Source: Ralstonia pickettii (GTDB lineage: Bacteria > Pseudomonadota > Gammaproteobacteria > Burkholderiales > Burkholderiaceae). From it: a stretch of DNA of 64,000 bases. The stretch is taken from positions 310,001-374,000 of the forward strand of contig NZ_JFZG01000003.1 of NCBI RefSeq assembly GCF_000607165.1. Direction: 5' to 3'. This document shows positions 1-64,000 of the stretch, piece after piece. The notes under the pieces are model-generated. The model had not been told where the DNA came from. It did no database searches and worked only from the letters and a program-made list of their open reading frames with translations. Numbering within the stretch: position 1 is the first letter of the stretch; every line of letters begins with the position of its first letter. The position numbers and the translations under genes are program-made.

Positions 1-205
1 GCGGTTGTGCGTTGGCGTCGTCGATGCCGAGTTTCAGATTCGCCAGAAACTGCTCGCCCACATTCGAGAGCGGCCCGCTCAACTGATCAATGAACGCCAC
101 CTTGATGGGCGCTGAGTCTGCGGCGTGCGCCAGCGGTGCGAACAACAGCGCCCCGGCACAAGCCAACGCGGACAAGGGACGGGCAAAGCGAATCACTGCG
201 GGCAT
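1..205 (-). CDS. Branched-chain-type ABC transporter substrate-binding protein, N-terminal part
   Basis: Partial gene cut by the window edge; only the first 68 codons are visible. The start ATG (203-205) follows a strong GGAGGA Shine-Dalgarno. The N-terminus is a Sec signal peptide (basic start, hydrophobic core, likely cleavage after AHA), followed by IKVAFIDQLSGPLSNVGEQF. That is how periplasmic binding proteins of the LivJ/Peripla_BP_6 type begin. It would capture an organic or amino acid in the periplasm for an ABC importer. It lies directly downstream of the carboxylase and acyl-CoA ligase on the same strand, so it may import the substrate of that pathway (inference). Confidence 0.75.
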   Translation of the reverse strand, partial: MPAVIRFARPLSALACAGALLFAPLAHAADSAPIKVAFIDQLSGPLSNVGEQFLANLKLGIDDANAQP

Positions 206-230
206 GTCTCCTCCTTGTGTGTGTTCTCGT

Positions 231-3200
231 CTACCACGTGTCGATGAAACGGCGCGTGGCTGGGTCGCGCGCGTGCCGCGGCTGCGCAGGCGGCGTTGAT
301 TGCAGCCCCCGCAACAACCAGCGGCGCGTATCGGCTGGGTCGATCACGGCGTCGATCTCGAGATAGCTGGCGATGTTGAGCGCGCGGCCTTCCTCGTAGG
401 CGGCATCGACCATCTTGCGGAACAGCGCCTCGCGCTCGGCAAGGTCTTCCACCGCTTCCAGCTCTTTGCGATAACCCAGGCGGATGGCGCCTTCGATGCC
501 CATGCCGCCAAACTCGCCGCTCGGCCACGACGCGGTGAAGAACGGCGCGTGGAAACCGCCCGCGGCCATGGCCATCGCCCCGAGGCCGTAGCCTTTGCGC
601 AGCACGACGGTGAAGAAGGGCACGCGCAAGTTGCCCGCCGTCACGAACATGCGGCTGACGTGGCGCACGGTGGCGGTTTTCTCAGCTTCTGGCCCGACCA
701 TGAAACCCGGTGTGTCGCACAGCGAGACGATGGGCAGATCGAACGCGTTGCACAACTGCATGAAGCGTGACGCCTTATCCGCGGCCGCCGCATCGATGGC
801 GCCGCCCAGGTGGCGCGGGTTGTTGGCGATGCAGCCGAAGGCGCGCCCTTCGATGCGGATCAGCGCGGTGATGATGCCCACGCCAAAGGCCTGCCGCAGC
901 TCCAGCACGGAACCTGTATCGGCCAGCGCATCGATCACGGCGCGCATGTCATAGCTACGCATGCGGTTTTCGGGAATCGCGTGGCGCAGGTGGCGCACGT
1001 CGCCGGCTTCCCACTTGGTGAGCGGACCCTGGAAATAGCTCAGATAGCGGCGCGCGACATCCACGGCTTCGGTCTCGTCGTCGACCAGGACATCGATCAC
1101 GCCATTGGGCGCCTGCACGCTCACGGGGCCGACCTCTTCGGGCGCGTATACGCCAAGGCCGCCGCCTTCAATCATGGCCGGGCCGCCCATACCGATGGTC
1201 GCGTCGCGTGTGGCGATGATCACGTCAGCGCAGCCCAGCAGCGCGGCATTGCCCGCAAAGCAGCGGCCTGACACGATGCCGACGGTCGGCACCAGCCCAG
1301 AGAGGCGCGCGAAGTGAATGAAGGTCGGGCAGTCCAGGCCGCTGACGCCGCGCTTTTCAGTGTCGCCCGGCCGGCCGCCGCCGCCTTCGGCGAACAGCAC
1401 AACGGGCAGCTTCCATTGCTGCGCCAACTCCAGCGCGCGGTCGGTCTTCTTGTGGTTGAAGGTACCTTGTGTCCCGGCCAGCACGGTGTAGTCGTACGCG
1501 AGCACCATGAAGCGCGCATCCTGATCTGGAAAGTGCGCGCCGTTGACGGTGCCAATGCCGGTGATGATGCCGTCAGCCGGTGTCGAGCGAATCAAGTCAT
1601 CGAGCGCGCGCCGTTGGCGTTGCGCCGCAATGGCCAGCGCGCCGTACTCGATGAATGAGCCAGCGTCGCACAGGTGGTCGATGTTCTCGCGCGCGGTGCG
1701 CTGGCCGGTCTTGCGGCGGCGGGCAATGGCTTCCGGGCGGTTTGCATCGAGGCCGAATGCATGGCGGTCGATGACGGCCTGCAGGTCGGGGCGAATATGG
1801 TCGAGGGCGATCTCGGTGTCGGCGGTTGCGTGGTCGTGTTGCGCGTCGCTGGGCTGCAGCACGGCCAGCGGCTGGCCCTCGCGCACCGTTGCGCCTGCCT
1901 GAGCGCAGACCTGCAGCACGCGTCCGGCCGCGGGCGCGATGACGACGTGCTCCATCTTCATCGCTTCAATCACAGCGAGCACCTCGCCGCGTACGACCGT
2001 GGCACCGGCTTCTGCGTGGATCTGAATGAGCGCGCCATCCATTGGCGCGGTGAGGACTTCGGCGTCGTCAGGAAGCTCGTCGACGAATGCTGTTGCAGGC
2101 GTGACGTCAGTGGCTGCGATCGACGTGGCGTGCAGCGCGGGATGGGCTTCGCCATTGCCAGCGGCCAGCTCGGCGAGCTTCGCATCGAGGAACTGCGTGT
2201 GCACGGCGTTGGCTTGCACGTCGGCATTGTGCAGCAGGTCTTGCAGCAGCCGCTTGTTGGTGGCCAGTCCTTCGATGCGGAACTCACACAGCGCGCGGTA
2301 CGTCTGTGCCAGCGTCTGCGCATACGTGCCGTGCGGCGCGTGGACGATCAATTTGGCCAGCAGCGAATCAAAGCGCGGGTTCGGACGGTAGCCCGCATAA
2401 CCGCAGGTGTCGACGCGCACGCCGGGGCCGTTGGGTGGTTCGAATGCGGTGAGCGTGCCGGTGGATGGATGCGGTTGTCCGGACGCATCGATGGTCTCGG
2501 CATTGATGCGCACTTGCACGGCATGGCCGCGCGGTGCGATTGGCCGAGCAAGCCCCAGGTCGGTGAGCGAGGCACCTTGCGCCAGGGCCAGTTGCGTCAT
2601 CACCAAGTCAACGCCCGTCACCATTTCCGTGACGGTGTGCTCGACTTGCACGCGCGGGTTGGCTTCCATGAAGTAGAACGTGGCGTGCGGCGTGCCCGCG
2701 CCTTCCACGAGGAACTCGAACGTGCCGATGCCGCTGTAGCCCGCCGCTTTGGCGAGTGTGACGGCAGCGTCAGCGATGCGCGTGCGCAGGGCGTCGTCCA
2801 ACGCGGGGCTGGGCGCGATCTCGATCAGTTTCTGGTGACGGCGCTGCAGGCTGCATTCACGCTCGCCGAGATGCATCACGTGGCCATGTGCGTCTGAAAC
2901 GATCTGGATTTCGATATGGCGCGGCGCAGGCACCAGCGCTTCCACATAGACGTCTCCGCTGCCCGGTTGGCCGCCACCGGCGGTGGTGGCTTCAGAGACG
3001 CAACGCGCATACGCGTCGGCAATCGCCTGCGCATCGTGCACCGCGCGCATACCGCGTCCGCCGCCGCCGGCCACGGCCTTGATCATCATGCCGTGCGAGG
3101 GCGGCAGCGCGGCGAAGAAGGCGCGCGCATCTTCAAGCGCGGTCGCGCCTTGCGTCCCGCTGACGATGGGAATGCCAGCCTCGTGCGCAAGTGCCCGCGC

Positions 3201-3554
3201 ACGTGCCTTGTCGCCGAAGAGGTCGAGCACGCGCGGTGACGGTCCGATGAACTGCACTCCGGCCTGTGCGCACTGGCGGGCGAAGGCGGCGTTCTCGCTC
3301 AGGAAGCCATAGCCGGGATGAACGGCATCGGCGCCGACGGCGCGTGCAGCCGCGAGGATGGCTGCACCGTCGAGATAGGCGCGCGGGCCGGTGCCAGGCA
3401 AGGGCACGGCTTCATCGGCGCGTAGTGGGTGCAGCGCGTCGCAATCGTCTTCGGAATAGACGGCGACCGAGGGCAAGCCCATCGTGGCGGCTGCGCGGGC
3501 AATGCGAATGGCGATCTCGCCGCGATTGGCGATCAGCAGTTTGCGAAACGTCAT
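231..3554 (-). CDS. Single-chain biotin-dependent acyl-CoA carboxylase (biotin carboxylase-BCCP-carboxyltransferase fusion)
   Basis: A 1107-aa protein carrying a whole acyl-CoA carboxylase in one chain. Residues about 1-450 are an ATP-grasp biotin carboxylase (RKLLIANRGEIAIRI start, GGGGRGM glycine loop near 165). Residues about 505-585 are a biotinyl domain with EAMKMEH; the biotinylated lysine is about residue 533. Residues about 600-1107 are a carboxyltransferase of the propionyl/methylcrotonyl-CoA beta type (for example GGGGRPGDTEKRGVSGLDCP, and GRCFAGNAALLGCADVIIAT). Most bacterial acyl-CoA carboxylases split these parts over two or three subunits. It is followed on the same strand by the ABC binding protein and preceded by the acyl-CoA ligase (14-nt gap), so they probably form one operon. 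The substrate (acetyl-, propionyl-, geranyl- or another acyl-CoA) cannot be told from sequence. Confidence 0.9.
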   Translation of the reverse strand: MTFRKLLIANRGEIAIRIARAAATMGLPSVAVYSEDDCDALHPLRADEAVPLPGTGPRAYLDGAAILAAARAVGADAVHPGYGFLSENAAFARQCAQAGVQFIGPSPRVLDLFGDKARARALAHEAGIPIVSGTQGATALEDARAFFAALPPSHGMMIKAVAGGGGRGMRAVHDAQAIADAYARCVSEATTAGGGQPGSGDVYVEALVPAPRHIEIQIVSDAHGHVMHLGERECSLQRRHQKLIEIAPSPALDDALRTRIADAAVTLAKAAGYSGIGTFEFLVEGAGTPHATFYFMEANPRVQVEHTVTEMVTGVDLVMTQLALAQGASLTDLGLARPIAPRGHAVQVRINAETIDASGQPHPSTGTLTAFEPPNGPGVRVDTCGYAGYRPNPRFDSLLAKLIVHAPHGTYAQTLAQTYRALCEFRIEGLATNKRLLQDLLHNADVQANAVHTQFLDAKLAELAAGNGEAHPALHATSIAATDVTPATAFVDELPDDAEVLTAPMDGALIQIHAEAGATVVRGEVLAVIEAMKMEHVVIAPAAGRVLQVCAQAGATVREGQPLAVLQPSDAQHDHATADTEIALDHIRPDLQAVIDRHAFGLDANRPEAIARRRKTGQRTARENIDHLCDAGSFIEYGALAIAAQRQRRALDDLIRSTPADGIITGIGTVNGAHFPDQDARFMVLAYDYTVLAGTQGTFNHKKTDRALELAQQWKLPVVLFAEGGGGRPGDTEKRGVSGLDCPTFIHFARLSGLVPTVGIVSGRCFAGNAALLGCADVIIATRDATIGMGGPAMIEGGGLGVYAPEEVGPVSVQAPNGVIDVLVDDETEAVDVARRYLSYFQGPLTKWEAGDVRHLRHAIPENRMRSYDMRAVIDALADTGSVLELRQAFGVGIITALIRIEGRAFGCIANNPRHLGGAIDAAAADKASRFMQLCNAFDLPIVSLCDTPGFMVGPEAEKTATVRHVSRMFVTAGNLRVPFFTVVLRKGYGLGAMAMAAGGFHAPFFTASWPSGEFGGMGIEGAIRLGYRKELEAVEDLAEREALFRKMVDAAYEEGRALNIASYLEIDAVIDPADTRRWLLRGLQSTPPAQPRHARDPATRRFIDTW

Positions 3555-3568
3555 GGAGCAGGCGTGGG

Positions 3569-5272
3569 TTAGAGCTGTTCAGCGAGTGGTGCAAGATCCT
3601 GTTTGCGCACCTTGCCGGTGGCCGTGAGCGGCAGCGTGTCGACGATGCGCACGACGGGCACCTTGTAGATAGCCATGTTCTCGCGACACCAATTGGTAAG
3701 GGCGGCGTCATCCAATGTGCCGACGGCCTCGGGCCGCAGCATCACGAAGGCGACGGGAAGCTGGCCGCGTTGTTCGTCGGCGCGGCCCACGACGGCAGAA
3801 CCGAGGATGGCCGGATGCTTGCCGAGCATGGCTTCGATCTCCGCCGGGAAGACGCTCATGCCGTTGACCTTGAGCATCTCCTTGCGGCGGCCGAGATAGT
3901 GGACGTAACCCTGTTCGTCAATGCAGCCGATGTCGCCGGTGTGGAACCAGCCGTTGCGCAGGGTTTGCGCGGTGGCGTCTGGCTTGTTCCAATAGCCTTT
4001 GAGCAGCGTCGGCGTGCGCACGCAGAGTTCGCCTTCGGCGCCGATCGGCATCAGTTCGTGCGTGTCGAAATCGCAGATCTTGAAATCGGTGCCCGGCACC
4101 GGCAACCCGACGAAAATCGGTTGCGATCGCAGGTCGAAATCGTCGTCCTGCATGCCGACCGTGAAGCTGTTGCAGGTCTGCGTTTCTGTCATGCCCCAGG
4201 CGCTCTCGGCCATCATCGAGCCGGTCAGTTCGCGCCATGCACGGCGGTACTCGGGGTTCAGCTTTTTCACGAACGACGACACGCCCGTATGCCGCAGCGA
4301 ACGTAAGTCGTACGCATGCACACGAGGATGCGCCATCACCTCGGCCGCGCTGTCGACAAGCATCGAGCCGTTGGTCACGCAGTAGCGCTGCACGCCAGCC
4401 ATGAAGGCCTCCGCATCCCAGCGAGCGAGCAGCACAAGCGGCACGCCAAGGAAGGCTGGGAAGATCAGGCCGGTGTTTTCGCCGGCAATCCAGAACTGCG
4501 GATAGAAGCTGAGCATGACGGTGTCGGCATCCGCGCGCAGCGATACGGCCGAGAACGCGGCAGCCATGTCCACCATGTCGCCCTGCGTGTGGATGCAGCC
4601 CTTAGGCAGCCCCGTCGTGCCGCCGGTGTAGTTGAGCGCAGCAACCGCATCAAGCGAACCAGGCGGAAGAGGGATCGGCGTGGTCTGAGCCAATGCGGGC
4701 AACAAGTCGATTGCATCGCCGCAGGCCAGCGGCGGCTCGGTCAGCATTGCCGGGAGCGGCAGCGTCGGCTGTGCGGGGAGCACGTCTGCGTAACGGGTGA
4801 CGAAGACGTGCTCGATCGATGTTTCGGCCCGCACGTCACGCACCAGCGGCATAAGGCGATCCAGCGTGACGATGGCCCGCGGTGTGGCGTCGCTCAGCGC
4901 ATGCATCAACTCCGCTCGCTGCGATAGCGGGCTGATCGGCACATACACGGCGCCCAGCTTGAGAATGCCGAAGAACACCGCATTGAATTGCGGGCAGTTC
5001 GACAGGAACACCGCAACGCGGTCGCCCGCGCCAATGCCGTGTTGCGTGAGCAGCGCGGCGAAGCGGTCGGAGAGATCGTCAAGCTGGGCGAACGTCGTGT
5101 CGTGCCCGTAAAAGTGGATGGCCGGCTTGTCTGGCGTGGTGCGCGCCCAGTGCCGCAGATAGTCTGTGAGGGCAGCGCGCCCGATCGGGTAATGCGGCTC
5201 GCGGGGGGTATCGACCGGCCATGCGCGCGCCCAGAGCGCGCGAACGCGGCCGAGATACTCGGACTCGTCCAT
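3569..5272 (-). CDS. AMP-dependent acyl-CoA synthetase/ligase
   Basis: A 567-aa ANL-superfamily enzyme that activates a carboxylic acid with ATP and CoA through an acyl-adenylate. The P-loop motif NYTGGTTGLPKGCIH, the GYWNKPDAT/NGWFHTGDIG block and the C-terminal YLGRRKEMLKVNG hinge and PLTATGKVRKQDL lysine region are all present, so both the adenylation and thioesterification halves look intact. I chose the ATG at 5270-5272 (MDESEYLG); an upstream in-frame ATG at 5314 would add 14 unlikely residues. It sits 14 nt before the carboxylase fusion and diverges from a TetR gene. The likely job is to make the CoA ester that the carboxylase then carboxylates (inference). Confidence 0.87.
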   Translation of the reverse strand: MDESEYLGRVRALWARAWPVDTPREPHYPIGRAALTDYLRHWARTTPDKPAIHFYGHDTTFAQLDDLSDRFAALLTQHGIGAGDRVAVFLSNCPQFNAVFFGILKLGAVYVPISPLSQRAELMHALSDATPRAIVTLDRLMPLVRDVRAETSIEHVFVTRYADVLPAQPTLPLPAMLTEPPLACGDAIDLLPALAQTTPIPLPPGSLDAVAALNYTGGTTGLPKGCIHTQGDMVDMAAAFSAVSLRADADTVMLSFYPQFWIAGENTGLIFPAFLGVPLVLLARWDAEAFMAGVQRYCVTNGSMLVDSAAEVMAHPRVHAYDLRSLRHTGVSSFVKKLNPEYRRAWRELTGSMMAESAWGMTETQTCNSFTVGMQDDDFDLRSQPIFVGLPVPGTDFKICDFDTHELMPIGAEGELCVRTPTLLKGYWNKPDATAQTLRNGWFHTGDIGCIDEQGYVHYLGRRKEMLKVNGMSVFPAEIEAMLGKHPAILGSAVVGRADEQRGQLPVAFVMLRPEAVGTLDDAALTNWCRENMAIYKVPVVRIVDTLPLTATGKVRKQDLAPLAEQL

Positions 5273-5412
5273 CGACAAAGCTTGTCTCCGTTGGATTGTG
5301 CAGTGCGTGCGCACGGCGGCGCCGCACTATCTATACTGGAAAGTAATTTTTTATACCAACGGGTAAGAATATAGAAAGCGTTCTTTGATGCGTCAAGCAT
5401 TTGAGCGCGATG

Positions 5413-5458
5413 ATGTCGCCAAGATGCGCGTATGCCACGGCGCATACGCGGGCGACAT
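5413..5458. repeat. Nested inverted repeat upstream of the TetR gene
   Basis: The outer arms ATGTCGCC (5413-5420) and GGCGACAT (5451-5458) enclose inner arms CGCGTATG (5427-5434) and CATACGCG (5443-5450). Both 8-bp arms match perfectly; a 6-nt bulge separates them on the left side only. It ends 15 bp before the TetR start codon, inside the TetR/acyl-CoA ligase divergent region. It could be a TetR operator or an mRNA hairpin. Confidence 0.5.
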
Positions 5459-5473
5459 GCGAAAATATGCGCC

Positions 5474-6184
5474 ATGTCCACCGTCCGCAAATCCGCCGTT
5501 TCCGACGTGCAACCGTCTGCTGAAACCGAGGCGCCCGAAGCCCCCGGCGTCGCACCGCCGGCCACGCGCCCGCACATCGCCGAGCGGCAGGAGGCCCGCC
5601 GCCGGCAGATTCTCGACACAGCCGCGCAGCTCTTCTTCACCAAAGGCTATGCCGGCATGACGATGAGCGACCTGTGCAACGCGCTGGGCGTGACCAAACC
5701 GGCGGTGTACTACTACTTCACCGACAAGTACGAGATTTTCGACATTCTGTGCCGCGAGGCCGCGCAGGACTGTCTGTCGGCGATCCGGGAAACGGCCGAT
5801 CAGGCCCTACCCGTGCGGGAGCGCCTGCAGGCGTGTCTGCTGGAAATGGCTCGCCGTTGCATCGACTGCCACTACGCCGCAGCACTGACGTATCGCGATC
5901 GGCAATACCTGCGCCCCGAAACGGTGGAATGGCTGCACGGCATGTCGCGGGCGTATTACCGCGATCTCTATGCGCTGCTCGATGAGGGCAAGCGCGCCGG
6001 CGTGTTCGACTTTGGCGATGCGCGCGTCGCCGCGCACTCGATGGGCGGTGTGATGGGCTTCATGTACACGTGGCACGATCCATCGCGCATTGACGCCGGC
6101 GTGCTGGCGCACGAGTTGTCGAGCGCCATGATGAAGATCATTCTGCCGGCCGCCCCAGGCCCAGCAACTAAACCCGCGTCCTGA
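5474..6184 (+). CDS. TetR/AcrR family transcriptional regulator
   Basis: A 236-aa one-component regulator. After a Pro/Ala-rich N-terminal tail of about 35 residues comes a TetR helix-turn-helix (RRRQILDTAAQLFFTKGYAG, then MSDLCNALGVTKPAVYYYF). The rest is the helical ligand-binding and dimer domain. I chose the ATG at 5474; upstream in-frame codons lie in the palindromic promoter region. It diverges from the acyl-CoA ligase-carboxylase operon with a 200-bp intergenic region holding AT-rich promoter-like sequence and a nested palindrome. By analogy with KstR2/FadR-type TetR proteins it probably represses that operon in response to an acyl-CoA (inference). Its 3' end overlaps the convergent MBL gene by 17 bp. 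Confidence 0.85.
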   Translation: MSTVRKSAVSDVQPSAETEAPEAPGVAPPATRPHIAERQEARRRQILDTAAQLFFTKGYAGMTMSDLCNALGVTKPAVYYYFTDKYEIFDILCREAAQDCLSAIRETADQALPVRERLQACLLEMARRCIDCHYAAALTYRDRQYLRPETVEWLHGMSRAYYRDLYALLDEGKRAGVFDFGDARVAAHSMGGVMGFMYTWHDPSRIDAGVLAHELSSAMMKIILPAAPGPATKPAS

Positions 6185-6983
6185 GCGCCGCGCTAGCAGT
6201 TGCGCTCGGCAAGACGGGGAGGCGGAAGATCTCCGGCGTCATCAGGTCGATGCCGCAATCGAGCGTTTCCACCCAATCGATGAACCGCTTGACCATGGCT
6301 GGCCCGCGAAACGGCTGGCCGTGCTGCGGCACGATCCATTCGATGTCCAGCCCGCGCACCATCTGCGCCCATAGCCGGCACACCCGGTTGCCGCTCATGT
6401 AGCGGCGGTGGAAGGGCGCCATCAGCGGCAGGTGCGCGTCAAAATCTTCCACGGGCTTGGCGGCCACGTTGGCGTGCACCATCGACGCCCCCAGATCGCC
6501 CGAGAACAGGATGCGCGATACCGGATCGTAGAACTGGAAGTTGCCCTCGGAATGCAGGAAATGCGCCGGCACCGCCAGCAGATGTGATTGCCCCAGCGGA
6601 ATCGCCATGCCCGTATCCGGGATCGGCACGATGCGGCCCTCGGTTTTGCCGACCGTGCAGAAATGCGGCAGAAAACGCTCCCACACGCGCGAGATCAGGA
6701 TGTCGCAGCTCGAGCTCGTCAGCCACCGTCCCGCCGAGGCGACGATATCTGGATCTGCATGCGAGGCCAGCACGTAGTCGAGCTGCTTGGGCGAAAAGTA
6801 CCGGTTCATCGCCAAAAACAGCGCGTTGTAGGTCATCTGACCCCCTGGGTCGATCAGCGCGCCGTGGCCGTGATCGACGATCAGGAATTGGTTTGTCTGC
6901 ACCGGCAGGTCGTCGTGATCGTCGACCAGGTCGGAAAACATCAGGCAGACATGCTCGGGCGTTTCGTAGAGCGTCGTGACCAT
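6168..6983 (-). CDS. ODP-type metallo-beta-lactamase-fold protein
   Basis: A 271-aa MBL-fold protein resembling the oxygen-binding di-iron (ODP) domain of flavodiiron proteins: QTNQFLIVDHGHGALIDPGG, then SHADPD, HFLHSEGNFQFYDPVSRILFSGDLGAS and IVPQHGQPFRG. The usual HxExDH metal motif reads H75-A-D77-P-D79-I80, so one carboxylate is swapped and the last His is missing; the His of HFLHSEG, the Asp of SGDLGAS and the His of PQHG remain. There is no flavodoxin domain. I chose the start MVTTLYETPE (ATG 6981-6983), because upstream in-frame residues look non-coding. A role in O2/redox sensing or hydrolysis is possible; function is not known. Confidence 0.75.
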   Translation of the reverse strand: MVTTLYETPEHVCLMFSDLVDDHDDLPVQTNQFLIVDHGHGALIDPGGQMTYNALFLAMNRYFSPKQLDYVLASHADPDIVASAGRWLTSSSCDILISRVWERFLPHFCTVGKTEGRIVPIPDTGMAIPLGQSHLLAVPAHFLHSEGNFQFYDPVSRILFSGDLGASMVHANVAAKPVEDFDAHLPLMAPFHRRYMSGNRVCRLWAQMVRGLDIEWIVPQHGQPFRGPAMVKRFIDWVETLDCGIDLMTPEIFRLPVLPSATASAALRTRV

Positions 6984-7219
6984 GGGAGAGGGCGGGCGCG
7001 GTTGGAATGCTCCGATGGTCGCGCAGGGCGTGGCCGCCACACTTGATCCGTGTCAAGGCCGGTGTGACGTCGGCATTGGCCTGGGTGGCCGATCATCCGG
7101 CCCCGGCTGGGTCTCACGTGATAAACTCTTGATCTTTAACGCTTTGCGCGAGCCGCACGCGGGTTTTCCGCTTGGGTCTGGCGCGCCGCCATGCCAACCG
7201 GCATGCCGCATCTCCCCCT

Positions 7220-8716
7220 ATGAATACTGCAACGATGTCTGAAGCGTCAGAAGCGCCGGCCAATGAATCGGTGACATTCGACAGCTTCGGCCTGCATCCG
7301 GACGTCCTCCGCGCGCTGACCGAAAGCGGTTACACCAAGCCCACGCCCATCCAGGCTGCCGCCATCCCGGTGGTGACTGCCGGCTGCGACGTCATGGGCG
7401 CCGCACAAACCGGCACCGGCAAGACCGCCGGTTTCTCGCTGCCGATCATCCACAACCTGCTGCCCGACGCCAACACGAGCGCATCGCCTGCGCGCCACCC
7501 GGTGCGAGCGCTGATCCTCACGCCCACGCGCGAGCTGGCCGACCAGGTGTACGACAACGTTGCCAAGTACGCGAAGTACACGGCGCTGCGTAGCGCGGTC
7601 GTTTTCGGCGGTGTCGACATGAACCCGCAGACGGAGCAACTGCGCCGCGGCGTGGAAATCCTCGTTGCCACGCCGGGCCGTCTGCTCGATCACGTGCAGC
7701 AGCGCAGCGTGAACCTGTCGCAGGTGCGCATGCTGGTGCTGGACGAAGCCGACCGCATGCTCGACATGGGCTTCCTGCCCGACCTGCAGCGCATCATCAA
7801 TCTGCTGCCGGCGCACCGCCAGACGCTGCTGTTCTCGGCCACGTTCTCGCCCGAGATCAAGAAGCTGGCCGCCAGCTACCTGCGTCATCCGCAAACCATT
7901 GAAGTGGCGCGCAGCAACGCCACTGCAGAAAACGTCCGCCAGGTCATCTACACCGTGCCGGACAACCACAAGCAGGCCGCGCTCGTGCACCTGCTGCGTC
8001 AGCGAGCAGAGCAAGGCCTGCCACGCCAGTGCATCGTGTTCTCCAACAGCAAGATCGGCTGCTCACGCCTGGCGCGAGCCCTGGAGCGCGAAGGCATCAA
8101 CGCCAACGCCATCCACGGCGACAAGACGCAGACCGAGCGCATGCAAACGCTCGAAGCGTTCAAGCAAGGTACCGTGGATGTGCTGGTCGCCACCGACGTG
8201 GCGGCGCGCGGTCTCGACATCTCGCAGATGCCGTGCGTGATCAACTTCGACCTGCCGTTCAACGCAGAAGACTACGTGCACCGTATCGGCCGCACGGGTC
8301 GTGCAGGCGCTTCCGGTGACGCTCTGTCGCTGTTCGCCCCGGGCGATGAACGTCTGCTGGCGGACATCGAAAAGCTGATTAAGCGCAATTTGCCGCGCGA
8401 GCAACTAGCCGATTTCGATCCGACCGGTGAACAGGCTCGTGACCGTGAACGCCGCGAGCGCGACGAAAAGCGTGCCCGCAGCGAAGTCCGCCGCTCCCGC
8501 GAGCGTGAAGACCGCAACGGTGCCCGCGTGTTGGATCACACGATCGTGCGCCCGCCTTTCCGCCCATCGGACGACCCGTTCTTCAATCGCCCGTACGAAT
8601 CGTCTCTGCCAGCGGAATCGGCAGAAACTGCCAAGCCAGCGCAAGCGACCGGGCATCCGCGTACCGCCAAGCGCCCAATCGCGGCGCTGCTCGGTGGCGT
8701 GCCGCGCAAGCGTTAA
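7220..8716 (+). CDS. rhlE: DEAD-box ATP-dependent RNA helicase, RhlE type
   Basis: A 498-aa RNA helicase with the full DEAD-box set: Q motif (FDSFGLHPDVLRALTESGY then PTPIQ), Walker A AQTGTGKT, PTRELADQV, ATPGR, VLDEADRMLDMGF, SAT and HRIGRTGRAG. The C-terminal 110 residues are charged and Arg/Glu-rich, as in RhlE proteins, and probably bind RNA. It would unwind structured RNA in ribosome assembly or mRNA decay in the cytoplasm. The start may be the ATG at 7220 (used here) or at 7235; neither has a clear Shine-Dalgarno. It is transcribed alone, with an unrelated minus-strand gene downstream. Confidence 0.92.
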   Translation: MNTATMSEASEAPANESVTFDSFGLHPDVLRALTESGYTKPTPIQAAAIPVVTAGCDVMGAAQTGTGKTAGFSLPIIHNLLPDANTSASPARHPVRALILTPTRELADQVYDNVAKYAKYTALRSAVVFGGVDMNPQTEQLRRGVEILVATPGRLLDHVQQRSVNLSQVRMLVLDEADRMLDMGFLPDLQRIINLLPAHRQTLLFSATFSPEIKKLAASYLRHPQTIEVARSNATAENVRQVIYTVPDNHKQAALVHLLRQRAEQGLPRQCIVFSNSKIGCSRLARALEREGINANAIHGDKTQTERMQTLEAFKQGTVDVLVATDVAARGLDISQMPCVINFDLPFNAEDYVHRIGRTGRAGASGDALSLFAPGDERLLADIEKLIKRNLPREQLADFDPTGEQARDRERRERDEKRARSEVRRSREREDRNGARVLDHTIVRPPFRPSDDPFFNRPYESSLPAESAETAKPAQATGHPRTAKRPIAALLGGVPRKR

Positions 8717-8764
8717 GTCAGTCGACTGAAAACGGCGGCGCTCCTGCCGCCAGGGTCAATTGCC

Positions 8765-9700
8765 TCAGGCCGTTTGTGCCAGGCGATTGGCCCATGCCGG
8801 GACGGCGTCTCGGTAAAACCCCTCTACATCCCCCGCACGAATCTCCAGCCCCAGGTGCTGCGCCGCTTCTGTTAGCGCGGCCAGCGGTTGACTGCGGTTG
8901 ATGGCGCGCGCGCCCGTCTGCTTGCTGAGTTTCTCGCCGTCGGCGTTCACCACCACGGGCACGTGCAGGTAGCGCAACGCCGGCAGCCCGAGCAAGCGCT
9001 GCAGGTAGATCTGGCGCGGCGTCGAGTCGAGCAGGTCGGCGCCGCGCACGACGTCCGTGATGCCTTGGGTGGCATCGTCCACCACCACCGCAATCTGGTA
9101 CGCCCACATGCCGTCGGCGCGCTTGAGCACGAAGTCGCCTACGGCTTCAGCCAGGTTCTGGCATTGCGTGCCTTGCCAGCGGTCGTTGAAGCAGATGGTA
9201 GCGGCGTCGGCATCCGGCACCCGCACGCGCCAAGCGCGCGGCGGGCGGCCGTGGAGCCCGTTGCGGCACGTGCCGGGATAGATCAGGGTCTGGTGACGCA
9301 CGTGCCCATTGGCGTCAATGCTGGTGACGGAATCCGCAATCTCGCGGCGCGTGCAGCCGCACGGGTAGAGGCTCCCGATTGCTTGCAGTTGCTCGAGCGC
9401 CTGTTCAAAGCGTGACAGGTGCGCGCTTTGCCACTGTGGGACCTCGTCGGGAATGAGCCCGAGTGTATCCAGTGTGGCGAGGATGTCGCGGTCGGCGCCG
9501 GGCACGTTGCGCTGAAAATCGATGTCTTCAATGCGCACGAGCCACGTGCCGCCGTGTACGCGTGCATCCAGCCAGCTTGCCAGCGCGGTGACCAGCGAGC
9601 CGATATGCAACGGCCCCGTGGGCGATGGCGCAAAGCGGCCGCGGTATTGGCCGCGCGACGACGTGGTGGATTCCGGAAAATCGAGATTGGCTTGGGACAA
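8765..9700 (-). CDS. gluQ: Glutamyl-Q tRNA(Asp) synthetase
   Basis: A 311-aa GluRS-like protein without an anticodon-binding domain. It attaches glutamate to the queuosine base of tRNA(Asp). Signatures are [16 protein letters not shown] (HIGH-like), the zinc site YPCGCTRRE and EKLSKQTGA (KMSKS-like). The longest in-frame ORF would begin at 9820, inside the neighbouring LysR gene. I chose instead the TTG at 9698-9700 (LSQANLDF), which has a GGAG at the right distance and clears the overlap; family similarity begins near YRGRFAPSP. It is probably co-transcribed with the upstream LysR gene, although the two functions are unrelated. Confidence 0.9.
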
Positions 9701-9762
9701 CGCAACGCTCCAGGCGCAGAAGTCGATGGCGCTATTGTGCGCGATTTGTCCGCACGAGGCGG

Positions 9763-10665
9763 CTACTGCATCATCAGGGCCTGCCCCAGGCGCGGGTCTT
9801 CCAGCTTGTCGACCCACCATTGCAGCGCCTTGCCGCGCATGTTGTTGCGCCAGGCAACCTGAAACGTGCCGGCACGCTTGTCTTCGGTGGTTTCCTTGGC
9901 GATCAGCACGCCGGAATCCAGATACGGTTGCGCCAGCGGCACCGGCAACCAGCCGCAGCCCAGGCCACGAATCTGCGCCTGCACCTTGTCAGCCATGGAC
10001 GGCACCACCAGCGTGTCCTGTCCGGCCATCACGCCGATGGTGCGTGCGGGCAGATTGCGTGACGTATCTCCGACGGCAACGATGCGATGCCGCGTGATGG
10101 CGGTTGCAGGCAAAGGCTCCTCCATGTGCGCCAGCGGATGATGTGCCGCCACCGCAAACACAAAGGGAATGTTGCCCACCGTGCGTGTCTGAATGCCCTG
10201 TACCTGCATCACCTGCGCCGGCCCGATCAGCAGATCCGCGCGGCCTGAGAGCAGTGCGTCCCACGTGCCGGCCAGAACCTCACGGCTGAAGCGCAGTCGC
10301 GTGGCGGTGTTCTCCGCGTAGAAATCCTGGATGACTGGCATAAGTGCGCGAAAGTGCACGAGATCGTCGACTACGATGGTCAGTGTGGCTTCCCACCCGG
10401 TGGCGAGGCGTTTGACGCGGCGCGCGAGTTCGTCGGCGGCCTGCAGCAGGTGACGGCCTTCGTCGAGCAATGCGCGGCCAGCGGGCGTGAGTTCCGCCCG
10501 ATGGCGGCGGCGGTCAAACAGCAGGACATCGAGATCGTCTTCCAGCTTGCGCACCACATATGTCAGCGCCGACGGCACTTTGCCCAGTTCGTGCGCGGCG
10601 GCGGCAAAGCTGCCCTTGCGTTCGATCGCGTCCAGCACTTCCAGAGATTCCAGTGATAGCGCCAT
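9763..10665 (-). CDS. LysR-family transcriptional regulator of the pirin operon (predicted)
   Basis: A 300-aa LTTR with an N-terminal winged HTH ([40 protein letters not shown]) and a LysR_substrate effector domain (about residues 90-295). It is divergent from the pirin gene across a 106-bp region, the classic LTTR arrangement, so it most likely controls pirin and the following WrbA-like gene (inference). Its inducer is unknown; quinones or electrophiles would fit the target genes. Confidence 0.87.
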
Positions 10666-10771
10666 GTTCAGAATTTTTGATGTATTGAGTCAAAGCCATA
10701 CCGCGAAACTATAGCCAATCTGCGTACCATTCACACATCGACGCAGTAATTTGGATAGGAGATTCATCAAA

Positions 10772-11470
10772 ATGATTGAAATCCGCCCCTCTCAAGATCG
10801 CGGTTACGCAGATCACGGCTGGCTCAAGTCGTATCACAGCTTCTCGTTTGCCGATTACATGGACCCGGAACACGTTCAGTTCGGGCCGTTGCGCGTCATC
10901 AATGAAGACCGCGTCGCCGCCGGTATGGGCTTTGGCACCCACGGCCACCGCGACATGGAAATCATCAGCTACGTGCTGGATGGTGAACTGGCGCACAAGG
11001 ACAGCATGGGCAACGGCAGCGTGCTGCGCCCGGGCGACGTGCAACGCATGACGGCTGGGACAGGCGTGCGTCACTCCGAGTTCAACCACGCGCAGGATCA
11101 GACCACGCATTTCCTGCAGATCTGGGTGCTTCCCGCGCAGTTGAACCTCACGCCGGGCTACGAAGAACGCCATTTCGACGAGGCTGCCAAGCGCGGCAAG
11201 CTCGCCCTGATCGCGAGCACCGATGGTCGTGACGGTTCGGTGAAGGTGCATCAGGACATGGTGCTCTACGCCGGCAAGTTTGATGGCGCAGAAACTGCGT
11301 CCTTGCCCATTGCCGAAGGCCGCCGTGCTTACGTGCACGTGGTTCGCGGCAAGGTGAGCATCAACGGTCGCACGCTGGTTGGCGGCGACGCAGCCAAGCT
11401 GACGCAAGAAGAGGCCGTGACGCTCTCTGGCGGCGAAGACAGCGAAGTGCTGGTGTTCGATCTGCCGTAA
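10772..11470 (+). CDS. Pirin family protein
   Basis: A 232-aa bicupin. The metal-binding residues of the N-terminal cupin are visible: THGHRDMEIISYVLDGELAH and GTGVRHSEFNH, matching the His-His-His-Glu set of pirins. Some bacterial pirins are quercetin 2,3-dioxygenases, others regulatory redox proteins; sequence does not decide. The start ATG at 10772 has a GGAG 9-12 nt upstream; an in-frame codon at 10751 precedes that site. It is followed after 76 bp by a WrbA-like quinone reductase gene and is divergent from a LysR gene. The three form a recurring cluster in Burkholderiales linked to quinone or oxidative stress (inference). Confidence 0.9.
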   Translation: MIEIRPSQDRGYADHGWLKSYHSFSFADYMDPEHVQFGPLRVINEDRVAAGMGFGTHGHRDMEIISYVLDGELAHKDSMGNGSVLRPGDVQRMTAGTGVRHSEFNHAQDQTTHFLQIWVLPAQLNLTPGYEERHFDEAAKRGKLALIASTDGRDGSVKVHQDMVLYAGKFDGAETASLPIAEGRRAYVHVVRGKVSINGRTLVGGDAAKLTQEEAVTLSGGEDSEVLVFDLP

Positions 11471-11546
11471 TGTTCGTGGCGCACGCTGTGTGCGCCATTT
11501 TTCTTTTCCGTTGTCCCCCGCGATACCCAACCCCAAGAGGATTCCC

Positions 11547-12119
11547 ATGGCACGAGTTGCAGTCGTTTATCACAGCGGTTATGGCCACACCAAGAAGCAG
11601 GCAGAGGCCGTGTTTGCAGGCGTGCAAGGCGCCGGCGCCGAAGCGCACCTGATTTCGGTCACAGACGTCAACGACGACACGTGGGCGCTGCTGGCCGGCG
11701 TCGATACGATCGTCTTTGGCGCGCCGACCTACATGGGCGGCGTTTCGGGCGACTTCAAGAAGTTTGCCGATGCATCGTCCAAGGCATGGTTCACGGGCGC
11801 GTGGAAGGACAAGATCGCCGCGGGGTTCACGAATTCCGCATCGATGAATGGAGACAAGTACGCGTCGATCCAGTACCTGTGGACGCTGTCGCAGCAGCAC
11901 GGAATGATCTGGGTCGGCACGGGCATGATGCCGGCCAACAGCAAGGCCGCCACGCGCAACGACGTGAATTACCTGGCGGGCTTTGGCGGCGCGCTGGCGC
12001 AATCGCCGTCTGATGCGAGCCCTGAAGAGGGTCCGTTGCCGGGCGACCTGGAAACCGCCAAGCTGTTCGGTGAGCGCATTGTTGCCATCACCAATCAGTT
12101 CGTGCGCGGCCGTCAGTAA
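11547..12119 (+). CDS. WrbA-like flavodoxin/NAD(P)H:quinone oxidoreductase
   Basis: A 190-aa flavodoxin-fold protein. The FMN phosphate loop YHSGYGHTKKQAEAV is near the N-terminus, and GAPTYMGGVSGDFKKF matches the second FMN loop of WrbA/NADPH-dependent FMN reductases. It probably carries out two-electron quinone reduction in the cytoplasm, avoiding semiquinone formation. I chose the ATG at 11547, which follows AAGAGG; an upstream in-frame ATG at 11490 would add 19 non-family residues. It is downstream of pirin and ends just before a strong terminator. Confidence 0.88.
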   Translation: MARVAVVYHSGYGHTKKQAEAVFAGVQGAGAEAHLISVTDVNDDTWALLAGVDTIVFGAPTYMGGVSGDFKKFADASSKAWFTGAWKDKIAAGFTNSASMNGDKYASIQYLWTLSQQHGMIWVGTGMMPANSKAATRNDVNYLAGFGGALAQSPSDASPEEGPLPGDLETAKLFGERIVAITNQFVRGRQ

Positions 12120-12135
12120 AGCGGATCGCTCAAAG

Positions 12136-12165
12136 AAAAAACGCCGGCATGTCCGGCGTTTTTTT
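12136..12165 (+). terminator. Intrinsic terminator (bidirectional) after the WrbA-like gene
   Basis: CGCCGG-CATGT-CCGGCG stem flanked by an A-run on the left and a T-run of seven on the right. It lies between the plus-strand flavoprotein gene and the convergent minus-strand lipoprotein gene, and could end transcription from both sides. Confidence 0.88.
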
Positions 12166-12180
12166 GTGCGCTGTTAAGGG

Positions 12181-12306
12181 TCAGAAGCGCGTGCCGGCGC
12201 CGCAGAACACGCCGCGGTTGGAGCCACCCTCGCAGCTCGTTGCGCAGCCGGCCAATGCTGCCAGGCACACCGTGCTGATGAAGAGGAGGGCGGCGAAGCG
12301 CTTCAT
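12181..12306 (-). CDS. Small lipoprotein (41 aa), coupled to trhO
   Basis: A short protein beginning [21 protein letters not shown], a textbook signal peptide with lipobox LAGC. Cleavage leaves a Cys-anchored mature peptide of about 20 residues ending [10 protein letters not shown], with two further cysteines. Its ATG (12304-12306) overlaps the trhO stop codon as ATGA, which implies translational coupling to the sulfurtransferase gene. The mature part looks like small lipoproteins of the entericidin sort in size only; function unknown. Confidence 0.7.
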
Positions 12307-13151
12307 GCAGCGGCCCGCGTTTGGCTGCCCGCGCAATGCGGGCAGCGCTGGCCGGGGATGTAGTCGGCGGATTGCTGTTCTTCCGGCGTCACCACGGCGC
12401 GGCAGGCGAAGCATTGTTTCGGCCCTGCTGGCAGCAGCTCAGCATTGAGAGCCGTGCGGTGGTCGAACACGAAGCAGTCGCCGTCGTAATGGGCGCCGCC
12501 CACTTCCTCGAAATACTTGAGGATGCCGCCTTCGAGCTGATACACGCGCTCGACGCCGATCTCCTGCATGTGGATTGCCGCCTTTTCGCACCGGATGCCG
12601 CCGGTGCAGAAGGACACGACCGTCTTGCCGGCAAAGTCGTCTTTGTGCGCGGCAATGGCGGGCGGGAATTCGGTGAATTTCTTGAGGTTGTATTCGACGA
12701 CGTTTTTGAATGTGCCGACGGCAACTTCATAGTCATTGCGCGTGTCGAGCATCACCACTGGGCGGCCCTCGTCGTCGTGGCCCTGGTCGAGCCAGCGCTT
12801 GAGATCGGGCGGCGCAACCGACGGCGCGCGGCCGTCTTCCGGGCGGATCAGCGGGTGGCGCATGGTGATGATTTCTTTCTTCATGCGCACCAGCAAGCGG
12901 CGGAACGGCTGGTGGTCGGACAGGCTTTCCTTCGGTGCCAGGTCAGCAAAACGGGCGTCGGCGCGCAGCCAGCCGACGATGCCGTCAATGGCTTCACGCG
13001 AGCCGGCCAGAAAGATGTTGATGCCCTCGGGCGCCAGTAGAACGGTGCCCCTCAGCTCGCGCGCCTGGCATTCGGCCAGCAGGGCGGCGCGCAAGGTCTC
13101 GCGGTCATCGAGGGTGACGAATTTGTAAGCGGAAATATTGACGATCTGCAT
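12303..13151 (-). CDS. trhO: tRNA uridine(34) hydroxylase / rhodanese-related sulfurtransferase TrhO
   Basis: A 282-aa UPF0176/YceA protein. TrhO uses O2 to make 5-hydroxyuridine at the tRNA wobble position. Residues about 1-95 form the acylphosphatase-like N-terminal domain ([16 protein letters not shown]). A rhodanese domain follows with the active-site loop [13 protein letters not shown]. The C-terminus has two CxxC pairs ([13 protein letters not shown]) that would bind zinc. I chose ATG 13149-13151 ([11 protein letters not shown]); an ATG five codons upstream is possible. The next gene overlaps its stop by ATGA. Confidence 0.93.
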
Positions 13152-13267
13152 GTGCTGCCGCGCCATTTTTTGGCGCTTTGGGTAACCCGTTGATTCGTAA
13201 GCCGAAATTATAGCCGCCCGAGCAGCCGCGCGGGGTTGTCGATGATCAACCGGACACGCCCCGAATG

Positions 13268-13295
13268 CTTTACGGAAGATGTCACCCGGTACAAT
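13268..13295 (+). promoter_or_regulatory. Candidate dnaE promoter giving a near-leaderless mRNA
   Basis: TACAAT (13290-13295) is a good sigma70 -10 box, with a weak CTTTAC (13268-13273) 16 bp upstream. The dnaE ATG is at 13302, just 6 bp after the -10 box, where the transcript would be expected to start. No Shine-Dalgarno is visible before that ATG. Confidence 0.4.
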
Positions 13296-13301
13296 ACGCG
13301 G

Positions 13302-16300
13302 ATGAATTCGCCGCGCTTCGTCCACCTCCGCCTCCACTCCGAATACTCCGTCGTCGATGGCAACGTCCGTCTGGACGATGCCGTCAAGGCCGCAGCCAAA
13401 GACGGCATGGGCGCCTTGGCGCTGACCGATCTCGCCAACGCCTTCGGGCTGGTGCGCTTCTACAAGGAGGCGCGCGGCAAGGGCGTCAAGCCTATCGTCG
13501 GCGCCGACGTGTGGATCACCAATCACGATGAGCGCGACAAACCGGCACGCCTTCTGTTGTTGGTCCGTGACAAGCAGGGTTACCTGAACCTGTGCCAGTT
13601 GCTGGCCCGTGCTTGGCTCTCCAACCAACATCGCGGCCGCGCGGAAATCGCCCCCGAATGGTTCGACGAGCCGGGCGTGGAAAATGCCCCATTGGCCACG
13701 GGCCTGCTGGCGCTCTCAGGCGCCATGGGCGGCGATATTGGCATGGCGCTGGCCAACGGAAACGAGGCGCTGGCGCGCAAGCTGGCGACGAACTGGTCGC
13801 GCGTGTTTCCGGGCGCCTTCTACATCGAACTGCAACGCGCCGGGCAGACTGGTACCGAGGCCTACATCCAGCAAGCCGTGAAGCTCGCATCGGCCATGCA
13901 GTTGCCGGTGGTTGCCACGCATCCGGTGCAGTTCATGACCCCGGACGATTTCACGGCCCACGAAGCGCGCACCTGTATTGCGGAGGGCGAACTGCTCGCC
14001 AATCCACGCCGTGCCCGTCGTTTCACGACCGAACAGTATTTCAAGACGCAGGACGAGATGTGCGCGCTGTTTGCCGACATCCCGTCCGCGCTGGCCAACG
14101 CAGTGCAGATCGCGCAGCGCTGCAACCTCAAGCTGGAACTGGGCAAGCCCAAGCTGCCGCTGTTCCCGACGCCCGATGGCATGTCGCTGGATGACTATCT
14201 CGTCCAGCTTGCCAAGGAAGGGCTGGAAAAGCGCATGGAAGTGCTGTTCCCCGACGAGGCCGTGCGCGAATCCAAACGCGCCGAGTATTACGCTCGCCTG
14301 GAATTCGAGACCGGCACCATCATCAAGATGGGCTTCCCGGGCTATTTCCTGATCGTTGCGGACTTCATCAACTGGGCCAAGAACAATGGCGTGCCGGTGG
14401 GGCCGGGCCGGGGTTCCGGTGCCGGTTCGCTGGTGGCATACGCGCTGGGCATTACCGATCTGGATCCGCTCAAATACAACCTGCTGTTCGAGCGTTTCCT
14501 GAACCCGGAACGTGTGTCGATGCCCGACTTCGACATCGACTTCTGCCAGCACGGCCGCGACCGCGTCATCCAGTACGTGAAGGAAAAATACGGCAAGGAC
14601 GCCGTCTCGCAGATCGCCACCTTTGGCACCATGGCCGCCAAGGCCGCGGTGCGTGACGTGGGCCGCGTGCTCGATCTCGGCTACAACTTCGTTGACGGCG
14701 TGGCCAAGCTGATCCCGTTCAAGCCGGGCAAGCTCGTCACACTGGAAGAAGCCAAGAAGGAAGAGCCGCTGCTGGCCGAGCGCGAAGCCAACGAAGAAGA
14801 GGTCAAGCAGCTCCTGGAACTCGCACAGCGTGTGGAAGGCATGACGCGTAACGTCGGCATGCACGCGGGCGGTGTGCTGATCGCCCCGGGCAAGCTGACC
14901 GACTTCTGCCCGCTCTACACGCAAGGCGGCGAAGATGCGGGCGTCGTCAGTCAGTACGACAAGGACGACGTGGAAGCCGTCGGCCTGGTCAAGTTCGACT
15001 TCTTGGGCTTGACCACGCTCACGATCCTCGACTGGGCCGAGCGCTACATCCGCATGCTCGATCCGTCCAAGGCAGATTGGAACTGCAGCCACATTCCGCT
15101 GACGGACAAGAAGGCGTTCGACATCCTGAAGTCGGCCAACACGGTGGCTGTGTTCCAGCTGGAAAGCCGCGGCATGCAGGGCATGCTGAAGGACGCCAAA
15201 CCTGACCGCTTTGAGGACATCATCGCCCTGGTGGCGTTGTATCGCCCAGGCCCGATGGACCTGATTCCGAGCTTCTGCGCGCGTAAGCACGGCCGCGAGA
15301 AGGTCGAGTACCCCGACCCGCGCGTTGAGCCGGTGCTCAAGGAGACCTACGGCATCATGGTCTACCAGGAGCAGGTGATGCAGATGGCGCAGATCGTGGG
15401 CGGTTACTCGCTCGGCGGCGCTGACTTGCTGCGCCGAGCGATGGGTAAGAAGAAGGCCGAAGAAATGGCCGAGCACCGCGCGCTGTTCCGCGCGGGGGCG
15501 GCCAAGGACGGGCTCTCCACCGAAAAGGCCGATGAAATCTTCGACCTGATGGAGAAGTTCGCGGGCTACGGCTTCAACAAGTCGCACGCGGCTGCCTATG
15601 CGCTGCTGGCGTACTACACGGCTTGGCTCAAGGCGCATCACCCGGCCGAATTCATGGCAGCCAACATGTCGCTCGCCATGGACGACACCGACAAGGTGAA
15701 GATCCTCTACGACGATGCCCGAGGCAAGAACGGACTGACCGTGCTGCCGCCGGATATCAACGCGAGCCAGTATCGCTTTGCGCCGACCGACGCCAAGACC
15801 ATCCGCTACGGCTTGGGCGGCGTGAAGGGCAGCGGTCAGGGTGCGATCGAAGACATCCTGCGGGCACGCGAAGATGGCCCGTTCAAGGACTTGTTCGACT
15901 TCTGCGAGCGTGTTGACCGGCGCCAGGTCAATCGCCGCACGATCGAAGCGCTGGTGCGTGCCGGCGCCTTCGACAGCCTCCACGATAACCGCGCACAGCT
16001 GCTCGCCTCGATCGGCCTGGCCATGGAAGCCGCCGAGCAGAAGGCAGCGGCCGCCAACCAGGTGTCGCTGTTCGATTTGATGAGCTGCGACGATGCCGAG
16101 CAGCATCGCCCCGAACTGGTCGACGAGCCGGCGTGGTCGACCAAGCGCAAGCTGCAGGAAGAAAAGCAGGCGCTGGGTTTCTACCTTTCCGGCCACCTGT
16201 TCGATGAATGCCGTGACGAGGTGCGCCGCTTTGCGCGTACGACGCTGGCCGATCTGGCCCGCGAAGTGACCGACAAGGGCAATGGCGGCGGCTACGGCAA

Positions 16301-16820
16301 CCGCGATGCGCGTAACAAGACGGTGGCAGGCGTGATCGTCGGCCAGCGCACACAGATGACGCAGCGCGGCAAGATGCTGATCGTCATGCTCGACGACGGC
16401 TCTGCCAGCGAAGCCACCGAAGTGACGGTCTTCAACGAAGTGTTTGAAGCCAATCGCGCGCTGTTCAAGGAAGACGAAGTGCTGATCGTGCAGGGCAGTG
16501 CCCGGCACGACATGTTCACTGGCGGCGTGCGCGTGACAGCCGAATCTGTCATGGACATGACCCAGGCGCGTGCCAAGTTTGCGCGGGCGATTCGTTTGTC
16601 GATGAATGGCGATTCAACTGCGGCCAAGCTGCGCGACTTGCTCTCGCCGCATGTCGCGGCGGATGGCAATGGCGTCTCGGTGCGCATCAGCTACGTCTGC
16701 GAACAGGCCCGCTGCGAAGCGGTGCTCGGCGACGCTTGGCGCATCGTGCCGAGCGAAGCGGCAATCGCCGCACTGCGTCAGGCGCTGGACGCCGAGAACG
16801 TGGCAACGGTGTACGAGTAG
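13302..16820 (+). CDS. dnaE: DNA polymerase III alpha subunit
   Basis: A 1172-aa replicative polymerase catalytic subunit (C-family). In order: PHP domain from residue 5 ([15 protein letters not shown]), palm with [17 protein letters not shown] and the catalytic acidic motif PDFDIDF (near 410), fingers, tandem HhH (residues about 850-900) and an OB-fold near 1010 ([19 protein letters not shown]). Length and motif order are typical of proteobacterial DnaE1. I chose the ATG at 13302 because upstream in-frame residues do not look like the family. It is followed by LPS glycosyltransferase genes on the same strand after 83 bp. Confidence 0.97.
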
Positions 16821-16903
16821 TTCGAAGATGGCGCGGGGGGCGTCATCGCCGGGCGCTGGCTCGGCACGACTGCAGTCTCAATACGATTATTACTAGAGCA
16901 TCC

Positions 16904-17971
16904 ATGAACGTCGGAATCTCGTGCAACGCGCTGGGCTACAGCGGCGGCAGCGAGCGCTACGCGATGGACCTGGTGCGCGGCTTGCATGAGCGCGACATCC
17001 GTCCCGTGTTCTTCGCCAAGATGGTGGACAAGGCGCTTCCCGAATATCGCCAGGTCAAGGCCGTTGCATTGCCCACACGCAAGCTGCCAGGCAAATTGAA
17101 CGACCACGCGTTCGGCTGGCTGGTGCGCTATCTGGCCAAGCGTGAGCACATCGATCTGATGATCGGCTGCAACCGTACAGGGGCATCGGATATCGCCATT
17201 TGCGGTGGCACGCACGTCGGCTATCTCAAGAGCTTTTCCAAAGAGGCTGCCTTCTGGGACCGCCAGCAGATCGCGCTGGAACGCCGGGACTACGTACGCT
17301 CGCATGTTGTCGTTGCACACTCGAGGTTGATGGCGCAGGAGGTGCTCGACTATTACGACATTCCGGCGGCCAAGGTGAAGACGGTGTACCCGCCGGTGAG
17401 CGAGACGAAGTTCTCGCCGGTGGACGAGACCGAGCGTCAGCGCCTGCGCGATGAGCTGGGCTTTGCGAAGGATCGCATCACGTTTGTGTTCCCGTCGTCG
17501 AGCCACAAGCGCAAGGGCTATCCGCTGCTTGAGGCGTTCTTCTCCAAGACGGATTTGCCGGTGCAACTGGCGGTGATCGGGCGGCCGGTGTCTTCGTCCT
17601 CGCCCAACATCCGCTACCTGGGATACCGCAAGGACATCGAGAATGTCTACCGCGCAGCGGACTACACGATCCTGGCTTCGCACTACGAGCCGTTCGGGCT
17701 GATCGGGGTGGAGTCCGTGCTGTGCGGCACACCTGCCGTACTGGCAGCCAATATCGCCTGCACCGAGGTGATCTCGGAAGAAGGTGCGCCCACCTTCGAT
17801 CTGAACGATCCAGCCACGCTGGCGCGCACGATCGAGGCGGCTGTTGCCCGTGCGCAGGCTGGCCAGGCGCGCCTGGCGAATCCGCGTGAACACCTGCGCT
17901 ATGACCCGAGCATCGCTGCGCACATCGATGCGCTCCTGGCGCTTGCCCCTGGCGCGGGGACATTGCGATGA
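16904..17971 (+). CDS. Glycosyltransferase, GT4-type (LPS core)
   Basis: A 355-aa GT-B fold glycosyltransferase. The N-terminal part begins MNVGISCNALGYSGGSERYAMDL (acceptor side, glycine-rich). The C-terminal nucleotide-sugar domain carries the E-x7-E motif in SHYEPFGLIGVESVLCGTP. It probably adds a hexose or heptose to the lipopolysaccharide core on the inner face of the inner membrane. Its TGA overlaps the start of the O-antigen ligase gene (ATGA), and two GT2 genes follow, so this is an LPS operon. Exact sugar and linkage are unknown. Confidence 0.87.
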   Translation: MNVGISCNALGYSGGSERYAMDLVRGLHERDIRPVFFAKMVDKALPEYRQVKAVALPTRKLPGKLNDHAFGWLVRYLAKREHIDLMIGCNRTGASDIAICGGTHVGYLKSFSKEAAFWDRQQIALERRDYVRSHVVVAHSRLMAQEVLDYYDIPAAKVKTVYPPVSETKFSPVDETERQRLRDELGFAKDRITFVFPSSSHKRKGYPLLEAFFSKTDLPVQLAVIGRPVSSSSPNIRYLGYRKDIENVYRAADYTILASHYEPFGLIGVESVLCGTPAVLAANIACTEVISEEGAPTFDLNDPATLARTIEAAVARAQAGQARLANPREHLRYDPSIAAHIDALLALAPGAGTLR

Positions 17972-19248
17972 GCGGTTTGATGCAACGTGGCCGGACGCTG
18001 ATATCCAGTGCGCCGGCGGCTCTGGCCGTGTTTGGAATCGCCATCCTCCCGGCCTTCATGCTGTCGCTGCGCGGCGCAGCGTTCCTGTCGTTCCTGCTGC
18101 TACTGGTTGCGGCGTTCTGGTCGATGCTGGCCGCGCCTGCAGAAATCATGAACCGACTGCGAGCGATGTGGCGCGAACATCGCTGGCTGATTCTGGCAAT
18201 GGCCGCCATGCCGACTGCGATGCTGATCAGTGCGCAGCTGAACCCGGCCGCGCCGCGCACTGTGCCGTTTGCCTATGGCCGGCTCTGGCTGTTCGGATTG
18301 GCGCTGTTTGCGTTGCTGCAACTGCGTCCTAAACAGTTGGAGAGTGTGCAGTGGGGCTGCGTTGCCGGGGCCCTCGGTTCGGCGGTGTGGTCGTATTTTG
18401 AGTTGCGAGCGGGAAGAACCGGCACTGTAGGCGCGTTTTCCAACGCCATTCCGTTCGGCAACTTATCGTTGTTGATGGGATTGTTCTCACTGATATCGAT
18501 CGGTTGGGCGAAAAATGACGGTTGGCCTCTGATTGGACTGCGTCTGGCAGCGGGAGGCGCTGGGCTCTATGCGTCGTACCTGTCCCAGGCGCGCGGTGGA
18601 TGGATTGCAATCCCCGTACTACTGCTGATCGCCGTGGCGACGCTACGGCATGTGAGCTGGAAGAAGCGAGCGACTGCCTTGCTGGTGTTCTTCGCGCTGT
18701 TGGCGGCGATATGCGTGTCGTCGAGTATGGTGCGAACCCGCTTTGATCAGGCGATGGGGGACATTCATGCCTATCAGGCTGGTCAGACCAACACCTCGGT
18801 CGGCATCCGCTTCCAACTCTGGAAAGCGGCTACGCTGATGTTGACGCGCCATCCAATAGCCGGGGTGGGAAGAGGCCAATTCGAGCCCGCTCTCAAGGCG
18901 ATCCACGCGGAGGGCTTGATTACACAGGAAGCGACTGCCTTCGAGCATGCCCACAACGAGTTTCTATACAATGGCGCCACGCTTGGCGTGCTGGGCATCG
19001 GCGCATTGTTGGCGCTGTATCTGGTGCCTGCCGCGTACTTCGTGCGCGCCGCCTTGTGCGACGATCGCATCCTACGCACCACGGGGGCGATGGGCCTCAC
19101 GTTATGTGTCGGCTTCGTACTGTTCGGGCTGACCGAGGTGATGCTGATCATCGCGCAGACGGTTGTGTTCTACAGCGTGATGGTGGCCGTATTCACCGCG
19201 CATATTCATCGGCGCCGGCAGCAGCTTGGCGCCGCTCCTGTTCTCTGA
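17968..19248 (+). CDS. waaL: O-antigen ligase family membrane protein (WaaL-like)
   Basis: A 426-aa polytopic membrane protein with about ten to twelve hydrophobic segments and the Wzy_C-type central region: SYLSQARGGWIAIPVLLL, then a large periplasmic loop with WKAATLMLTRHPIAGVGRGQF and the histidine in EHAHNEFLYNGATLG. The conserved Arg and the H-N-E-F region are typical of O-antigen ligases, which move O-antigen from undecaprenyl-diphosphate onto lipid A-core in the periplasm. Genomic position between core glycosyltransferases and msbA fits WaaL better than Wzy polymerase, but similarity between these families means the exact role is inference. Confidence 0.82.
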   Translation: MSGLMQRGRTLISSAPAALAVFGIAILPAFMLSLRGAAFLSFLLLLVAAFWSMLAAPAEIMNRLRAMWREHRWLILAMAAMPTAMLISAQLNPAAPRTVPFAYGRLWLFGLALFALLQLRPKQLESVQWGCVAGALGSAVWSYFELRAGRTGTVGAFSNAIPFGNLSLLMGLFSLISIGWAKNDGWPLIGLRLAAGGAGLYASYLSQARGGWIAIPVLLLIAVATLRHVSWKKRATALLVFFALLAAICVSSSMVRTRFDQAMGDIHAYQAGQTNTSVGIRFQLWKAATLMLTRHPIAGVGRGQFEPALKAIHAEGLITQEATAFEHAHNEFLYNGATLGVLGIGALLALYLVPAAYFVRAALCDDRILRTTGAMGLTLCVGFVLFGLTEVMLIIAQTVVFYSVMVAVFTAHIHRRRQQLGAAPVL

Positions 19249-19260
19249 GATCGCTTTCGC

Positions 19261-20034
19261 ATGTCCGTATCCAATCGAGCCACGCTCGCCGTCATCATCG
19301 TCGCCAAGAACGAAGTCGCTGATATCGGCGACTGCATCCGTTCGGTGCGCGAATGGGCGGACGATGTCATCGTCTTCGACTCGGGTAGCACGGACGGCAC
19401 GCAGGATATCTGCCGCCAACTTGGTGCGCGCGTGTTCGAGACCGACTGGCCCGGCTACGGCGAACAATCCAACCGTGCTCTGCGCGAAGCCCGTACCGAC
19501 TGGGTGCTCTCGCTGGATGCCGACGAGCGCATCAGCCCCGAATTGCGCGCCGAGATGATCGCCGTACTCGAATCGGGCAGTTCGCACACTGTCTACTCGA
19601 TGCCGCGCAGCTCCAGCTTTTGCGGCCGCTTCATGAAACACTCGGGCTGGTGGCCGGACCGCATTCGTCGCTTTTTCAAACGCGAGCAGGTGACATTCTT
19701 CGATGCACCGGTGCACTCGCACCTGGTCTTTGAGGGGACGGTGGGCGACTTCCGCGCGCCGATCATTCACTACTCGATTCCCGACCTGAAGGCTGCGCTC
19801 GACAAGGCCAACGATTATTCGACCGCCGGTGCGGCCGCAGCCTATGCCAAGGGCAAACGCGCCTCGCTGGGCAGCGCGATCGGCCACGGGCTGTGGGCGT
19901 TCATCCGCACGTACATCATCCAGCGGGGCTTCCTTGATGGCGCGGAGGGCTTCATGCTCGCCGTGTCGAACGCCGAAGGCACGTATTACCGCTACATCAA
20001 ACTGATGATGTTGCATCGTCATGGCAAGCGCTGA
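19261..20034 (+). CDS. Glycosyltransferase family 2 (WaaE/KdtX-like)
   Basis: A 257-aa GT-A enzyme. The nucleotide-binding start is LAVIIVAKNEVADIGDCIRS, with VFDSGSTDGTQD and the metal-binding DxD as SLDADER. The following block (SSSFCGRFMKHSGWWPDRIR, FKREQVTF, VHSHLVFEGTVGDF) matches the WaaE/LgtF type of LPS core beta-glucosyltransferases. It starts 12 bp after waaL and overlaps the next glycosyltransferase by 14 bp. Confidence 0.88.
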   Translation: MSVSNRATLAVIIVAKNEVADIGDCIRSVREWADDVIVFDSGSTDGTQDICRQLGARVFETDWPGYGEQSNRALREARTDWVLSLDADERISPELRAEMIAVLESGSSHTVYSMPRSSSFCGRFMKHSGWWPDRIRRFFKREQVTFFDAPVHSHLVFEGTVGDFRAPIIHYSIPDLKAALDKANDYSTAGAAAAYAKGKRASLGSAIGHGLWAFIRTYIIQRGFLDGAEGFMLAVSNAEGTYYRYIKLMMLHRHGKR

Positions 20035-20863
20035 GCCGCCGCGTCGCATCGCCCTCATCGTTACGACGTATAACCGCCCGGACGCGCTCGCCCGCGTACT
20101 GGCTGGGTGTGGCGCACAGACCGACCACGCATTCGACGTCATCGTCGCCGACGACGGTTCGCGCGATGACACACGCGTAGCGGTCGAAATGGCAGCCAAG
20201 ACCGCACCGTATCCGTTGCGCCATGTCTGGCACCCAGACGATGGCTTTCGTGCTGGTGAGATACGCAACCGCGGCGTGCTGGCGACGGATGCCGACTACC
20301 TTGTTTTTCTCGATGGCGATTGCGTGCCGCGTCCGGATTTTGTGGCCCGGCACCGCGCGTTGGCCGAGCAGGGGCGCCTGCTGTCTGGCAGCCGCATCCT
20401 GCTGAATGAAGCGATGACGCGTGAGGTCGTCGCCCAGCAGATCGATATCCACCTGAAGGACTGCGCGTATTGGTTTGCCGCCTGGCGCGCGGGCCGCATC
20501 AACAAATTCCTGCCGCTCATGGTGCCGGGTTTGCCGTTGCCGCGCACGTTCAAGGGCACCAGCCTGCGCGGCATCAAAAGCTGCAACCTCGGCGTGTGGC
20601 GCAGCGATTTCGAGTGTGTGAACGGCTTCGATCAGAGCTTCGTCGGGTGGGGTCATGAAGACGCCGATCTGGTTGTGCGCCTGTACAACGCCGGGGTGCG
20701 GCGCAAGCGCGGCTTCTGCGCGACCGAAGTCTTCCACCTATGGCATCGCGAACAATCGCGCGCGCAGGAGAGCCCCAACTATCAACGCATGATGGCCCGC
20801 CGGAATACCGACATCATCCGCGCGGAAGTCGGGCTTGCGGAACTGCGAGAGCAAGGCGCCTGA
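20021..20863 (+). CDS. Glycosyltransferase family 2 with C-terminal galactosyltransferase-like domain
   Basis: A 280-aa GT-A enzyme: IALIVTTYNRPDALARVLAG, VIVADDGSRDDT and the metal site FLDGDCVPR. The C-terminal part CNLGVWRSDFECVNGFDQSF then GWGHEDADLVVRLYNAG resembles the Glyco_transf_7C domain. The conserved Trp-Gly-x-Glu-Asp is the usual catalytic/acceptor motif. It probably builds the LPS core or a surface glycan. The start overlaps the previous gene, so the two are co-translated. The convergent GT25 gene begins 15 bp after its stop. Confidence 0.86.
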   Translation: MASAEPPRRIALIVTTYNRPDALARVLAGCGAQTDHAFDVIVADDGSRDDTRVAVEMAAKTAPYPLRHVWHPDDGFRAGEIRNRGVLATDADYLVFLDGDCVPRPDFVARHRALAEQGRLLSGSRILLNEAMTREVVAQQIDIHLKDCAYWFAAWRAGRINKFLPLMVPGLPLPRTFKGTSLRGIKSCNLGVWRSDFECVNGFDQSFVGWGHEDADLVVRLYNAGVRRKRGFCATEVFHLWHREQSRAQESPNYQRMMARRNTDIIRAEVGLAELREQGA

Positions 20864-20878
20864 GCGGCGCCGTCATGC

Positions 20879-21661
20879 TCACCAAGTCTTCTTCTGCTTG
20901 GCGATGCCGAGGAATGGCCGCACGAAGATCTGATAGAGGAACTTGCGCACGAAGATCTGGTGCAGATGATGGCCGACACCGAGCCGGTTGTCGGCTTCAC
21001 GGCTTTTGATGGCGCGATCGGCTTCCAGGTTGGAACCGCTATCGAAGTTCTGCACGCCAATCACATAAGGCACGACCGCACGCATCTGCACGATGCCTTC
21101 ACGCTCGAACTTGTACCAATAGTCCGCTGCCAGCCACACGGGATAGAGCTGCTCGACCATGCGCTTGGCCGCAGCGCGCGTGACGAAATAGCCATGCGCG
21201 AGCCACTGGTAGTTGGCGAGTTTGACCGTGCGGTGGTCAGCTGTGAGCGATTCGGCGCCGCCCTTGTAGTAACGGTCGATGTGCGTGAGCAGGATGACGA
21301 CCGGTTCGTCCGGTGGCACGCTCTGAGCCAGCGCATCGAGCACGGCGGGCACATCGGGCCCGAGTTTGGCGTCGTCTTCGAGGATGAGCGCGTAGGGCAG
21401 GTTTTGTTCGATGATTGCCCGGTAGACGCCAAGGTGGCTTAGTGCGCAGCCGACTTCGCCGACGGTCAATTCTCGGCTCTGGCCAATAGCGCGCGCATGG
21501 TCATAGTGGCGCGCAAGTTCGTCGGCGGGAAGTGTCTTGCCGTACACACCCGGGAAGCGGCTATGCGGCAGGCCAAGCGCATCGAGCTGGCGTTCCAGCG
21601 CCTCGCGGCGACCGGCGTCGTGGTCGAGATTGATGAAAAACGTGGGAACGCGCGAACTCAT
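20879..21661 (-). CDS. Glycosyltransferase family 25 (LPS biosynthesis)
   Basis: A 260-aa protein of the Glyco_transf_25 family: PTFFINLDHDAGRREALERQ at the N-terminus, GEVGCALSHLGVYRAI and YALILEDDAKLG (DD metal motif), then the HGYFVTRAAAKRMVEQLYPV block. Family members such as LpsA/LgtB/LgtE add galactose to lipooligosaccharide. It is encoded convergently to the other core glycosyltransferases and divergently from msbA. It probably decorates the same LPS core. Confidence 0.87.
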   Translation of the reverse strand: MSSRVPTFFINLDHDAGRREALERQLDALGLPHSRFPGVYGKTLPADELARHYDHARAIGQSRELTVGEVGCALSHLGVYRAIIEQNLPYALILEDDAKLGPDVPAVLDALAQSVPPDEPVVILLTHIDRYYKGGAESLTADHRTVKLANYQWLAHGYFVTRAAAKRMVEQLYPVWLAADYWYKFEREGIVQMRAVVPYVIGVQNFDSGSNLEADRAIKSREADNRLGVGHHLHQIFVRKFLYQIFVRPFLGIAKQKKTW

Positions 21662-21849
21662 TGCGGAAGCGTCAGATGATGCGTCGGTCCGTCTTGACCG
21701 GGGATTGCGCAGCAGGATGGGCCGGGTGGTGGATTGCCGCTAAAATGCCGGGTCGCCCGTCTGTCGGATGACAGCCGCTGCAACGCACTTGATGTCGGCA
21801 GAGCCGATCGCCATGCGACGCAAGCTGCCCACCCTCATTTGAAAACGCC

Positions 21850-23619
21850 GTGAGTATACAAGCAAAGTCTGATCACCCAGCGCCCGCCAAGCCGATGCTC
21901 AAGCGGCTGTGGGGCTACCTGCGCCCCGAATTGACCGCTTTCATCCTGGCAATGGTTGCCATGGGCGTGGTGGCAGCCACGGAGGGGATCATCCCGAAAG
22001 TCGTGAAGGATTTGCTGGATCAGGGCTTCGGCGGTGAATACGTCGGCAGGCTGTGGCAGGTGCCGGCCATGTTGGTGGGCATTGCCGTGGTGCGTGGGAT
22101 CGCGCAATTTGCATCGACGTATCTGTTGAGCCTGGTGTCGAACAAGGTGCTGCTGAATCTGCGGATGAAGATGTTCGAGCGCCTGCTGCAGGCGCCGGCT
22201 TCGTACTATCAGCGCAATACGGCGGCGTCGATCATCAACGCGGTCATCTTTGAAGTGAACCAGGTGCTGCAGGTGCTGACCGGCGTGTTCATCACGCTGG
22301 TACGCGATTCAATGACGGTGCTGGCGCTGTTGATCTTCCTCTTCTACACCAACTGGCGCCTGACGCTGGTGGTGGCGGTGATCCTGCCGATCATCGGGCT
22401 GCTGATGTCGCGTATCAACCGCCGCCTGCGCTCGCTCAACCGCGAGAGCCAAAACCTTACCAACCAGGCCGCCTATGTGGTGGAAGAGGCCGTGGGCGGT
22501 TACAAGGTCGTCAAGCTGCACGGCGGCGAAGCGTACGAATCGCTGCGCTTCAATGCCATGACGAACCGTCTGCGTGGTTACGCCATGCGCGTGGCCGTGG
22601 CCGGTGGCCTGAACCAGCCGGTGACGCAGTTTCTGGCGGCGCTGGCGCTGTCGATCATCCTGGCCATTGCCATGATGCAGGCACAGGCCAACCAGACTAC
22701 GGTCGGCGGCTTTACCGGCTTTGTGATGGCGATGCTGTTGCTGATCTCGCCGCTCAAGCACCTGACCGATGTGAATCAGCCGCTGCAGCGCGGCCTGACC
22801 GCCGCTGAGTTCATCTTCGGCCTCATCGACACGCCAATCGAACCGCAAGAAGGCGGCAAGAAGATCGATCGTGCCCGCGGCGATGTCCGCTTCGACAACG
22901 TCACCTTCCGCTATGGTGAAGATGGTCGGGCGGCGCTCGACAACGTGAATCTGCACGTCAAGCCGGGCGAGGTCGTCGCGCTGGTCGGACCGTCGGGCAG
23001 CGGCAAGACCACGTTGGTGAATCTGCTCCCGCGCTTCTTCGATCCGACCTCTGGCACGATTTCGCTCGATGGCGATGCGCTGGCGGATCTGGCGCTGTAT
23101 GACCTGCGCCGCCAGATCGCTTTCGTGAGCCAAGATGTGGTGCTGTTCAACGACACCATCGCTGCCAACGTCGCCTATGGCGCGCGCGACGCCTCCGAGA
23201 TCGACATGGCCCGCGTGCGCCGTGCGCTGGAAGCGGCTTACCTGACCGATGTGGTCGACAACCTGCCCGAGGGCATCGATACCAATGTCGGCGACAACGG
23301 TTCGAAGCTGTCCGGTGGCCAGCGCCAGCGCCTGGCGATTGCCCGTGCGATCTACAAGGACGCGCCGATCCTGATCCTGGATGAAGCGACTTCCGCACTG
23401 GATTCCGAGTCTGAGCGCCAGGTGCAGGCCGCGCTCGAACGGCTGATGGAAGGCCGCACGACGCTGGTGATCGCGCACCGGCTGTCGACCATCGAAAATG
23501 CCGACCGCATCATCGTGCTGGAGCACGGCAAGATTGCCGAAGCCGGAACGCACCGCGAACTCATCGAGCGCGATGGGTTGTATGCTGGACTCCATCGCAT
23601 CCAGTTCGCTACCCAGTAA
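21850..23619 (+). CDS. msbA: Lipid A/LPS flippase ABC transporter MsbA
   Basis: A 589-aa half-transporter: an exporter-type transmembrane domain (residues about 20-320, six helices) then a nucleotide-binding domain with Walker [10 protein letters not shown], signature [14 protein letters not shown], Walker [13 protein letters not shown] and the H-loop VIAHRLST. It flips lipid A-core across the inner membrane as a homodimer. Start codon is GTG at 21850. It lies next to the LPS glycosyltransferases, as expected. Confidence 0.94.
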
Positions 23620-23670
23620 GTCTTGCCTTCAGGGCGGCGTGCTCAGGATGCTCAAATCAAAGGAGACATC

Positions 23671-24267
23671 GTGACGACCACCACGCCGCCCATCAGCCGG
23701 TTCCCCGTTCCTGAGCTGGCCGACATTCCCGAAGATATCCGTGCGCGCATCCTGGAGGTGCAGGAGAAGAGCGGCTTTGTGCCGAACGTCTTCCTGGCGC
23801 TGTCACATCGGCCGGACGAGTGCCGTGCGTTCTTTGCGTACCACGACGCCCTGATGCTGCGCGAAGGCAGCAGCCTCACCAAGGGCGAGCGCGAGATGAT
23901 CGTGGTCGCCACGTCCGCCGCCAACCAGTGCCTGTATTGCGTGGTCGCGCACGGCGCCATTCTGCGCATCTACGAGAAGAAGCCGTTGGTGGCCGACCAG
24001 GTTGCCGTCAATTACCGCAAGGCCGACATCACGCCGCGCCAGCGCGCCATGCTCGACTTCGCGATGAAGGTCTGCACCGCTTCACACACCGTCAACGACG
24101 CCGACTATGAAGCGTTGCGCGCGCACGGTTTCGATGACGAGGACATCTGGGACATCACCGGCATCACCGCGTTCTTTGGCCTGTCCAACCGCATGGCGAA
24201 TGTGATTTCGATGCGGCCCAATGACGAATTCTTCCTGCTCGGCCGCTTGCCGCGCGAGAAGAAATAG
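23671..24267 (+). CDS. Peroxidase-related (carboxymuconolactone decarboxylase/AhpD-like) protein
   Basis: A 198-aa all-helical protein with the AhpD-type redox motif in SAANQCLYCVVAHGAIL (CxxC followed by His). Members of this uncharacterised peroxidase-related family reduce peroxides or handle thiols in the cytoplasm. The GTG at 23671 is used as start because AAAGGAGAC sits just before it. The upstream in-frame extension to 23623 looks non-coding. It is 51 bp after msbA on the same strand. Confidence 0.85.
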   Translation: MTTTTPPISRFPVPELADIPEDIRARILEVQEKSGFVPNVFLALSHRPDECRAFFAYHDALMLREGSSLTKGEREMIVVATSAANQCLYCVVAHGAILRIYEKKPLVADQVAVNYRKADITPRQRAMLDFAMKVCTASHTVNDADYEALRAHGFDDEDIWDITGITAFFGLSNRMANVISMRPNDEFFLLGRLPREKK

Positions 24268-24280
24268 GGCGCCAGGGTGC

Positions 24281-25180
24281 CTACGCCGTCAGCTCGCGCA
24301 GCGCTTCGAGCAGCTTGACGGCGGGGCTCGGCAGAATGCCGTGGCGGCGCCGGAACGCTGTGAGCGTGCGGCGCGCGACCAGGCCGGGAATCGGCAGCGG
24401 CTCGATCACGCCGGCACGGCGCTCCGCATCGATCATCGGTTCTGCCATCCAGCTCAGGAAACCGGAGCGCGCCACGAGGCTCTTGAGTGCCGTCACCGAG
24501 CGCGTTTCCACCACGATGTTCGGCAAGCCATGTCCGGCTGCTTCGAATACCTGGCGCATGTGCTCGTACGGGCCGGTACCGCGCGGTGGAACGGCCCAGA
24601 ATGCATCCAGCGTATCGGCCAATGTCAGGCCAGGGCGATGGCGTAGCGAATGCTCCGGTGACGCGACCACGAAACTCGCATCCTCCCAGCGGCAATCCGC
24701 GATGGCGATGATCTCGTCGGTATCCGGCATCGCCATCGACAGCGCGAGATCGATCTCGTGCTTGACCAACCCTTCGGCCAGCCGGTCCCATACGCCTTCC
24801 AGTATCTCCACGCGCAGGTTCGGCCAGCGGGCTACCACAGTGCCCACGGCCAACGGCAAGACATAGCTTGCGATGCTGCCGACTGCGCCCACGCGGATCG
24901 TGCCCTTGGCAAGCCCGCGCATCGCATCGATCTCTTCCTGTGCGTAATCGGCCTCGCGCTGAAGCAGCGAGGCGTGTGGCAGGAGTGCCTGCCCGATCGC
25001 GGTGAGCTGCATTCCCTTGGAGTGCCGCTCGAACAGCGGCGCGCCCACCTCGTCTTCCAATCGCTTGACGATGCGGCTGAGTGCCGGCTGCGTGACGTGC
25101 AGGACCTCCGCCGCACGCCCAAGGCTGCCGGCGGAGACGATAGTGGTGAAGGCGCGTAGCTGGCGTAGATCGAAAGTCAT
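24281..25180 (-). CDS. LysR-family transcriptional regulator of the benzoylformate operon (predicted)
   Basis: A 299-aa LTTR. The N-terminal HTH reads LRQLRAFTTIVSAGSLGRAA then LHVTQPALSRIVKRLEDEVG; the effector-binding domain occupies about residues 90-295. It is divergent from the benzoylformate decarboxylase gene with a 93-bp promoter region, so it most likely activates or represses that operon. The inducer may be an aromatic keto acid (inference). Confidence 0.88.
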   Translation of the reverse strand: MTFDLRQLRAFTTIVSAGSLGRAAEVLHVTQPALSRIVKRLEDEVGAPLFERHSKGMQLTAIGQALLPHASLLQREADYAQEEIDAMRGLAKGTIRVGAVGSIASYVLPLAVGTVVARWPNLRVEILEGVWDRLAEGLVKHEIDLALSMAMPDTDEIIAIADCRWEDASFVVASPEHSLRHRPGLTLADTLDAFWAVPPRGTGPYEHMRQVFEAAGHGLPNIVVETRSVTALKSLVARSGFLSWMAEPMIDAERRAGVIEPLPIPGLVARRTLTAFRRRHGILPSPAVKLLEALRELTA

Positions 25181-25197
25181 GCCAAAAGGTAATGACT

Positions 25198-25226
25198 TTG
25201 ACGAAATAATTCAATATCGCGTTAAT
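25198..25226 (+). promoter_or_regulatory. Candidate sigma70 promoter of the benzoylformate operon
   Basis: TTGACG (25198-25203) and GTTAAT (25221-25226) with a 17-bp spacer, in an AT-rich patch between the divergent LysR and decarboxylase genes. It is followed by a strong ribosome-binding site AAGGAGGA (25258-25265), 8 nt before the decarboxylase ATG. Confidence 0.5.
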
Positions 25227-25273
25227 CGCTACGGATTCCATACTGGCAGCCTGTTTCAAGGAGGACTGCCTGT

Positions 25274-26863
25274 ATGACCCGCACTTCGCTCGCGCTGATC
25301 ACCGTGCGCGACGCCACGATCGACCTGCTGCGCCGGCTCGGCATGACCCACGTGTTCGGCAATCCGGGCTCCACCGAGCTGCCGATGTTTCGCGATTTTC
25401 CGGAGGATTTCCGCTACATCCTGGGCTTGCAGGAAGCCGTGGTGGTCGGCATGGCGGACGGCTTTGCGCAGGCAACGGGCAATGCCGCGCTGGTGAACCT
25501 GCATTCGGCGGCCGGTGTCGGCAATGCCATGGGCAACATCTTCACGGCCTTCAAGAACCGCACGCCGCTCGTGATTACCGCCGGGCAGCAGGCACGATCC
25601 ATTCTGCCGTTCGATCCGTTCCTCGCTTCCAACCAGGCGACGGAGTTGCCCAAGCCGTATGTGAAGTGGAGCATCGAGCCCGCGCGTGCGCAAGATGTGC
25701 CGCTGGCGCTGGCCCGCGCGTATCACATCGCCATGCAGGAGCCCCGGGGCCCCGTTCTGGTGTCGATTCCGGTGGATGACTGGGACCAGACGACAGAGCC
25801 CGTTGCCGTGCATGAAGTGGCCACCGCGGTGCGGCCCGATCCGGTCACGCTGGCGCGCATCGGCGACCTGCTCGACGCGGCGCAGCGGCCGGCGTTCGTG
25901 GTTGGGGCCGCGGTCGATCGCGCTGGCGCGTGGGATACCGTCGTGCAACTCGCCGAGGCGCACAACGCGCGCGTGTTCACCGCACCAATGGCTGGGCGTG
26001 GCGCGTTTCCGGAAGACCATCGGCTGTTTGCGGGTTTCCTGCCCGCCATGCGTGAAAAGATCGTCAGCCTGCTGCAGGGGCACGACGTGGTGTTCGCGCT
26101 CGGCGCACCGGCGTTTACGTACCACGTGGAAGGCCATGGGCCGCATGTGCCGGTCGGGGCGAGGCTCGTGCAGTTGATCGACGATCCAGCGACCGCTGCC
26201 TGGACGCCGGAGGGCATTTCCGCCGTTGGCAACATCCGCCTGGGCGTGCTGGATCTGCTCGCCCGCCCCGCGCCACCGGCACGGCCGCTGCCCGCGCCAC
26301 GCGTCAAATCGCCGCGAGCTGAGCCGGGTTCGCCCATGTCGGTTGCGTTTGCGTTGCAGACGCTCGATGCCGTGCGCGGCCCGGCAGACATCGTCGTCGA
26401 AGAGGCTCCGAGTGCACGCTCGACCATGCAGGCCTACTTGCCGATGCGCCGCTCCGGCGCCTTCTACACCATGGACAGCGGCGGCTTGGGCTACGGCATG
26501 CCGGCGGCAGTCGGCGTGGCACTCGCCAAACCGGGCACACGCGTGATTGGTCTGATTGGCGACGGATCGAGCATGTATTCGATCCAGGCGCTGTGGAGCG
26601 CTGCGCTCCTCGAGTTGCCCATGACGTTCGTGATCCTGAACAACCGCCGCTATGCTGCCCTGCAGGATTTCGCGCCGGTGTTCGGCTTTGCCCCAACCGA
26701 CGCAGTGCAGGGCACGGATCTGCACGGCATCGATTTTGTCGGCCTGGCCAGTGCGATGGGCTGCACAGGCCAGCGCGTGAGCGACCCGCATGCGCTGGAA
26801 GCCGTACTGCGTACAGCGCTGCAATCCGCCGGACCAACCTTGATTGAAGTGGAGATCGCCTGA
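25274..26863 (+). CDS. mdlC: Benzoylformate decarboxylase (ThDP-dependent)
   Basis: A 529-aa thiamine-diphosphate enzyme that converts phenylglyoxylate-type 2-keto acids to aldehydes. Active-site positions known from MdlC are present: Ser in NPGSTELPMF, Glu in GLQEAVVVGMADG, His in NLHSAAG, and the later His in APAFTYHVEGHGP. The ThDP/Mg motif GDGSSMYSIQALWSAALLEL ends in NNRRY. Its stop overlaps the next gene (TGATG). Together with the aldehyde dehydrogenase it would turn an aromatic keto acid into the aromatic acid. No mandelate dehydrogenase is present in the window, so the true substrate could be a substituted benzoylformate. Confidence 0.9.
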   Translation: MTRTSLALITVRDATIDLLRRLGMTHVFGNPGSTELPMFRDFPEDFRYILGLQEAVVVGMADGFAQATGNAALVNLHSAAGVGNAMGNIFTAFKNRTPLVITAGQQARSILPFDPFLASNQATELPKPYVKWSIEPARAQDVPLALARAYHIAMQEPRGPVLVSIPVDDWDQTTEPVAVHEVATAVRPDPVTLARIGDLLDAAQRPAFVVGAAVDRAGAWDTVVQLAEAHNARVFTAPMAGRGAFPEDHRLFAGFLPAMREKIVSLLQGHDVVFALGAPAFTYHVEGHGPHVPVGARLVQLIDDPATAAWTPEGISAVGNIRLGVLDLLARPAPPARPLPAPRVKSPRAEPGSPMSVAFALQTLDAVRGPADIVVEEAPSARSTMQAYLPMRRSGAFYTMDSGGLGYGMPAAVGVALAKPGTRVIGLIGDGSSMYSIQALWSAALLELPMTFVILNNRRYAALQDFAPVFGFAPTDAVQGTDLHGIDFVGLASAMGCTGQRVSDPHALEAVLRTALQSAGPTLIEVEIA

Positions 26864-28347
26864 TGACGAATACGAACATTGCCCCGCCGGACGCGGTGCA
26901 GACCATCTCGATGCTCATCAACGGCGAGCGCGTGCAAGCTGCCAAGGGTGCGGTGTTCGAGCGGCGGAATCCGCTTGACGGCACCGTGGCCACGAGGGCA
27001 CCAGCCGCTACCGTGGACGATGCGCGTCGCGCTGTTGATGCTGCAGCGGCAGCATTCCCCGCCTGGGCCGCGATCAGCCCGAGCGAGCGCCGCGCGTTGT
27101 TGATGCGCGCTGCACAGGCGTTGGAAGCCAAGGGCGAGGCTTTTGCCGTCGCGATGGCCGCAGAGACCGGCGCCTCCGCGCTGTGGGCGGGCTTCAACGT
27201 GCATCTCGCTGCGAGCGGTTTGCAGGAAGCCGCCGCCATGGTCACGCAGATTGCGGGCGAGATCATTCCATCTGACGTGCCGGGCAGCCTCGCCATGGGC
27301 GTGCGCCAGCCGGCAGGCGTGGTGCTGGGTATTGCGCCGTGGAATGCGCCGGTCATCCTGGCGGTGCGCGCGATTGCGTTGCCACTGGCGTGCGGCAACA
27401 CCGTCGTGTTGAAAGGCTCCGAGATTTCGCCGGCGACGCACGGGTTCATCATCGAAGCCTTGCAGGAGGCGGGCTTGCCAAATGGCGTCGTCAATTTCGT
27501 GACGAATGCTCCGGCCGATGCGGGCGCGGTGGTGGAGGCGATGATTGCGCACCCAGCGGTGCGTCGCGTCAACTTTACGGGCTCCACGCGCGTGGGCCGC
27601 ATCATCGCGCAGACTTGCGCGACGTATCTGAAACCCGTCGTGCTGGAGCTGGGCGGCAAGGCGCCGCTGCTGGTGCTGGCGGATGCGGATATCGACGCCG
27701 CCGTCGATGGTGCGGCCTTCGGCGCGTTCGCCAATTCTGGCCAGATCTGCATGTCCACCGAGCGCATCATCGTCGACGAATCTATCGCCGACGCGTTTGT
27801 CGGCAAGCTGGCTGCCAAGGCTGCAGCGCTGCCGCTGGGCGATCCGCGCAAGGGGCCGGCGGTGCTCGGCTCAGTGGTCGACATGAGCACAGTCGAACGC
27901 TGCAATCACCTCATCGACGACGCCCTCGCCAAAGGCGCGAAGCTGCTGTGCGGCGGCAAGGCCGACAGCACGCTGATGCCTGCCACGCTGCTCGACCACG
28001 TCACGCCCGATATGCTGATCTACTCGGAAGAATCGTTCGGCCCGGTCAAGGGCATCGTGCGTGTGAGCGGCGACGATGCCGCCGTCGCCTGTGCGAATGA
28101 CAACGCATACGGTTTGTCGTCCGCCGTGTTCAGTCGCGATGTAGCGCGCGCGATGAACGTCGCGCGCCGCATCGAATCGGGCATCTGCCATATCAATGGC
28201 CCCACGGTGCACGACGAGGCACAAATGCCGTTTGGCGGCGTCAAGGCAAGCGGTTTTGGGCGCTTCGGCGGTCGCGCTGGTGTGGCGGAGTTCACCGAGC
28301 TGCGCTGGATGACGGTACAGACCACGCCGCGCCATTACCCGTTCTGA
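26863..28347 (+). CDS. Aldehyde dehydrogenase (benzaldehyde/vanillin dehydrogenase-like)
   Basis: A 494-aa NAD(P)+-dependent aldehyde dehydrogenase. It has the cofactor fold (GIAPWNAPVILAVRAIALPL, NFTGSTRVGR), the general-base Glu in LELGGKAP and the catalytic Cys in NSGQICMSTERI. It is translationally coupled to mdlC by a TGATG overlap, so the likely substrate is the aldehyde released by the decarboxylase. The family closest in motif style is salicylaldehyde/vanillin dehydrogenase. Confidence 0.9.
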   Translation: MTNTNIAPPDAVQTISMLINGERVQAAKGAVFERRNPLDGTVATRAPAATVDDARRAVDAAAAAFPAWAAISPSERRALLMRAAQALEAKGEAFAVAMAAETGASALWAGFNVHLAASGLQEAAAMVTQIAGEIIPSDVPGSLAMGVRQPAGVVLGIAPWNAPVILAVRAIALPLACGNTVVLKGSEISPATHGFIIEALQEAGLPNGVVNFVTNAPADAGAVVEAMIAHPAVRRVNFTGSTRVGRIIAQTCATYLKPVVLELGGKAPLLVLADADIDAAVDGAAFGAFANSGQICMSTERIIVDESIADAFVGKLAAKAAALPLGDPRKGPAVLGSVVDMSTVERCNHLIDDALAKGAKLLCGGKADSTLMPATLLDHVTPDMLIYSEESFGPVKGIVRVSGDDAAVACANDNAYGLSSAVFSRDVARAMNVARRIESGICHINGPTVHDEAQMPFGGVKASGFGRFGGRAGVAEFTELRWMTVQTTPRHYPF

Positions 28348-28353
28348 GCCGAG

Positions 28354-29295
28354 ATGCCGACGAAGATCTCAATCCTCGGCGCGGGCGCGATGGGGTCGTT
28401 GTTCGGCGGGCTGCTCGCCGAAGCCAACCAGCATGTCACGCTGCTCGACATCAACGATGCGCATCTGCATGCGATTGCCGCGCACGGTTTGCGGCTGGAA
28501 ACCGACACTGGCGATCGCCACGTCCGCAACCTGCAGGCCCTGCGCCCGGGCGACGCGACGGACGTACCCGACTTGCTGATCGTCTTCACCAAGGCGATGC
28601 ATACGCGTGCGGCACTCGCGAGCGTGCGTCACCTGCTTGGCCCGGCAACGCATGTGCTGACGCTGCAGAACGGGCTGGGCAACGTGGAGGCGCTGGCTTC
28701 GATGGTGCCGCCGGAACGTATCTTCGTTGGCGTGACCACGTGGCCGGCGGACCTTGCTGGCCCAGGCCACGTGCGCTCACATGGCGCAGGTGCGATCCGC
28801 CTGATGAGCGCAGACGGCGAGCGGCTCCCGATGCTGGCACGTGTGGTGGACGTGCTGTCCGCCGCCGGCCTGAACTGCCAGGCGGATGCGAACGTATGGG
28901 GCGCCGTGTGGGAGAAGGTCGCCTTCAATGCCGCGCTCAATCCGCTGTGCACAGTGCTGAAGCAGTCCGTCGATGCGCTGGGCGCGGTGGAAGACGGCCC
29001 GACGTTGGCGCTGAACATCGTGGACGAGGTGCTGGCCGTGGCGCGCGCCAGCGGCATTTCAGTTGATGCCGCAAAGGTGAACGACAACGTGCGGCACGCC
29101 ATCGTCGCGCATCGGGGGCACAAGCCGTCGATGCTGCAGGACGTGCTGGCTGGACGCCCCACCGAGATCGAATCCATCAACGGCGCCGTGGTGGCAGCGG
29201 CGCGCCGGCATGGCGTGCCTGTGCCCCACACCGAGACGTTGATGCAATTGGTGCGATTGGTGCAGGCGAGCACCGTGCACCAGCAGGCGCCTTAG
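28354..29295 (+). CDS. 2-dehydropantoate 2-reductase (ApbA/PanE)-like protein
   Basis: A 313-aa protein with the N-terminal NAD(P) loop ILGAGAMGSLFGGLLAEA and the C-terminal ApbA_C domain, including the catalytic-type Lys in VWEKVAFNAALNPLC and the KPSMLQDVLAGRPTEIESIN block. Ketopantoate reductases make pantoate for CoA. The position, 6 bp after an aromatic aldehyde dehydrogenase, suggests a paralogue that reduces another 2-keto acid of the pathway (inference). Confidence 0.85.
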   Translation: MPTKISILGAGAMGSLFGGLLAEANQHVTLLDINDAHLHAIAAHGLRLETDTGDRHVRNLQALRPGDATDVPDLLIVFTKAMHTRAALASVRHLLGPATHVLTLQNGLGNVEALASMVPPERIFVGVTTWPADLAGPGHVRSHGAGAIRLMSADGERLPMLARVVDVLSAAGLNCQADANVWGAVWEKVAFNAALNPLCTVLKQSVDALGAVEDGPTLALNIVDEVLAVARASGISVDAAKVNDNVRHAIVAHRGHKPSMLQDVLAGRPTEIESINGAVVAAARRHGVPVPHTETLMQLVRLVQASTVHQQAP

Positions 29296-29359
29296 CAGGC
29301 CGGGATACGCAGGGTTTCATTCGATGGCGCGCAGACGCCACCTCAACGGAGACAACCAC

Positions 29360-29413
29360 ATGAAGTGCAATTGCAGATTGCCGAGCGCGGCGTCCAAACG
29401 GGGGCCGGTATGA
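29360..29413 (+). CDS. Possible 17-codon leader peptide before the MFS gene
   Basis: An ATG at 29360 has a well-placed GGAG (29348-29351) and opens a 17-residue frame that ends in a TGA overlapping the MFS start codon (ATGA at 29410). The peptide begins MKCNCRLPSAASKRGPV. The transporter ATG has no good Shine-Dalgarno of its own, so the leader may bring ribosomes to it. It could also be chance. Confidence 0.35.
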   Translation: MKCNCRLPSAASKRGPV

Positions 29414-30801
29414 ACGGAAACCAGACCACGATCGATATCGGTACGGTCCTCGACGATGGGCCGTTTTCCCTCGCGCAGAAGTTGGCGGTGCTGCTTGCGG
29501 CCTTCGCCATCGTCATGGACGGCTTTGACGGTCAGTTGATCGGCTTTGCCATTCCCGTGCTCATCAAGGAGTGGGGTATCACGCGCAACGCGTTCGCCCC
29601 GGCAGTGGCCGCCGGCCTGGTCGGTATGGGGCTGGGCAGCGCGTTGGCGGGCCTGTTTGCCGATCGCTTCGGGCGACGCTGGGCGTTGATCGGGAGCGTG
29701 TTCGTGTTTGGCGTAGCGACATGCTCGATCGGTTTTGCACCCAATGTGGCGACGATTGCCGCGCTGCGATTTATCGCCGGCCTGGGCATTGGTGGCGCGC
29801 TGCCGAGCTCCACGACGATGACGGCGGAGTTCACGCCTGCGCGTCGCCGCACGTTGGCGGTGACGGCCACCATCGTATGCGTGCCTCTGGGCGGGATGCT
29901 GGCAGGCTTGTTTGCCGGCCACGTGCTGCCGCTTTATGGCTGGCGCGGGCTGTTCTGGATTGGCGGTGCGCTGCCGCTCGTGCTTGGATTTGTGCTGGTG
30001 GTCGCGCTGCCTGAATCGCCGCGCTTCCTGGCGCGTCGCCAATCGCACTGGCCGCAGCTTGCACATTTGCTGTCGAGGATGGGGCGCGATGTGCCCGCCA
30101 ATACGGCGTTTGCCGATGTGGCTGGCCAGAAGGTCATTCAGCACGCCAGTTTCCGCTCGCTCTTCGCGCCGGGGCAGGCACGGGATACGGTCGCGCTGTG
30201 GGCGGCGTTCTTCATGTGCCTGCTGGCCGTGTACGCGGCGTTCAGCTGGTTGCCGACGATGCTGGCTTCAGAAGGTTTGAGCGTGGCTGTGGCCGGTTCG
30301 GGCCTGACGGCGTACAACCTGGGCGGCGTGATCGGCGCCTTGGTTTGCGCGGTCACCATCGCGCGATGGGGTTCACGTTGGCCAATGGCGATGTGTTGCG
30401 TGGGCGCGGCCGCGAGTGCCTTTGCGTTGCAGGGTGTCGATGCCAAACTGAACACGAACCTGCTGATCGTCGGTCTTGGGCTGCACGGGCTATTCGTCAA
30501 CGCCGTGCAATCGACGATGTATGCGCTGTGCGCCTACGTTTATCCGACGGCGGTGCGCGCGACAGGCACGGCATCGGCGGTGGCGTTCGGACGGCTGGGC
30601 GCGATCCTCAGCGCATTTGCAGGCGCGATGGTTATCACCGCCGGTGGGTCGGTGGCCTATCTGGCAATGCTCGGGATTGTGATGCTGGTGGTGCTGGCCG
30701 CGCTGCTGGCGATGCGTGAGCAAATTCCCCGCCTAGCGGAGCGCGCGCAAGCATCCATGGCAGCGGCGCCGGTTCCGCACGGCAGCCCGGTCAAACCGTA
30801 G
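29410..30801 (+). CDS. Aromatic acid:H+ symporter, MFS superfamily
   Basis: A 463-aa, 12-TM major facilitator. The start TIDIGTVLDDGPFSLAQKL, DGFDGQLIGFAIP in TM1 (the conserved Asp pair of aromatic acid/H+ symporters) and DRFGRRWALI (loop 2-3 signature) are typical of the PcaK/BenK/MhbT family. It imports aromatic acids through the inner membrane. I chose ATG 29410; a GTG at 29365 is a possible earlier start. It closes the mdlC operon and probably imports its substrate or a related acid. Confidence 0.88.
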   Translation: MNGNQTTIDIGTVLDDGPFSLAQKLAVLLAAFAIVMDGFDGQLIGFAIPVLIKEWGITRNAFAPAVAAGLVGMGLGSALAGLFADRFGRRWALIGSVFVFGVATCSIGFAPNVATIAALRFIAGLGIGGALPSSTTMTAEFTPARRRTLAVTATIVCVPLGGMLAGLFAGHVLPLYGWRGLFWIGGALPLVLGFVLVVALPESPRFLARRQSHWPQLAHLLSRMGRDVPANTAFADVAGQKVIQHASFRSLFAPGQARDTVALWAAFFMCLLAVYAAFSWLPTMLASEGLSVAVAGSGLTAYNLGGVIGALVCAVTIARWGSRWPMAMCCVGAAASAFALQGVDAKLNTNLLIVGLGLHGLFVNAVQSTMYALCAYVYPTAVRATGTASAVAFGRLGAILSAFAGAMVITAGGSVAYLAMLGIVMLVVLAALLAMREQIPRLAERAQASMAAAPVPHGSPVKP

Positions 30802-30821
30802 CTGCCGCGCTGGGAGCCGTG

Positions 30822-32291
30822 CTACATCAGGATGATGTCGTATTGCTCCTGGCTGGCCGCCGACGATTCCACTTGCAGCGAAATCGGCTTGCCGATGAAA
30901 TCGCCCAGCATCGCAAGGTGCTGGCTTTCTTCTTCCAGGAACAGATCAATCACCGCTTGCGAAGCAAGGATGCGAAATTCGCGCGGATTGAACTGCCGCG
31001 ACTCACGCATGATTTCGCGCAGGATGTCGTAGCACACCGTGCGTGGCGTCTTCACCTGACCCTTGCCCTGGCACACCGGGCACTGCTCGCAGAGCACGTG
31101 CGCGAGCGATTCCCGCGTGCGCTTGCGCGTCATCTCCACCAGCCCAAGCTGCGAGAAGCTGTTGACGGTGATGCGCGTGCGGTCGCGTGACAGCGCCTTG
31201 CGCAGTTCCGCCAACACCGCGTCGCGATGCTCGGCCGACTCCATATCGATGAAGTCGATGATGATGATGCCGCCCAGGTTGCGCAGCCGCAGTTGCCGCG
31301 CGATGGTGTGGGCCGCTTCCAGGTTGGTCTTGAAGATCGTGTCGTCGAAGTTGCGTGCGCCCACGTAACCGCCGGTGTTGACGTCGATGGTCGTCATCGC
31401 CTCGGTCTGGTCGATCATCAGGTAGCCACCCGATTTCAGGTCGACCCGGCGCGACAGCGCGCGCTCAACCTCCGCCTCGATGTTGTACAGATCGAAGATT
31501 GGCCGTTCGCCGGTGTAATGCGTCAGGCGCTCGACTACGGCCGGTGTGTACTCTTGCGCAAACTCGACAAGCTTCTGATGGTTCTCGCGCGAATCGACCT
31601 GGATGCTGCGCGTTTCGTCCGTCACGAAATCGCGCAGCACGCGCTGGGCGAGGTTCAGGTCCTGATACAGGATCGACGGGGCGGGCAGGGTGGTCGCGTT
31701 GTGACGGATGGTCGCCCAGATCTTGCGCAGGTAAGCAACGTCGTTGGCAAGTTCTTCGTCGGTCGACTCTTCGGCGATGGTACGCACGATGAAGCCACCG
31801 CGTTCCTCAGTGGGCACCATGGCGGTCACGCGCGTGCGCAGCGCCTCACGCTCGGCCTCGTTACCGATCTTCTGCGAGATCCCGATGTGCGGGTCTTGGG
31901 GTAGATACACCAGCGTGCGGCCGGCAATGCTGACCTGCGTGGACAGCCGCGCTCCCTTGGTCCCGATCGGGTCTTTGATGACCTGCACCATCAGCGCCTG
32001 GCCCTCGAAGAGCGTCTTCTCGATGGCGACCTGGGGGGCGGGTGGCGCGTCCTTGGCGTCACGCGGGTGCCAGATGTCGGCCACATGCAAAAACGCCGCG
32101 CGCTCGAGCCCGATGTCGATGAAGGCCGATTGCATGCCGGGCAGCACGCGCACCACCTTGCCAAGGTAAATGTTGCCGACCAGGCCGCGCGTTAGCGTGC
32201 GCTCGATGTGAAGTTCTTGAACGGCGGCTTGCTGGACGATGGCCACGCGCGTTTCTTGCGGCGTGATATTGACGAGGATGTCTTCGGACAT
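30822..32291 (-). CDS. rng: Ribonuclease G
   Basis: A 489-aa endoribonuclease of the RNase E/G family. It has an N-terminal S1 RNA-binding domain (VGNIYLGKVVRVLPGMQSAF), the catalytic DNase I-like domain with TTIDVNTGGYVG and GGIIIIDFIDM (Mg-binding aspartates), and the Zn-link CPVCQGKG. It matures the 16S rRNA 5' end and degrades mRNA. Length and the lack of an RNase E C-terminal scaffold mark it as RNase G. It follows maf on the minus strand, as in many betaproteobacteria. Confidence 0.95.
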   Translation of the reverse strand: MSEDILVNITPQETRVAIVQQAAVQELHIERTLTRGLVGNIYLGKVVRVLPGMQSAFIDIGLERAAFLHVADIWHPRDAKDAPPAPQVAIEKTLFEGQALMVQVIKDPIGTKGARLSTQVSIAGRTLVYLPQDPHIGISQKIGNEAEREALRTRVTAMVPTEERGGFIVRTIAEESTDEELANDVAYLRKIWATIRHNATTLPAPSILYQDLNLAQRVLRDFVTDETRSIQVDSRENHQKLVEFAQEYTPAVVERLTHYTGERPIFDLYNIEAEVERALSRRVDLKSGGYLMIDQTEAMTTIDVNTGGYVGARNFDDTIFKTNLEAAHTIARQLRLRNLGGIIIIDFIDMESAEHRDAVLAELRKALSRDRTRITVNSFSQLGLVEMTRKRTRESLAHVLCEQCPVCQGKGQVKTPRTVCYDILREIMRESRQFNPREFRILASQAVIDLFLEEESQHLAMLGDFIGKPISLQVESSAASQEQYDIILM

Positions 32292-32416
32292 GGGGGTACC
32301 TGGAGAGCGGGTTTCAGCACCCGCCTCCGGGCTTGATCGTATGCGCCCGAAGCGTGTCTTGAAACCGGCCCTCGCACGCTGTCCGGTGCGTGCTTCAGCG
32401 GCCGGTCAGGGGCGAG

Positions 32417-33040
32417 TTACAGCGTGATGCTCGCCTGTGCGAGTAGTGCGGCGGTCTCGAACAAGGGTAGGCCCATGATACCCGAATAGCTTCCCGAAAT
32501 ATGGGCGACAAAGGCGGCTGCGCGACCCTGGATGCCGTACGCGCCCGCCTTGCCGAAGGGCTCGCCGCTGGCGATGTAGCGGGCGATGTCGTTGTCCGTC
32601 AGCACGGCAAAGCGCACATCGGAAACAGACAGCGCGTGCATTGGCGTGCCGCTGGCGGTGACGACCGTCACGGCGGTCAGCACGCGATGTTCGCGGCCGG
32701 ACATGGCGCGCAGCATGCGATGCGCATCGGCGGCGTCGGTCGGCTTGCCGAGGATCTCGCCGCCCAAGCATACCGTGGTGTCGGACGTGAGGATTGGTCG
32801 GGCGGGGAGGTCGCGTGCAATGCGGCGGCGCACCGCGGCTTGTGCCTTCAATGCGCAGACACGTTGGACGTAGTCATCGGGCGTCTCCCCGGGGAGCACG
32901 GCTTCCAGCGCTTCGGCATCTTCATCTTCGCCGGCCAGCAGCAGCTCGAAACGCGCGCCGATCTGGCGCAACAGTTCCTGCCGGCGCGGGCTCTGCGAGG
33001 CGAGATAGAGGTGCGGCGCGCCGGGTGCATCCATGGTCAT
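32417..33040 (-). CDS. maf: Maf-family nucleoside triphosphate pyrophosphatase
   Basis: A 207-aa Maf protein. [17 protein letters not shown] at the N-terminus and [20 protein letters not shown] are the nucleotide-binding and catalytic motifs; [16 protein letters not shown] and [14 protein letters not shown] are the family C-terminal blocks. It hydrolyses non-canonical or dTTP/UTP-type nucleotides to the monophosphate. ATG 33038-33040 overlaps the rlmH stop (ATGA), so the two are co-translated. A second ATG two codons later is possible. Confidence 0.93.
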
Positions 33041-33507
33041 ACGCGATGATATGGGTGGTTCTGCGTGATGCTCCACGCGCGGTAGAGCTGCTCGGCCAGA
33101 AGCACGCGCACCATGCCGTGCGGCAGCGTCAGGCTCGATAGGCGGATCAGCATGCGAGCCTTGGCCTTGAGCGCCGGGTCCAGCCCATCCGCGCCGCCGA
33201 TCACGAAGGCGATGTCGCCGCCTTCCTGTTGCCATCCGGCGAGGGATTCAGCCAGTGCGACGGTGGTGAGGTCTTTGCCGCGCTCATCCAGCGCGATCAT
33301 GCGGCAGCCCTTGGGCAGCGCGGCTTCAATGCGCGCCGCTTCAAGCTGCATGACGGTGGCAGCGGTGCGACTGCCGGAGCGCTGCTCAGGCTTGATTTCG
33401 CGCAGTTCGATGCGCAGTTCGGGCGGCATGCGCTTGGCGTATTCAGAGAAGCCGTCCTCGATCCAGGACGGCATCTTGTGCCCCACGGCAACGATCAGCA
33501 ACTGCAT
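33037..33507 (-). CDS. rlmH: 23S rRNA (pseudouridine(1915)-N3)-methyltransferase RlmH
   Basis: A 156-aa SPOUT methyltransferase. [19 protein letters not shown] at the start, [18 protein letters not shown] and [20 protein letters not shown] form the trefoil-knot SAM site. It methylates pseudouridine 1915 in helix 69 of mature 70S ribosomes. It lies between rsfS and maf, the usual order, and overlaps maf by 4 bp. Confidence 0.96.
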
Positions 33508-33528
33508 GGCGAGACTGCGCGCTCGACG

Positions 33529-34146
33529 TTACGCTGCGCGCTTCTTGGCCGGAGCGCGCTTGGCTGCCGTCTTGGTTGCCGTTTTTGCGGCGGTCTTGGT
33601 GGCGGTCTTGCCAGCACCGGTAGCCCGCTTGGTGGCGGGCTTCTTGGCGGGAGCCTTCTTGGCCGGTGTTGCGGCCTTGGTCGGGCGTTCACCTGCCAGC
33701 TTCGGCTTGGTGGTGCGACGCTTGGCCGGCGTGACCTCTTCGGCCTCGTCTTCCTCGTCGTCGTAACCTTCGCTGGCCTTGGGCAAGCCACGCTTGCCGG
33801 TGCCGCCCAGTTCGATGCGCACCGGCTTGTCACCCCAGATCTCTTCGAGGTTGTAGTACTGGCGCAGCTGCGGCTGCATGATGTGGACCACGGCGTCGCC
33901 GCAGTCGACCAGCACCCATTCGCCTACGTCTTCGCCTTCCACGGCGATGACGTGGCCGCCGGCTTCCTTGACGGCGTCACGCACCGATGCGGCCAGAGCT
34001 TTGGTTTGGCGGTTAGACGTGCCGCTGGCGATGACCGTACGGTCGAACAGTTCGGTCAGGTGGGTCGTATTGAAGACCTTGATGTCTTGCGCCTTGACGT
34101 CTTCGAGCGCGTCGACGATCACGCGTTGTAGTTTGCGAATATCCAT
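33529..34146 (-). CDS. rsfS: Ribosome silencing factor RsfS with a Lys/Ala-rich histone-H1-like tail
   Basis: A 205-aa protein. Residues 1-120 are the RsfS/Iojap domain (QRVIVDALEDVKAQDIKVFN, then TVIASGTSNRQTKALA and WVLVDCGDAVVHIMQP), which binds L14 on the 50S subunit and blocks subunit joining in stationary phase. An acidic linker (DDEEDEAEE) then leads into a 66-residue tail (140-205) of PAKK/TATKTAAK repeats, as in histone H1-like proteins. E. coli RsfS is about 105 residues and lacks this. The tail may add RNA or DNA binding (inference). It sits downstream of nadD in the minus-strand run. Confidence 0.93.
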   Translation of the reverse strand: MDIRKLQRVIVDALEDVKAQDIKVFNTTHLTELFDRTVIASGTSNRQTKALAASVRDAVKEAGGHVIAVEGEDVGEWVLVDCGDAVVHIMQPQLRQYYNLEEIWGDKPVRIELGGTGKRGLPKASEGYDDEEDEAEEVTPAKRRTTKPKLAGERPTKAATPAKKAPAKKPATKRATGAGKTATKTAAKTATKTAAKRAPAKKRAA

Positions 34147-34220
34147 ACTGAGTGAGAAGAACGTTTAAAAGGCGAGAAAAAAGGTCGAAAAGAAGCGCGT
34201 GAATGCGGTCAATCACGCGG

Positions 34221-34931
34221 TCAAGCACTGACCGTGCCATTGGCACGGCGGTACAGCGAATGCGATTGGATCAAGTCGGCCACGCCGGCGGGCAGGTCGA
34301 TGTCGCAGCGCGCGCCGGTGGCAAGCTGCCGGCGCAGGCGGGTGGACGACAGGTCGACAGCCAGGGTCTGGTCGATCCACATATGGCCTGCGGGTGCGCA
34401 TTGTATCAATGCCGTGCCGGCCCGGCGCACATCGAGTTCGCGCTGCACCGGCGCATGTAGCGCCTGAAGGTCGAAACCGGGGCGTGTGGCGACGCACAAG
34501 TGAACGTATTCGAACAGGTCCTGCCAGCCGTGCCAAGTGTCCAGGCCGACGAGCTGGTCGGCGCCCATGAGCCATGCCATGGAGGTGTCCGGGCCGTAGA
34601 CACCCCGCAATTCACGCACGGTGTCGATGGTGTAGCTGGGCCCGTGGCGGTCGACTTCCATGCTGCTCGCGTGGACTCGGGCGCGGCCGCCGCGCACCGC
34701 TTTGGCGGCCAGTTCGGTCATGGCAAAGCGCAGCGGCGCGGGCGTGATGTCGGCGGCTTTCTGCCAGGACACGCCGGTCGGGATCCACAGCAGCTCATCC
34801 AGGTCGAGGCGGGCAATGCACAGCTCGGCCAGGGCGATGTGGCCGACATGCGGCGGATCGAACGTGCCACCCAGCAAGCCAAGCCGATAAGGGCGATCGA
34901 GATCGGGGCGCACGAACGTGGGAAGCGTCAT
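34221..34931 (-). CDS. nadD: Nicotinate-nucleotide adenylyltransferase
   Basis: A 236-aa NMNAT-fold enzyme that makes deamido-NAD from nicotinate mononucleotide and [23 protein letters not shown] carries the HxGH-type nucleotidyltransferase motif, and [13 protein letters not shown] is the C-terminal SSTxxR motif. I chose ATG 34929-34931, which overlaps the hemF stop (ATGA); a TTG two codons upstream is less likely. Confidence 0.95.
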
Positions 34932-35836
34932 ACCCAATCGCGCGCCGGCAGGAAATCGGTGTACAGCGCCGCTTCCGGCGAACCCGGTTCCGGCTGCCAG
35001 TCGTAGCGCCAGTTGGCCACCGGCGGCATCGACATCAGGATCGATTCGGCGCGGCCGCCGCTTTGCAGGCCGAACAGCGTGCCGCGGTCGAATACGAGGT
35101 TGAACTCGACATAGCGGCCACGACGATAGGCCTGGAAGGCGCGCTCGCGCTCACCGTAGGGCGTGGCGTGGCGTTGTTCGGCGATGGGCAGCCAAGCGGG
35201 CAGGAAGGCGTCGCCAACCGAGCGCATCATCTCGAAGCTGCGCTCGAAGCCCAGCTCCGCAAAGTCGTCGAAGAATATGCCGCCGACGCCGCGCGCTTCC
35301 TTGCGGTGCTTCAGATAGAAATAATCGTCGCACCATTGCTTGAAGCGCGGGTACAGCTCGTCGCCGTAGGGCGCCAGGGCGCCCTGGCAGGTGCGGTGGA
35401 AGTGTGCGGCGTCTTCGGTGAAGCCGTAATAGGGCGTGAGATCCATGCCGCCACCGAACCACCAGACGGGCTCGGCGTCGGGGCGCACGGCGACGAAGCA
35501 GCGCACATTCATATGCACCGTCGGCACGTAGGGATTGCGTGGGTGGAAGACCAGCGACACGCCCATTGCCTCGAAACCGCGCCCCGCCAATTCTGGCCGG
35601 TTGGCGGTGGCCGACGGGGGCAGGGTGTCGCCCATCACGTGCGAAAAACCGACGCCCCCGCGCTCAAGCAGCGCGCCGCCTTCCAGAATGCGGGTGCGAC
35701 CGCTGCCGCGCAGGCGCTCGGTGGGCGGCTTCTCCCACGCGTCGGTGACGAACGTGCCGCCGTCCAGCGCGCTGGCGGCAGTGGTGATGCGGTCCTGCAG
35801 GTCCAGCAGGTAGGCGCGGACGGCTTGGGTATCCAT
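34928..35836 (-). CDS. hemF: Oxygen-dependent coproporphyrinogen III oxidase
   Basis: A 302-aa HemF, which decarboxylates coproporphyrinogen III to protoporphyrinogen IX using O2. Conserved blocks include [48 protein letters not shown] and [17 protein letters not shown]. The start used is ATG 35836 ([16 protein letters not shown]); an ATG at 35881 would add 15 residues. It overlaps nadD by 4 bp, linking haem and NAD genes. The oxygen-independent-type relative hemW is at the end of the window. Confidence 0.95.
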
Positions 35837-35991
35837 GCGATCAGAAGGGGCCGCTCGTAGGGGCGAGTCAGGCCGAGTCATACGGTTGTCACCATTGTAG
35901 CGGGCGGGCAGCCGGGGCAAGTCGGGGATCACCCGGGGTGACGGATGCCGCGCCTGCCCCATGGTGGGGCATCAGCGCGGCTGGCTATTGC

Positions 35992-37260
35992 TTAATGGCG
36001 GATGGCGCGATGGCCGATATCGGTCCGGTACTGGGCGCCGTCAAAGTGGATCTGCTCGATGGCGTTGTACGCCGCACGCTGGGCCGCTTTGACGGTATCG
36101 GCCAGGCCAACCACGCACAGCACTCGGCCGCCGTTGGTGGTCAACACGCCGTCCTTGAGCGTGGTGCCAGCGTGGAAGGTGACGCTGTCTTCGGTTTCCT
36201 TCGGGATGCCGGTGATGACGTCGCCCTTGCGCGGCGTGTCCGGGTAATTGTGTGCGGCCATAACCACGCCCAGCGCGGTGCGGCGGTCCCAGTCCAGCTC
36301 CATGCCGTCGAGCTTGCCGTCGATGGCGCGGTCGAGCACGTCGTACAGATCGGTCTTCATGCGCGCCATGATGGGCTGCGTTTCCGGATCGCCCATGCGG
36401 CAGTTGAATTCGAGCGTCTTGGGGTTGCCTTCTGCGTCGATCATCAGGCCGGCATACAGGAAACCGGTGTAAGGAATGCCATCCTTCTCCATGCCTCGGA
36501 TCGTCGGCATGATGATCTCGCGCAGCGCGCGGGCGTGCAGCGTGGGCGTGACCACCGGCGCGGGCGAGTAGGCGCCCATGCCGCCCGTGTTGGGGCCGGC
36601 GTCGCCGTCGAGCAGACGCTTGTGGTCCTGGCTGGTGGCCAGCGCCACGACGTTTTTGCCGTCGCACACGACGATGAAGCTGGCTTCTTCGCCAGCGAGG
36701 AATTCTTCGATCACCACGCGCGCACCGGCGTCACCGAGGCGGTTGTCAGCCAGCATCATGTCGATGGCGCTGTGCGCTTCTTCGGCGGTCATTGCCACGA
36801 CCACGCCCTTGCCGGCGGCCAGTCCATCGGCCTTGATGACGATCGGGGCGCCTTCCTGGTCAATGTACGCGTGTGCCTGCGCAGCATCGCCAAAGGTCTG
36901 GTACTTGGCGGTCGGAATGCCGTGGCGGTGCATGAACGCCTTGGCGAAATCCTTCGACGATTCGAGCTGCGCGGCGGCCTTGGTTGGCCCGAAGATGCGC
37001 AGGCCCTTGGCGCGGAACAGGTCGACGATGCCGGCGGCCAGCGGCGCCTCCGGCCCGACCACCGTGAAGTGGATGCCCTCGCGCTCGGCAAAGGCGGCCA
37101 GCACTTCCGGATCCGTGATCGGGAGGTTCTGCAGGCGCTTGTCGAGCGCCGTGCCGCCGTTGCCGGGGGCCACGTATACCACCTGCACCTTGGGCGAGCG
37201 TGCCAGCTTCCATGCCAGGGCGTGCTCTCGACCGCCCGAACCGACCACCATCACTTTCAT
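35992..37260 (-). CDS. purD: Phosphoribosylamine-glycine ligase
   Basis: A 422-aa GAR synthetase of purine biosynthesis (ATP-grasp). It has the N-terminal MKVMVVGSGGREHALAWKL, GPEAPLAAGIVDLFR and the ATP-grasp core (PIVIKADGLAAGKGVVVA, and VIEEFLAGEEASFI). The C-terminal domain includes FNCRMGDPETQPIMARM. The start is ATG 37260; an upstream in-frame ATG (37275) is less likely. It lies between yebC and hemF, with an intrinsic terminator just upstream that isolates it from yebC. Confidence 0.96.
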   Translation of the reverse strand: MKVMVVGSGGREHALAWKLARSPKVQVVYVAPGNGGTALDKRLQNLPITDPEVLAAFAEREGIHFTVVGPEAPLAAGIVDLFRAKGLRIFGPTKAAAQLESSKDFAKAFMHRHGIPTAKYQTFGDAAQAHAYIDQEGAPIVIKADGLAAGKGVVVAMTAEEAHSAIDMMLADNRLGDAGARVVIEEFLAGEEASFIVVCDGKNVVALATSQDHKRLLDGDAGPNTGGMGAYSPAPVVTPTLHARALREIIMPTIRGMEKDGIPYTGFLYAGLMIDAEGNPKTLEFNCRMGDPETQPIMARMKTDLYDVLDRAIDGKLDGMELDWDRRTALGVVMAAHNYPDTPRKGDVITGIPKETEDSVTFHAGTTLKDGVLTTNGGRVLCVVGLADTVKAAQRAAYNAIEQIHFDGAQYRTDIGHRAIRH

Positions 37261-37291
37261 GCTGTACCTACTCAAAAAATCGAAATCTGGA

Positions 37292-37326
37292 AAACAAAAA
37301 CGGCGATCGTGAGGTCGATCGCCGTT
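37292..37326 (-). terminator. Intrinsic terminator after yebC
   Basis: On the minus strand a perfect 11-bp stem AACGGCGATCG/CGATCGCCGTT with a 6-nt loop is followed by a T-rich tail. It lies 18 bp after the yebC stop and before purD. purD would therefore need its own promoter in the remaining 30 bp or rely on read-through. Confidence 0.85.
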
Positions 37327-37343
37327 ATGCGCGTGTCCGGGAC

Positions 37344-38069
37344 TTACTCCCCGATGACCGCGTTGGTGAAGACTTCCTGCACGTCGTCCAGGTTTTCCAG
37401 GACGTCGAGCAGCTTCTGCATCTTGACCGCGTCTTCGCCGGTGAACTCGACTTCGGTCTGCGGCTTCATGATGACTTCGGCCAGTTCCGCCTTGAAGCCG
37501 GCGGCTTCCAGCGCGGTCTTGACCTTGGTGAAATCGTTGGGCGGGCAGATGACTTCGAGCGAGCCGTCTTCATGCGTGACGACATCGTCGGCGCCGGCTT
37601 CGAGCGCTGCGTCCATCAGCTTGTCTTCGGGCGTGCCCGGCGCATAGATGAACTGACCGATGTGGTCGAACAGGAACGCGACGGAGCCCGATGTGCCCAT
37701 GTTGCCGCCGTACTTGTCGAAACCGTGGCGGACTTCGGCCACGGTGCGCGTGCGGTTATCGGTCAGGCAGTCGACGATCACGGCTGCGCCGTTGATGCCG
37801 TAGCCTTCGTAGCGGATTTCTTCGTAGTTCGCGCCTTCCAGGCCACCCACACCGCGCTGGATGGCGCGGTTGATGTTGTCCTTGGGCATGTTCGCGTCGG
37901 TGGCCTTGTCCATGGCCAGGCGCAGGCGCGGATTGGAGTCGGCATCGCCGCCGCCCAGACGGGCCGCCACGGTGATTTCCTTGATCAGGCGCGTCCAAAC
38001 TTTGCCGCGCTTGGCGTCGGCAGCGGCTTTCTTATGTTTGATATTGGCCCATTTGGAATGACCGGCCAT
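37344..38069 (-). CDS. YebC/PmpR family transcriptional regulator
   Basis: A 241-aa TACO1/YebC protein. The start [20 protein letters not shown], then [13 protein letters not shown] and [20 protein letters not shown], is family-diagnostic. Members are described as DNA-binding regulators (PmpR), and more recently some act in translation of difficult proline stretches. Here it is a single-gene unit upstream of purD. Confidence 0.94.
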
Positions 38070-38117
38070 GAAACTCTCCGAGCGGAATGCAGTGGAATCT
38101 GGCGCTCAGATGGCGGT

Positions 38118-38143
38118 TTGACGCCACCTGCACGCTCTATAAT
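38118..38143 (+). promoter_or_regulatory. Candidate promoter of the HerA-like ATPase gene
   Basis: TTGACG (38118-38123) and a perfect TATAAT (38138-38143). The spacer is only 14 bp, so the -35 assignment is uncertain. It lies in the divergent region between yebC and the ATPase gene. Confidence 0.4.
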
Positions 38144-38242
38144 CGGTCGCGGATTTTAGCATGCTGCACACGCCCGCCGCCCCGTCCATCCGGTCGACTT
38201 GCTGGCGTGTCGTCCCCCCAGATTGATCCTCGTCCAAACGCC

Positions 38243-39808
38243 ATGACCGATCCCATCCTGATTGCCAAGAACGCCAAAGCGGAGTTGGTGCTGTTGCCCC
38301 AGCTCGCCAACCGGCATGGCTTGATCACCGGCGCCACTGGCACCGGCAAGACCGTCACCCTGCAAACGATCGCCCAGGGCCTGTCGAAGATCGGCGTACC
38401 GGTTTTCCTGGCCGACGTAAAAGGTGATCTGACCGGCATTTCGCAAGCTGGCCAGTCCAACGACAAGCTCAAGGCCCGCCTGCAGGAGCGCGGTCTGGAA
38501 GAGCCGCAATGGGCCAACTGCCCGGTCACGTTGTGGGATGTGTACGGCGAGCGTGGCCACCCCGTGCGCGCCACCGTGTCCGACATGGGCCCGCTGATGC
38601 TCTCGCGCATGCTGGAGCTGAATGACATCCAGACCGGCGTGCTCAATCTCGTCTTCAAGATTGCTGATGACTCGGGCCTCGCGCTGCTCGACATGAAAGA
38701 CCTGCGCGCGATGCTCCAGCACGTTGGCGAGCACTCGTCGGACTACACGAACAAGTACGGGAACATCTCGTCGGCCAGCATCGGGGCCATCCAGCGCAAC
38801 CTGATCGCGCTGGAAGAGCAGGGCGCCGACCAGTTCTTCGGCGAGCCGATGCTGGATATCAATGACCTGATGCAGACCGTGCGCGGCCAGGGTGTGATCA
38901 ACATCCTGGCGGCCGACAAGCTGCTCAATGCGCCCAAGTTGTACGCGACGTTCCTGCTGTGGATGCTCTCTGAATTGTTCGAGCATCTGCCGGAGGTGGG
39001 CGACGTGGACAAGCCCAAGCTCGCCTTCTTTTTTGACGAGGCGCACCTGCTGTTCAATGACGCGCCGCCGTCGCTGCTGCAGAAGGTGGAGCAGGTGGTG
39101 CGGCTGATCCGCTCCAAGGGTGTGGGCGTGTACTTTGTGACGCAGAACCCCGCCGACGTGCCGGACACGGTGCTTGGCCAGCTCGGCAACCGCGTGCAGC
39201 ACGCGCTGCGGGCCTTCACGCCGCGCGATCAGAAGGCCGTCAAGGCGGCAGCGACAACGATGCGCGCAAATCCGGAATTCAGCATCGAAGAGGCCATTGG
39301 CGAATTGGCCGTGGGCGAGGCGCTGATCTCAATGCTGGACGAGGGCGGCCGCCCCGAGGTTACGCAGCGTGCGTTCGTCGTCCCGCCCGCATCGCGCATC
39401 GGCCCGATCTCGGACGACGAGCGCCGCGAGCTGATGACCAATTCGCTGGTGGCCGGCCGCTATGAGGCGGCAATCGACCGTGAATCGGCGTACGAAATCC
39501 TGAGCGGCCGCGTGGCAAACGGCGGGCCGGCATCTGCGCCGGCACCCGGTTCCATCGGTACGGATTTCGGTGCATCGACAGGTTCAGTGCCCGCACCGGC
39601 GCCTGCGCCTGCGCCCGCGCAACCGGAGAGCGGCTGGCTTGGCGATGTCGGCGCAATCCTGACGAAGGGTACGGGCCGCAGCGGCCGGGGCGATTCGATT
39701 GTCGAAACATTGGCCAAGTCGACGATGCGCACCATCGGTTCGACCGTCGGGCGCGAAATCGTGCGCGGCGTGCTGGGCAGCATTCTGGGCGGATCGAAGA
39801 AGCGCTGA
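38243..39808 (+). CDS. HerA-like helicase/ATPase, DUF853 (YjgR) family
   Basis: A 521-aa P-loop ATPase. Walker A is [16 protein letters not shown] near residue 30, Walker B is [12 protein letters not shown] near 260, and [20 protein letters not shown] matches the HerA/FtsK fold. The DUF853/YjgR family is widespread but its function is not established. Near the C-terminus is a [11 protein letters not shown] linker followed by a short region ending in a lysine tail. I chose ATG 38243; the longer frame from 38087 would include promoter sequence. A strong terminator follows. Confidence 0.88.
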
Positions 39809-39830
39809 GCGCCCCGACGTACCAAAGACA

Positions 39831-39855
39831 ACAGCCGGCATTGCCGGCTGTTTTT
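39831..39855 (+). terminator. Intrinsic terminator after the HerA-like ATPase gene
   Basis: A perfect 9-bp stem ACAGCCGGC/GCCGGCTGT with a 3-nt loop and a T-run of five. It lies in the 68-bp convergent gap before upp. Confidence 0.88.
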
Positions 39856-39876
39856 GTTCGCGCTGGGAGCGTGCGA

Positions 39877-40527
39877 TCAGTTTTTCGTGCCGAAAAGGCG
39901 GTCGCCCGCATCGCCCAGGCCCGGGATGATGTAGGCGTTTTCATCCAGGTGCGAATCGAGCGACGCCACGAACAGCTTCACGCCCGGATGCGCCTGCTGG
40001 AATACCTCCACGCCTTCGGGCGCCGCCACGAGCGCCAGGAACAGGATGCTCTCGTCGGGCACGCCGCGCTTCTTCATCACGTCGACGGCGTGTACGGCGG
40101 AGTAGCCGGTGGCGACCATCGGATCGCACAGGATAAAGGTGCGGTCCTCCAGATCAGGCAGGCGCACGAGGTATTCCACCGGGCGGTGTTGCTCGTCGCG
40201 GTACACGCCGATGTGGCCGATGCGTGCCGACGGAATCAGTTCCACCAGACCGTCGCTCATACCTACGCCTGCGCGCAGCACCGGCACCACAGCCAGCTTG
40301 CGGCCCGCGATGACGGGCGCTTCCATCGGGCCCATCGGCGTGTCGATGTGGCGGCTGGTCAGCGGCAGGTTGCGCGTGATCTCGTAGCCCATCAGCAAGG
40401 TGATCTCGCGCAGCAGCTCGCGGAACGTGCGCGTCGACGTGTCCTTGTCGCGCATGTGCGTGAGCTTGTGCTGGATCAGCGGGTGATTGAGGATGAACAG
40501 GTTCGGAAAGCGCGGATCTTGTTTCAT
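39877..40527 (-). CDS. upp: Uracil phosphoribosyltransferase
   Basis: A 216-aa type I PRTase that salvages uracil to UMP with PRPP. The PRPP-binding motif is [34 protein letters not shown] and the [13 protein letters not shown]-terminus (uracil-binding) match Upp. It is followed upstream on the same strand by an NCS1 nucleobase permease (65-bp gap), making a sensible uptake-salvage pair. Confidence 0.96.
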
Positions 40528-40592
40528 GGCGGCAAGGAATTCTCAGATGGGGCGCATTGTACCGGCGCGCCCCGTGCCGATTGTGGGGGTGC

Positions 40593-42071
40593 TCAGCGGC
40601 GCCCGCGCATCAGGATCACATACACCACGGCCGAAATCGCGAGTCCCACGAACCATGCATACGTGTATAGCGCTTCGAACACGCCCGGCACGCTGGCGAC
40701 GAACCCGGCCTGCTTGAAGAAGCCCGGCAGATTGGGCAGAACACCGATGACGAGCGCGACGATGGCACGGCCATTCCAACCGTTGCCGTAACCGTACGGG
40801 CCGTCCATGCGGAACAGCTCGCCGGTCTTCAGCACGGTGCGACGCACCAGGAAATAGTCGACCATCATGATCCCGGCCACCGGCCCTAGCAGTGCGCCGT
40901 AACCGACCAGCCACGTGAAGATGTAGCCCTTGGTCGTCTCCAGGATCTTCCACGGCATCATCGCTAGGCCGATGCCCGCCGTGATGTAGCCGCCGATGCG
41001 GAACGAGATGCGATGCGGCGCCAGGTTCGAGAAGTCATACGCCGGCGAAACCACGTTGGCGGCGATGTTCGTCATCAGCGTGGCGGTGATGAGCGCCAGC
41101 AACGCCACGATGACCGACGGGCCCGTCATCTTGCCGGCCAGCGTGACCGGATCCCAGATGGCCTGACCGTAGATGACCACCGTGGACGACGTGACGAGCA
41201 CGGCCACCAGCGCCAGCAACCCCATCGGCAAGGGCAGCCCGATTGCCTGCCCGACAAGCTGATCGCGCTGGCTGCGCGCAAAGCGGGTGAAGTCGGGAAT
41301 GTTCAGCGCCAGCGTGGCCCAGTAGCCCACCATGGCAGTCAGCGACGGCCAGAAGAAACCCCAGAACTCGCCGGCGCGCTTGCCGCCCGCCGAAAACGCC
41401 GATGGCGCCGACAGCATCGGGCCAAAGCCGCCCGCGTTGATATACGCCCACCAGACCAAGCCAAGTGCTGCCAGGATCAGCAGCGGGGTGGCCAGCGCCT
41501 GGAAGCGCTTGATCGATTCGAGCCCCTTGGTGATCAGCCAGATGTGCAGCGCCCAGAACAGCAGGAAGCAGAAGCCCTGGCCCGGGTTGATGCCCAGCCC
41601 CGGAATGTTGCTGCCGACCAGCATGTTGTCGGTGACGACGTTGAGGATCGTGTAGATCGCCTGGCTGCCCAGCCACGTCTGGATGCCGAACCAGCCGCAT
41701 GCCACGATGGCCCGCAGAATGGCCGGCAACTGCGCGCCGCGCACGCCGAACGATGCGCGCACCAGCACAGGGAAAGGGATGCCGTACTTGGTGCCGGCAT
41801 GACCTACCAGCACCATCGGCACCAGCACGATCAGGTTGCCCAGGAACACCGTCAACACGGCCTGCCACCAGTTCATGCCCTCGCTCATCAGGCCGGAAGC
41901 CAGCATGTAGGCCGGCACCGACACCACCATCGACACCCACAGCGCGGCGTAGTTGGTCGCCGTCCAGGTGCGGGCAGCCTGCGGGGTCGGGTTGAGGTCT
42001 TCGTTCCAGAGCGTCGGGTCGGGTGCCCCGGCAGCGTCCGCAGAGAACGCGGGGGAGGTGGTTTGGCTCAT
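40593..42071 (-). CDS. NCS1-family nucleobase:cation symporter
   Basis: A 492-aa 12-TM permease. The N-terminal signature NEDLNPTPQAARTWTATNYA then ALWVSM is the NCS1 hallmark (NxDLxP.....R.W). Family substrates are uracil, cytosine, allantoin, hydantoins or thiamine. Its position upstream of upp on the same strand favours uracil or another pyrimidine (inference). The ATG at 42069-42071 is chosen; the upstream extension is not family-like. Confidence 0.88.
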   Translation of the reverse strand: MSQTTSPAFSADAAGAPDPTLWNEDLNPTPQAARTWTATNYAALWVSMVVSVPAYMLASGLMSEGMNWWQAVLTVFLGNLIVLVPMVLVGHAGTKYGIPFPVLVRASFGVRGAQLPAILRAIVACGWFGIQTWLGSQAIYTILNVVTDNMLVGSNIPGLGINPGQGFCFLLFWALHIWLITKGLESIKRFQALATPLLILAALGLVWWAYINAGGFGPMLSAPSAFSAGGKRAGEFWGFFWPSLTAMVGYWATLALNIPDFTRFARSQRDQLVGQAIGLPLPMGLLALVAVLVTSSTVVIYGQAIWDPVTLAGKMTGPSVIVALLALITATLMTNIAANVVSPAYDFSNLAPHRISFRIGGYITAGIGLAMMPWKILETTKGYIFTWLVGYGALLGPVAGIMMVDYFLVRRTVLKTGELFRMDGPYGYGNGWNGRAIVALVIGVLPNLPGFFKQAGFVASVPGVFEALYTYAWFVGLAISAVVYVILMRGRR

Positions 42072-42254
42072 GTCGATGAGGAATCCGTTGTCGTTGTTGA
42101 TATTCGGAATGCTGGCGCGATTGTACGGCGGTCCCGTGTGCCCCAAAGCGAAACCTGTGCCACGTGCGGTGCACCCCGCGCCGGAACGTTTTGTTGAATT
42201 CCAATACAATCGACGACGCTCTCCAACGCCGCCCGCATCTCTCCGCGCCCCGCT

Positions 42255-43172
42255 GTGACCACCGCGTCTTCTGCGTCTTCCACTCCCGCAAGAACCACCG
42301 ATACCGGCGGCCTGCTGCTCGCCTCCGTGGGCGCCGTCCTGTTTTCCGCCAAGGCCATCGTCGCCAAGCTGATGTACCGCTATCAGGTGGACGCCGTCAT
42401 GGTCATCACCCTGCGCATGCTGCTGGCGGCGCCGCTGTTCATGGCGATGGGGTGGTGGCAGTCGCGCCGTGCGGAGCCGCTGACCGTGCCAGACCGCTGG
42501 CGCATCGTCGGCTTGGGGCTCATCGGCTATTACCTGTCCAGCTTTCTCGATTTCCTCGGCCTGCAGTACATCACGGCCGGGCTGGAGCGGCTGATCCTGT
42601 TTCTAACGCCGTCATTCGTGCTGCTGATTACATCCACGGTATTCAAGCGGCGCATTACCGGCTTGCAGTGGGTGTCGCTGGCGCTGGCCTATGCCGGCAT
42701 CGTGCTGGTGTTCGCGCACGACCTCAACCTGGGCGGCAACAACGTGTGGCTGGGCGGCGGATTGGTGCTCGCCAGCGCCATCAGCTACGGTATCTATCTG
42801 CTGGCTAGCGGTGAGCTGGTCAAGCGCGTTGGGTCGATGCGGCTGGTTGCCTATGCGATGTGCGTGTCGACCGCAGCCTGTATCGTCCAGTTTCTGGTGC
42901 TGCGGCCGGTGTCGGCCCTCGTGTTGCCCTGGCAGGTGTATGGGCTGTCGACCATCAACTCGGTGTTCTGCACGGTGGCGCCGGTCACGATGACGATGAT
43001 GGCGGTGGCGCGCGTGGGTGCGCCAGTGGCGTCGCAGGCGGGCATGATCGGGCCGGTGTCAACGCTGCTGCTGGGCTGGTGGCTGCTGGGCGAGCCGATC
43101 ACGATTTGGCAGATTGCCGGAAGTGCGCTGGTGCTTGCCGGGATGGCGCTGCTGTCACGCCGTCGCGGCTGA
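42255..43172 (+). CDS. DMT superfamily (EamA) transporter
   Basis: A 305-aa membrane protein with about ten hydrophobic segments arranged as two EamA repeats (residues about 15-150 and 165-300). FLDFLGLQYITAGLERLILF and VGAPVASQAGMIGPVSTLLL are typical repeat ends. It is probably an exporter of metabolites or amino acids; the substrate is unknown. The start codon is GTG 42255. It is divergent from the NCS1 permease across 183 bp. Confidence 0.85.
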   Translation: MTTASSASSTPARTTDTGGLLLASVGAVLFSAKAIVAKLMYRYQVDAVMVITLRMLLAAPLFMAMGWWQSRRAEPLTVPDRWRIVGLGLIGYYLSSFLDFLGLQYITAGLERLILFLTPSFVLLITSTVFKRRITGLQWVSLALAYAGIVLVFAHDLNLGGNNVWLGGGLVLASAISYGIYLLASGELVKRVGSMRLVAYAMCVSTAACIVQFLVLRPVSALVLPWQVYGLSTINSVFCTVAPVTMTMMAVARVGAPVASQAGMIGPVSTLLLGWWLLGEPITIWQIAGSALVLAGMALLSRRRG

Positions 43173-43214
43173 CAGGCGGCCGACACAGATAACAATCACA
43201 AGGAGTCAGACAGG

Positions 43215-44006
43215 ATGGACTTGGGGCTGAAAGGCAAGCGTGCGCTGGTGTGCGGCGCAAGCAAGGGATTGGGCTTTGCGTGCGCCGACGCGCTGGCCGC
43301 TGAAGGCGTGGACGTGGTGATTGTCGCGCGCGGTGCCGAGGCGCTGTCGGCAGCCGCTGAACGCATCCGCACGGCGCACGGCGTGCGCGTGGAAGCCGTC
43401 GCCACCGACATCACCACGCCGGAAGGCCGCGCCGAGGCGCTGCTCGCATGCGAGCGACTGGGCGGCTCGCCCGACATTCTCGTCAACAACGCGGGTGGCC
43501 CACCGCCGGGCAACTTTCGCGACTGGGACCGCGACGCGTGGAATGCCGCCCTGAACGCCAACATGCTCACGCCCATCGACCTCATCAAAGCCACCGTCGA
43601 CAAGATGATCGAGCGCCGCTGGGGCCGCATTGTCAATATCACCAGCGGTGCCGTGAAGGCGCCGATCGACGTGCTGGGTTTGTCCAATGGCGCGCGCTCC
43701 GGCCTGACCGGCTTCGTGGCGGGCCTGGCGCGTGAAGTCGCCAAGCATGGCGTGACCATCAACAATCTGCTGCCGGGCCAGTTTGAGACCGACCGCCTGA
43801 CCAAGACGCTGGAAGCTGGCGCTAAGGCTGCCGGCATCAGCGCAGAAGAAAATTTCGACCGCAAGCGGCAGGGCAATCCGGCCCGACGCTTCGGCCAACC
43901 GGCCGAGTTTGGCGCCGTGTGTGCTTTCTTGTGCAGCCAGCACGCTGGCTACCTGAATGCGCAAAACATCCTGATGGATGGCGGCAGCTTCCCTGGCACC
44001 TTCTAA
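43215..44006 (+). CDS. SDR-family oxidoreductase with altered catalytic motif
   Basis: A 263-aa short-chain dehydrogenase/reductase. The cofactor loop is [16 protein letters not shown], and the NNAG motif is present as [12 protein letters not shown]. The catalytic region reads [20 protein letters not shown] then RS. Measured from the conserved Ser, the usual YxxxK positions hold Ser and Arg. So the Tyr and Lys of the triad are replaced, although the rest of the fold and the C-terminal [10 protein letters not shown] are intact. AAGGAG precedes the ATG. It is followed 10 bp later by mgsA. Confidence 0.85.
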
Positions 44007-44016
44007 GCCAATAACG

Positions 44017-44448
44017 ATGACCACTCTTACGCCCGAAAGCGCAGCCCGCAAACGCCGCGTCGCCCTGATCGCACACGATCACAAGAAAGACGACATGATC
44101 GCTTTCGCACAAACGCACCGAGCCTTCCTGTCGCAATGCGATCTGCTGGCGACCGGCACCACCGGTGGCCGCTTGGAGAAGGAAGTCGGCCTGACCGTGC
44201 AGCGCATGCTGTCCGGCCCGTGGGGCGGCGACTTGCAGATTGGCGCACAGTTAGCCGAAGGCCGTGTCGACGCCGTCATCTTCCTGCGCGATCCGATGAC
44301 GCCGCAGCCGCACGAACCCGACATCAACGCGCTGGTCCGTGCCTGCGACGTCCACAACATTCCCTGCGCCACCAACCTGGCCACCGCCGACCTGGTGATG
44401 TCTGCCCTGCAACGGGTGGCGCCCGATCCGAAGGAGATCCACGCATGA
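44017..44448 (+). CDS. mgsA: Methylglyoxal synthase
   Basis: A 143-aa MgsA that converts dihydroxyacetone phosphate to methylglyoxal and phosphate. [27 protein letters not shown] and [17 protein letters not shown], plus FLRDPM, contain the phosphate-binding and catalytic Asp residues. ATG 44017 is chosen; the longer frame overlaps the SDR gene. Its stop overlaps the next gene (ATGA), so it is translated together with a quinone oxidoreductase. Confidence 0.95.
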
Positions 44449-45425
44449 CACAAGCGAAAGCCATCCGCATCTTTGAGACCGGCGGTCCGGAAGTGATGCA
44501 GTACGTCGATGTCGACGTGCCCGCGCCCGGCCCCGGCGAGGTGACGGTCAAGCAGCACGCCATCGGCCTGAACTACATCGACGTGTATTTCCGCACGGGG
44601 CTGTATCCCCAGCCGCTGCCGGGCGGTATCGGCATGGAAGCGTCGGGTGTGGTGGAAGCCGTGGGCCTGGGCGTGACGCACGTCAAGCCCGGCGACCGCG
44701 TGGCCTATGCCGGCCGCCCGACCGGGGCCTATGCGGCGGTGCGAACCATGCCGGCCGACATTCTGGTGCGCCTGCCGGATGCGATCGACTTTGAAACCGG
44801 CGCAGCGATGATGCTGCAGGGCATGACCGCGCAATACCTTCTCCGCGACAGCTATCGCGTTCAGCCCGGTGATACGGTGTTGTTCCACGCAGCCGCTGGC
44901 GGTGTGGGTTTGATTGCGTGCCAGTGGCTCAAGGCGCTGGGCGCAATCGTGATCGGCACCGTCGGCAGCGATGCCAAGGCTGAACTCGCCCGCGCGCACG
45001 GCTGCGATCACACCATCGTCTACACGCGCGAGAACTTTACCGAGCGCGTGCGCGAAATCACCGGCGGCAAGGGTGTGCCGGTGGTCTACGACGGCATTGG
45101 CAAAGATACGTTTACGGGTTCGCTGGACTGCCTCGCGCCGCGCGGGATGATGGTCACCTACGGCAACGCATCGGGCCCCGTGCCGCCGGTTGACCTCGGT
45201 GTGCTGAGCGCAAAGGGATCGCTCAAGATCACGCGCCCGACGCTGATGACCTACACGGCGCGGCGCGAGCTACTGGAACCGATGGCGGGAGAGTTGTTTG
45301 ATGTGGTGAGCAGCGGCAAGGTGAAAATCGAAATTCACCAACGCTACGAACTGCAGAACGCGGCGCAGGCGCACCGCGATCTGGAAGCGCGCAAGACGAC
45401 CGGCTCGACGATCCTCTTGCCGTAA
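44445..45425 (+). CDS. NADPH:quinone oxidoreductase (zinc-free MDR family)
   Basis: A 326-aa medium-chain dehydrogenase/reductase of the QOR type. The GroES-like half begins [20 protein letters not shown]; the Rossmann half has [20 protein letters not shown]. Zinc ligands of alcohol dehydrogenases are absent. It reduces quinones or enals with NADPH in the cytoplasm. Coupling to mgsA by ATGA suggests it may handle methylglyoxal-derived electrophiles (inference). Confidence 0.92.
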
Positions 45426-45434
45426 GGCGGAAAG

Positions 45435-45731
45435 TTACCGCCCGGTGGGCTTCACACGCCGGGCGGCGGCAAAGCGCGCATCCTCGCGCACGCGGTCGGG
45501 CAGGCCGCGCAGCAGTATGTGCAGCGCGAACGGCACCAGCACGATGTCGTCCACCCAGCCGATCACCGGGATGACATCCGGAATCAGGTCGACTGGCGAT
45601 ACGACGTAGCCCACCAGCAGCAGCGCCGCCGGCGCGAGCCACCAGGGCTTGTCCGGATGGCGCAGGGCAAACCACAGCAGGCGCGCATCGTTGCGCACCA
45701 CGCTCCACAAGCGGAAGAGTCGTCCGAACAT
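45435..45731 (-). CDS. YkvA/DUF1232 family membrane protein
   Basis: A 98-aa protein. The DUF1232 core ALLLVGYVVSPVDLIPDVIP then GWVDDIVLVPFAL is a membrane-associated segment shared by many small bacterial proteins of unknown function. It converges with the quinone oxidoreductase gene with a 9-bp gap and is transcribed alone. Confidence 0.85.
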   Translation of the reverse strand: MFGRLFRLWSVVRNDARLLWFALRHPDKPWWLAPAALLLVGYVVSPVDLIPDVIPVIGWVDDIVLVPFALHILLRGLPDRVREDARFAAARRVKPTGR

Positions 45732-45842
45732 CGTGGGCTCCTTGATGAAAAGCCGGCGTCACATGAGAGCGTTTGACCGGCAAACCATCGTATCAGCTTG
45801 GGGAAACTGCCCGGTTTTCAAGATCAGGCGCCATCGCCCATG

Positions 45843-45878
45843 AAAAAAGCCGGCCCTCTCGCGAGGTGCCGGCTTTTT
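45843..45878 (-). terminator. Bidirectional intrinsic terminator after the nucleoside ABC operon
   Basis: AAAAAGCCGGC and GCCGGCTTTTT (45843-45854 and 45868-45878) form a long stem around a CCTC-GCGA-GG inner hairpin. The T-run on the minus strand ends transcription coming from the BMP-family ABC operon 127 bp upstream. Confidence 0.88.
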
Positions 45879-46004
45879 GCCGCAACGAACCTGTTCATGG
45901 TCCGTAGCGAGCGCTCCGAAGTTGGCTTGAGAAGCGCAGCCGTACATGGGTACGGCGAGCATCACAGAGCCAAGATCGGACCGCGCAGTAGGACCGTGGG
46001 CAGG

Positions 46005-47165
46005 TTAGCCCGGAATCTTGCCTTCCACGCCGTCGACGTAGAACTTGATGCCGTGCAGGAAGCCATCGTCGGCGACCTTGTCGGCGGGCAGGACTTCCTT
46101 GCCGGTGTTGTCCTTGAGCGGACCCTTCCAGATCGGTGCCGAGCCGTCGATGATGCCCTTCTTGCGGGTCTCGACCAGCGTCTTCACGTCTTCCGGTACC
46201 ACGGCGTTGTACGCACCCAGATCGATCGCGCCTTCCTTCAGGCCCCACCACACGGTTTCCGGCTTCCACTTGTTTTCAAGCACGTCGCCGACGACCTTGG
46301 TGTAGTACACGCCCCATTTGTTGATCGAAGCGGCCAGGTGGGCCTTCTCGCCAAACTTGGTCATGTCGCTGTCCCAGCCGATCGCGTAGACGCCTTTCTC
46401 TTGCGCGGTCTGCACGACTGCTGCGGAGTCGGTGTTCTGCATCAGCACGTCGACCCCTTGGCCGATGAGGGTGGTGGCAGCTTCGCGCTCCTTGCCCGGA
46501 TCGAACCATTTGTTGACCCAAACCACGCGGGTGGTGGCCTTCGGGTTGACGCTGCGTGCGCCCAGCGTGAACGAGTCGATGTTGCGGATCACCTCGGGGA
46601 TGGGCACCGAACCCACCACGCCAAGCTTGCCCGACTTGCTCATCTTGCCGGCCACCACGCCCGCCAGGTACGCGCCTTCATACGTGCGCACGTCGTATTG
46701 GCCGAGGTTGTCAGCGGTCTTGAAACCGGTGGCGTGCTCGAACTTCACGTCCGGGAATTCCTTGGCGACCTTGAGCATCGATTCCATGAAACCGAAGCTC
46801 GTGCCGAAGATGACCTTGTTGCCCTGGGTGGCCAGGTCGCGGAACACGCGCTCGGCGTCTGCAGCGCTTTCGGGCACGTTTTCGACAAAGCTCGTCTTCA
46901 CCTTGTCGCCGAACTTGGCTTCGACTTCCTTGCGGCCGGCGTCGTGAGCGTATGTCCAGCCCGCATCGCCCACCGGGCCGACGTAGACAAACGCGACCTT
47001 CAGCGGCTCATTGGCCGGTGCCGGCGCGGCAGCGGCGGGGGCCGAGGAAGCGGCCGGCGCGGCGGTCTTGTCGCCTGCGGCTTCGTTGGATTTGCCGCAA
47101 CCCCAGAGGGTCAGGGCAGCACCGGCGGCCAGGGCGGCCAGCGTGATCCTGCGGGTAACGTTCAT
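46005..47165 (-). CDS. BMP-family (PnrA-like) nucleoside-binding lipoprotein
   Basis: A 386-aa substrate-binding protein of the Bmp/PnrA family. The signal peptide ends in a lipobox LTLWGC, so it is a lipid-anchored periplasmic receptor. A spacer rich in Ala and Pro (residues 25-50) leads into the periplasmic-binding fold (KVAFVYVGPVGDAGWTYAHD). PnrA proteins bind purine nucleosides. It is the last gene of the ABC operon (ATPase, two permeases, receptor) and is followed by a strong terminator. No purine riboswitch fold is evident nearby. Confidence 0.9.
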   Translation of the reverse strand: MNVTRRITLAALAAGAALTLWGCGKSNEAAGDKTAAPAASSAPAAAAPAPANEPLKVAFVYVGPVGDAGWTYAHDAGRKEVEAKFGDKVKTSFVENVPESAADAERVFRDLATQGNKVIFGTSFGFMESMLKVAKEFPDVKFEHATGFKTADNLGQYDVRTYEGAYLAGVVAGKMSKSGKLGVVGSVPIPEVIRNIDSFTLGARSVNPKATTRVVWVNKWFDPGKEREAATTLIGQGVDVLMQNTDSAAVVQTAQEKGVYAIGWDSDMTKFGEKAHLAASINKWGVYYTKVVGDVLENKWKPETVWWGLKEGAIDLGAYNAVVPEDVKTLVETRKKGIIDGSAPIWKGPLKDNTGKEVLPADKVADDGFLHGIKFYVDGVEGKIPG

Positions 47166-47246
47166 CGATTTCTCCTGTTGTGTGGCTCGTTGACTGTGTT
47201 GAAGCTTGAAACAAAGGACGGGAATGCAGAAGCCGTAGGCAGCAGT

Positions 47247-48167
47247 TTAGGCAGCCCCTGGGCGGAACGGCTTGCCGAGCGATGCAGGCATGTTCAGGCG
47301 AATCCAATCCGGATTGCGCGAGATGATGGCCAGCACGACGATGGTGGCGGCAAACGGCGCCATCGACAGAATTTGCGATGGCACCGATACGCCCATCCCC
47401 TGCAGGTAGAACTGCAGGATCGTCACACCGCCAAACAGCAGCGCGCCGAACAGGATGCGCATTGGGCGCCAGGTGGCAAAGGTGGTCAGCGCGAGGGCAA
47501 TCCAGCCGCGGCCGGCAACCATGTTTTCGACCCACATTGGCGTGTAGACCAGCGACAGGTATGCGCCGGCCAGCCCGCAGCATGCGCCGCCAAACAGCAG
47601 CGCGCCAAAGCGGATGGTGCGCACCGGGTAGCCGAGCGCGTGAGCCGACTCCGGCGATTCACCGATCGCGCGCAGCGTGAGCCCCGCGCGCGTCTTGAAC
47701 AGGAACCAGGCAATCGCGCCGCACAGCAGCAGGCTGAAATAGACCATCCAGTGGTGTGCGAACAGGGCAGGGCCGACGAACGGAATCGACTCCAGCCCCG
47801 GGATGCCGTGCGCCTGCGCTGGCAGTGACATGCCGACAAAGCGCTGCCCCATGAAGGCAGACAGCCCGGTGCCGAAGATCGACAAGGCGAGGCCCGTCGC
47901 GACTTGGTTGGTAACGAGCACCAGCGCCAGCCACGCGAAGAGGGCCGCCATCACCATGCCGGCAATCGCGCCGGCAGCAAAACCCAGCAGCGGAATCTGC
48001 GTCTGGTAACCGACCATGAAGCCGACCACGGCGGCCACCAGCATCATGCCTTCGGCGCCGAGGTTCAGCACGCCGGAGCGCTCGTTCATCAAGAGGCCCA
48101 GGGCGGCCAGCAACAGCGGGGTGCCGGCGTTGATCGACGCGGCGATCAGGGGAGCGAGACTTTCCAT
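47247..48167 (-). CDS. ABC transporter permease (nucleoside-type), second subunit
   Basis: A 306-aa BPD_transp_2-type permease with about eight to nine membrane segments. It starts MESLAPLIAASINAGTPLLL, and GVLNLGAEGMMLVAAVVGFM is the family loop. It pairs with the upstream 369-aa permease to form the channel of the BMP importer. ATG 48167 is chosen; the longer frame runs back into the neighbour gene. Confidence 0.9.
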   Translation of the reverse strand: MESLAPLIAASINAGTPLLLAALGLLMNERSGVLNLGAEGMMLVAAVVGFMVGYQTQIPLLGFAAGAIAGMVMAALFAWLALVLVTNQVATGLALSIFGTGLSAFMGQRFVGMSLPAQAHGIPGLESIPFVGPALFAHHWMVYFSLLLCGAIAWFLFKTRAGLTLRAIGESPESAHALGYPVRTIRFGALLFGGACCGLAGAYLSLVYTPMWVENMVAGRGWIALALTTFATWRPMRILFGALLFGGVTILQFYLQGMGVSVPSQILSMAPFAATIVVLAIISRNPDWIRLNMPASLGKPFRPGAA

Positions 48168-48180
48168 GTGTGAGGCCTGA

Positions 48181-49290
48181 TCAGTGATGCGCGCGCCAGC
48201 GCAGGCGGTATTCGATGAGCGTGTCGCAGGCGAGCAGGAAAAACAACAGCATGCCCTGGAACACTCCGGTAATGGCCGACGGCAGGCCCAGGCGCGATTG
48301 CGCAAGCTCGCCGCCGATATAGAACAGCGACATCACAATCGCGCCCAGCACCGTGCCGACCGGATTCAGGCGCCCGACGAATGCCACCACGATGGCGGCA
48401 AAGCCGTAGCCTGGAGAAATGGATGGCAGCAGCTGCCCGATTGGGCCCGTGACCTCGAAGGCGCCGGCAATGCCTGCCAGGCCGCCCGACATCAGCAGCG
48501 CCGTCCACAGCGCCGCACGCGACGAGAAACCCGCGTAACGGGCCGCTTGCGGCGCCAGCCCGCCCACTTGCAGGCGATAGCCCGCAAAGCTGCGGAAGAC
48601 GAACAACGTCATCGCCGCCGTCATCACAAGCATGAACAGGAAGCCGACGTGCAGACGCGTGCCGGCCACGAGCGTAGGTAGAACAAATGCGCTGTCGAAC
48701 ACGATCGACTGCGGGAAATTCATGCCGTTCGGGTCCTTCAACGGCCCGTTGACCACGTACAGCAGCAACAACTGCGCGATGTACGTGAGCATGAGCGAGA
48801 CGAGGATCTCGTTGGCGTGGAAACGATCGCGCAGCAGCGCGGTAATGGCGGCCCACAGCGCCCCGCCGATCAGGCCGGCGACGACGGCCAGCACCAACGC
48901 AAAGCCGCCGGGGATGGCGGGCGTGGGCGTATCGAAGTAAATGATCGTGGCCGCCGCGAAGATGCCGCCGACGATGAGCTGCCCCTCCGCGCCGATGTTC
49001 CAGACGTTGGCGCGATAGCACACGGACAAGCCCAGTGCGCACAGCACCAGCGGCACGGTCTTGAGCAGCACTTCACCAATCGCGCGTTTGCTGGCCAGCG
49101 GCTCGACCAGAAACACGCGCATGCCCGCCACCGGGTCTTTGCCCAGCAGCGCGAACAGCAGCAGGCCAAACACCATCGTCAGCACCAGCGCGATCAGCGG
49201 CGAGGCATAGGCCATGGTGCGCGACGGGATTGCGCGCAGCTCCAGCGAGATCGGCAGCGCCAGGCGGCTGCCATGCATGACGTCAGCCAT
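48181..49290 (-). CDS. ABC transporter permease (nucleoside-type), first subunit
   Basis: A 369-aa BPD_transp_2 permease. NVWNIGAEGQLIVGGIFAAA is the conserved loop after the first helices, and the C-terminal half SPGYGFAAIVVAFVGRLNPV is typical of NupP/YufP-type subunits. It overlaps the ATPase gene by 8 bp and precedes the second permease by 13 bp. Confidence 0.9.
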   Translation of the reverse strand: MADVMHGSRLALPISLELRAIPSRTMAYASPLIALVLTMVFGLLLFALLGKDPVAGMRVFLVEPLASKRAIGEVLLKTVPLVLCALGLSVCYRANVWNIGAEGQLIVGGIFAAATIIYFDTPTPAIPGGFALVLAVVAGLIGGALWAAITALLRDRFHANEILVSLMLTYIAQLLLLYVVNGPLKDPNGMNFPQSIVFDSAFVLPTLVAGTRLHVGFLFMLVMTAAMTLFVFRSFAGYRLQVGGLAPQAARYAGFSSRAALWTALLMSGGLAGIAGAFEVTGPIGQLLPSISPGYGFAAIVVAFVGRLNPVGTVLGAIVMSLFYIGGELAQSRLGLPSAITGVFQGMLLFFLLACDTLIEYRLRWRAHH

Positions 49291-50914
49291 GGGCTACCTC
49301 CGAGGTTGCTGCCGGCGAAGCCGCGGCTTTGTCCCACATACCGCTCATCCACAGGCCGATCTGTTCGCGGTCGGTGGCGTGCGTGGGGGTTGAAGGGGAG
49401 AGGCGCCCGTTGGCGATCACGTGCAGGCAATCGCACAGCGCAAAGAGTTCGTCGAGTTCTTCTGACACGATCAGGATGGCGCAGCCCCCGGCCTTGAGCG
49501 CGAGGATTTCGTTGTGGATCTGGGCCGCCGCGCCCACGTCCACGCCCCAGGTCGGTTGCGCGACGATGAGCACGCGCGGCGCGCATTCAATTTCGCGGCC
49601 GACGATGAATTTCTGCAGGTTGCCGCCCGACAGGCTCTTGGCCAATGCATCCGGGCCGCCGGCCTTCACGCCAAATCGATTGATGATGCCGGTGGCCAGC
49701 TTGCCTGCCGCCTTCTTGTCGATGAGCCCGCCACGCACCTGCGGCGCACGCTGATGCGTCAGCAGCGTATTGGCGGCCAGCGACAGCGATGGCACAGCGC
49801 CGCGCCCGAGGCGCTCTTCCGGCACGAACGACAGTCCGCGCTTGCGGCGTGCACGCGGGTCGAGCTTGGCGACCGGCTCGTTGCCGATGCTGATGGTTTG
49901 TGCCGGGGCGCGGGTGTCTTCGCCAGACAGGGCCGCCAGGAGTTCCTGCTGCCCGTTGCCTGACACGCCCGCAATGCCGACGATCTCGCCGCTGCGCAAT
50001 TGCAGTGCGATGTCACGCAGCTCCGTCGCAAAGGCGTGTGCCTTGGGCAGCGACAGACCGGCCACTTCCATGCGCACTTCGCCCGGTATGGTCTGCGGGC
50101 GCAATTCACGCGGAGGCTCGCCGCCGATCATCATGCGCGATAGCGACGCCGCCGTTTCCTGGCGCGGGTCGCACACGCCTGTGACCTTGCCCATGCGCAT
50201 CACCGTGGCGGCGTGGCACAGGGCCTGAATCTCGTCGAGCTTGTGGCTGATGTAGAGGATGCTTGTGCCCTCCGCCGCCAACTGGCGCAGCGTCACGAAG
50301 AGCTTCTCGACGGCCTGCGGTGTCAGCACCGAGGTCGGTTCGTCAAGAATCAGCAGGCGCGGCTTGGTGAGCAATGCGCGCACGATTTCCACGCGCTGGC
50401 GCTCGCCGACGGACAGCGTGTGCACATGGCGGTGCGGCTCCAGCGGGAGGCCGTATTTCTCGCCGGTGCTGCGCACCTGATCGGCCACGTCGCGCAAGTC
50501 GGTACCCGCGGGCAGGCCGAGCAGAATGTTCTCTGCCACCGTGAGCGTGTCGAACAACGAGAAGTGCTGGAACACCATGGCGATGCCCAGCGCGCGGGCC
50601 TGGTGCGGATTGGCGATCTCGACGCGCTGGCCGTCGAGCAGCATCTCGCCGGCGTCAGGCTGCACGGCGCCGAAGATGATCTTCATCAGCGTCGACTTGC
50701 CCGCGCCGTTTTCGCCCAGCACGGCATGGATCTCGCCCGGCGCGACTGTCAGGCTGACGCCGTCGTTGGCGACCACGCTCGGGTAGCGCTTGGTCATGCC
50801 CGTCAGCGACAGGCGTGGTGGGAGTGGTGTCACAACAGTTGGCTCGTGGTTTCCGTGCCGCTCACCGTGCAGGGTACGCAGCGGAGGCGGTCTCATTTTG
50901 GGTGTTGACGACAC
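49283..50914 (-). CDS. ABC transporter ATP-binding protein (nucleoside-type, two NBDs)
   Basis: A 543-aa ATPase with two nucleotide-binding domains, as in sugar/nucleoside importers (MglA/NupO class). NBD1 has VLGENGAGKSTLMKIIFG, LSVGERQRVEIVRALL and LLILDEPTSVLTP. NBD2 has a degenerate Walker A (IAGVSGNGQQELLAAL), the signature LSGGNLQKFIVGREI and VLIVAQPTWGVDVGAA. The start is uncertain: the frame opens at 50914, but residues before about 35 are not conserved and a GTG at 50833-50835 is possible. It is the first gene of the importer operon. Confidence 0.9.
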   Translation of the reverse strand: MSSTPKMRPPPLRTLHGERHGNHEPTVVTPLPPRLSLTGMTKRYPSVVANDGVSLTVAPGEIHAVLGENGAGKSTLMKIIFGAVQPDAGEMLLDGQRVEIANPHQARALGIAMVFQHFSLFDTLTVAENILLGLPAGTDLRDVADQVRSTGEKYGLPLEPHRHVHTLSVGERQRVEIVRALLTKPRLLILDEPTSVLTPQAVEKLFVTLRQLAAEGTSILYISHKLDEIQALCHAATVMRMGKVTGVCDPRQETAASLSRMMIGGEPPRELRPQTIPGEVRMEVAGLSLPKAHAFATELRDIALQLRSGEIVGIAGVSGNGQQELLAALSGEDTRAPAQTISIGNEPVAKLDPRARRKRGLSFVPEERLGRGAVPSLSLAANTLLTHQRAPQVRGGLIDKKAAGKLATGIINRFGVKAGGPDALAKSLSGGNLQKFIVGREIECAPRVLIVAQPTWGVDVGAAAQIHNEILALKAGGCAILIVSEELDELFALCDCLHVIANGRLSPSTPTHATDREQIGLWMSGMWDKAAASPAATSEVAHG

Positions 50915-51282
50915 TTCACAGCAGGCAACGCCGATGCAGGTTCGCGCCGACGCATCGCAGCAATCATCATGGTTGTGTGATGCTTGCCATCAACAACAAA
51001 TTATATCGTCCGGCACCGCACCGGACGGCGATTTCGGCCAGCTCGCGACTGCCTCGTACGAGGGGTGGCGGAGTGCAAATCCCGTGCCGGGTCCATCGGG
51101 GCCATTTGGAGGTTCCAGCTTGTCATGCCGACGTATGCAGGTTGCACGCTCAGCCCTCGGGTGGGGCGCGCAGGCCGCCTTGCACCTGGCCGGTGCGCGC
51201 CCGTGGTTCGCCACTTTGCGCTAAAGTTCTTGGTTTGCTCCGGCGCGGGCTGCACGTCTGCGCCGCGTCTCGTTCTCCCTTC
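50915..51282. other. 368-bp intergenic region with three strong inverted repeats
   Basis: No gene is seen here. It separates the nucleoside ABC operon from the Bcr/CflA exporter gene. It holds CGTCCGG/CCGGACG (51007-51027, 7-bp stem), the palindrome CCTCGTACGAGG (51052-51063), and GGGCGCGCA/TGCGCGCCC (51164-51172 with 51194-51202), whose stem extends inward with GGCC/GGCC. These could be operators or a structured leader RNA of the exporter gene. I do not recognise a known riboswitch. Confidence 0.4.
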
Positions 51283-52497
51283 ATGACTGCTCCCGCTCCT
51301 GCACGATCCCGCATGCCCGGCCCGATTCCCGGCTGGCTCCTGTTGCTTGGCGCGCTCACGGCCATCGGCCCCCTGTCGGTCGACATGTACCTGCCGAGCC
51401 TGCCGACCATCGCGCGCGATCTGAATACGTCGTCGGCTGCGGCGGGGCTCACGCTGACCGTCTTCTTGATCAGCCTGGCGATCGGCCAGCTCATCTATGG
51501 CCCGGCTAGCGATCGGTTTGGCCGAAAGCCGCCGCTCTATATCGGTCTGGCGATGTACGTGGCGGCATCCATCGGTTGCGCGTTTGCCAAAGACGCCACG
51601 ATGCTGGCCGTGCTGCGCGGCGTGCAGGGATTTGGCGGCTGCGCGGGCATGGTTATCGCACGCGCTGCCGTGCGTGATCGCATGGACCCGGGCGGCGCCG
51701 CGCAGGCGTATTCCACGCTGATGCTGGTGATGGGGGTGGCGCCGATCCTCGCACCGATGATTGGCGGCGCGGTGCTGCAATTCGCAACGTGGCGGGTCAT
51801 CTTTGCTTTGCTGACGGCGTTTGGCGTGCTGTCGCTGGTGGCCGTGCACTACCTGATGCGCGAGTCGCTGGCGCCCGAGCAGGCGCGCAAGCTGGCCGTC
51901 AGCCACGTGCTGCGCGACTACTGGGAACTCCTGCGCGATCACCATTACGCCGCCTATATGTGGTGCGGCGCGGTGTTCCTGTCGGGCATGTTTGCGTACA
52001 TCACCGTGTCGTCGTTCGTGCTGATCGACGGTTATGGGCTGACGCCCTCGCACTACGCGTGGGTGTTCGGCAGCAACGCGGCGGGGATGATCGCGGCCTC
52101 GCGCGTGAATGTGCGGCTGGTGCGTAAATATTCGCCGGCGCGCGTGCTGCGGCGGGCGCTGTGGGTGCCGGTTATCACCAGCGTGCTGGCTGCGGCAGCC
52201 GCGGCGGCGGGTTATACGCCGCTGCCGCTCGTGCTGGTGGCGCTGTTCTGCTACATCGCATCGATCGGCTGCATCTCGCCCAACACCGGCGCCCTTGCAA
52301 TGGCGGGGCAGGGCGCGCGTGCGGGTACGGGCTCGGCGCTCATGGGCGCCATGCAATTCGGCCTCGGCATGGTGACCGGTACGGTGGTTGCCGCCATCGG
52401 CCAGACCGCGCTGCCGCTGCTGGGCATGATGGCCGTGTGCGCCATCGCCGCGCTTGTTCTGGGCCTGCGCATCACGCGCGAAGAGCCCGGCGCCTGA
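51283..52497 (+). CDS. Bcr/CflA family multidrug efflux MFS transporter
   Basis: A 404-aa 12-TM drug:H+ antiporter. The TM1 motif GPLSVDMYLPSLPTIARDLN is the Bcr/CflA signature, and YGPASDRFGRKPPLYIGL is the loop 2-3 motif. It exports drugs such as bicyclomycin or chloramphenicol, or peptides. ATG 51283 is chosen (MTAPAPARSRMPG); the longer frame covers a structured intergenic region. It is followed by a strong terminator. Confidence 0.9.
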   Translation: MTAPAPARSRMPGPIPGWLLLLGALTAIGPLSVDMYLPSLPTIARDLNTSSAAAGLTLTVFLISLAIGQLIYGPASDRFGRKPPLYIGLAMYVAASIGCAFAKDATMLAVLRGVQGFGGCAGMVIARAAVRDRMDPGGAAQAYSTLMLVMGVAPILAPMIGGAVLQFATWRVIFALLTAFGVLSLVAVHYLMRESLAPEQARKLAVSHVLRDYWELLRDHHYAAYMWCGAVFLSGMFAYITVSSFVLIDGYGLTPSHYAWVFGSNAAGMIAASRVNVRLVRKYSPARVLRRALWVPVITSVLAAAAAAAGYTPLPLVLVALFCYIASIGCISPNTGALAMAGQGARAGTGSALMGAMQFGLGMVTGTVVAAIGQTALPLLGMMAVCAIAALVLGLRITREEPGA

Positions 52498-52522
52498 TCC
52501 TCGCGCTTCCGGCTATTCCTCA

Positions 52523-52555
52523 ACGCCTCTTGTTCTAGAGGCGTCTTCCTCTTTT
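52523..52555 (+). terminator. Intrinsic terminator after the Bcr/CflA gene
   Basis: A perfect 8-bp stem ACGCCTCT/AGAGGCGT with a 6-nt loop is followed by a pyrimidine-rich, T-rich tail. The stretch from here to 52775 has an AT-rich patch (52665-52700) that probably holds the promoter of the pyroglutamate operon. Confidence 0.82.
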
Positions 52556-52775
52556 CATATGACTCGGGCATAACATGCCTGTCACGCTGACCGTGTCCGG
52601 CACCTATGATGAGTGCAGCCGGACCGCGTTCCGCCGCGACTTGGCCCTGAGCGACTAAGGGTTACTTCTTATACAGAATTTATCGACAATTTATTAACGT
52701 ATCGCTTTCGTTTTCAATCGCGCATCGTTTTGCCGGGATCTTCCCGCCAACGGCGCACACGGGACGGGGGTTAAG

Positions 52776-53423
52776 TTGCAGTGCACGATTCACCGGCTGG
52801 GCGAACTGGCGCTGTTGTGCGAAGTGCCGCCGCCGGCCACCCTGACTTGTCAGCAGCGCATCTGGGCCATGGCCTCGCGCGCGTCCAATTGGGCGGGCGT
52901 GGTCGACGTGGTGCCCGGCATGAACAACCTCACGCTCGTGTTTGGCCCGTTGGCTGATGCGCAACGATTGACCACTCAACTGCGCGAGGCCTGGGAAGAA
53001 AGCCAGGCGCTGGTGGCCGACGGCAAACTCGTCGACATCGAAGTCGCCTATGGCGGTGACGAAGGTCCCGATCTGCGCGAAGTGGCCAAGCACACCGGCC
53101 TGAGCACGGCCGAAGTCGTGCGTCGTCACACCGCGCCCGAATACATCGTCTATTTCCTGGGTTTCCAGCCGGGCTTTGCCTACATGGGCGGGCTCGACAA
53201 GTCGCTCGCCACGCCACGCCGCGCCGAGCCACGCATGGCCGTGCCGGCCGGCTCGGTGGGCATCGGCGGCGAGCAGACCGGCATCTACCCGGCCGCATCC
53301 CCCGGTGGCTGGCAACTGCTTGGCCGCACAGACGCGGCGCTCTTCATGCCGCAGCGCAATCCCCCCACGCTGCTGGCGCCTGGAGACCGTATCCGCTTTG
53401 TTGCCTCGAAGGTGCGCGCATGA
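52776..53423 (+). CDS. pxpB: 5-oxoprolinase subunit B (PxpB/KipI family)
   Basis: A 215-aa carboxyltransferase C/D-type protein. PEYIVYFLGFQPGFAYMGGL and PRMAVPAGSVGIGGEQTGIY then PAASPGGWQLLGRTD are the KipI/PxpB signature. With PxpC and PxpA it hydrolyses 5-oxoproline (pyroglutamate) to glutamate with ATP. The start codon is TTG at 52776, with a GGGG-rich Shine-Dalgarno. It overlaps pxpC by 4 bp (ATGA). Confidence 0.92.
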   Translation: MQCTIHRLGELALLCEVPPPATLTCQQRIWAMASRASNWAGVVDVVPGMNNLTLVFGPLADAQRLTTQLREAWEESQALVADGKLVDIEVAYGGDEGPDLREVAKHTGLSTAEVVRRHTAPEYIVYFLGFQPGFAYMGGLDKSLATPRRAEPRMAVPAGSVGIGGEQTGIYPAASPGGWQLLGRTDAALFMPQRNPPTLLAPGDRIRFVASKVRA

Positions 53424-54469
53424 CTTCGAAACCCCAACCCATGATCGAGATCGTGCGGGCCGGCGTGCTGGCTTCCGTGCAAGACCTGGGCCGCACCGGC
53501 TATCGCCGCTTTGGCGTGTGCACATCCGGCGCGCTCGATCCGCTGTCGCTGTATGTGGGCAACCGCCTGGTCGGTAACCGCAGTGATGCGGCGGGCATCG
53601 AGTTCACGCTGGGCAACGCCACGCTGCGCTTCCACGCCAACGGCTTGATCGCGCTGACGGGCGCCGATTGCCGCGCCACGCTCGACGGCGCGCCGGTGCA
53701 TGCATGGCGCGCCATCCCCGTGCAGCGTGGTCAGACGCTAACCTTGCGTGTGGCGCAGGGCGGTGTGCGAGCGTATCTCTGTGTGGCCGGCGGCATCGAT
53801 GTGCCCGAGATGATGGGCTCGCGCAGCACCGATCTGAAAGCCGGCTTCGGCGGCCTCGAAGGGCGCCCGCTGAAGGACGGCGACAGGCTGCCGGTGTTGC
53901 CTGCAGACACGACGTACGCCCCCGACATCAGCGGCGATACCGTTGCCGTGAAGGCCGCACGCTGGACGTTCGACCGCGCGCAGAAGGACACACCCGTCAT
54001 GCGCGTGCTGCCGGGTCCCGAATACGACGATTTCGTTGCCGATGCGCAAGCCGCGTTCTGGGAATCGGACTGGACGCTCACGCCCAATAGCAACCGCATG
54101 GGCTTTCGCCTGCAAGGGCCGGAACTCAAGCGCAAGAAGCAGCGCAGCGGCGATCTGCTGTCGCACGGCGTGGTGCCGGGCGTGATCCAGGTGCCGCCGT
54201 CGGGCCAGCCCATTGTGCTGATGGCCGATGCGCAGACCACGGGCGGCTATCCGAAGATCGGCTCCGTCATCCTGGCCGACCAATGGCGCCTGGCGCAGAT
54301 TCCGCTTGGCACGCGCGTGCGCTTTGAGCGCGTGACGCTGGAAGAGGCCGAAGCCGCCCGCGCCGACGTGGCACGGTATCTGCAACAAATCGAAACCGCG
54401 CTGGATTGGCAGCGCCAGGGCATTTTGTCGAGCGCGCACCGCACCGCCAAGACGCGACTGAACGCCTGA
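53420..54469 (+). CDS. pxpC: 5-oxoprolinase subunit C (PxpC/KipA family)
   Basis: A 349-aa biotin-dependent-carboxyltransferase-like protein. It has [20 protein letters not shown] at the start, [20 protein letters not shown], and [20 protein letters not shown] then PKIGSVI, all typical of KipA. It works with PxpB as the ATP-using half of 5-oxoprolinase. It is translationally coupled to pxpB; pxpA follows after 19 bp. Confidence 0.93.
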
Positions 54470-54488
54470 TGCACCGGAAGACAACACC

Positions 54489-55232
54489 ATGACTGCAATT
54501 GATCTGAACGCCGACCTTGGCGAAGGCTGCGATACCGACGAGGCGCTCCTCACGCTGGTGAGTTCCGCCAACATCGCCTGCGGCTGGCACGCCGGCGACG
54601 TCAACACGATGCGCCAGACCGTCGGCTGGGCGCTGCGCCAGGGCGTGTCGATCGGCGCGCATCCGAGCTTTCCTGATCGCGAGAATTTTGGCCGCACTGA
54701 AATGCACCTCCCGCCGGATGAAATCTACGCGGGCGTGCTGTTCCAGATTGGCGGGCTCTCTGCCATCGTGCGTGCGCAGGGCGGCAAGCTGGCCCACGTG
54801 AAAGCGCACGGCGCGCTGTACAACCAGGCTTCGCGTGACCGGCCTCTGGCCGTCGCCATCGTGCGCGCGATCCGTGATTTCGATCCGTCGCTGGTGGTGT
54901 TCGGTCTGGCGGGCGGTGAGCTGGTCAAGGCAGCGCGCGAACTTGGTCTGCAGGCCAAGGAAGAGGTGTTTGCCGATCGCGGGTACAACGCCGACGGCTC
55001 GCTCGTCAAACGCGGCACGCCGGGTGCCTTGATCGACAGCGAAGATGCCGCGTTGGACCAGACGCTGACGATGGTGCGCGAGCAGCGCGTAAAGGCCATC
55101 GACGGCACGTGGGTTCCGATCCGCGCGGAAACGGTTTGTCTGCACGGCGACGGCGCGCATGCGCTGGCGTTCGCGCGACGCATTCGGGAACGGCTGGGCA
55201 GCGAGGGTATCGCTGTTCGCGCCGGCGCCTGA
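54489..55232 (+). CDS. pxpA: 5-oxoprolinase subunit A (PxpA, LamB/YcsF family)
   Basis: A 247-aa protein. The N-terminal signature is [20 protein letters not shown] then [33 protein letters not shown] and [19 protein letters not shown] hold the His/Asp residues of the TIM-barrel active site. It completes PxpABC, which turns cytosolic 5-oxoproline into glutamate. A terminator-like hairpin follows. Confidence 0.94.
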
Positions 55233-55238
55233 GCCACG

Positions 55239-55264
55239 GCCCCGTCCTTCCAACGGGGCTTTTT
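55239..55264 (+). terminator. Intrinsic terminator between pxpA and the DUF969 gene
   Basis: GCCCCGT/ACGGGGC (7-bp perfect stem, 7-nt loop) followed by a T-run. It would partly separate pxpBCA from the downstream membrane genes, which still lie on the same strand; attenuation or read-through is possible. Confidence 0.8.
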
Positions 55265-55288
55265 ATTAACTTGGGGGGGAAGCACCAC

Positions 55289-56014
55289 ATGGGTACGGCA
55301 GTGAATCTATGGCCGCTGATCGGGGTGGTCGTCATCATCGCGGGATTCATCCTGCGATTCAATCCGATGCTGGTGGTGGCTGTGGCCGCCATCGCCACCG
55401 GCTTTGCGGCATCGATGTCCATCGGCCAGATCCTGACGGCGATCGGGACGGGCATCATCAAGACGCGGACGTTGCCGCTGATCATCCTGCTGCCGCTCGC
55501 GGTGGTGGGTTTGCTCGAGCGTCACGGCTTGCGTGAACACGCGCAGAACTGGATCTCGCGCATCCAATCGGCCACGGTGGGTCGTCTGCTGATCGTCTAC
55601 CTCGCCGTGCGCGAGCTGACGGCGGCGGCGGGCCTAACGAGCCTCGGCGGGCATCCGCAGATGGTGCGTCCGCTGCTGGCCCCGATGGCAGAAGGCGCCG
55701 CCGAAAACCGCTTCGGCAAGCTGCCGGCGCCGGTGCGCGAACGTCTGCTGGCCTTCTGCGCCGCCACGGACAACGTCGGCCTGTTCTTCGGTGAGGACAT
55801 CTTCGTGGCCTTTGGCGCCATCGCGCTGATGCACACGTTCCTGCTCGGCTCGGGCATCGACGTGGAACCGCTGCACATCGCGGTGTGGGGCATCCCGACT
55901 GCGGTCTGCGCGTTCCTGATCCACTCGGTGCGCCTCAAGCGCCTGGACGGCTGGCTTGCCCGTGAAATGGGTGCCGCCGCTAACACCAACGCGGCCGCGG
56001 CCAAGCAGGGGTAA
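55289..56014 (+). CDS. DUF969 family membrane protein
   Basis: A 241-aa membrane protein with about six hydrophobic segments (for example WPLIGVVVIIAGFILRF and TLPLIILLPLAVVGLLERHG). LREHAQNWISRIQSATVGRL and RELTAAAGLTSLGGHPQMVR are strongly conserved-looking cytosolic or re-entrant stretches. The start ATG 55289 follows a G-rich Shine-Dalgarno. It is paired with DUF979 (3-bp gap) and lies between pxpBCA and pcp. The pair is a good candidate for a pyroglutamate transporter (inference); no function is proven here. Confidence 0.8.
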   Translation: MGTAVNLWPLIGVVVIIAGFILRFNPMLVVAVAAIATGFAASMSIGQILTAIGTGIIKTRTLPLIILLPLAVVGLLERHGLREHAQNWISRIQSATVGRLLIVYLAVRELTAAAGLTSLGGHPQMVRPLLAPMAEGAAENRFGKLPAPVRERLLAFCAATDNVGLFFGEDIFVAFGAIALMHTFLLGSGIDVEPLHIAVWGIPTAVCAFLIHSVRLKRLDGWLAREMGAAANTNAAAAKQG

Positions 56015-56017
56015 GCC

Positions 56018-56974
56018 ATGATTCTGTCGATCAATTATCTGTACTGGCTGGCCGGGATCATCCTGACGATCACCGCGCTGATGACCTTTGCCGACAAGGG
56101 CCACCCGCGTCGCTGGACCACGGGCCTGTTCTGGGCGATCTTCGCCGTCATCTTTCTCGTTGGCGACAAGATTCCGCCGATTGCGGTGGGCGTCGGCGCC
56201 GTGGTGATGGCACTGCTGGCCGGCACGGGCGGTGTGACGCTGGGCAAGCATGGCGAACTGCCGGCAGAAGAGCGCCGCGCATCCGCCAAGCGCCTGGGCA
56301 ACCGCCTGTTCATTCCAGCACTGACCATTCCGCTGGTCACTGTCATCGGCAGCGTGTTCCTCAAGGACATCAAGATTGGCGGCGATCTGCTGCTCGATCC
56401 GAAGAACCAGACCTTCGTCTCGCTGGGTCTGGGCTGCATCATCTCGCTCGCGCTGGCGTGCTGGTTGACGCGCGACACGCCGGTGCAAGCCATGCGTGAA
56501 TCGCGCCGGCTGACGGAGTCGCTCGGCTGGGCGCTGGTGCTGCCGCAGATGCTGGCCATGCTGGGTCTCGTCTTCGCCGATGCCGGTGTGGGCAAGGCCG
56601 TGGCGCACCTGACCACCGCTTACATCAACATGGACTATCGCCTCGTCGCGGTCATCGTCTATTGCGTGGGCATGGCGCTGTTCACCGTCATCATGGGCAA
56701 CGGCTTTGCGGCCTTCCCGGTCATGACGGGCGGCGTGGGCGTGCCGATCCTGGTGGGCGTGTTCCATGGCAACCCGGCGGTGATGGCGGCCGTCGGCATG
56801 TTCTCGGGCTACTGCGGCACGCTGATGACCCCGATGGCGGCCAACTTCAATGTCGTGCCGGCTGCGCTGCTGGAGCTTTCTGATAAGAACGCTGTGATCA
56901 AAGCGCAAGTCCCGACCGCGCTGCTGTTGCTTACAGCCAATATCGTGCTCTTGTACTTCCTGATGCTTCACTAA
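56018..56974 (+). CDS. DUF979 family membrane protein
   Basis: A 318-aa membrane protein with about eight to nine hydrophobic segments. LYWLAGIILTITALMTFADK and IMGNGFAAFPVMTGGVGVPI then LVGVFHGNPAVMAAVGMFSG resemble re-entrant loops of carboxylate transporters. DUF979 is always adjacent to DUF969 in genomes where I know it, so they probably act as one two-subunit carrier. Its neighbours deal with 5-oxoproline. Confidence 0.8.
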   Translation: MILSINYLYWLAGIILTITALMTFADKGHPRRWTTGLFWAIFAVIFLVGDKIPPIAVGVGAVVMALLAGTGGVTLGKHGELPAEERRASAKRLGNRLFIPALTIPLVTVIGSVFLKDIKIGGDLLLDPKNQTFVSLGLGCIISLALACWLTRDTPVQAMRESRRLTESLGWALVLPQMLAMLGLVFADAGVGKAVAHLTTAYINMDYRLVAVIVYCVGMALFTVIMGNGFAAFPVMTGGVGVPILVGVFHGNPAVMAAVGMFSGYCGTLMTPMAANFNVVPAALLELSDKNAVIKAQVPTALLLLTANIVLLYFLMLH

Positions 56975-57114
56975 TCGTGTTTAATGCGTCGCGTGCGGTG
57001 TGCGTCACGCGGGCGGCTCTTAGCCGGCCGACGCCACCAAGCGCGATCGCTGCCCGCGAGACAAGGGCATGCGGTCGTGTAGACCTCGCATCGTGCTCTT
57101 CTCCGGGGGGATTC

Positions 57115-58140
57115 ATGAGCAGCCAGATGACGAGCGGCCGTTCCATGTCGGGACGCCGCTTTCTTTGTGTTCTTGCAGTCAGCGCCCTGTCGCTGATTTC
57201 CGCCGCGCAAGCCCGCGCGGAAACGCTCCGAGTGGCCACGCCGTATCCGGCCCTCAATTTCCATACGCAAAACCTGCAGGCCTTCGCCAGCGCCGTCAGT
57301 GCCGCCACCAACGGCGGGCTCAAGCTGGACGTCTATCCGAACGGCACGCTGCTCAAGCCGGCCGCCATCTTTGATGGCGTCAAGGACGGCAAGGCCGAAG
57401 CGGGCGAGGTGATGCTTTCGACGCTGGCCCAGCGCGATCCGCTCTTCGGCGTGGATTCAATTCCCTTCGTGGTGTCGGGCTACAACGATGCGCGCCTGCT
57501 GTGGGATGCCTCGCGCAGCCACATCGAAGCGCTGATGAAGGCCAACGGATTGCGCCTGCTGTACGCCGTGCCCTGGCCGCCGCAGAACCTGTATTCCGAA
57601 ACACCGATCGCCCGTTTGTCCGACCTGAAGGGACATCGTTTGCGCACCTATAACGCGGCGCAAAAGCGCATTGCCGAGCTGTACGGTGCGCAGGCCGTGC
57701 AGGTGGAGGCCGCCGACCTGACCGCCGCGATTGCCGGCGGCCGGATCGACACTATGGTCACCTCGCCGTCCACCGGTTTGGAAACGAAGGCTGGCCAGCG
57801 CATGACCTATTACTACAAGGTCAACGCGTGGATCCCGAAGAACGCCGTGTTCGTCAACGAGGCGCGCTTCGCCAAGCTACCGCCGGCGATGCAGCAGACC
57901 GTGCTCAAGCTCGCCAAGGAGTACGAGACGCGCGGGTGGGATTCGAGCCGCCAGACCTATGAGCGCGATGAAGCCGAACTCGCCAAGACCGGCGTGCGCG
58001 TGCTCAATCCGGACGTGACGCTGCAGGGCGATATGCGCCGCCTGGGCGAGCGTCTGACGCGCGAATGGCTGCACACCGCGGGCACGGAAGAAGTCGACAT
58101 CCTGTTGAACTTCGAGAACAAGCGCAGCAAGGCAAACTGA
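57115..58140 (+). CDS. TRAP-type (DctP family) solute-binding protein
   Basis: A 341-aa periplasmic receptor. The signal peptide runs to about residue 36 (LISAAQARAETLRVATPYPA). PNGTLLKPAAIFDGVKDGKA is the DctP substrate-site region, and the Arg in GHRLRTYNAAQKRIAELYG lies where DctP proteins hold the carboxylate. It ends in a helical tail, NFENKRSKAN. ATG 57115 is chosen, with a GGGGGG Shine-Dalgarno. No DctQ/DctM membrane partners are in the window; the nearest membrane proteins are DUF969/DUF979. It may feed pyroglutamate or another carboxylate to them (inference). Confidence 0.85.
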   Translation: MSSQMTSGRSMSGRRFLCVLAVSALSLISAAQARAETLRVATPYPALNFHTQNLQAFASAVSAATNGGLKLDVYPNGTLLKPAAIFDGVKDGKAEAGEVMLSTLAQRDPLFGVDSIPFVVSGYNDARLLWDASRSHIEALMKANGLRLLYAVPWPPQNLYSETPIARLSDLKGHRLRTYNAAQKRIAELYGAQAVQVEAADLTAAIAGGRIDTMVTSPSTGLETKAGQRMTYYYKVNAWIPKNAVFVNEARFAKLPPAMQQTVLKLAKEYETRGWDSSRQTYERDEAELAKTGVRVLNPDVTLQGDMRRLGERLTREWLHTAGTEEVDILLNFENKRSKAN

Positions 58141-58218
58141 CGCCGCAACGCGCTTGGGCATGATGTTCGACGGACGTTTATCATCGTTTTAGTCCTACGC
58201 TGCACGCAGGAGAACGTC

Positions 58219-58866
58219 ATGCCTACCGTCCTCGTCACCGGTTTCGATCCGTTTGAGAACGAACCCATCAATCCGTCGTGGGAAGCCGTGCGCACCCTCG
58301 ATGGCCAAGGAATCGCCGGTGCCGAGATTGTCGCGCGCCAGTTGCCGACCATCTTTGGTGAATCCAACAAAGTGCTCGGCAAGTTGCTGCAGACGCTGCA
58401 GCCGGATGTGGTGATCGCCGTGGGGCAGGCTGGCGGCCGCGCCGAGATGGCCATCGAGCGCATCGCCATCAACGTCGACGACGCACGCATTGCTGACAAC
58501 GCCGGTAAGCAACCCATCGATATCGCCATCGCAAGTGATGGGCCGGCCGCGTATTTTTCAACGTTACCGATCAAGGCTATCGTGCGCGAACTGCGTGCGG
58601 GCGGCGTTCCTGCATCGGTCTCGCAGACAGCGGGTACCTTTGTCTGTAACCACGTCTTCTATGGGCTGATGCATGCCATCGCCCGCCACAAGCTGCCGAC
58701 GCGCGGCGGCTTTATCCACATCCCGTATCTGCCGTCGCAGGCAGCCAAGCACCCGGGGCAACCGAGTATGGCGCATGACACCATCGTCACGGGCCTGCGC
58801 ATCGCCATCGAGACAACGCTGCGCACGCTGCACGACGTACGCGAAACGGGCGGCCAGCTGCACTGA
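58219..58866 (+). CDS. pcp: Pyroglutamyl-peptidase I
   Basis: A 215-aa cysteine peptidase (C15) that removes N-terminal pyroglutamate from peptides. TVLVTGFDPFENEPINPSWE at the start, GQAGGRAEMAIERIAIN (catalytic Glu), QTAGTFVCNHVFYGLMHA (catalytic Cys) and FIHIPYLPSQAAKHP (His) give the full triad. It would release 5-oxoproline, the substrate of the upstream PxpABC, and so closes a coherent catabolic operon. Confidence 0.95.
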   Translation: MPTVLVTGFDPFENEPINPSWEAVRTLDGQGIAGAEIVARQLPTIFGESNKVLGKLLQTLQPDVVIAVGQAGGRAEMAIERIAINVDDARIADNAGKQPIDIAIASDGPAAYFSTLPIKAIVRELRAGGVPASVSQTAGTFVCNHVFYGLMHAIARHKLPTRGGFIHIPYLPSQAAKHPGQPSMAHDTIVTGLRIAIETTLRTLHDVRETGGQLH

Positions 58867-58892
58867 GCCCGCGCAGCAGCTCGGCGCGCTGG

Positions 58893-59630
58893 TCAGTCCG
58901 TGAAGCGCGTATGCCGTTGCAGTTCAATGCGCGCCGACGCGCTTGGGGCCGCATAGCCAGAGGCGATTGGAGCGGTGTCGACCGGTGCCGGTTCAAGTTC
59001 GATGAACGCAGATTCGTCGTCGTGCGGTGTGGCCGGGTGTTCCAACTCGGGCAGCCTCGGCGCTGGCTCGGTAGCCCGCACAAGCTTGCGCAGCCGTATC
59101 GATTTCTCCGGCAATTGCGTCACGGCCGGCGATGCAGCAGCGATGACTGGCGCGGCAACTTCCACACCGTCCAACGCTATGTCTGGAGCCTGCGCGACCG
59201 CCGCTGCGGCTGCGGTAACGGCTTCGGATTCCTCGGGCTCGTGGGTTTCTATTAGTGCGACCTGCTCGGTAGCAAGGTTCTCGTGCGGAACGCCCGGTGT
59301 GGTTGGCTGGGCGATGACGGCCACGGTGGTCTGATCCGACACTTCGGCCTGCTGCCGATGTTGCCGATGCGGCCTGGTCTGCCAGCCAAGCAGCGCAGCG
59401 GCCAATGTGCAGGCCACGCCAATTGACAGCACGGTCATGCGTTGACGCCATTGCCCGCGAGTAGTTGCGCCGGCTTCACCGTAGGTTTTGGCGGCAGGAT
59501 CGGCGGGCGTACTCACCTGTGTGCCGACGATGGCCAGCGCCTCGTCGAGTGGTGGCCCGAAAGGCGGCGGCATACGCACCAGACCCGGTAGGCGCAGGTG
59601 TCCGTCAATGATGAAGTGGGGCGATTCCAA
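58893..59630 (-). CDS. Hypothetical single-pass membrane protein, Ala/Glu/Pro-rich
   Basis: A 245-aa protein that I do not recognise. An N-terminal cytoplasmic part of about 65 residues (LPGLVRMPPPFGPPLDEALA) is followed by one hydrophobic helix VLSIGVACTLAAALLGW at residues 66-84. A low-complexity periplasmic region rich in Ala, Glu, Thr and Pro makes up the rest. The composition suggests a membrane-anchored linker or an envelope spacer. It is convergent with pcp and 190 bp from the DUF2968 gene. Confidence 0.55.
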   Translation of the reverse strand: MESPHFIIDGHLRLPGLVRMPPPFGPPLDEALAIVGTQVSTPADPAAKTYGEAGATTRGQWRQRMTVLSIGVACTLAAALLGWQTRPHRQHRQQAEVSDQTTVAVIAQPTTPGVPHENLATEQVALIETHEPEESEAVTAAAAAVAQAPDIALDGVEVAAPVIAAASPAVTQLPEKSIRLRKLVRATEPAPRLPELEHPATPHDDESAFIELEPAPVDTAPIASGYAAPSASARIELQRHTRFTD

Positions 59631-59820
59631 GTCCGTCTCCGCTGATGGCCGCAGCGGACGTCAAAGCAAAGCCGGCTGCGCAAGCAGGCGCCATGCTAAG
59701 CGGTGGGTGGACGGTGGTCGATCAGATTGATCCTAAGTCGATGCGGGCCGCACCGAAGGCTGGGGAGGTCGCTGGCCTGCCGTTTCTGCGCCAAGCCAGG
59801 AATGTGAATATCGCAGACGT

Positions 59821-60453
59821 TTACGGTGCTGGCGACCAGTGCGGATCGTTGAGCTGCTTTTCCAGCAGGCGGATCTGCTGCTGCAGCGATTCAACCTGGG
59901 TCTGGTACGCGCGGCGCTCGATGTCCAGCGCCTTGGTCTCCTGCCGCATGGTCTGCTGCTCGGTCAGCATCTTCTGGCGCTGCGCCTGCATGATGCGCAC
60001 TTCCTGGCTGAGCGATGCGGCACGCTGCTGAGCTGCCTGGGCTTCGCGCTCCAGTTGCGCCTTCTGGCCCGCCGTGACGGCGCGGCGCAGATCATCTTCG
60101 GCCCATGTCCGGGTCTGGCTCGCCAGTGTGTCGTATGCGCCTTCGGCCGGAGCGACCGACGCAAACTTGTACACACGCCACAGTTCTTTGCGATACGACA
60201 GGGCAACGTAGGCCGTGGTGTCTTCGTTGACGAGCAGCAGGCTGGTGCCGTAGTCGCCGTTGTAGGTCGTGCGCAGTTCGGTCAAGCGCTTCTGCGCCAG
60301 CAACTGCTGCAGCTCGGCAACGGTGCCGCCCGACGCTGCCGTGGACACTGCCGGCGCTTGTGGCGCGCTGGCTTGCGCGTGGACGAAACCGGCGCCTGCA
60401 ACCGAGGCTGCGGCAACGAACGAGAGGGCGGTTCGGCGAAAAACGAGAGACAT
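59821..60453 (-). CDS. DUF2968 family exported coiled-coil protein
   Basis: A 210-aa protein. The signal peptide MSLVFRRTALSFVAAASVAG is cleaved near VHAQA. A globular part follows (GTVAELQQLLAQKRLTELRT, YGTSLLLVNEDTTAYVALSY, RKELWRVYKFASVAPAEGAY), typical of DUF2968. Residues about 130-205 are a long coiled coil (AQLEREAQAAQQRAASLSQE). It is periplasmic and of unknown function, found mainly in Burkholderiales. Confidence 0.8.
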   Translation of the reverse strand: MSLVFRRTALSFVAAASVAGAGFVHAQASAPQAPAVSTAASGGTVAELQQLLAQKRLTELRTTYNGDYGTSLLLVNEDTTAYVALSYRKELWRVYKFASVAPAEGAYDTLASQTRTWAEDDLRRAVTAGQKAQLEREAQAAQQRAASLSQEVRIMQAQRQKMLTEQQTMRQETKALDIERRAYQTQVESLQQQIRLLEKQLNDPHWSPAP

Positions 60454-60488
60454 CGCAAGGTTCAGAAATCGGAGCCGACGCGACTATA

Positions 60489-60896
60489 TCAGCTTTGCAC
60501 TCCAGGCCCTGCGGCAAGCGGTCCGATTTGACGTTCCGCAGCTTTTGAATCATGGCGGCGTCGCGCCTCGGCGACGATGCACTGCCACTCGTTGCGGGAA
60601 ACGCGCTCGCGAAACATCTCGATCAGGAAGTCGCCCAGGTTCTGACGTGGCCTGGCCATGCCAAGCGTGGCTTTCAAGCGTCTCAATTCGTTCTGCAGTC
60701 GCGTGACCCGTGCCCGCGCCTTGGCCTGTTTCAGCGAACCGGCAGGGAATGTTCTTACTGAGGCTTCGGCTGCTGCGAGCGCACGCACAAGATCGGCACG
60801 TTGCTGTTGAAGCGGCTCAGTCCCGTCGTTGCGATTACCGAGGGTATCTTGCAAAGGAGATTGCCTGTCCTCTAGGCGAGCAAGGGCGTGGCGCAT
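60489..60896 (-). CDS. Hypothetical 135-aa protein under a C4-like RNA element
   Basis: I do not recognise this protein. Residues 25-80 are helical and coiled-coil-like (RADLVRALAAAEASVRTFPA, ARARVTRLQNELRRLKATLG), followed by NLGDFLIEMFRERVSRNEWQ and a short basic tail. The start ATG has an excellent Shine-Dalgarno (GGAG, spacing 7). That site lies at the edge of a second copy of the a'/b' segments of the neighbouring C4-like RNA, so its translation may be controlled by RNA pairing. It is a candidate target gene of the phage-type immunity RNA, or a small toxin/antirepressor (inference). Confidence 0.6.
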   Translation of the reverse strand: MRHALARLEDRQSPLQDTLGNRNDGTEPLQQQRADLVRALAAAEASVRTFPAGSLKQAKARARVTRLQNELRRLKATLGMARPRQNLGDFLIEMFRERVSRNEWQCIVAEARRRHDSKAAERQIGPLAAGPGVQS

Positions 60897-60903
60897 TTCG
60901 ATG

Positions 60904-60948
60904 CTCCTGTATCGGGTCTAGGTACCCGAACCCCGACGCCAATCGGGG
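60904..60948 (-). promoter_or_regulatory. Second C4-like a'/b' element overlapping the ribosome-binding site of the 135-aa ORF
   Basis: On the minus strand: hairpin CCCCGATTGGCGTCGGGG (60931-60948, loop with TTGGCG), a small CGGGT/ACCCG hairpin (60913-60928), then GATACAGG (60906-60913) running into GGAG (60904-60907). The two key segments are the same as in the upstream antisense RNA. They are complementary to the target at 60969-60989, so a cis interaction could hide the Shine-Dalgarno. Confidence 0.6.
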
Positions 60949-60968
60949 TGGCCGGGCACAAGGCAAGG

Positions 60969-60989
60969 TTGGCGTACCGGCGATACAGG
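60969..60989 (-). promoter_or_regulatory. Predicted target site of the C4-like antisense RNA
   Basis: Minus strand reads CCTGTATC, 6 nt, ACGCCAA. The antisense RNA carries TTGGCGT, 9 nt, GATACAGG. Both blocks pair perfectly (8 and 7 bp) and in antiparallel order, as in P1/P7 C4 with ant mRNA and P4 CI RNA with its leader. Confidence 0.6.
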
Positions 60990-61043
60990 AAACCGGCGAG
61001 CGCGAGCGCTCCCTCACCAAGGCCCGGCCATAGGAGGCGCTTG

Positions 61044-61181
61044 ATGAACGGGCGTAAAAAAACCGCCAGCCGGCGGTTACCCGCCTGTATCTGCTCTCGG
61101 ACGCCAATCCGAGGTCACGTTGTGTGCGTGACGGGCGGCAGTATAGCGCAGGGGTTGCGCGCTATTTGTGCCAAGTCGTGA
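61044..61181 (+). CDS. Possible 45-aa ORF opposite the C4-like RNA
   Basis: An ATG at 61044 has a perfect AGGAGG (61032-61037) 6 nt upstream and opens a 45-codon frame beginning MNGRKKTASRRLPACICSRT and ending near GLRAICAKS. It runs antisense across the whole C4-like RNA. The strong ribosome-binding site argues for translation, but it could be a by-product of the conserved RNA sequence on the other strand. Function unknown. Confidence 0.35.
   Translation: MNGRKKTASRRLPACICSRTPIRGHVVCVTGGSIAQGLRAICAKS
61056..61133 (-). ncRNA. C4/P4-CI-like phage immunity antisense RNA
   Basis: A predicted RNA of about 78 nt. A -10 box TATACT lies at 61140-61145 (minus strand), placing the 5' end near 61133. 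In order: hairpin GTCACG/CGTGAC (61114-61132); hairpin CTCGGATTGGCGTCCGAG (61096-61113) with TTGGCG in its loop; single-strand GATACAGG (61084-61091); hairpin GGCGG-GTAA-CCGCC (61072-61085); terminator AACCGCC-GGCT-GGCGGTT with T-run (61056-61078). The last two hairpins share bases and exclude each other. Size, order and pairing to a downstream site match the C4 antisense RNA of phages P1/P7 and CI RNA of satellite P4. The reading frame across the downstream part (GRALVRERSRSPVSCIAGTP) resembles the Icd/Ash frames of such loci. Confidence 0.7.
61140..61145 (-). promoter_or_regulatory. -10 box of the C4-like RNA
   Basis: TATACT on the minus strand, 7 nt before the predicted RNA 5' end. No good -35 is found at 16-18 bp; TTGGCA occurs at 61169-61174 but is 23 bp away. 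Confidence 0.4.
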
Positions 61182-61258
61182 AGCTGAGATGCCCCGATGC
61201 CGACCGGGCGGCGCGTAAGCGCTCTCTCGCCAAGGCACGGCGAAGGAGAGGGCGGGTG

Positions 61259-61843
61259 TCAGCGGTTCTGCATCTCCTTGAGCCACAGGCTCATCAGCCC
61301 AGCGCGGCCACGCACGCCGAACTTGCGATAGACGTTTGTGATGTAGGAGTGCGTGGTTGAAACGGCAAGGCCGAGCTGTTCCGCAATCTGCTTTTCTGCG
61401 GCCTCGGTCAACAACAGTTGCAATACCCGGGACTCGTGAGGCGCCAGACGCGCCTGCAGTTGCGCCAAGGGGCTGCGCTCTGCCAGCGTCCTCGTTGCGG
61501 TGACGTTACGCGCCACGCCAATGCGCAGTTGGTGCTCGACGCTCCACTGTGCCGACCACGACAACTGGACATCGGTGCCAAGCTGGTGGCGATAGCGATT
61601 CTCGAATCCAGTGCACTTTGCACCTGCCTGAACGCGACCCGCTTCCCGTTGCGTTCTGTCGCGGTCGTCCGGCGCTACAAGCTCGAGCATGCATTGCTCG
61701 ACCAGCTCGGATGGCCGATAACCAAGGATGTCCTGCCACGCCGCATTGGCGTGACGGATCCGCCCACGCTCGTCGACCAGAAAGACGCCATCCGGAAGAC
61801 TATTGGCCAAAGCGATCGCGCTCACATCATTGAGGACTTCCAT
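61259..61843 (-). CDS. PAS domain / LuxR-type helix-turn-helix regulator
   Basis: A regulator of 194 aa from the ATG at 61841-61843. The PAS domain begins ANSLPDGVFLVDERGRIRHA and runs to about residue 120. The LuxR HTH follows (LAPHESRVLQLLLTEAAEKQ, then LGLAVSTTHSYITNVYRKFG). The frame stays open to an ATG at 62062, and a start at 61960 or 62062 would add an upstream helix; no start has a good Shine-Dalgarno. It lies just upstream of the C4-like RNA on the same strand, in the accessory stretch. It may sense a small ligand or redox state through PAS. The regulated genes are unknown. Confidence 0.78.
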   Translation of the reverse strand: MEVLNDVSAIALANSLPDGVFLVDERGRIRHANAAWQDILGYRPSELVEQCMLELVAPDDRDRTQREAGRVQAGAKCTGFENRYRHQLGTDVQLSWSAQWSVEHQLRIGVARNVTATRTLAERSPLAQLQARLAPHESRVLQLLLTEAAEKQIAEQLGLAVSTTHSYITNVYRKFGVRGRAGLMSLWLKEMQNR

Positions 61844-62062
61844 GGTCTGCCGCGTTTGGTTGCAATACGAAAGAGAACTGATGGCCAGGCGCCGATGTGC
61901 AATACCAAGCTGGGTCGCAATCCCAGGCAGCGACAAACAGTTGCACAAGGCTGTGATCATGACAGCGCTGCCAGCACTTGCCGCGCTCCCGGATATGTTG
62001 ATCCGCGCCCGCTGCACCAAAAAAAAGCAGCCGGCACGAACGGCGTCTGCTGGCGGGTTCAT

Positions 62063-62398
62063 GCCCTCTAATTAGCAGGGTGCCAGTCAGAATAGCGTCT
62101 GCTATCGTTCCCGACAATATACGGTGTCAGCATCATGCCAAATAAGAATGTTCAGCACCTGTGCGGTTCCATGGGACCGACGCGGGGCGGGCAACGGGGA
62201 AAACAGCAAGTCGTCTGGCCCTCGCAGGCCAAACCTGACTCGTAGACACGGGGTGAGCGGATTCTCCCCTTGTCTTTTCGAGTTGGCGATCCGGCGACAT
62301 GGCTTCGGCGTTGATGCGCAAGCCCTCACCAAGAAGCTTATTGGTGAGGGAAAAATAAAAAGAGTTGTACCTTTTTTGAAGAACGGGGAAGAGTCTTC
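62063..62398. other. 336-bp region with low-GC patches; one tiny ORF and an inverted repeat
   Basis: A 36-codon frame (62135-62245, plus, MPNKNVQHLCGSMGPTRGGQ start) is open but has no clear Shine-Dalgarno. A 10-bp perfect inverted repeat CCCTCACCAA/TTGGTGAGGG lies at 62323-62350, followed by an A-rich run (62351-62362). Base composition is lower in GC than the surrounding genome. This is accessory sequence; I recognise nothing in it. Confidence 0.35.
62323..62350. repeat. 10-bp perfect inverted repeat in the accessory stretch
   Basis: CCCTCACCAA-GAAGCTTA-TTGGTGAGGG, followed on the plus strand by A-rich DNA. It lacks a T-run in either direction of transcription, so it does not look like a terminator. 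It could be an operator for the HTH protein encoded downstream. Confidence 0.4.
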
Positions 62399-62653
62399 AT
62401 GCGCTCGACCAACCCCAAGCCCGGGGGGCTTGGGGCGGCGCTTGCGTTCTTGGCTTTGGTTAACGGCGCGCAGCAGCCGCGGTCAGGTTATTCCATTAAG
62501 AAAAAGAATAATCAATACGTCCGTTTTGATTTAGCGCCCGACTACTATGGATTTGATTTGCAAGGTAAGGTTGTACCAAGATCGTGGACGCTATTTTGCG
62601 GTGTTGGTCGCACCGGACACGATGTGCTCCAGCACAGGGCGAAACGCAGCTGA
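62399..62653 (+). CDS. Possible 84-aa ORF overlapping the HicB/Ner-like gene
   Basis: An ATG at 62399 has a good Shine-Dalgarno (GGGGAAGAG, about 6 nt spacing) and opens 84 codons beginning MRSTNPKPGGLGAALAFLAL. A 9-bp hairpin CCCCAAGCC/GGCTTGGGG (62412-62434) lies inside it. It overlaps the next gene by 107 bp in a different frame. Either it is a small real protein whose translation leads into the next gene, or an ancestral N-terminus separated from it by a frameshift. Confidence 0.35.
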   Translation: MRSTNPKPGGLGAALAFLALVNGAQQPRSGYSIKKKNNQYVRFDLAPDYYGFDLQGKVVPRSWTLFCGVGRTGHDVLQHRAKRS

Positions 62654-62996
62654 AGCTCTAACAAATCTAGGCCGGTCTATGGCCGAGAATCCTGTCCCTC
62701 AACCGGTCGATTTCTCGACAGAGTCGAAGGAGCGCAAGAGCGCTAATCAGGTTGGCGGGGTCACGCCCGCTCCTCGCGAATTTCCCCGCGCCATGCCTAC
62801 CGTAAAACGTCTTCTCAACGAGCGTTTCGGCAAGGCCACCTTGCGTGAACTTTCAGAAAAGCTGGGTTTGGACGACGTCACTCCGCAACTGCTGTCGTCT
62901 TCCATCGCGGGCAACGGGGCGAAGCGCGTTCGTCTGGCCATTGCCAAGGCGCTTGGAGAGGATCCCAATGCGCTTTGGCCGATGGCGCGGCACTAA
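62547..62996 (+). CDS. HicB-like N-terminus fused to Ner/XRE-like DNA-binding domain
   Basis: A 149-aa protein. Residues 1-50 (VRLYQDRGRYFAVLVAPDTM, AAEALTNLGRSMAEN) resemble the short HicB antitoxin fold. Residues 85-149 (PTVKRLLNERFGKATLRELS, KRVRLAIAKALGEDPNALWP) match the Ner/Nlp-type HTH in which ALG.xP..LWP is typical; Ner is the Mu phage repressor relative. No HicA toxin gene is visible next to it. It sits 114 bp from tRNA-Ser, as expected for a mobile-element regulator. The start ATG has no clear Shine-Dalgarno. Confidence 0.6.
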   Translation: MDLICKVRLYQDRGRYFAVLVAPDTMCSSTGRNAAEALTNLGRSMAENPVPQPVDFSTESKERKSANQVGGVTPAPREFPRAMPTVKRLLNERFGKATLRELSEKLGLDDVTPQLLSSSIAGNGAKRVRLAIAKALGEDPNALWPMARH

Positions 62997-63110
62997 CACG
63001 GCACGCGCTATTGAAGACCCGAAACTGGAAAAAGCGAAAATGCCCGCGGAACGGCGCTGTTAATCGACGCGGCGAGAGAAATTGGGAGTGCCTTGTAGCA
63101 AGGCAAGGAC

Positions 63111-63200
63111 TGGCGGAAGCGGTGAGATTCGAACTCACGGATGGGTCACCCCATCGGCAGTTTTCAAGACTGCTGCCTTAAACCACTCGGCCACGCTTCC
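63111..63200 (-). tRNA. tRNA-Ser (UGA)
   Basis: 90-nt tRNA on the minus strand with encoded CCA (TGG at 63111-63113 on the plus strand). The acceptor arm GGAAGCG pairs with CGCTTCC, the anticodon loop is CTTGAAA (anticodon TGA), there is a long variable arm typical of serine tRNAs, and the T-arm has GTTCGAATC. It lies between the accessory stretch and hemW. Confidence 0.96.
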
Positions 63201-63274
63201 TTCGTGCTGCGCTGCTCGTTGCGAGCAAGGGCGCCATTGTAACGGCACCTGGCGCAACTTGGCACCGGTTACCG

Positions 63275-64000
63275 TCAGTTTTCGTCGTCAGCCAAGAACA
63301 ATTCCTGCAAATCATTGAGGAATCGCTGGCCCAGCTCGGTCGGGCGGATGGCGACATGGTCGCGTTTCAGCAGGCCGCGCTGCTCGGCGGTATCGAGTTC
63401 ACGCTCGATGGAGCGCAGCGGCAGGCCCGTGCGTTCCTGGAACAGCGTGACCGGGAAACCGTCCGTCAGTCGCAGCGCGTTGAGCATGAATTCGAACGGC
63501 AGGTCAGCGGCGTCGACTTCGCGCTGCTCCTGCATCACCGCCGCGCCGCCGGCCGTCTCGGCCTGACGCAGATACGTGTCCGGATGCTTGTGTCGCATCT
63601 CGCGGATGACCCGGTGCGGAAAGCTCAGCTTGCCGTGCGCGCCTGGGCCGATGCCGAGGTAATCGCCGAATTGCCAGTAGTTCAGGTTGTGCTTGCAGCG
63701 CTTGCCCGCCTTGGCATACGCCGATACCTCGTAATGCTCGTAGCCCGCCGCAGCCAGCCGCGCGTGAATCCAGTCCTGCATCGCAAACGCCGTGTCGTCA
63801 TCCGGCAGCGCGGGCGGGTACTTGGCGAAGTACGTGTTGGGCTCCAGCGTCAGGTGGTACAGCGACACGTGGTTCGTATCGAACGACAGCGCGGCCTCCA
63901 CATCGGCCTCGCATTCGGCGAGTGTCTGACCCGGCAGGGCGAACATCAAGTCCAGGTTGATGTTGTCGAAATGCGCGCGGGCGATGTCGATTGCGGCGCG
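63275..64000 (-). CDS. hemW: Radical SAM HemW-like protein (haem chaperone), 3' part
   Basis: Partial gene; the 5' end lies beyond the window. The visible 241 residues correspond to the C-terminal two-thirds of HemW/HemN-type proteins: FDNINLDLMFALPGQTLAEC, LYHLTLEPNTYFAKYPPALP, EVSAYAKAGKRCKHNLNYWQ then FGDYLGIGPGAHGK, and the C-terminal HemN_C domain (FMLNALRLTDGFPVTLFQER). HemW delivers haem to respiratory enzymes; it was formerly annotated as oxygen-independent coproporphyrinogen oxidase. The radical-SAM CxxxCxxC motif is outside the window. Confidence 0.93.
   Translation of the reverse strand, partial: RAAIDIARAHFDNINLDLMFALPGQTLAECEADVEAALSFDTNHVSLYHLTLEPNTYFAKYPPALPDDDTAFAMQDWIHARLAAAGYEHYEVSAYAKAGKRCKHNLNYWQFGDYLGIGPGAHGKLSFPHRVIREMRHKHPDTYLRQAETAGGAAVMQEQREVDAADLPFEFMLNALRLTDGFPVTLFQERTGLPLRSIERELDTAEQRGLLKRDHVAIRPTELGQRFLNDLQELFLADDEN

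What the first reader, a model, noticed from the sequence alone, without database searches (positions are those of the whole stretch)
61056..61145. A C4/CI-type phage immunity antisense RNA in a chromosome with no visible prophage
Seen: a minus-strand -10 box, then four hairpins and a U-run terminator in about 78 nt. The RNA contains TTGGCGT (loop) and GATACAGG, which pair perfectly with a site about 100 nt downstream in the correct antiparallel order. The P1/P7 C4 RNA and the P4 CI RNA use this architecture to silence an antirepressor or to terminate replication-gene transcription. No integrase, replication or structural phage genes are visible within several kb, so the immunity switch may be a domesticated relic or may protect the host against related phages or satellites.
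Basis: partly seen in the sequence, partly recalled or inferred. Interest (0 to 1): 0.8.

Follow-up and report, generated by a model that had tools for sequence, protein, structure and literature searches.

The report
Chromosomal C4 antisense RNA cassette relic
A short RNA of the kind that phages and their satellites use to silence rivals sits, with its matching targets and one small gene, in what looks like the surviving piece of an eroded mobile element beside a tRNA gene, where several related bacteria have kept it while changing its pairing code.

Summary
The C4 call is right but the RNA was mis-placed. Rfam C4 (RF01695, 67.9 bits, cut-off 45) matches 60944-61035 minus. A third copy, a2/b2, overlaps the Shine-Dalgarno of a 135-aa ORF (60489-60896 minus).

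The cassette lies between a luxR/PAS gene and DUF2968 in 10 of 16 genomes of the genus (intact in 8, decayed in 2), with tRNA-Ser upstream in 8 of 10. Two genomes have tRNA-Ser directly before DUF2968, so the window carries a 2.6-kb insert at the tRNA 3' end. The a-arm code differs between orthologs and changes together in leader, C4 and target. Distant ORF homologs sit in integrase/primase islands and, with a C4, on a phage-like plasmid. Best reading: the stripped immunity cassette of an integrative element, not a prophage.

All 16 genomes hold 2-20 C4 matches. Of 146 examined, 131 match their own leader or target. Some orphan C4s carry other cassettes' codes. Transcription, silencing and immunity were not measured.

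The parts
61140..61145 (-). -10-like box TATACT; no matching -35 box
   Evidence: sequence; promoter scan found none
61056..61133 (-). leader RNA (a1/b1; seqA- or isrK-like), two firm hairpins plus mutually exclusive antiterminator/terminator
   Evidence: RF01394 29.5 bits, below cut-off 50; fold z -2.21; attenuator model
61101..61107 (-). b1 TTGGCGT in a hairpin of the leader
61084..61091 (-). a1 GATACAGG, its last letters shared with the antiterminator stem
61056..61078 (-). intrinsic terminator of the leader
60944..61035 (-). C4 antisense RNA
   Evidence: RF01695 67.9 bits, cut-off 45; fold -47 kcal/mol, z -3.74
60982..60989 (-). a' arm CCTGTATC in a loop of C4
60969..60975 (-). b' arm ACGCCAA of C4
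60936..60942 (-). b2 TTGGCGT target
60906..60913 (-). a2 GATACAGG target, overlapping the Shine-Dalgarno-like AGGAG (60904-60908)
60489..60896 (-). ORF135, 135 aa, homologous to early genes of mobile elements, function unknown; predicted all-helical at low confidence (mean pLDDT 65.7); its last codons lie in host flank
60500..63110 (.). 2.6-kb insert between tRNA-Ser and DUF2968 (orf62547, luxR/PAS, cassette, ORF135)
   Evidence: empty sites in G009 and G013
61259..62062 (-). PAS-LuxR regulator upstream; orphan C4 copies sit just after its stop in G003, G005 and G015
63111..63200 (-). tRNA-Ser(TGA), presumed integration site
   Evidence: L012 19111-19200

Best explanation
It is a complete C4/CI-type antisense cassette (leader a1/b1 + terminator, C4 RNA, a2/b2 over the ribosome-binding site, first target gene). 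It is most likely the surviving piece of an integrative element that entered at the 3' end of tRNA-Ser(TGA) in an ancestor within the genus and lost its integrase and replication genes. Proposed working: one transcript is made; the C4 part is cut out of it and pairs through a' and b' with (i) a1/b1 in new transcripts, which removes the antiterminator so that the leader terminates early, and (ii) a2/b2, which hides the Shine-Dalgarno of ORF135. ORF135 thus stays silent, and an incoming element with the same code would be silenced too. Shown by sequence comparison: the C4 match, the three matching copies, co-change of the code, the insertion site and retention across species. Inferred: transcription, processing, termination, translational silencing and trans immunity.
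For: C4 covariance hit 67.9 bits. Own-code pairing in leader and target. Four codes among nine related cassettes in nine genomes, each changed in a1, a' and a2 together: GATACAGG, ATCGCAGG, GACAAAGG, GTCACAGG. Genus test: 131 of 146 C4 loci match their own leader or downstream stretch by 7 nt or more, against 6-7% of comparisons with other loci; 0 of 10000 permutations reach the observed sum, upstream or downstream. Among same-code relatives the RNA part is more conserved than its neighbours: against G014 and G015 the leader is 98.9%, C4 100%, a2/b2 98-100% identical, while ORF135 is 82-83% and hemW and DUF2968 92-96%. ORF135 pairwise dN/dS 0.13-0.56 over 36 pairs. Same place in 10 of 16 genomes, tRNA-Ser upstream in 8 of those 10, empty site in two others. 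ORF135 homologs beside integrase and primase genes in L125 and L126 and with C4 on a phage-like plasmid. With a1/b1 occupied the terminator forms in 8 of 8 leaders; when free it is absent from the best fold in 6 of 8.
Against: No transcript, processing or repression data. No -35 box. Within the C4 stems, co-change in 9 distinct sequences is not clearly above shuffles (3 of 28 pairs, reached in 78 of 500 shuffles; covariation score in 37 of 500). Against relatives with another code (G003, G005, G006, G007) the C4 is 88-92% and the leader 90-91% identical, no better than hemW and DUF2968 at 92-94%. No repeat of the tRNA end (attR) was found. In G001 and G008 neither tRNA-Ser nor hemW lies in the 20-kb stretch, so the upstream side has been rearranged there. 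ORF135 homologs in L124, L125 and L126 have no C4 above cut-off, so the gene is not tied to C4 everywhere. luxR and orf62547 also occur as a pair elsewhere without C4 (G009, G002), so the insert may be composite. Two of 8 free leaders already fold the terminator, and the occupied-state fold follows partly from the overlap of a1 with the antiterminator.
Confidence: 0.77

Rival explanations
1. Toxin-antitoxin-like pair: ORF135 harms the cell when made and C4 is its RNA antidote, so the pair is kept by addiction rather than by immunity.
For: The nine intact ORF135 copies seen in the genus (eight at this site, one at G012:C17) all have a C4 with a matching code; where leader or C4 was lost or altered at this site (G008, G012:C3) the ORF is broken too. 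In Gifsy-1 a cassette of similar layout controls a toxic cascade (PMC4825925, abstract and sections 6, 12, 21).
Against: C4 occurs without its ORF or target in several places: stand-alone copies in G003, G005, G015 and in G068, where a2/b2 and the ORF start are gone. Conversely ORF135 homologs stand without C4 in L124-L126. ORF135 matched no toxin family above a cut-off; the PADLOC library was not searched.
Confidence: 0.25
2. Trans-acting host regulator: C4 has been recruited to control host mRNAs, as proposed for the C4-like sRNAs of Acinetobacter baumannii.
For: Many copies per genome, mostly in conserved surroundings: 11 of 12 G000 loci align over 3 kb or more with a fetched G015 C4 locus. 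Proposed in print for A. baumannii (PMC5320573, passages).
Against: Most C4s keep a matching target in their own cassette (117 of 146 downstream). In G000 the pattern of the window's target pair occurs four times and only the window site has the C4-type spacer.
Confidence: 0.12
3. Dead relic: the cassette is a fossil with no present function.
For: Integrase and replication genes are gone; two of ten cassettes at this site are already broken.
Against: C4 100% and leader 98.9% identical in three relatives (G001, G014, G015) while DUF2968 and pcp differ by 4-8%; ORF135 dN/dS below 0.6 in all 36 pairs; code changes kept in step in three places.
Confidence: 0.08

Closest known systems
C4 antisense RNA of phages P1 and P7 (Rfam RF01695)
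   Same: Full-length model match above cut-off; two arms a' and b' matching an upstream and a downstream copy; target at a ribosome-binding site
   Different: Target is ORF135, not icd/ant (names recalled); no phage around it; here the a arm overlaps the Shine-Dalgarno, whereas PMC5320573 (passage) describes the b' loop doing so; RNase P processing untested
CI RNA / seqA-seqC immunity of satellite P4
   Same: Antisense RNA flanked by upstream and downstream complementary copies; tRNA-end location; ORF homologs in integrase-primase islands; early termination predicted
   Different: No integrase, primase or other satellite gene recognised in the insert; termination only modelled. P4 details from PMC4825925 section 21 and recall
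IsrK / STnc1160 / orf45-anrP of prophage Gifsy-1 (RF01394)
   Same: Short leader RNA with terminator followed by a region with complementary sequence, then a small ORF
   Different: Leader scores 29.5 bits, below the cut-off of 50; ORF135 is not recognised as an antirepressor
Multi-copy C4-like sRNAs of Acinetobacter baumannii
   Same: Many C4-like RNAs in one chromosome with differing a' loops (PMC5320573, passages)
   Different: Here most keep their own leader or target (131 of 146), and orphans with other cassettes' codes occur; I did not analyse Acinetobacter
c4-a1b1 motif (Weinberg et al. 2010)
   Same: By its name the leader carrying a1 and b1 (inferred)
   Different: Listed for gamma-proteobacteria and phages (table passage, PMC2864571); this one is in a beta-proteobacterium. 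The motif itself was not compared

Membership tests
C4 antisense RNA (RF01695) | Covariance-model score above the curated cut-off | tested here: met
   67.9 bits against 45
C4 antisense RNA (RF01695) | a' and b' arms complementary to flanking a1/b1 and a2/b2 | tested here: met
C4 antisense RNA (RF01695) | Compensatory changes in the stems | tested here: inconclusive
   3 of 28 pairs with two-sided change, 78 of 500 shuffles as high
C4 antisense RNA (RF01695) | Cut from a longer transcript by RNase P | not testable with these tools
   no RNA data
P1/P7 immunity operon | Controls icd and an antirepressor gene | tested here: not met
   ORF135 has no Pfam or NCBIfam match above cut-off and no PHROG match at E 0.1; another G000 cassette (L016) does carry an antirepressor
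IsrK (RF01394) | Model score above cut-off | tested here: not met
   29.5 against 50
P4 CI-type immunity | Antisense RNA causes early transcription termination through pairing with the leader | tested here: inconclusive
   fold model only
P4-like satellite | Integrase and primase genes | tested here: not met
   no PF00589 match on contig C3; none recognised among the insert's proteins scanned
P4-like satellite | Located at the 3' end of a tRNA gene | tested here: met
P4-like satellite | Flanking att repeats | tested here: not met
   no exact repeat of 10 nt or more of the tRNA in 55001-63113
Type I toxin-antitoxin | Toxic small protein | not testable with these tools
   needs expression

The most novel reading that the evidence does not exclude
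These chromosomes keep a resident set of C4 cassettes that seldom cross-match, and some stand-alone C4 copies act as an RNA memory: they carry the code of cassettes found in other species, sometimes at the same site, and would silence incoming or rival elements with that code.
Probability: 0.3. Interest if true: 0.85.

Novelty: new variant of a known kind. Interest (0 to 1): 0.6.

Why it matters
C4/CI RNAs are known from a few phages and satellites as superinfection immunity, with code differences deciding who excludes whom. Here the same kind of cassette has outlived its element at a fixed chromosomal place, its code changes between species in all three copies at once, and nearby stand-alone C4 copies carry codes of other cassettes. 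If active, this would be an RNA-only, code-based exclusion system resident in bacterial chromosomes, readable and testable from sequence. At the least it gives a natural series for how antisense specificity evolves.

Tried and rejected
Viral homologs of ORF135: the single IMG/VR hit (L106) carries the luxR/orf62547 order of the chromosomal site and is taken as host DNA, not as phage evidence. No hit in 50,697 phage records at E 0.01; one plasmid record among 72,556. The small-protein family of other G000 cassettes: one member had no match in plasmids or phages, members had none in PHROGs or NCBIfam, and the alignment none in viral contigs. Structure of ORF135 (three sequences aligned): four helices, mean pLDDT 65.7, pTM 0.42, too weak for a fold search, which was not run. 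Papers: no held paper has 'Ralstonia solanacearum' with 'C4 antisense RNA' or 'Ralstonia' with 'c4 RNA'; none has C4 antisense, satellite, tRNA and integrase together; the library lacks most subscription journals, so this is not proof of absence.

Rows left out: of 191 C4 matches in 16 genomes (sum) 146 were examined; 45 were not listed or not fetched. In the first 52-locus test six rows were dropped as empty, mis-oriented or duplicate; the larger test replaced it. In one search the loop-core trimming cut one orphan (G005:C3:1655832) to three letters, so it could not score. On rechecking I mended my own earlier count of loci shared with G015 (11 of 12, not 10), an earlier belief that tRNA-Ser flanks all intact cassettes (7 of 8) and my reading of G012:C3, whose C4 is altered at its 5' end.

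Full report
Organism. The genus is inferred as Ralstonia because ORF135 finds Ralstonia sp. SET104 and Burkholderiaceae bacterium 26, and their contig lengths equal those of G012:C3 and G001:C9.

What is there. On the minus strand, in order: a -10-like box (61145-61140); a leader of about 78 nt (61133-61056) with TTGGCGT in a hairpin and GATACAGG; an intrinsic terminator; a C4 RNA (60944-61035; RF01695, 67.9 bits, cut-off 45); then TTGGCGT and GATACAGG again, the latter overlapping the Shine-Dalgarno-like AGGAG of a 135-aa ORF (60489-60896). The C4 arms CCTGTATC and ACGCCAA match both flanking copies. The C4 folds alone at -47 kcal/mol, z -3.74.

Is it more than chance? Comparison decides. Nine related cassettes in nine genomes show four a-codes (GATACAGG in G000, G001, G014, G015; ATCGCAGG in G003, G005, G006; GACAAAGG in G007; GTCACAGG in G012:C17), each present in leader, C4 and target alike. 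Over 146 of the 191 C4 matches in 16 genomes, 117 match their own downstream stretch and 90 their own leader by 7 nt or more, 131 at least one of the two; other loci do so in 6-7% of comparisons, and 0 of 10000 permutations reach the observed sums. Change within the C4 stems is modest and not clearly above shuffles.

Where it came from. ORF135 is found in 10 of 16 genomes. The order orf62547 - PAS/LuxR gene - cassette - ORF135 - DUF2968 is shared by the window and seven others with an intact cassette. G012:C3 lost the leader, has an altered C4 5' end and a frameshifted ORF; G008 lost leader, C4 and the ORF's 5' half. tRNA-Ser(TGA) lies upstream in 7 of the 8 intact and in G012:C3; in G001 and G008 neither it nor hemW is in the 20-kb stretch. 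G009 and G013 have tRNA-Ser followed directly by DUF2968, 92 bp apart in G009. In the remaining four genomes DUF2968 has other DNA upstream and no tRNA in the 2.9-3.6-kb locus. The window therefore holds a 2.6-kb insert (about 60500-63110) at the tRNA 3' end, and the last codons of ORF135 are host sequence. No att repeat was found. Among 398 genomes of the family 20 have an ORF135 match, ten of them in this genus. Two of the others (L125, L126) lie beside a tyrosine integrase and a DUF927/Toprim primase; L126 also has an AlpA/excisionase-like gene and L125 an int-alpA RNA; neither has a C4 above cut-off. A Burkholderia anthina plasmid with ParB, Mor, tape-measure and tail-fibre genes has a C4 (75.8 bits) followed by a short ORF and an ORF135 homolog (45% over residues 62-132). 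Hence ORF135 looks like an early gene of satellite- or phage-like elements, and the window keeps the immunity end of one.

Is it kept by selection? Against G014 and G015 the leader is 98.9% and the C4 100% identical, while ORF135 is 82-83% and hemW and DUF2968 92-96%. Against G003, G005, G006 and G007, which have other codes, the C4 is only 88-92% and the leader 90-91% identical, below hemW and DUF2968 (92-94%). ORF135 shows dN/dS of 0.13-0.56. A recent exchange of only the RNA part could also explain the first figures.

How it likely works. Free leaders lack the terminator in the best structure of 6 of 8 cases, where a GGCGG/CCGCC antiterminator competes; with a1 and b1 occupied the terminator forms in 8 of 8. 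So C4 pairing should end transcription early, as described for P4 CI, and pairing at a2/b2 should hide the Shine-Dalgarno, as for P1 C4. P4, IsrK and C4 facts come from sections 6, 12 and 21 and the abstract of PMC4825925, passages of PMC5320573 and PMC12197685, and recall. Whether the short leader RNA also acts on C4 as a decoy is open.

Wider setting. G000 has 12 C4 matches, 10 above cut-off. The nearest PF00589 integrase on the same contig is 74 kb away; three of the 12 (C25, C3:51561, C5) lie within 55 kb of a contig end, and serine integrases, transposases and structural genes were not sought. Eleven of the 12 loci align over 3 kb or more with a fetched C4 locus of G015, so most appear resident. 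Within genomes, 11 ordered pairs in 5 of 16 genomes match another cassette's target by 8 nt or more. Fifteen of the 146 match neither own leader nor own target at 7 nt; 7 of 15 match a paired target elsewhere by 8 nt or more against 1.86 expected from shuffled loops, 3 of these 7 also in their own genome. At the window's own site, stand-alone C4s just after the luxR stop carry the window's code in G005 and G007's code in G003; the one in G015 has a code not seen among the paired cassettes. They score 56.7, 68.9 and 59.5 bits, above cut-off, and fold well (z -2.8, -4.4, -3.6), though only the G015 one has the canonical C4 shape as its best fold. They may be remains of replaced cassettes or retained immunities. 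Multi-copy C4-like RNAs are already in print for A. baumannii, so multiplicity itself is not new.

Verdict. A real C4-type cassette, mis-placed by about 100 nt, best read as the surviving immunity cassette of an integrative element at tRNA-Ser, probably still working. New variant of a known kind.

Noticed in passing
G000 loci L011, L013, L014, L015, L017, L018, L019, L021: Eight of 12 G000 C4 cassettes (by inspection; seven sequences aligned) precede a small protein of about 90 aa; the members tested had no PHROG or NCBIfam match, and several have a leader peptide like SGHRPASYPSPP in front.
   Followed up: partly
L058 (G015:C2:3302063-3302990), L313 (G005), L319 (G006): Clusters of three C4 matches within about 1 kb, two of them only about 40 nt apart.
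   Followed up: partly
L016, C4 at 10001-10086: A G000 C4 cassette in front of an antirepressor-like gene (PHROG 130, E 2e-41), the classical kind of target.
   Followed up: no
L123 9841-9932: In another genus a C4 with G007's a' code lies about 145 bp after tRNA-Ser(GCT), run into a headless ORF135-like frame without a2/b2.
   Followed up: partly
L127 (G012:C17:53272-53363): A second, more distant C4-ORF135 cassette at a different site in G012, with its own matching code.
   Followed up: partly
window 62547-62996: ORF inside the insert with a weak match to a phage repressor family (PHROG 769, E 0.004); it lies beside the PAS/LuxR gene in other genomes too.
   Followed up: no
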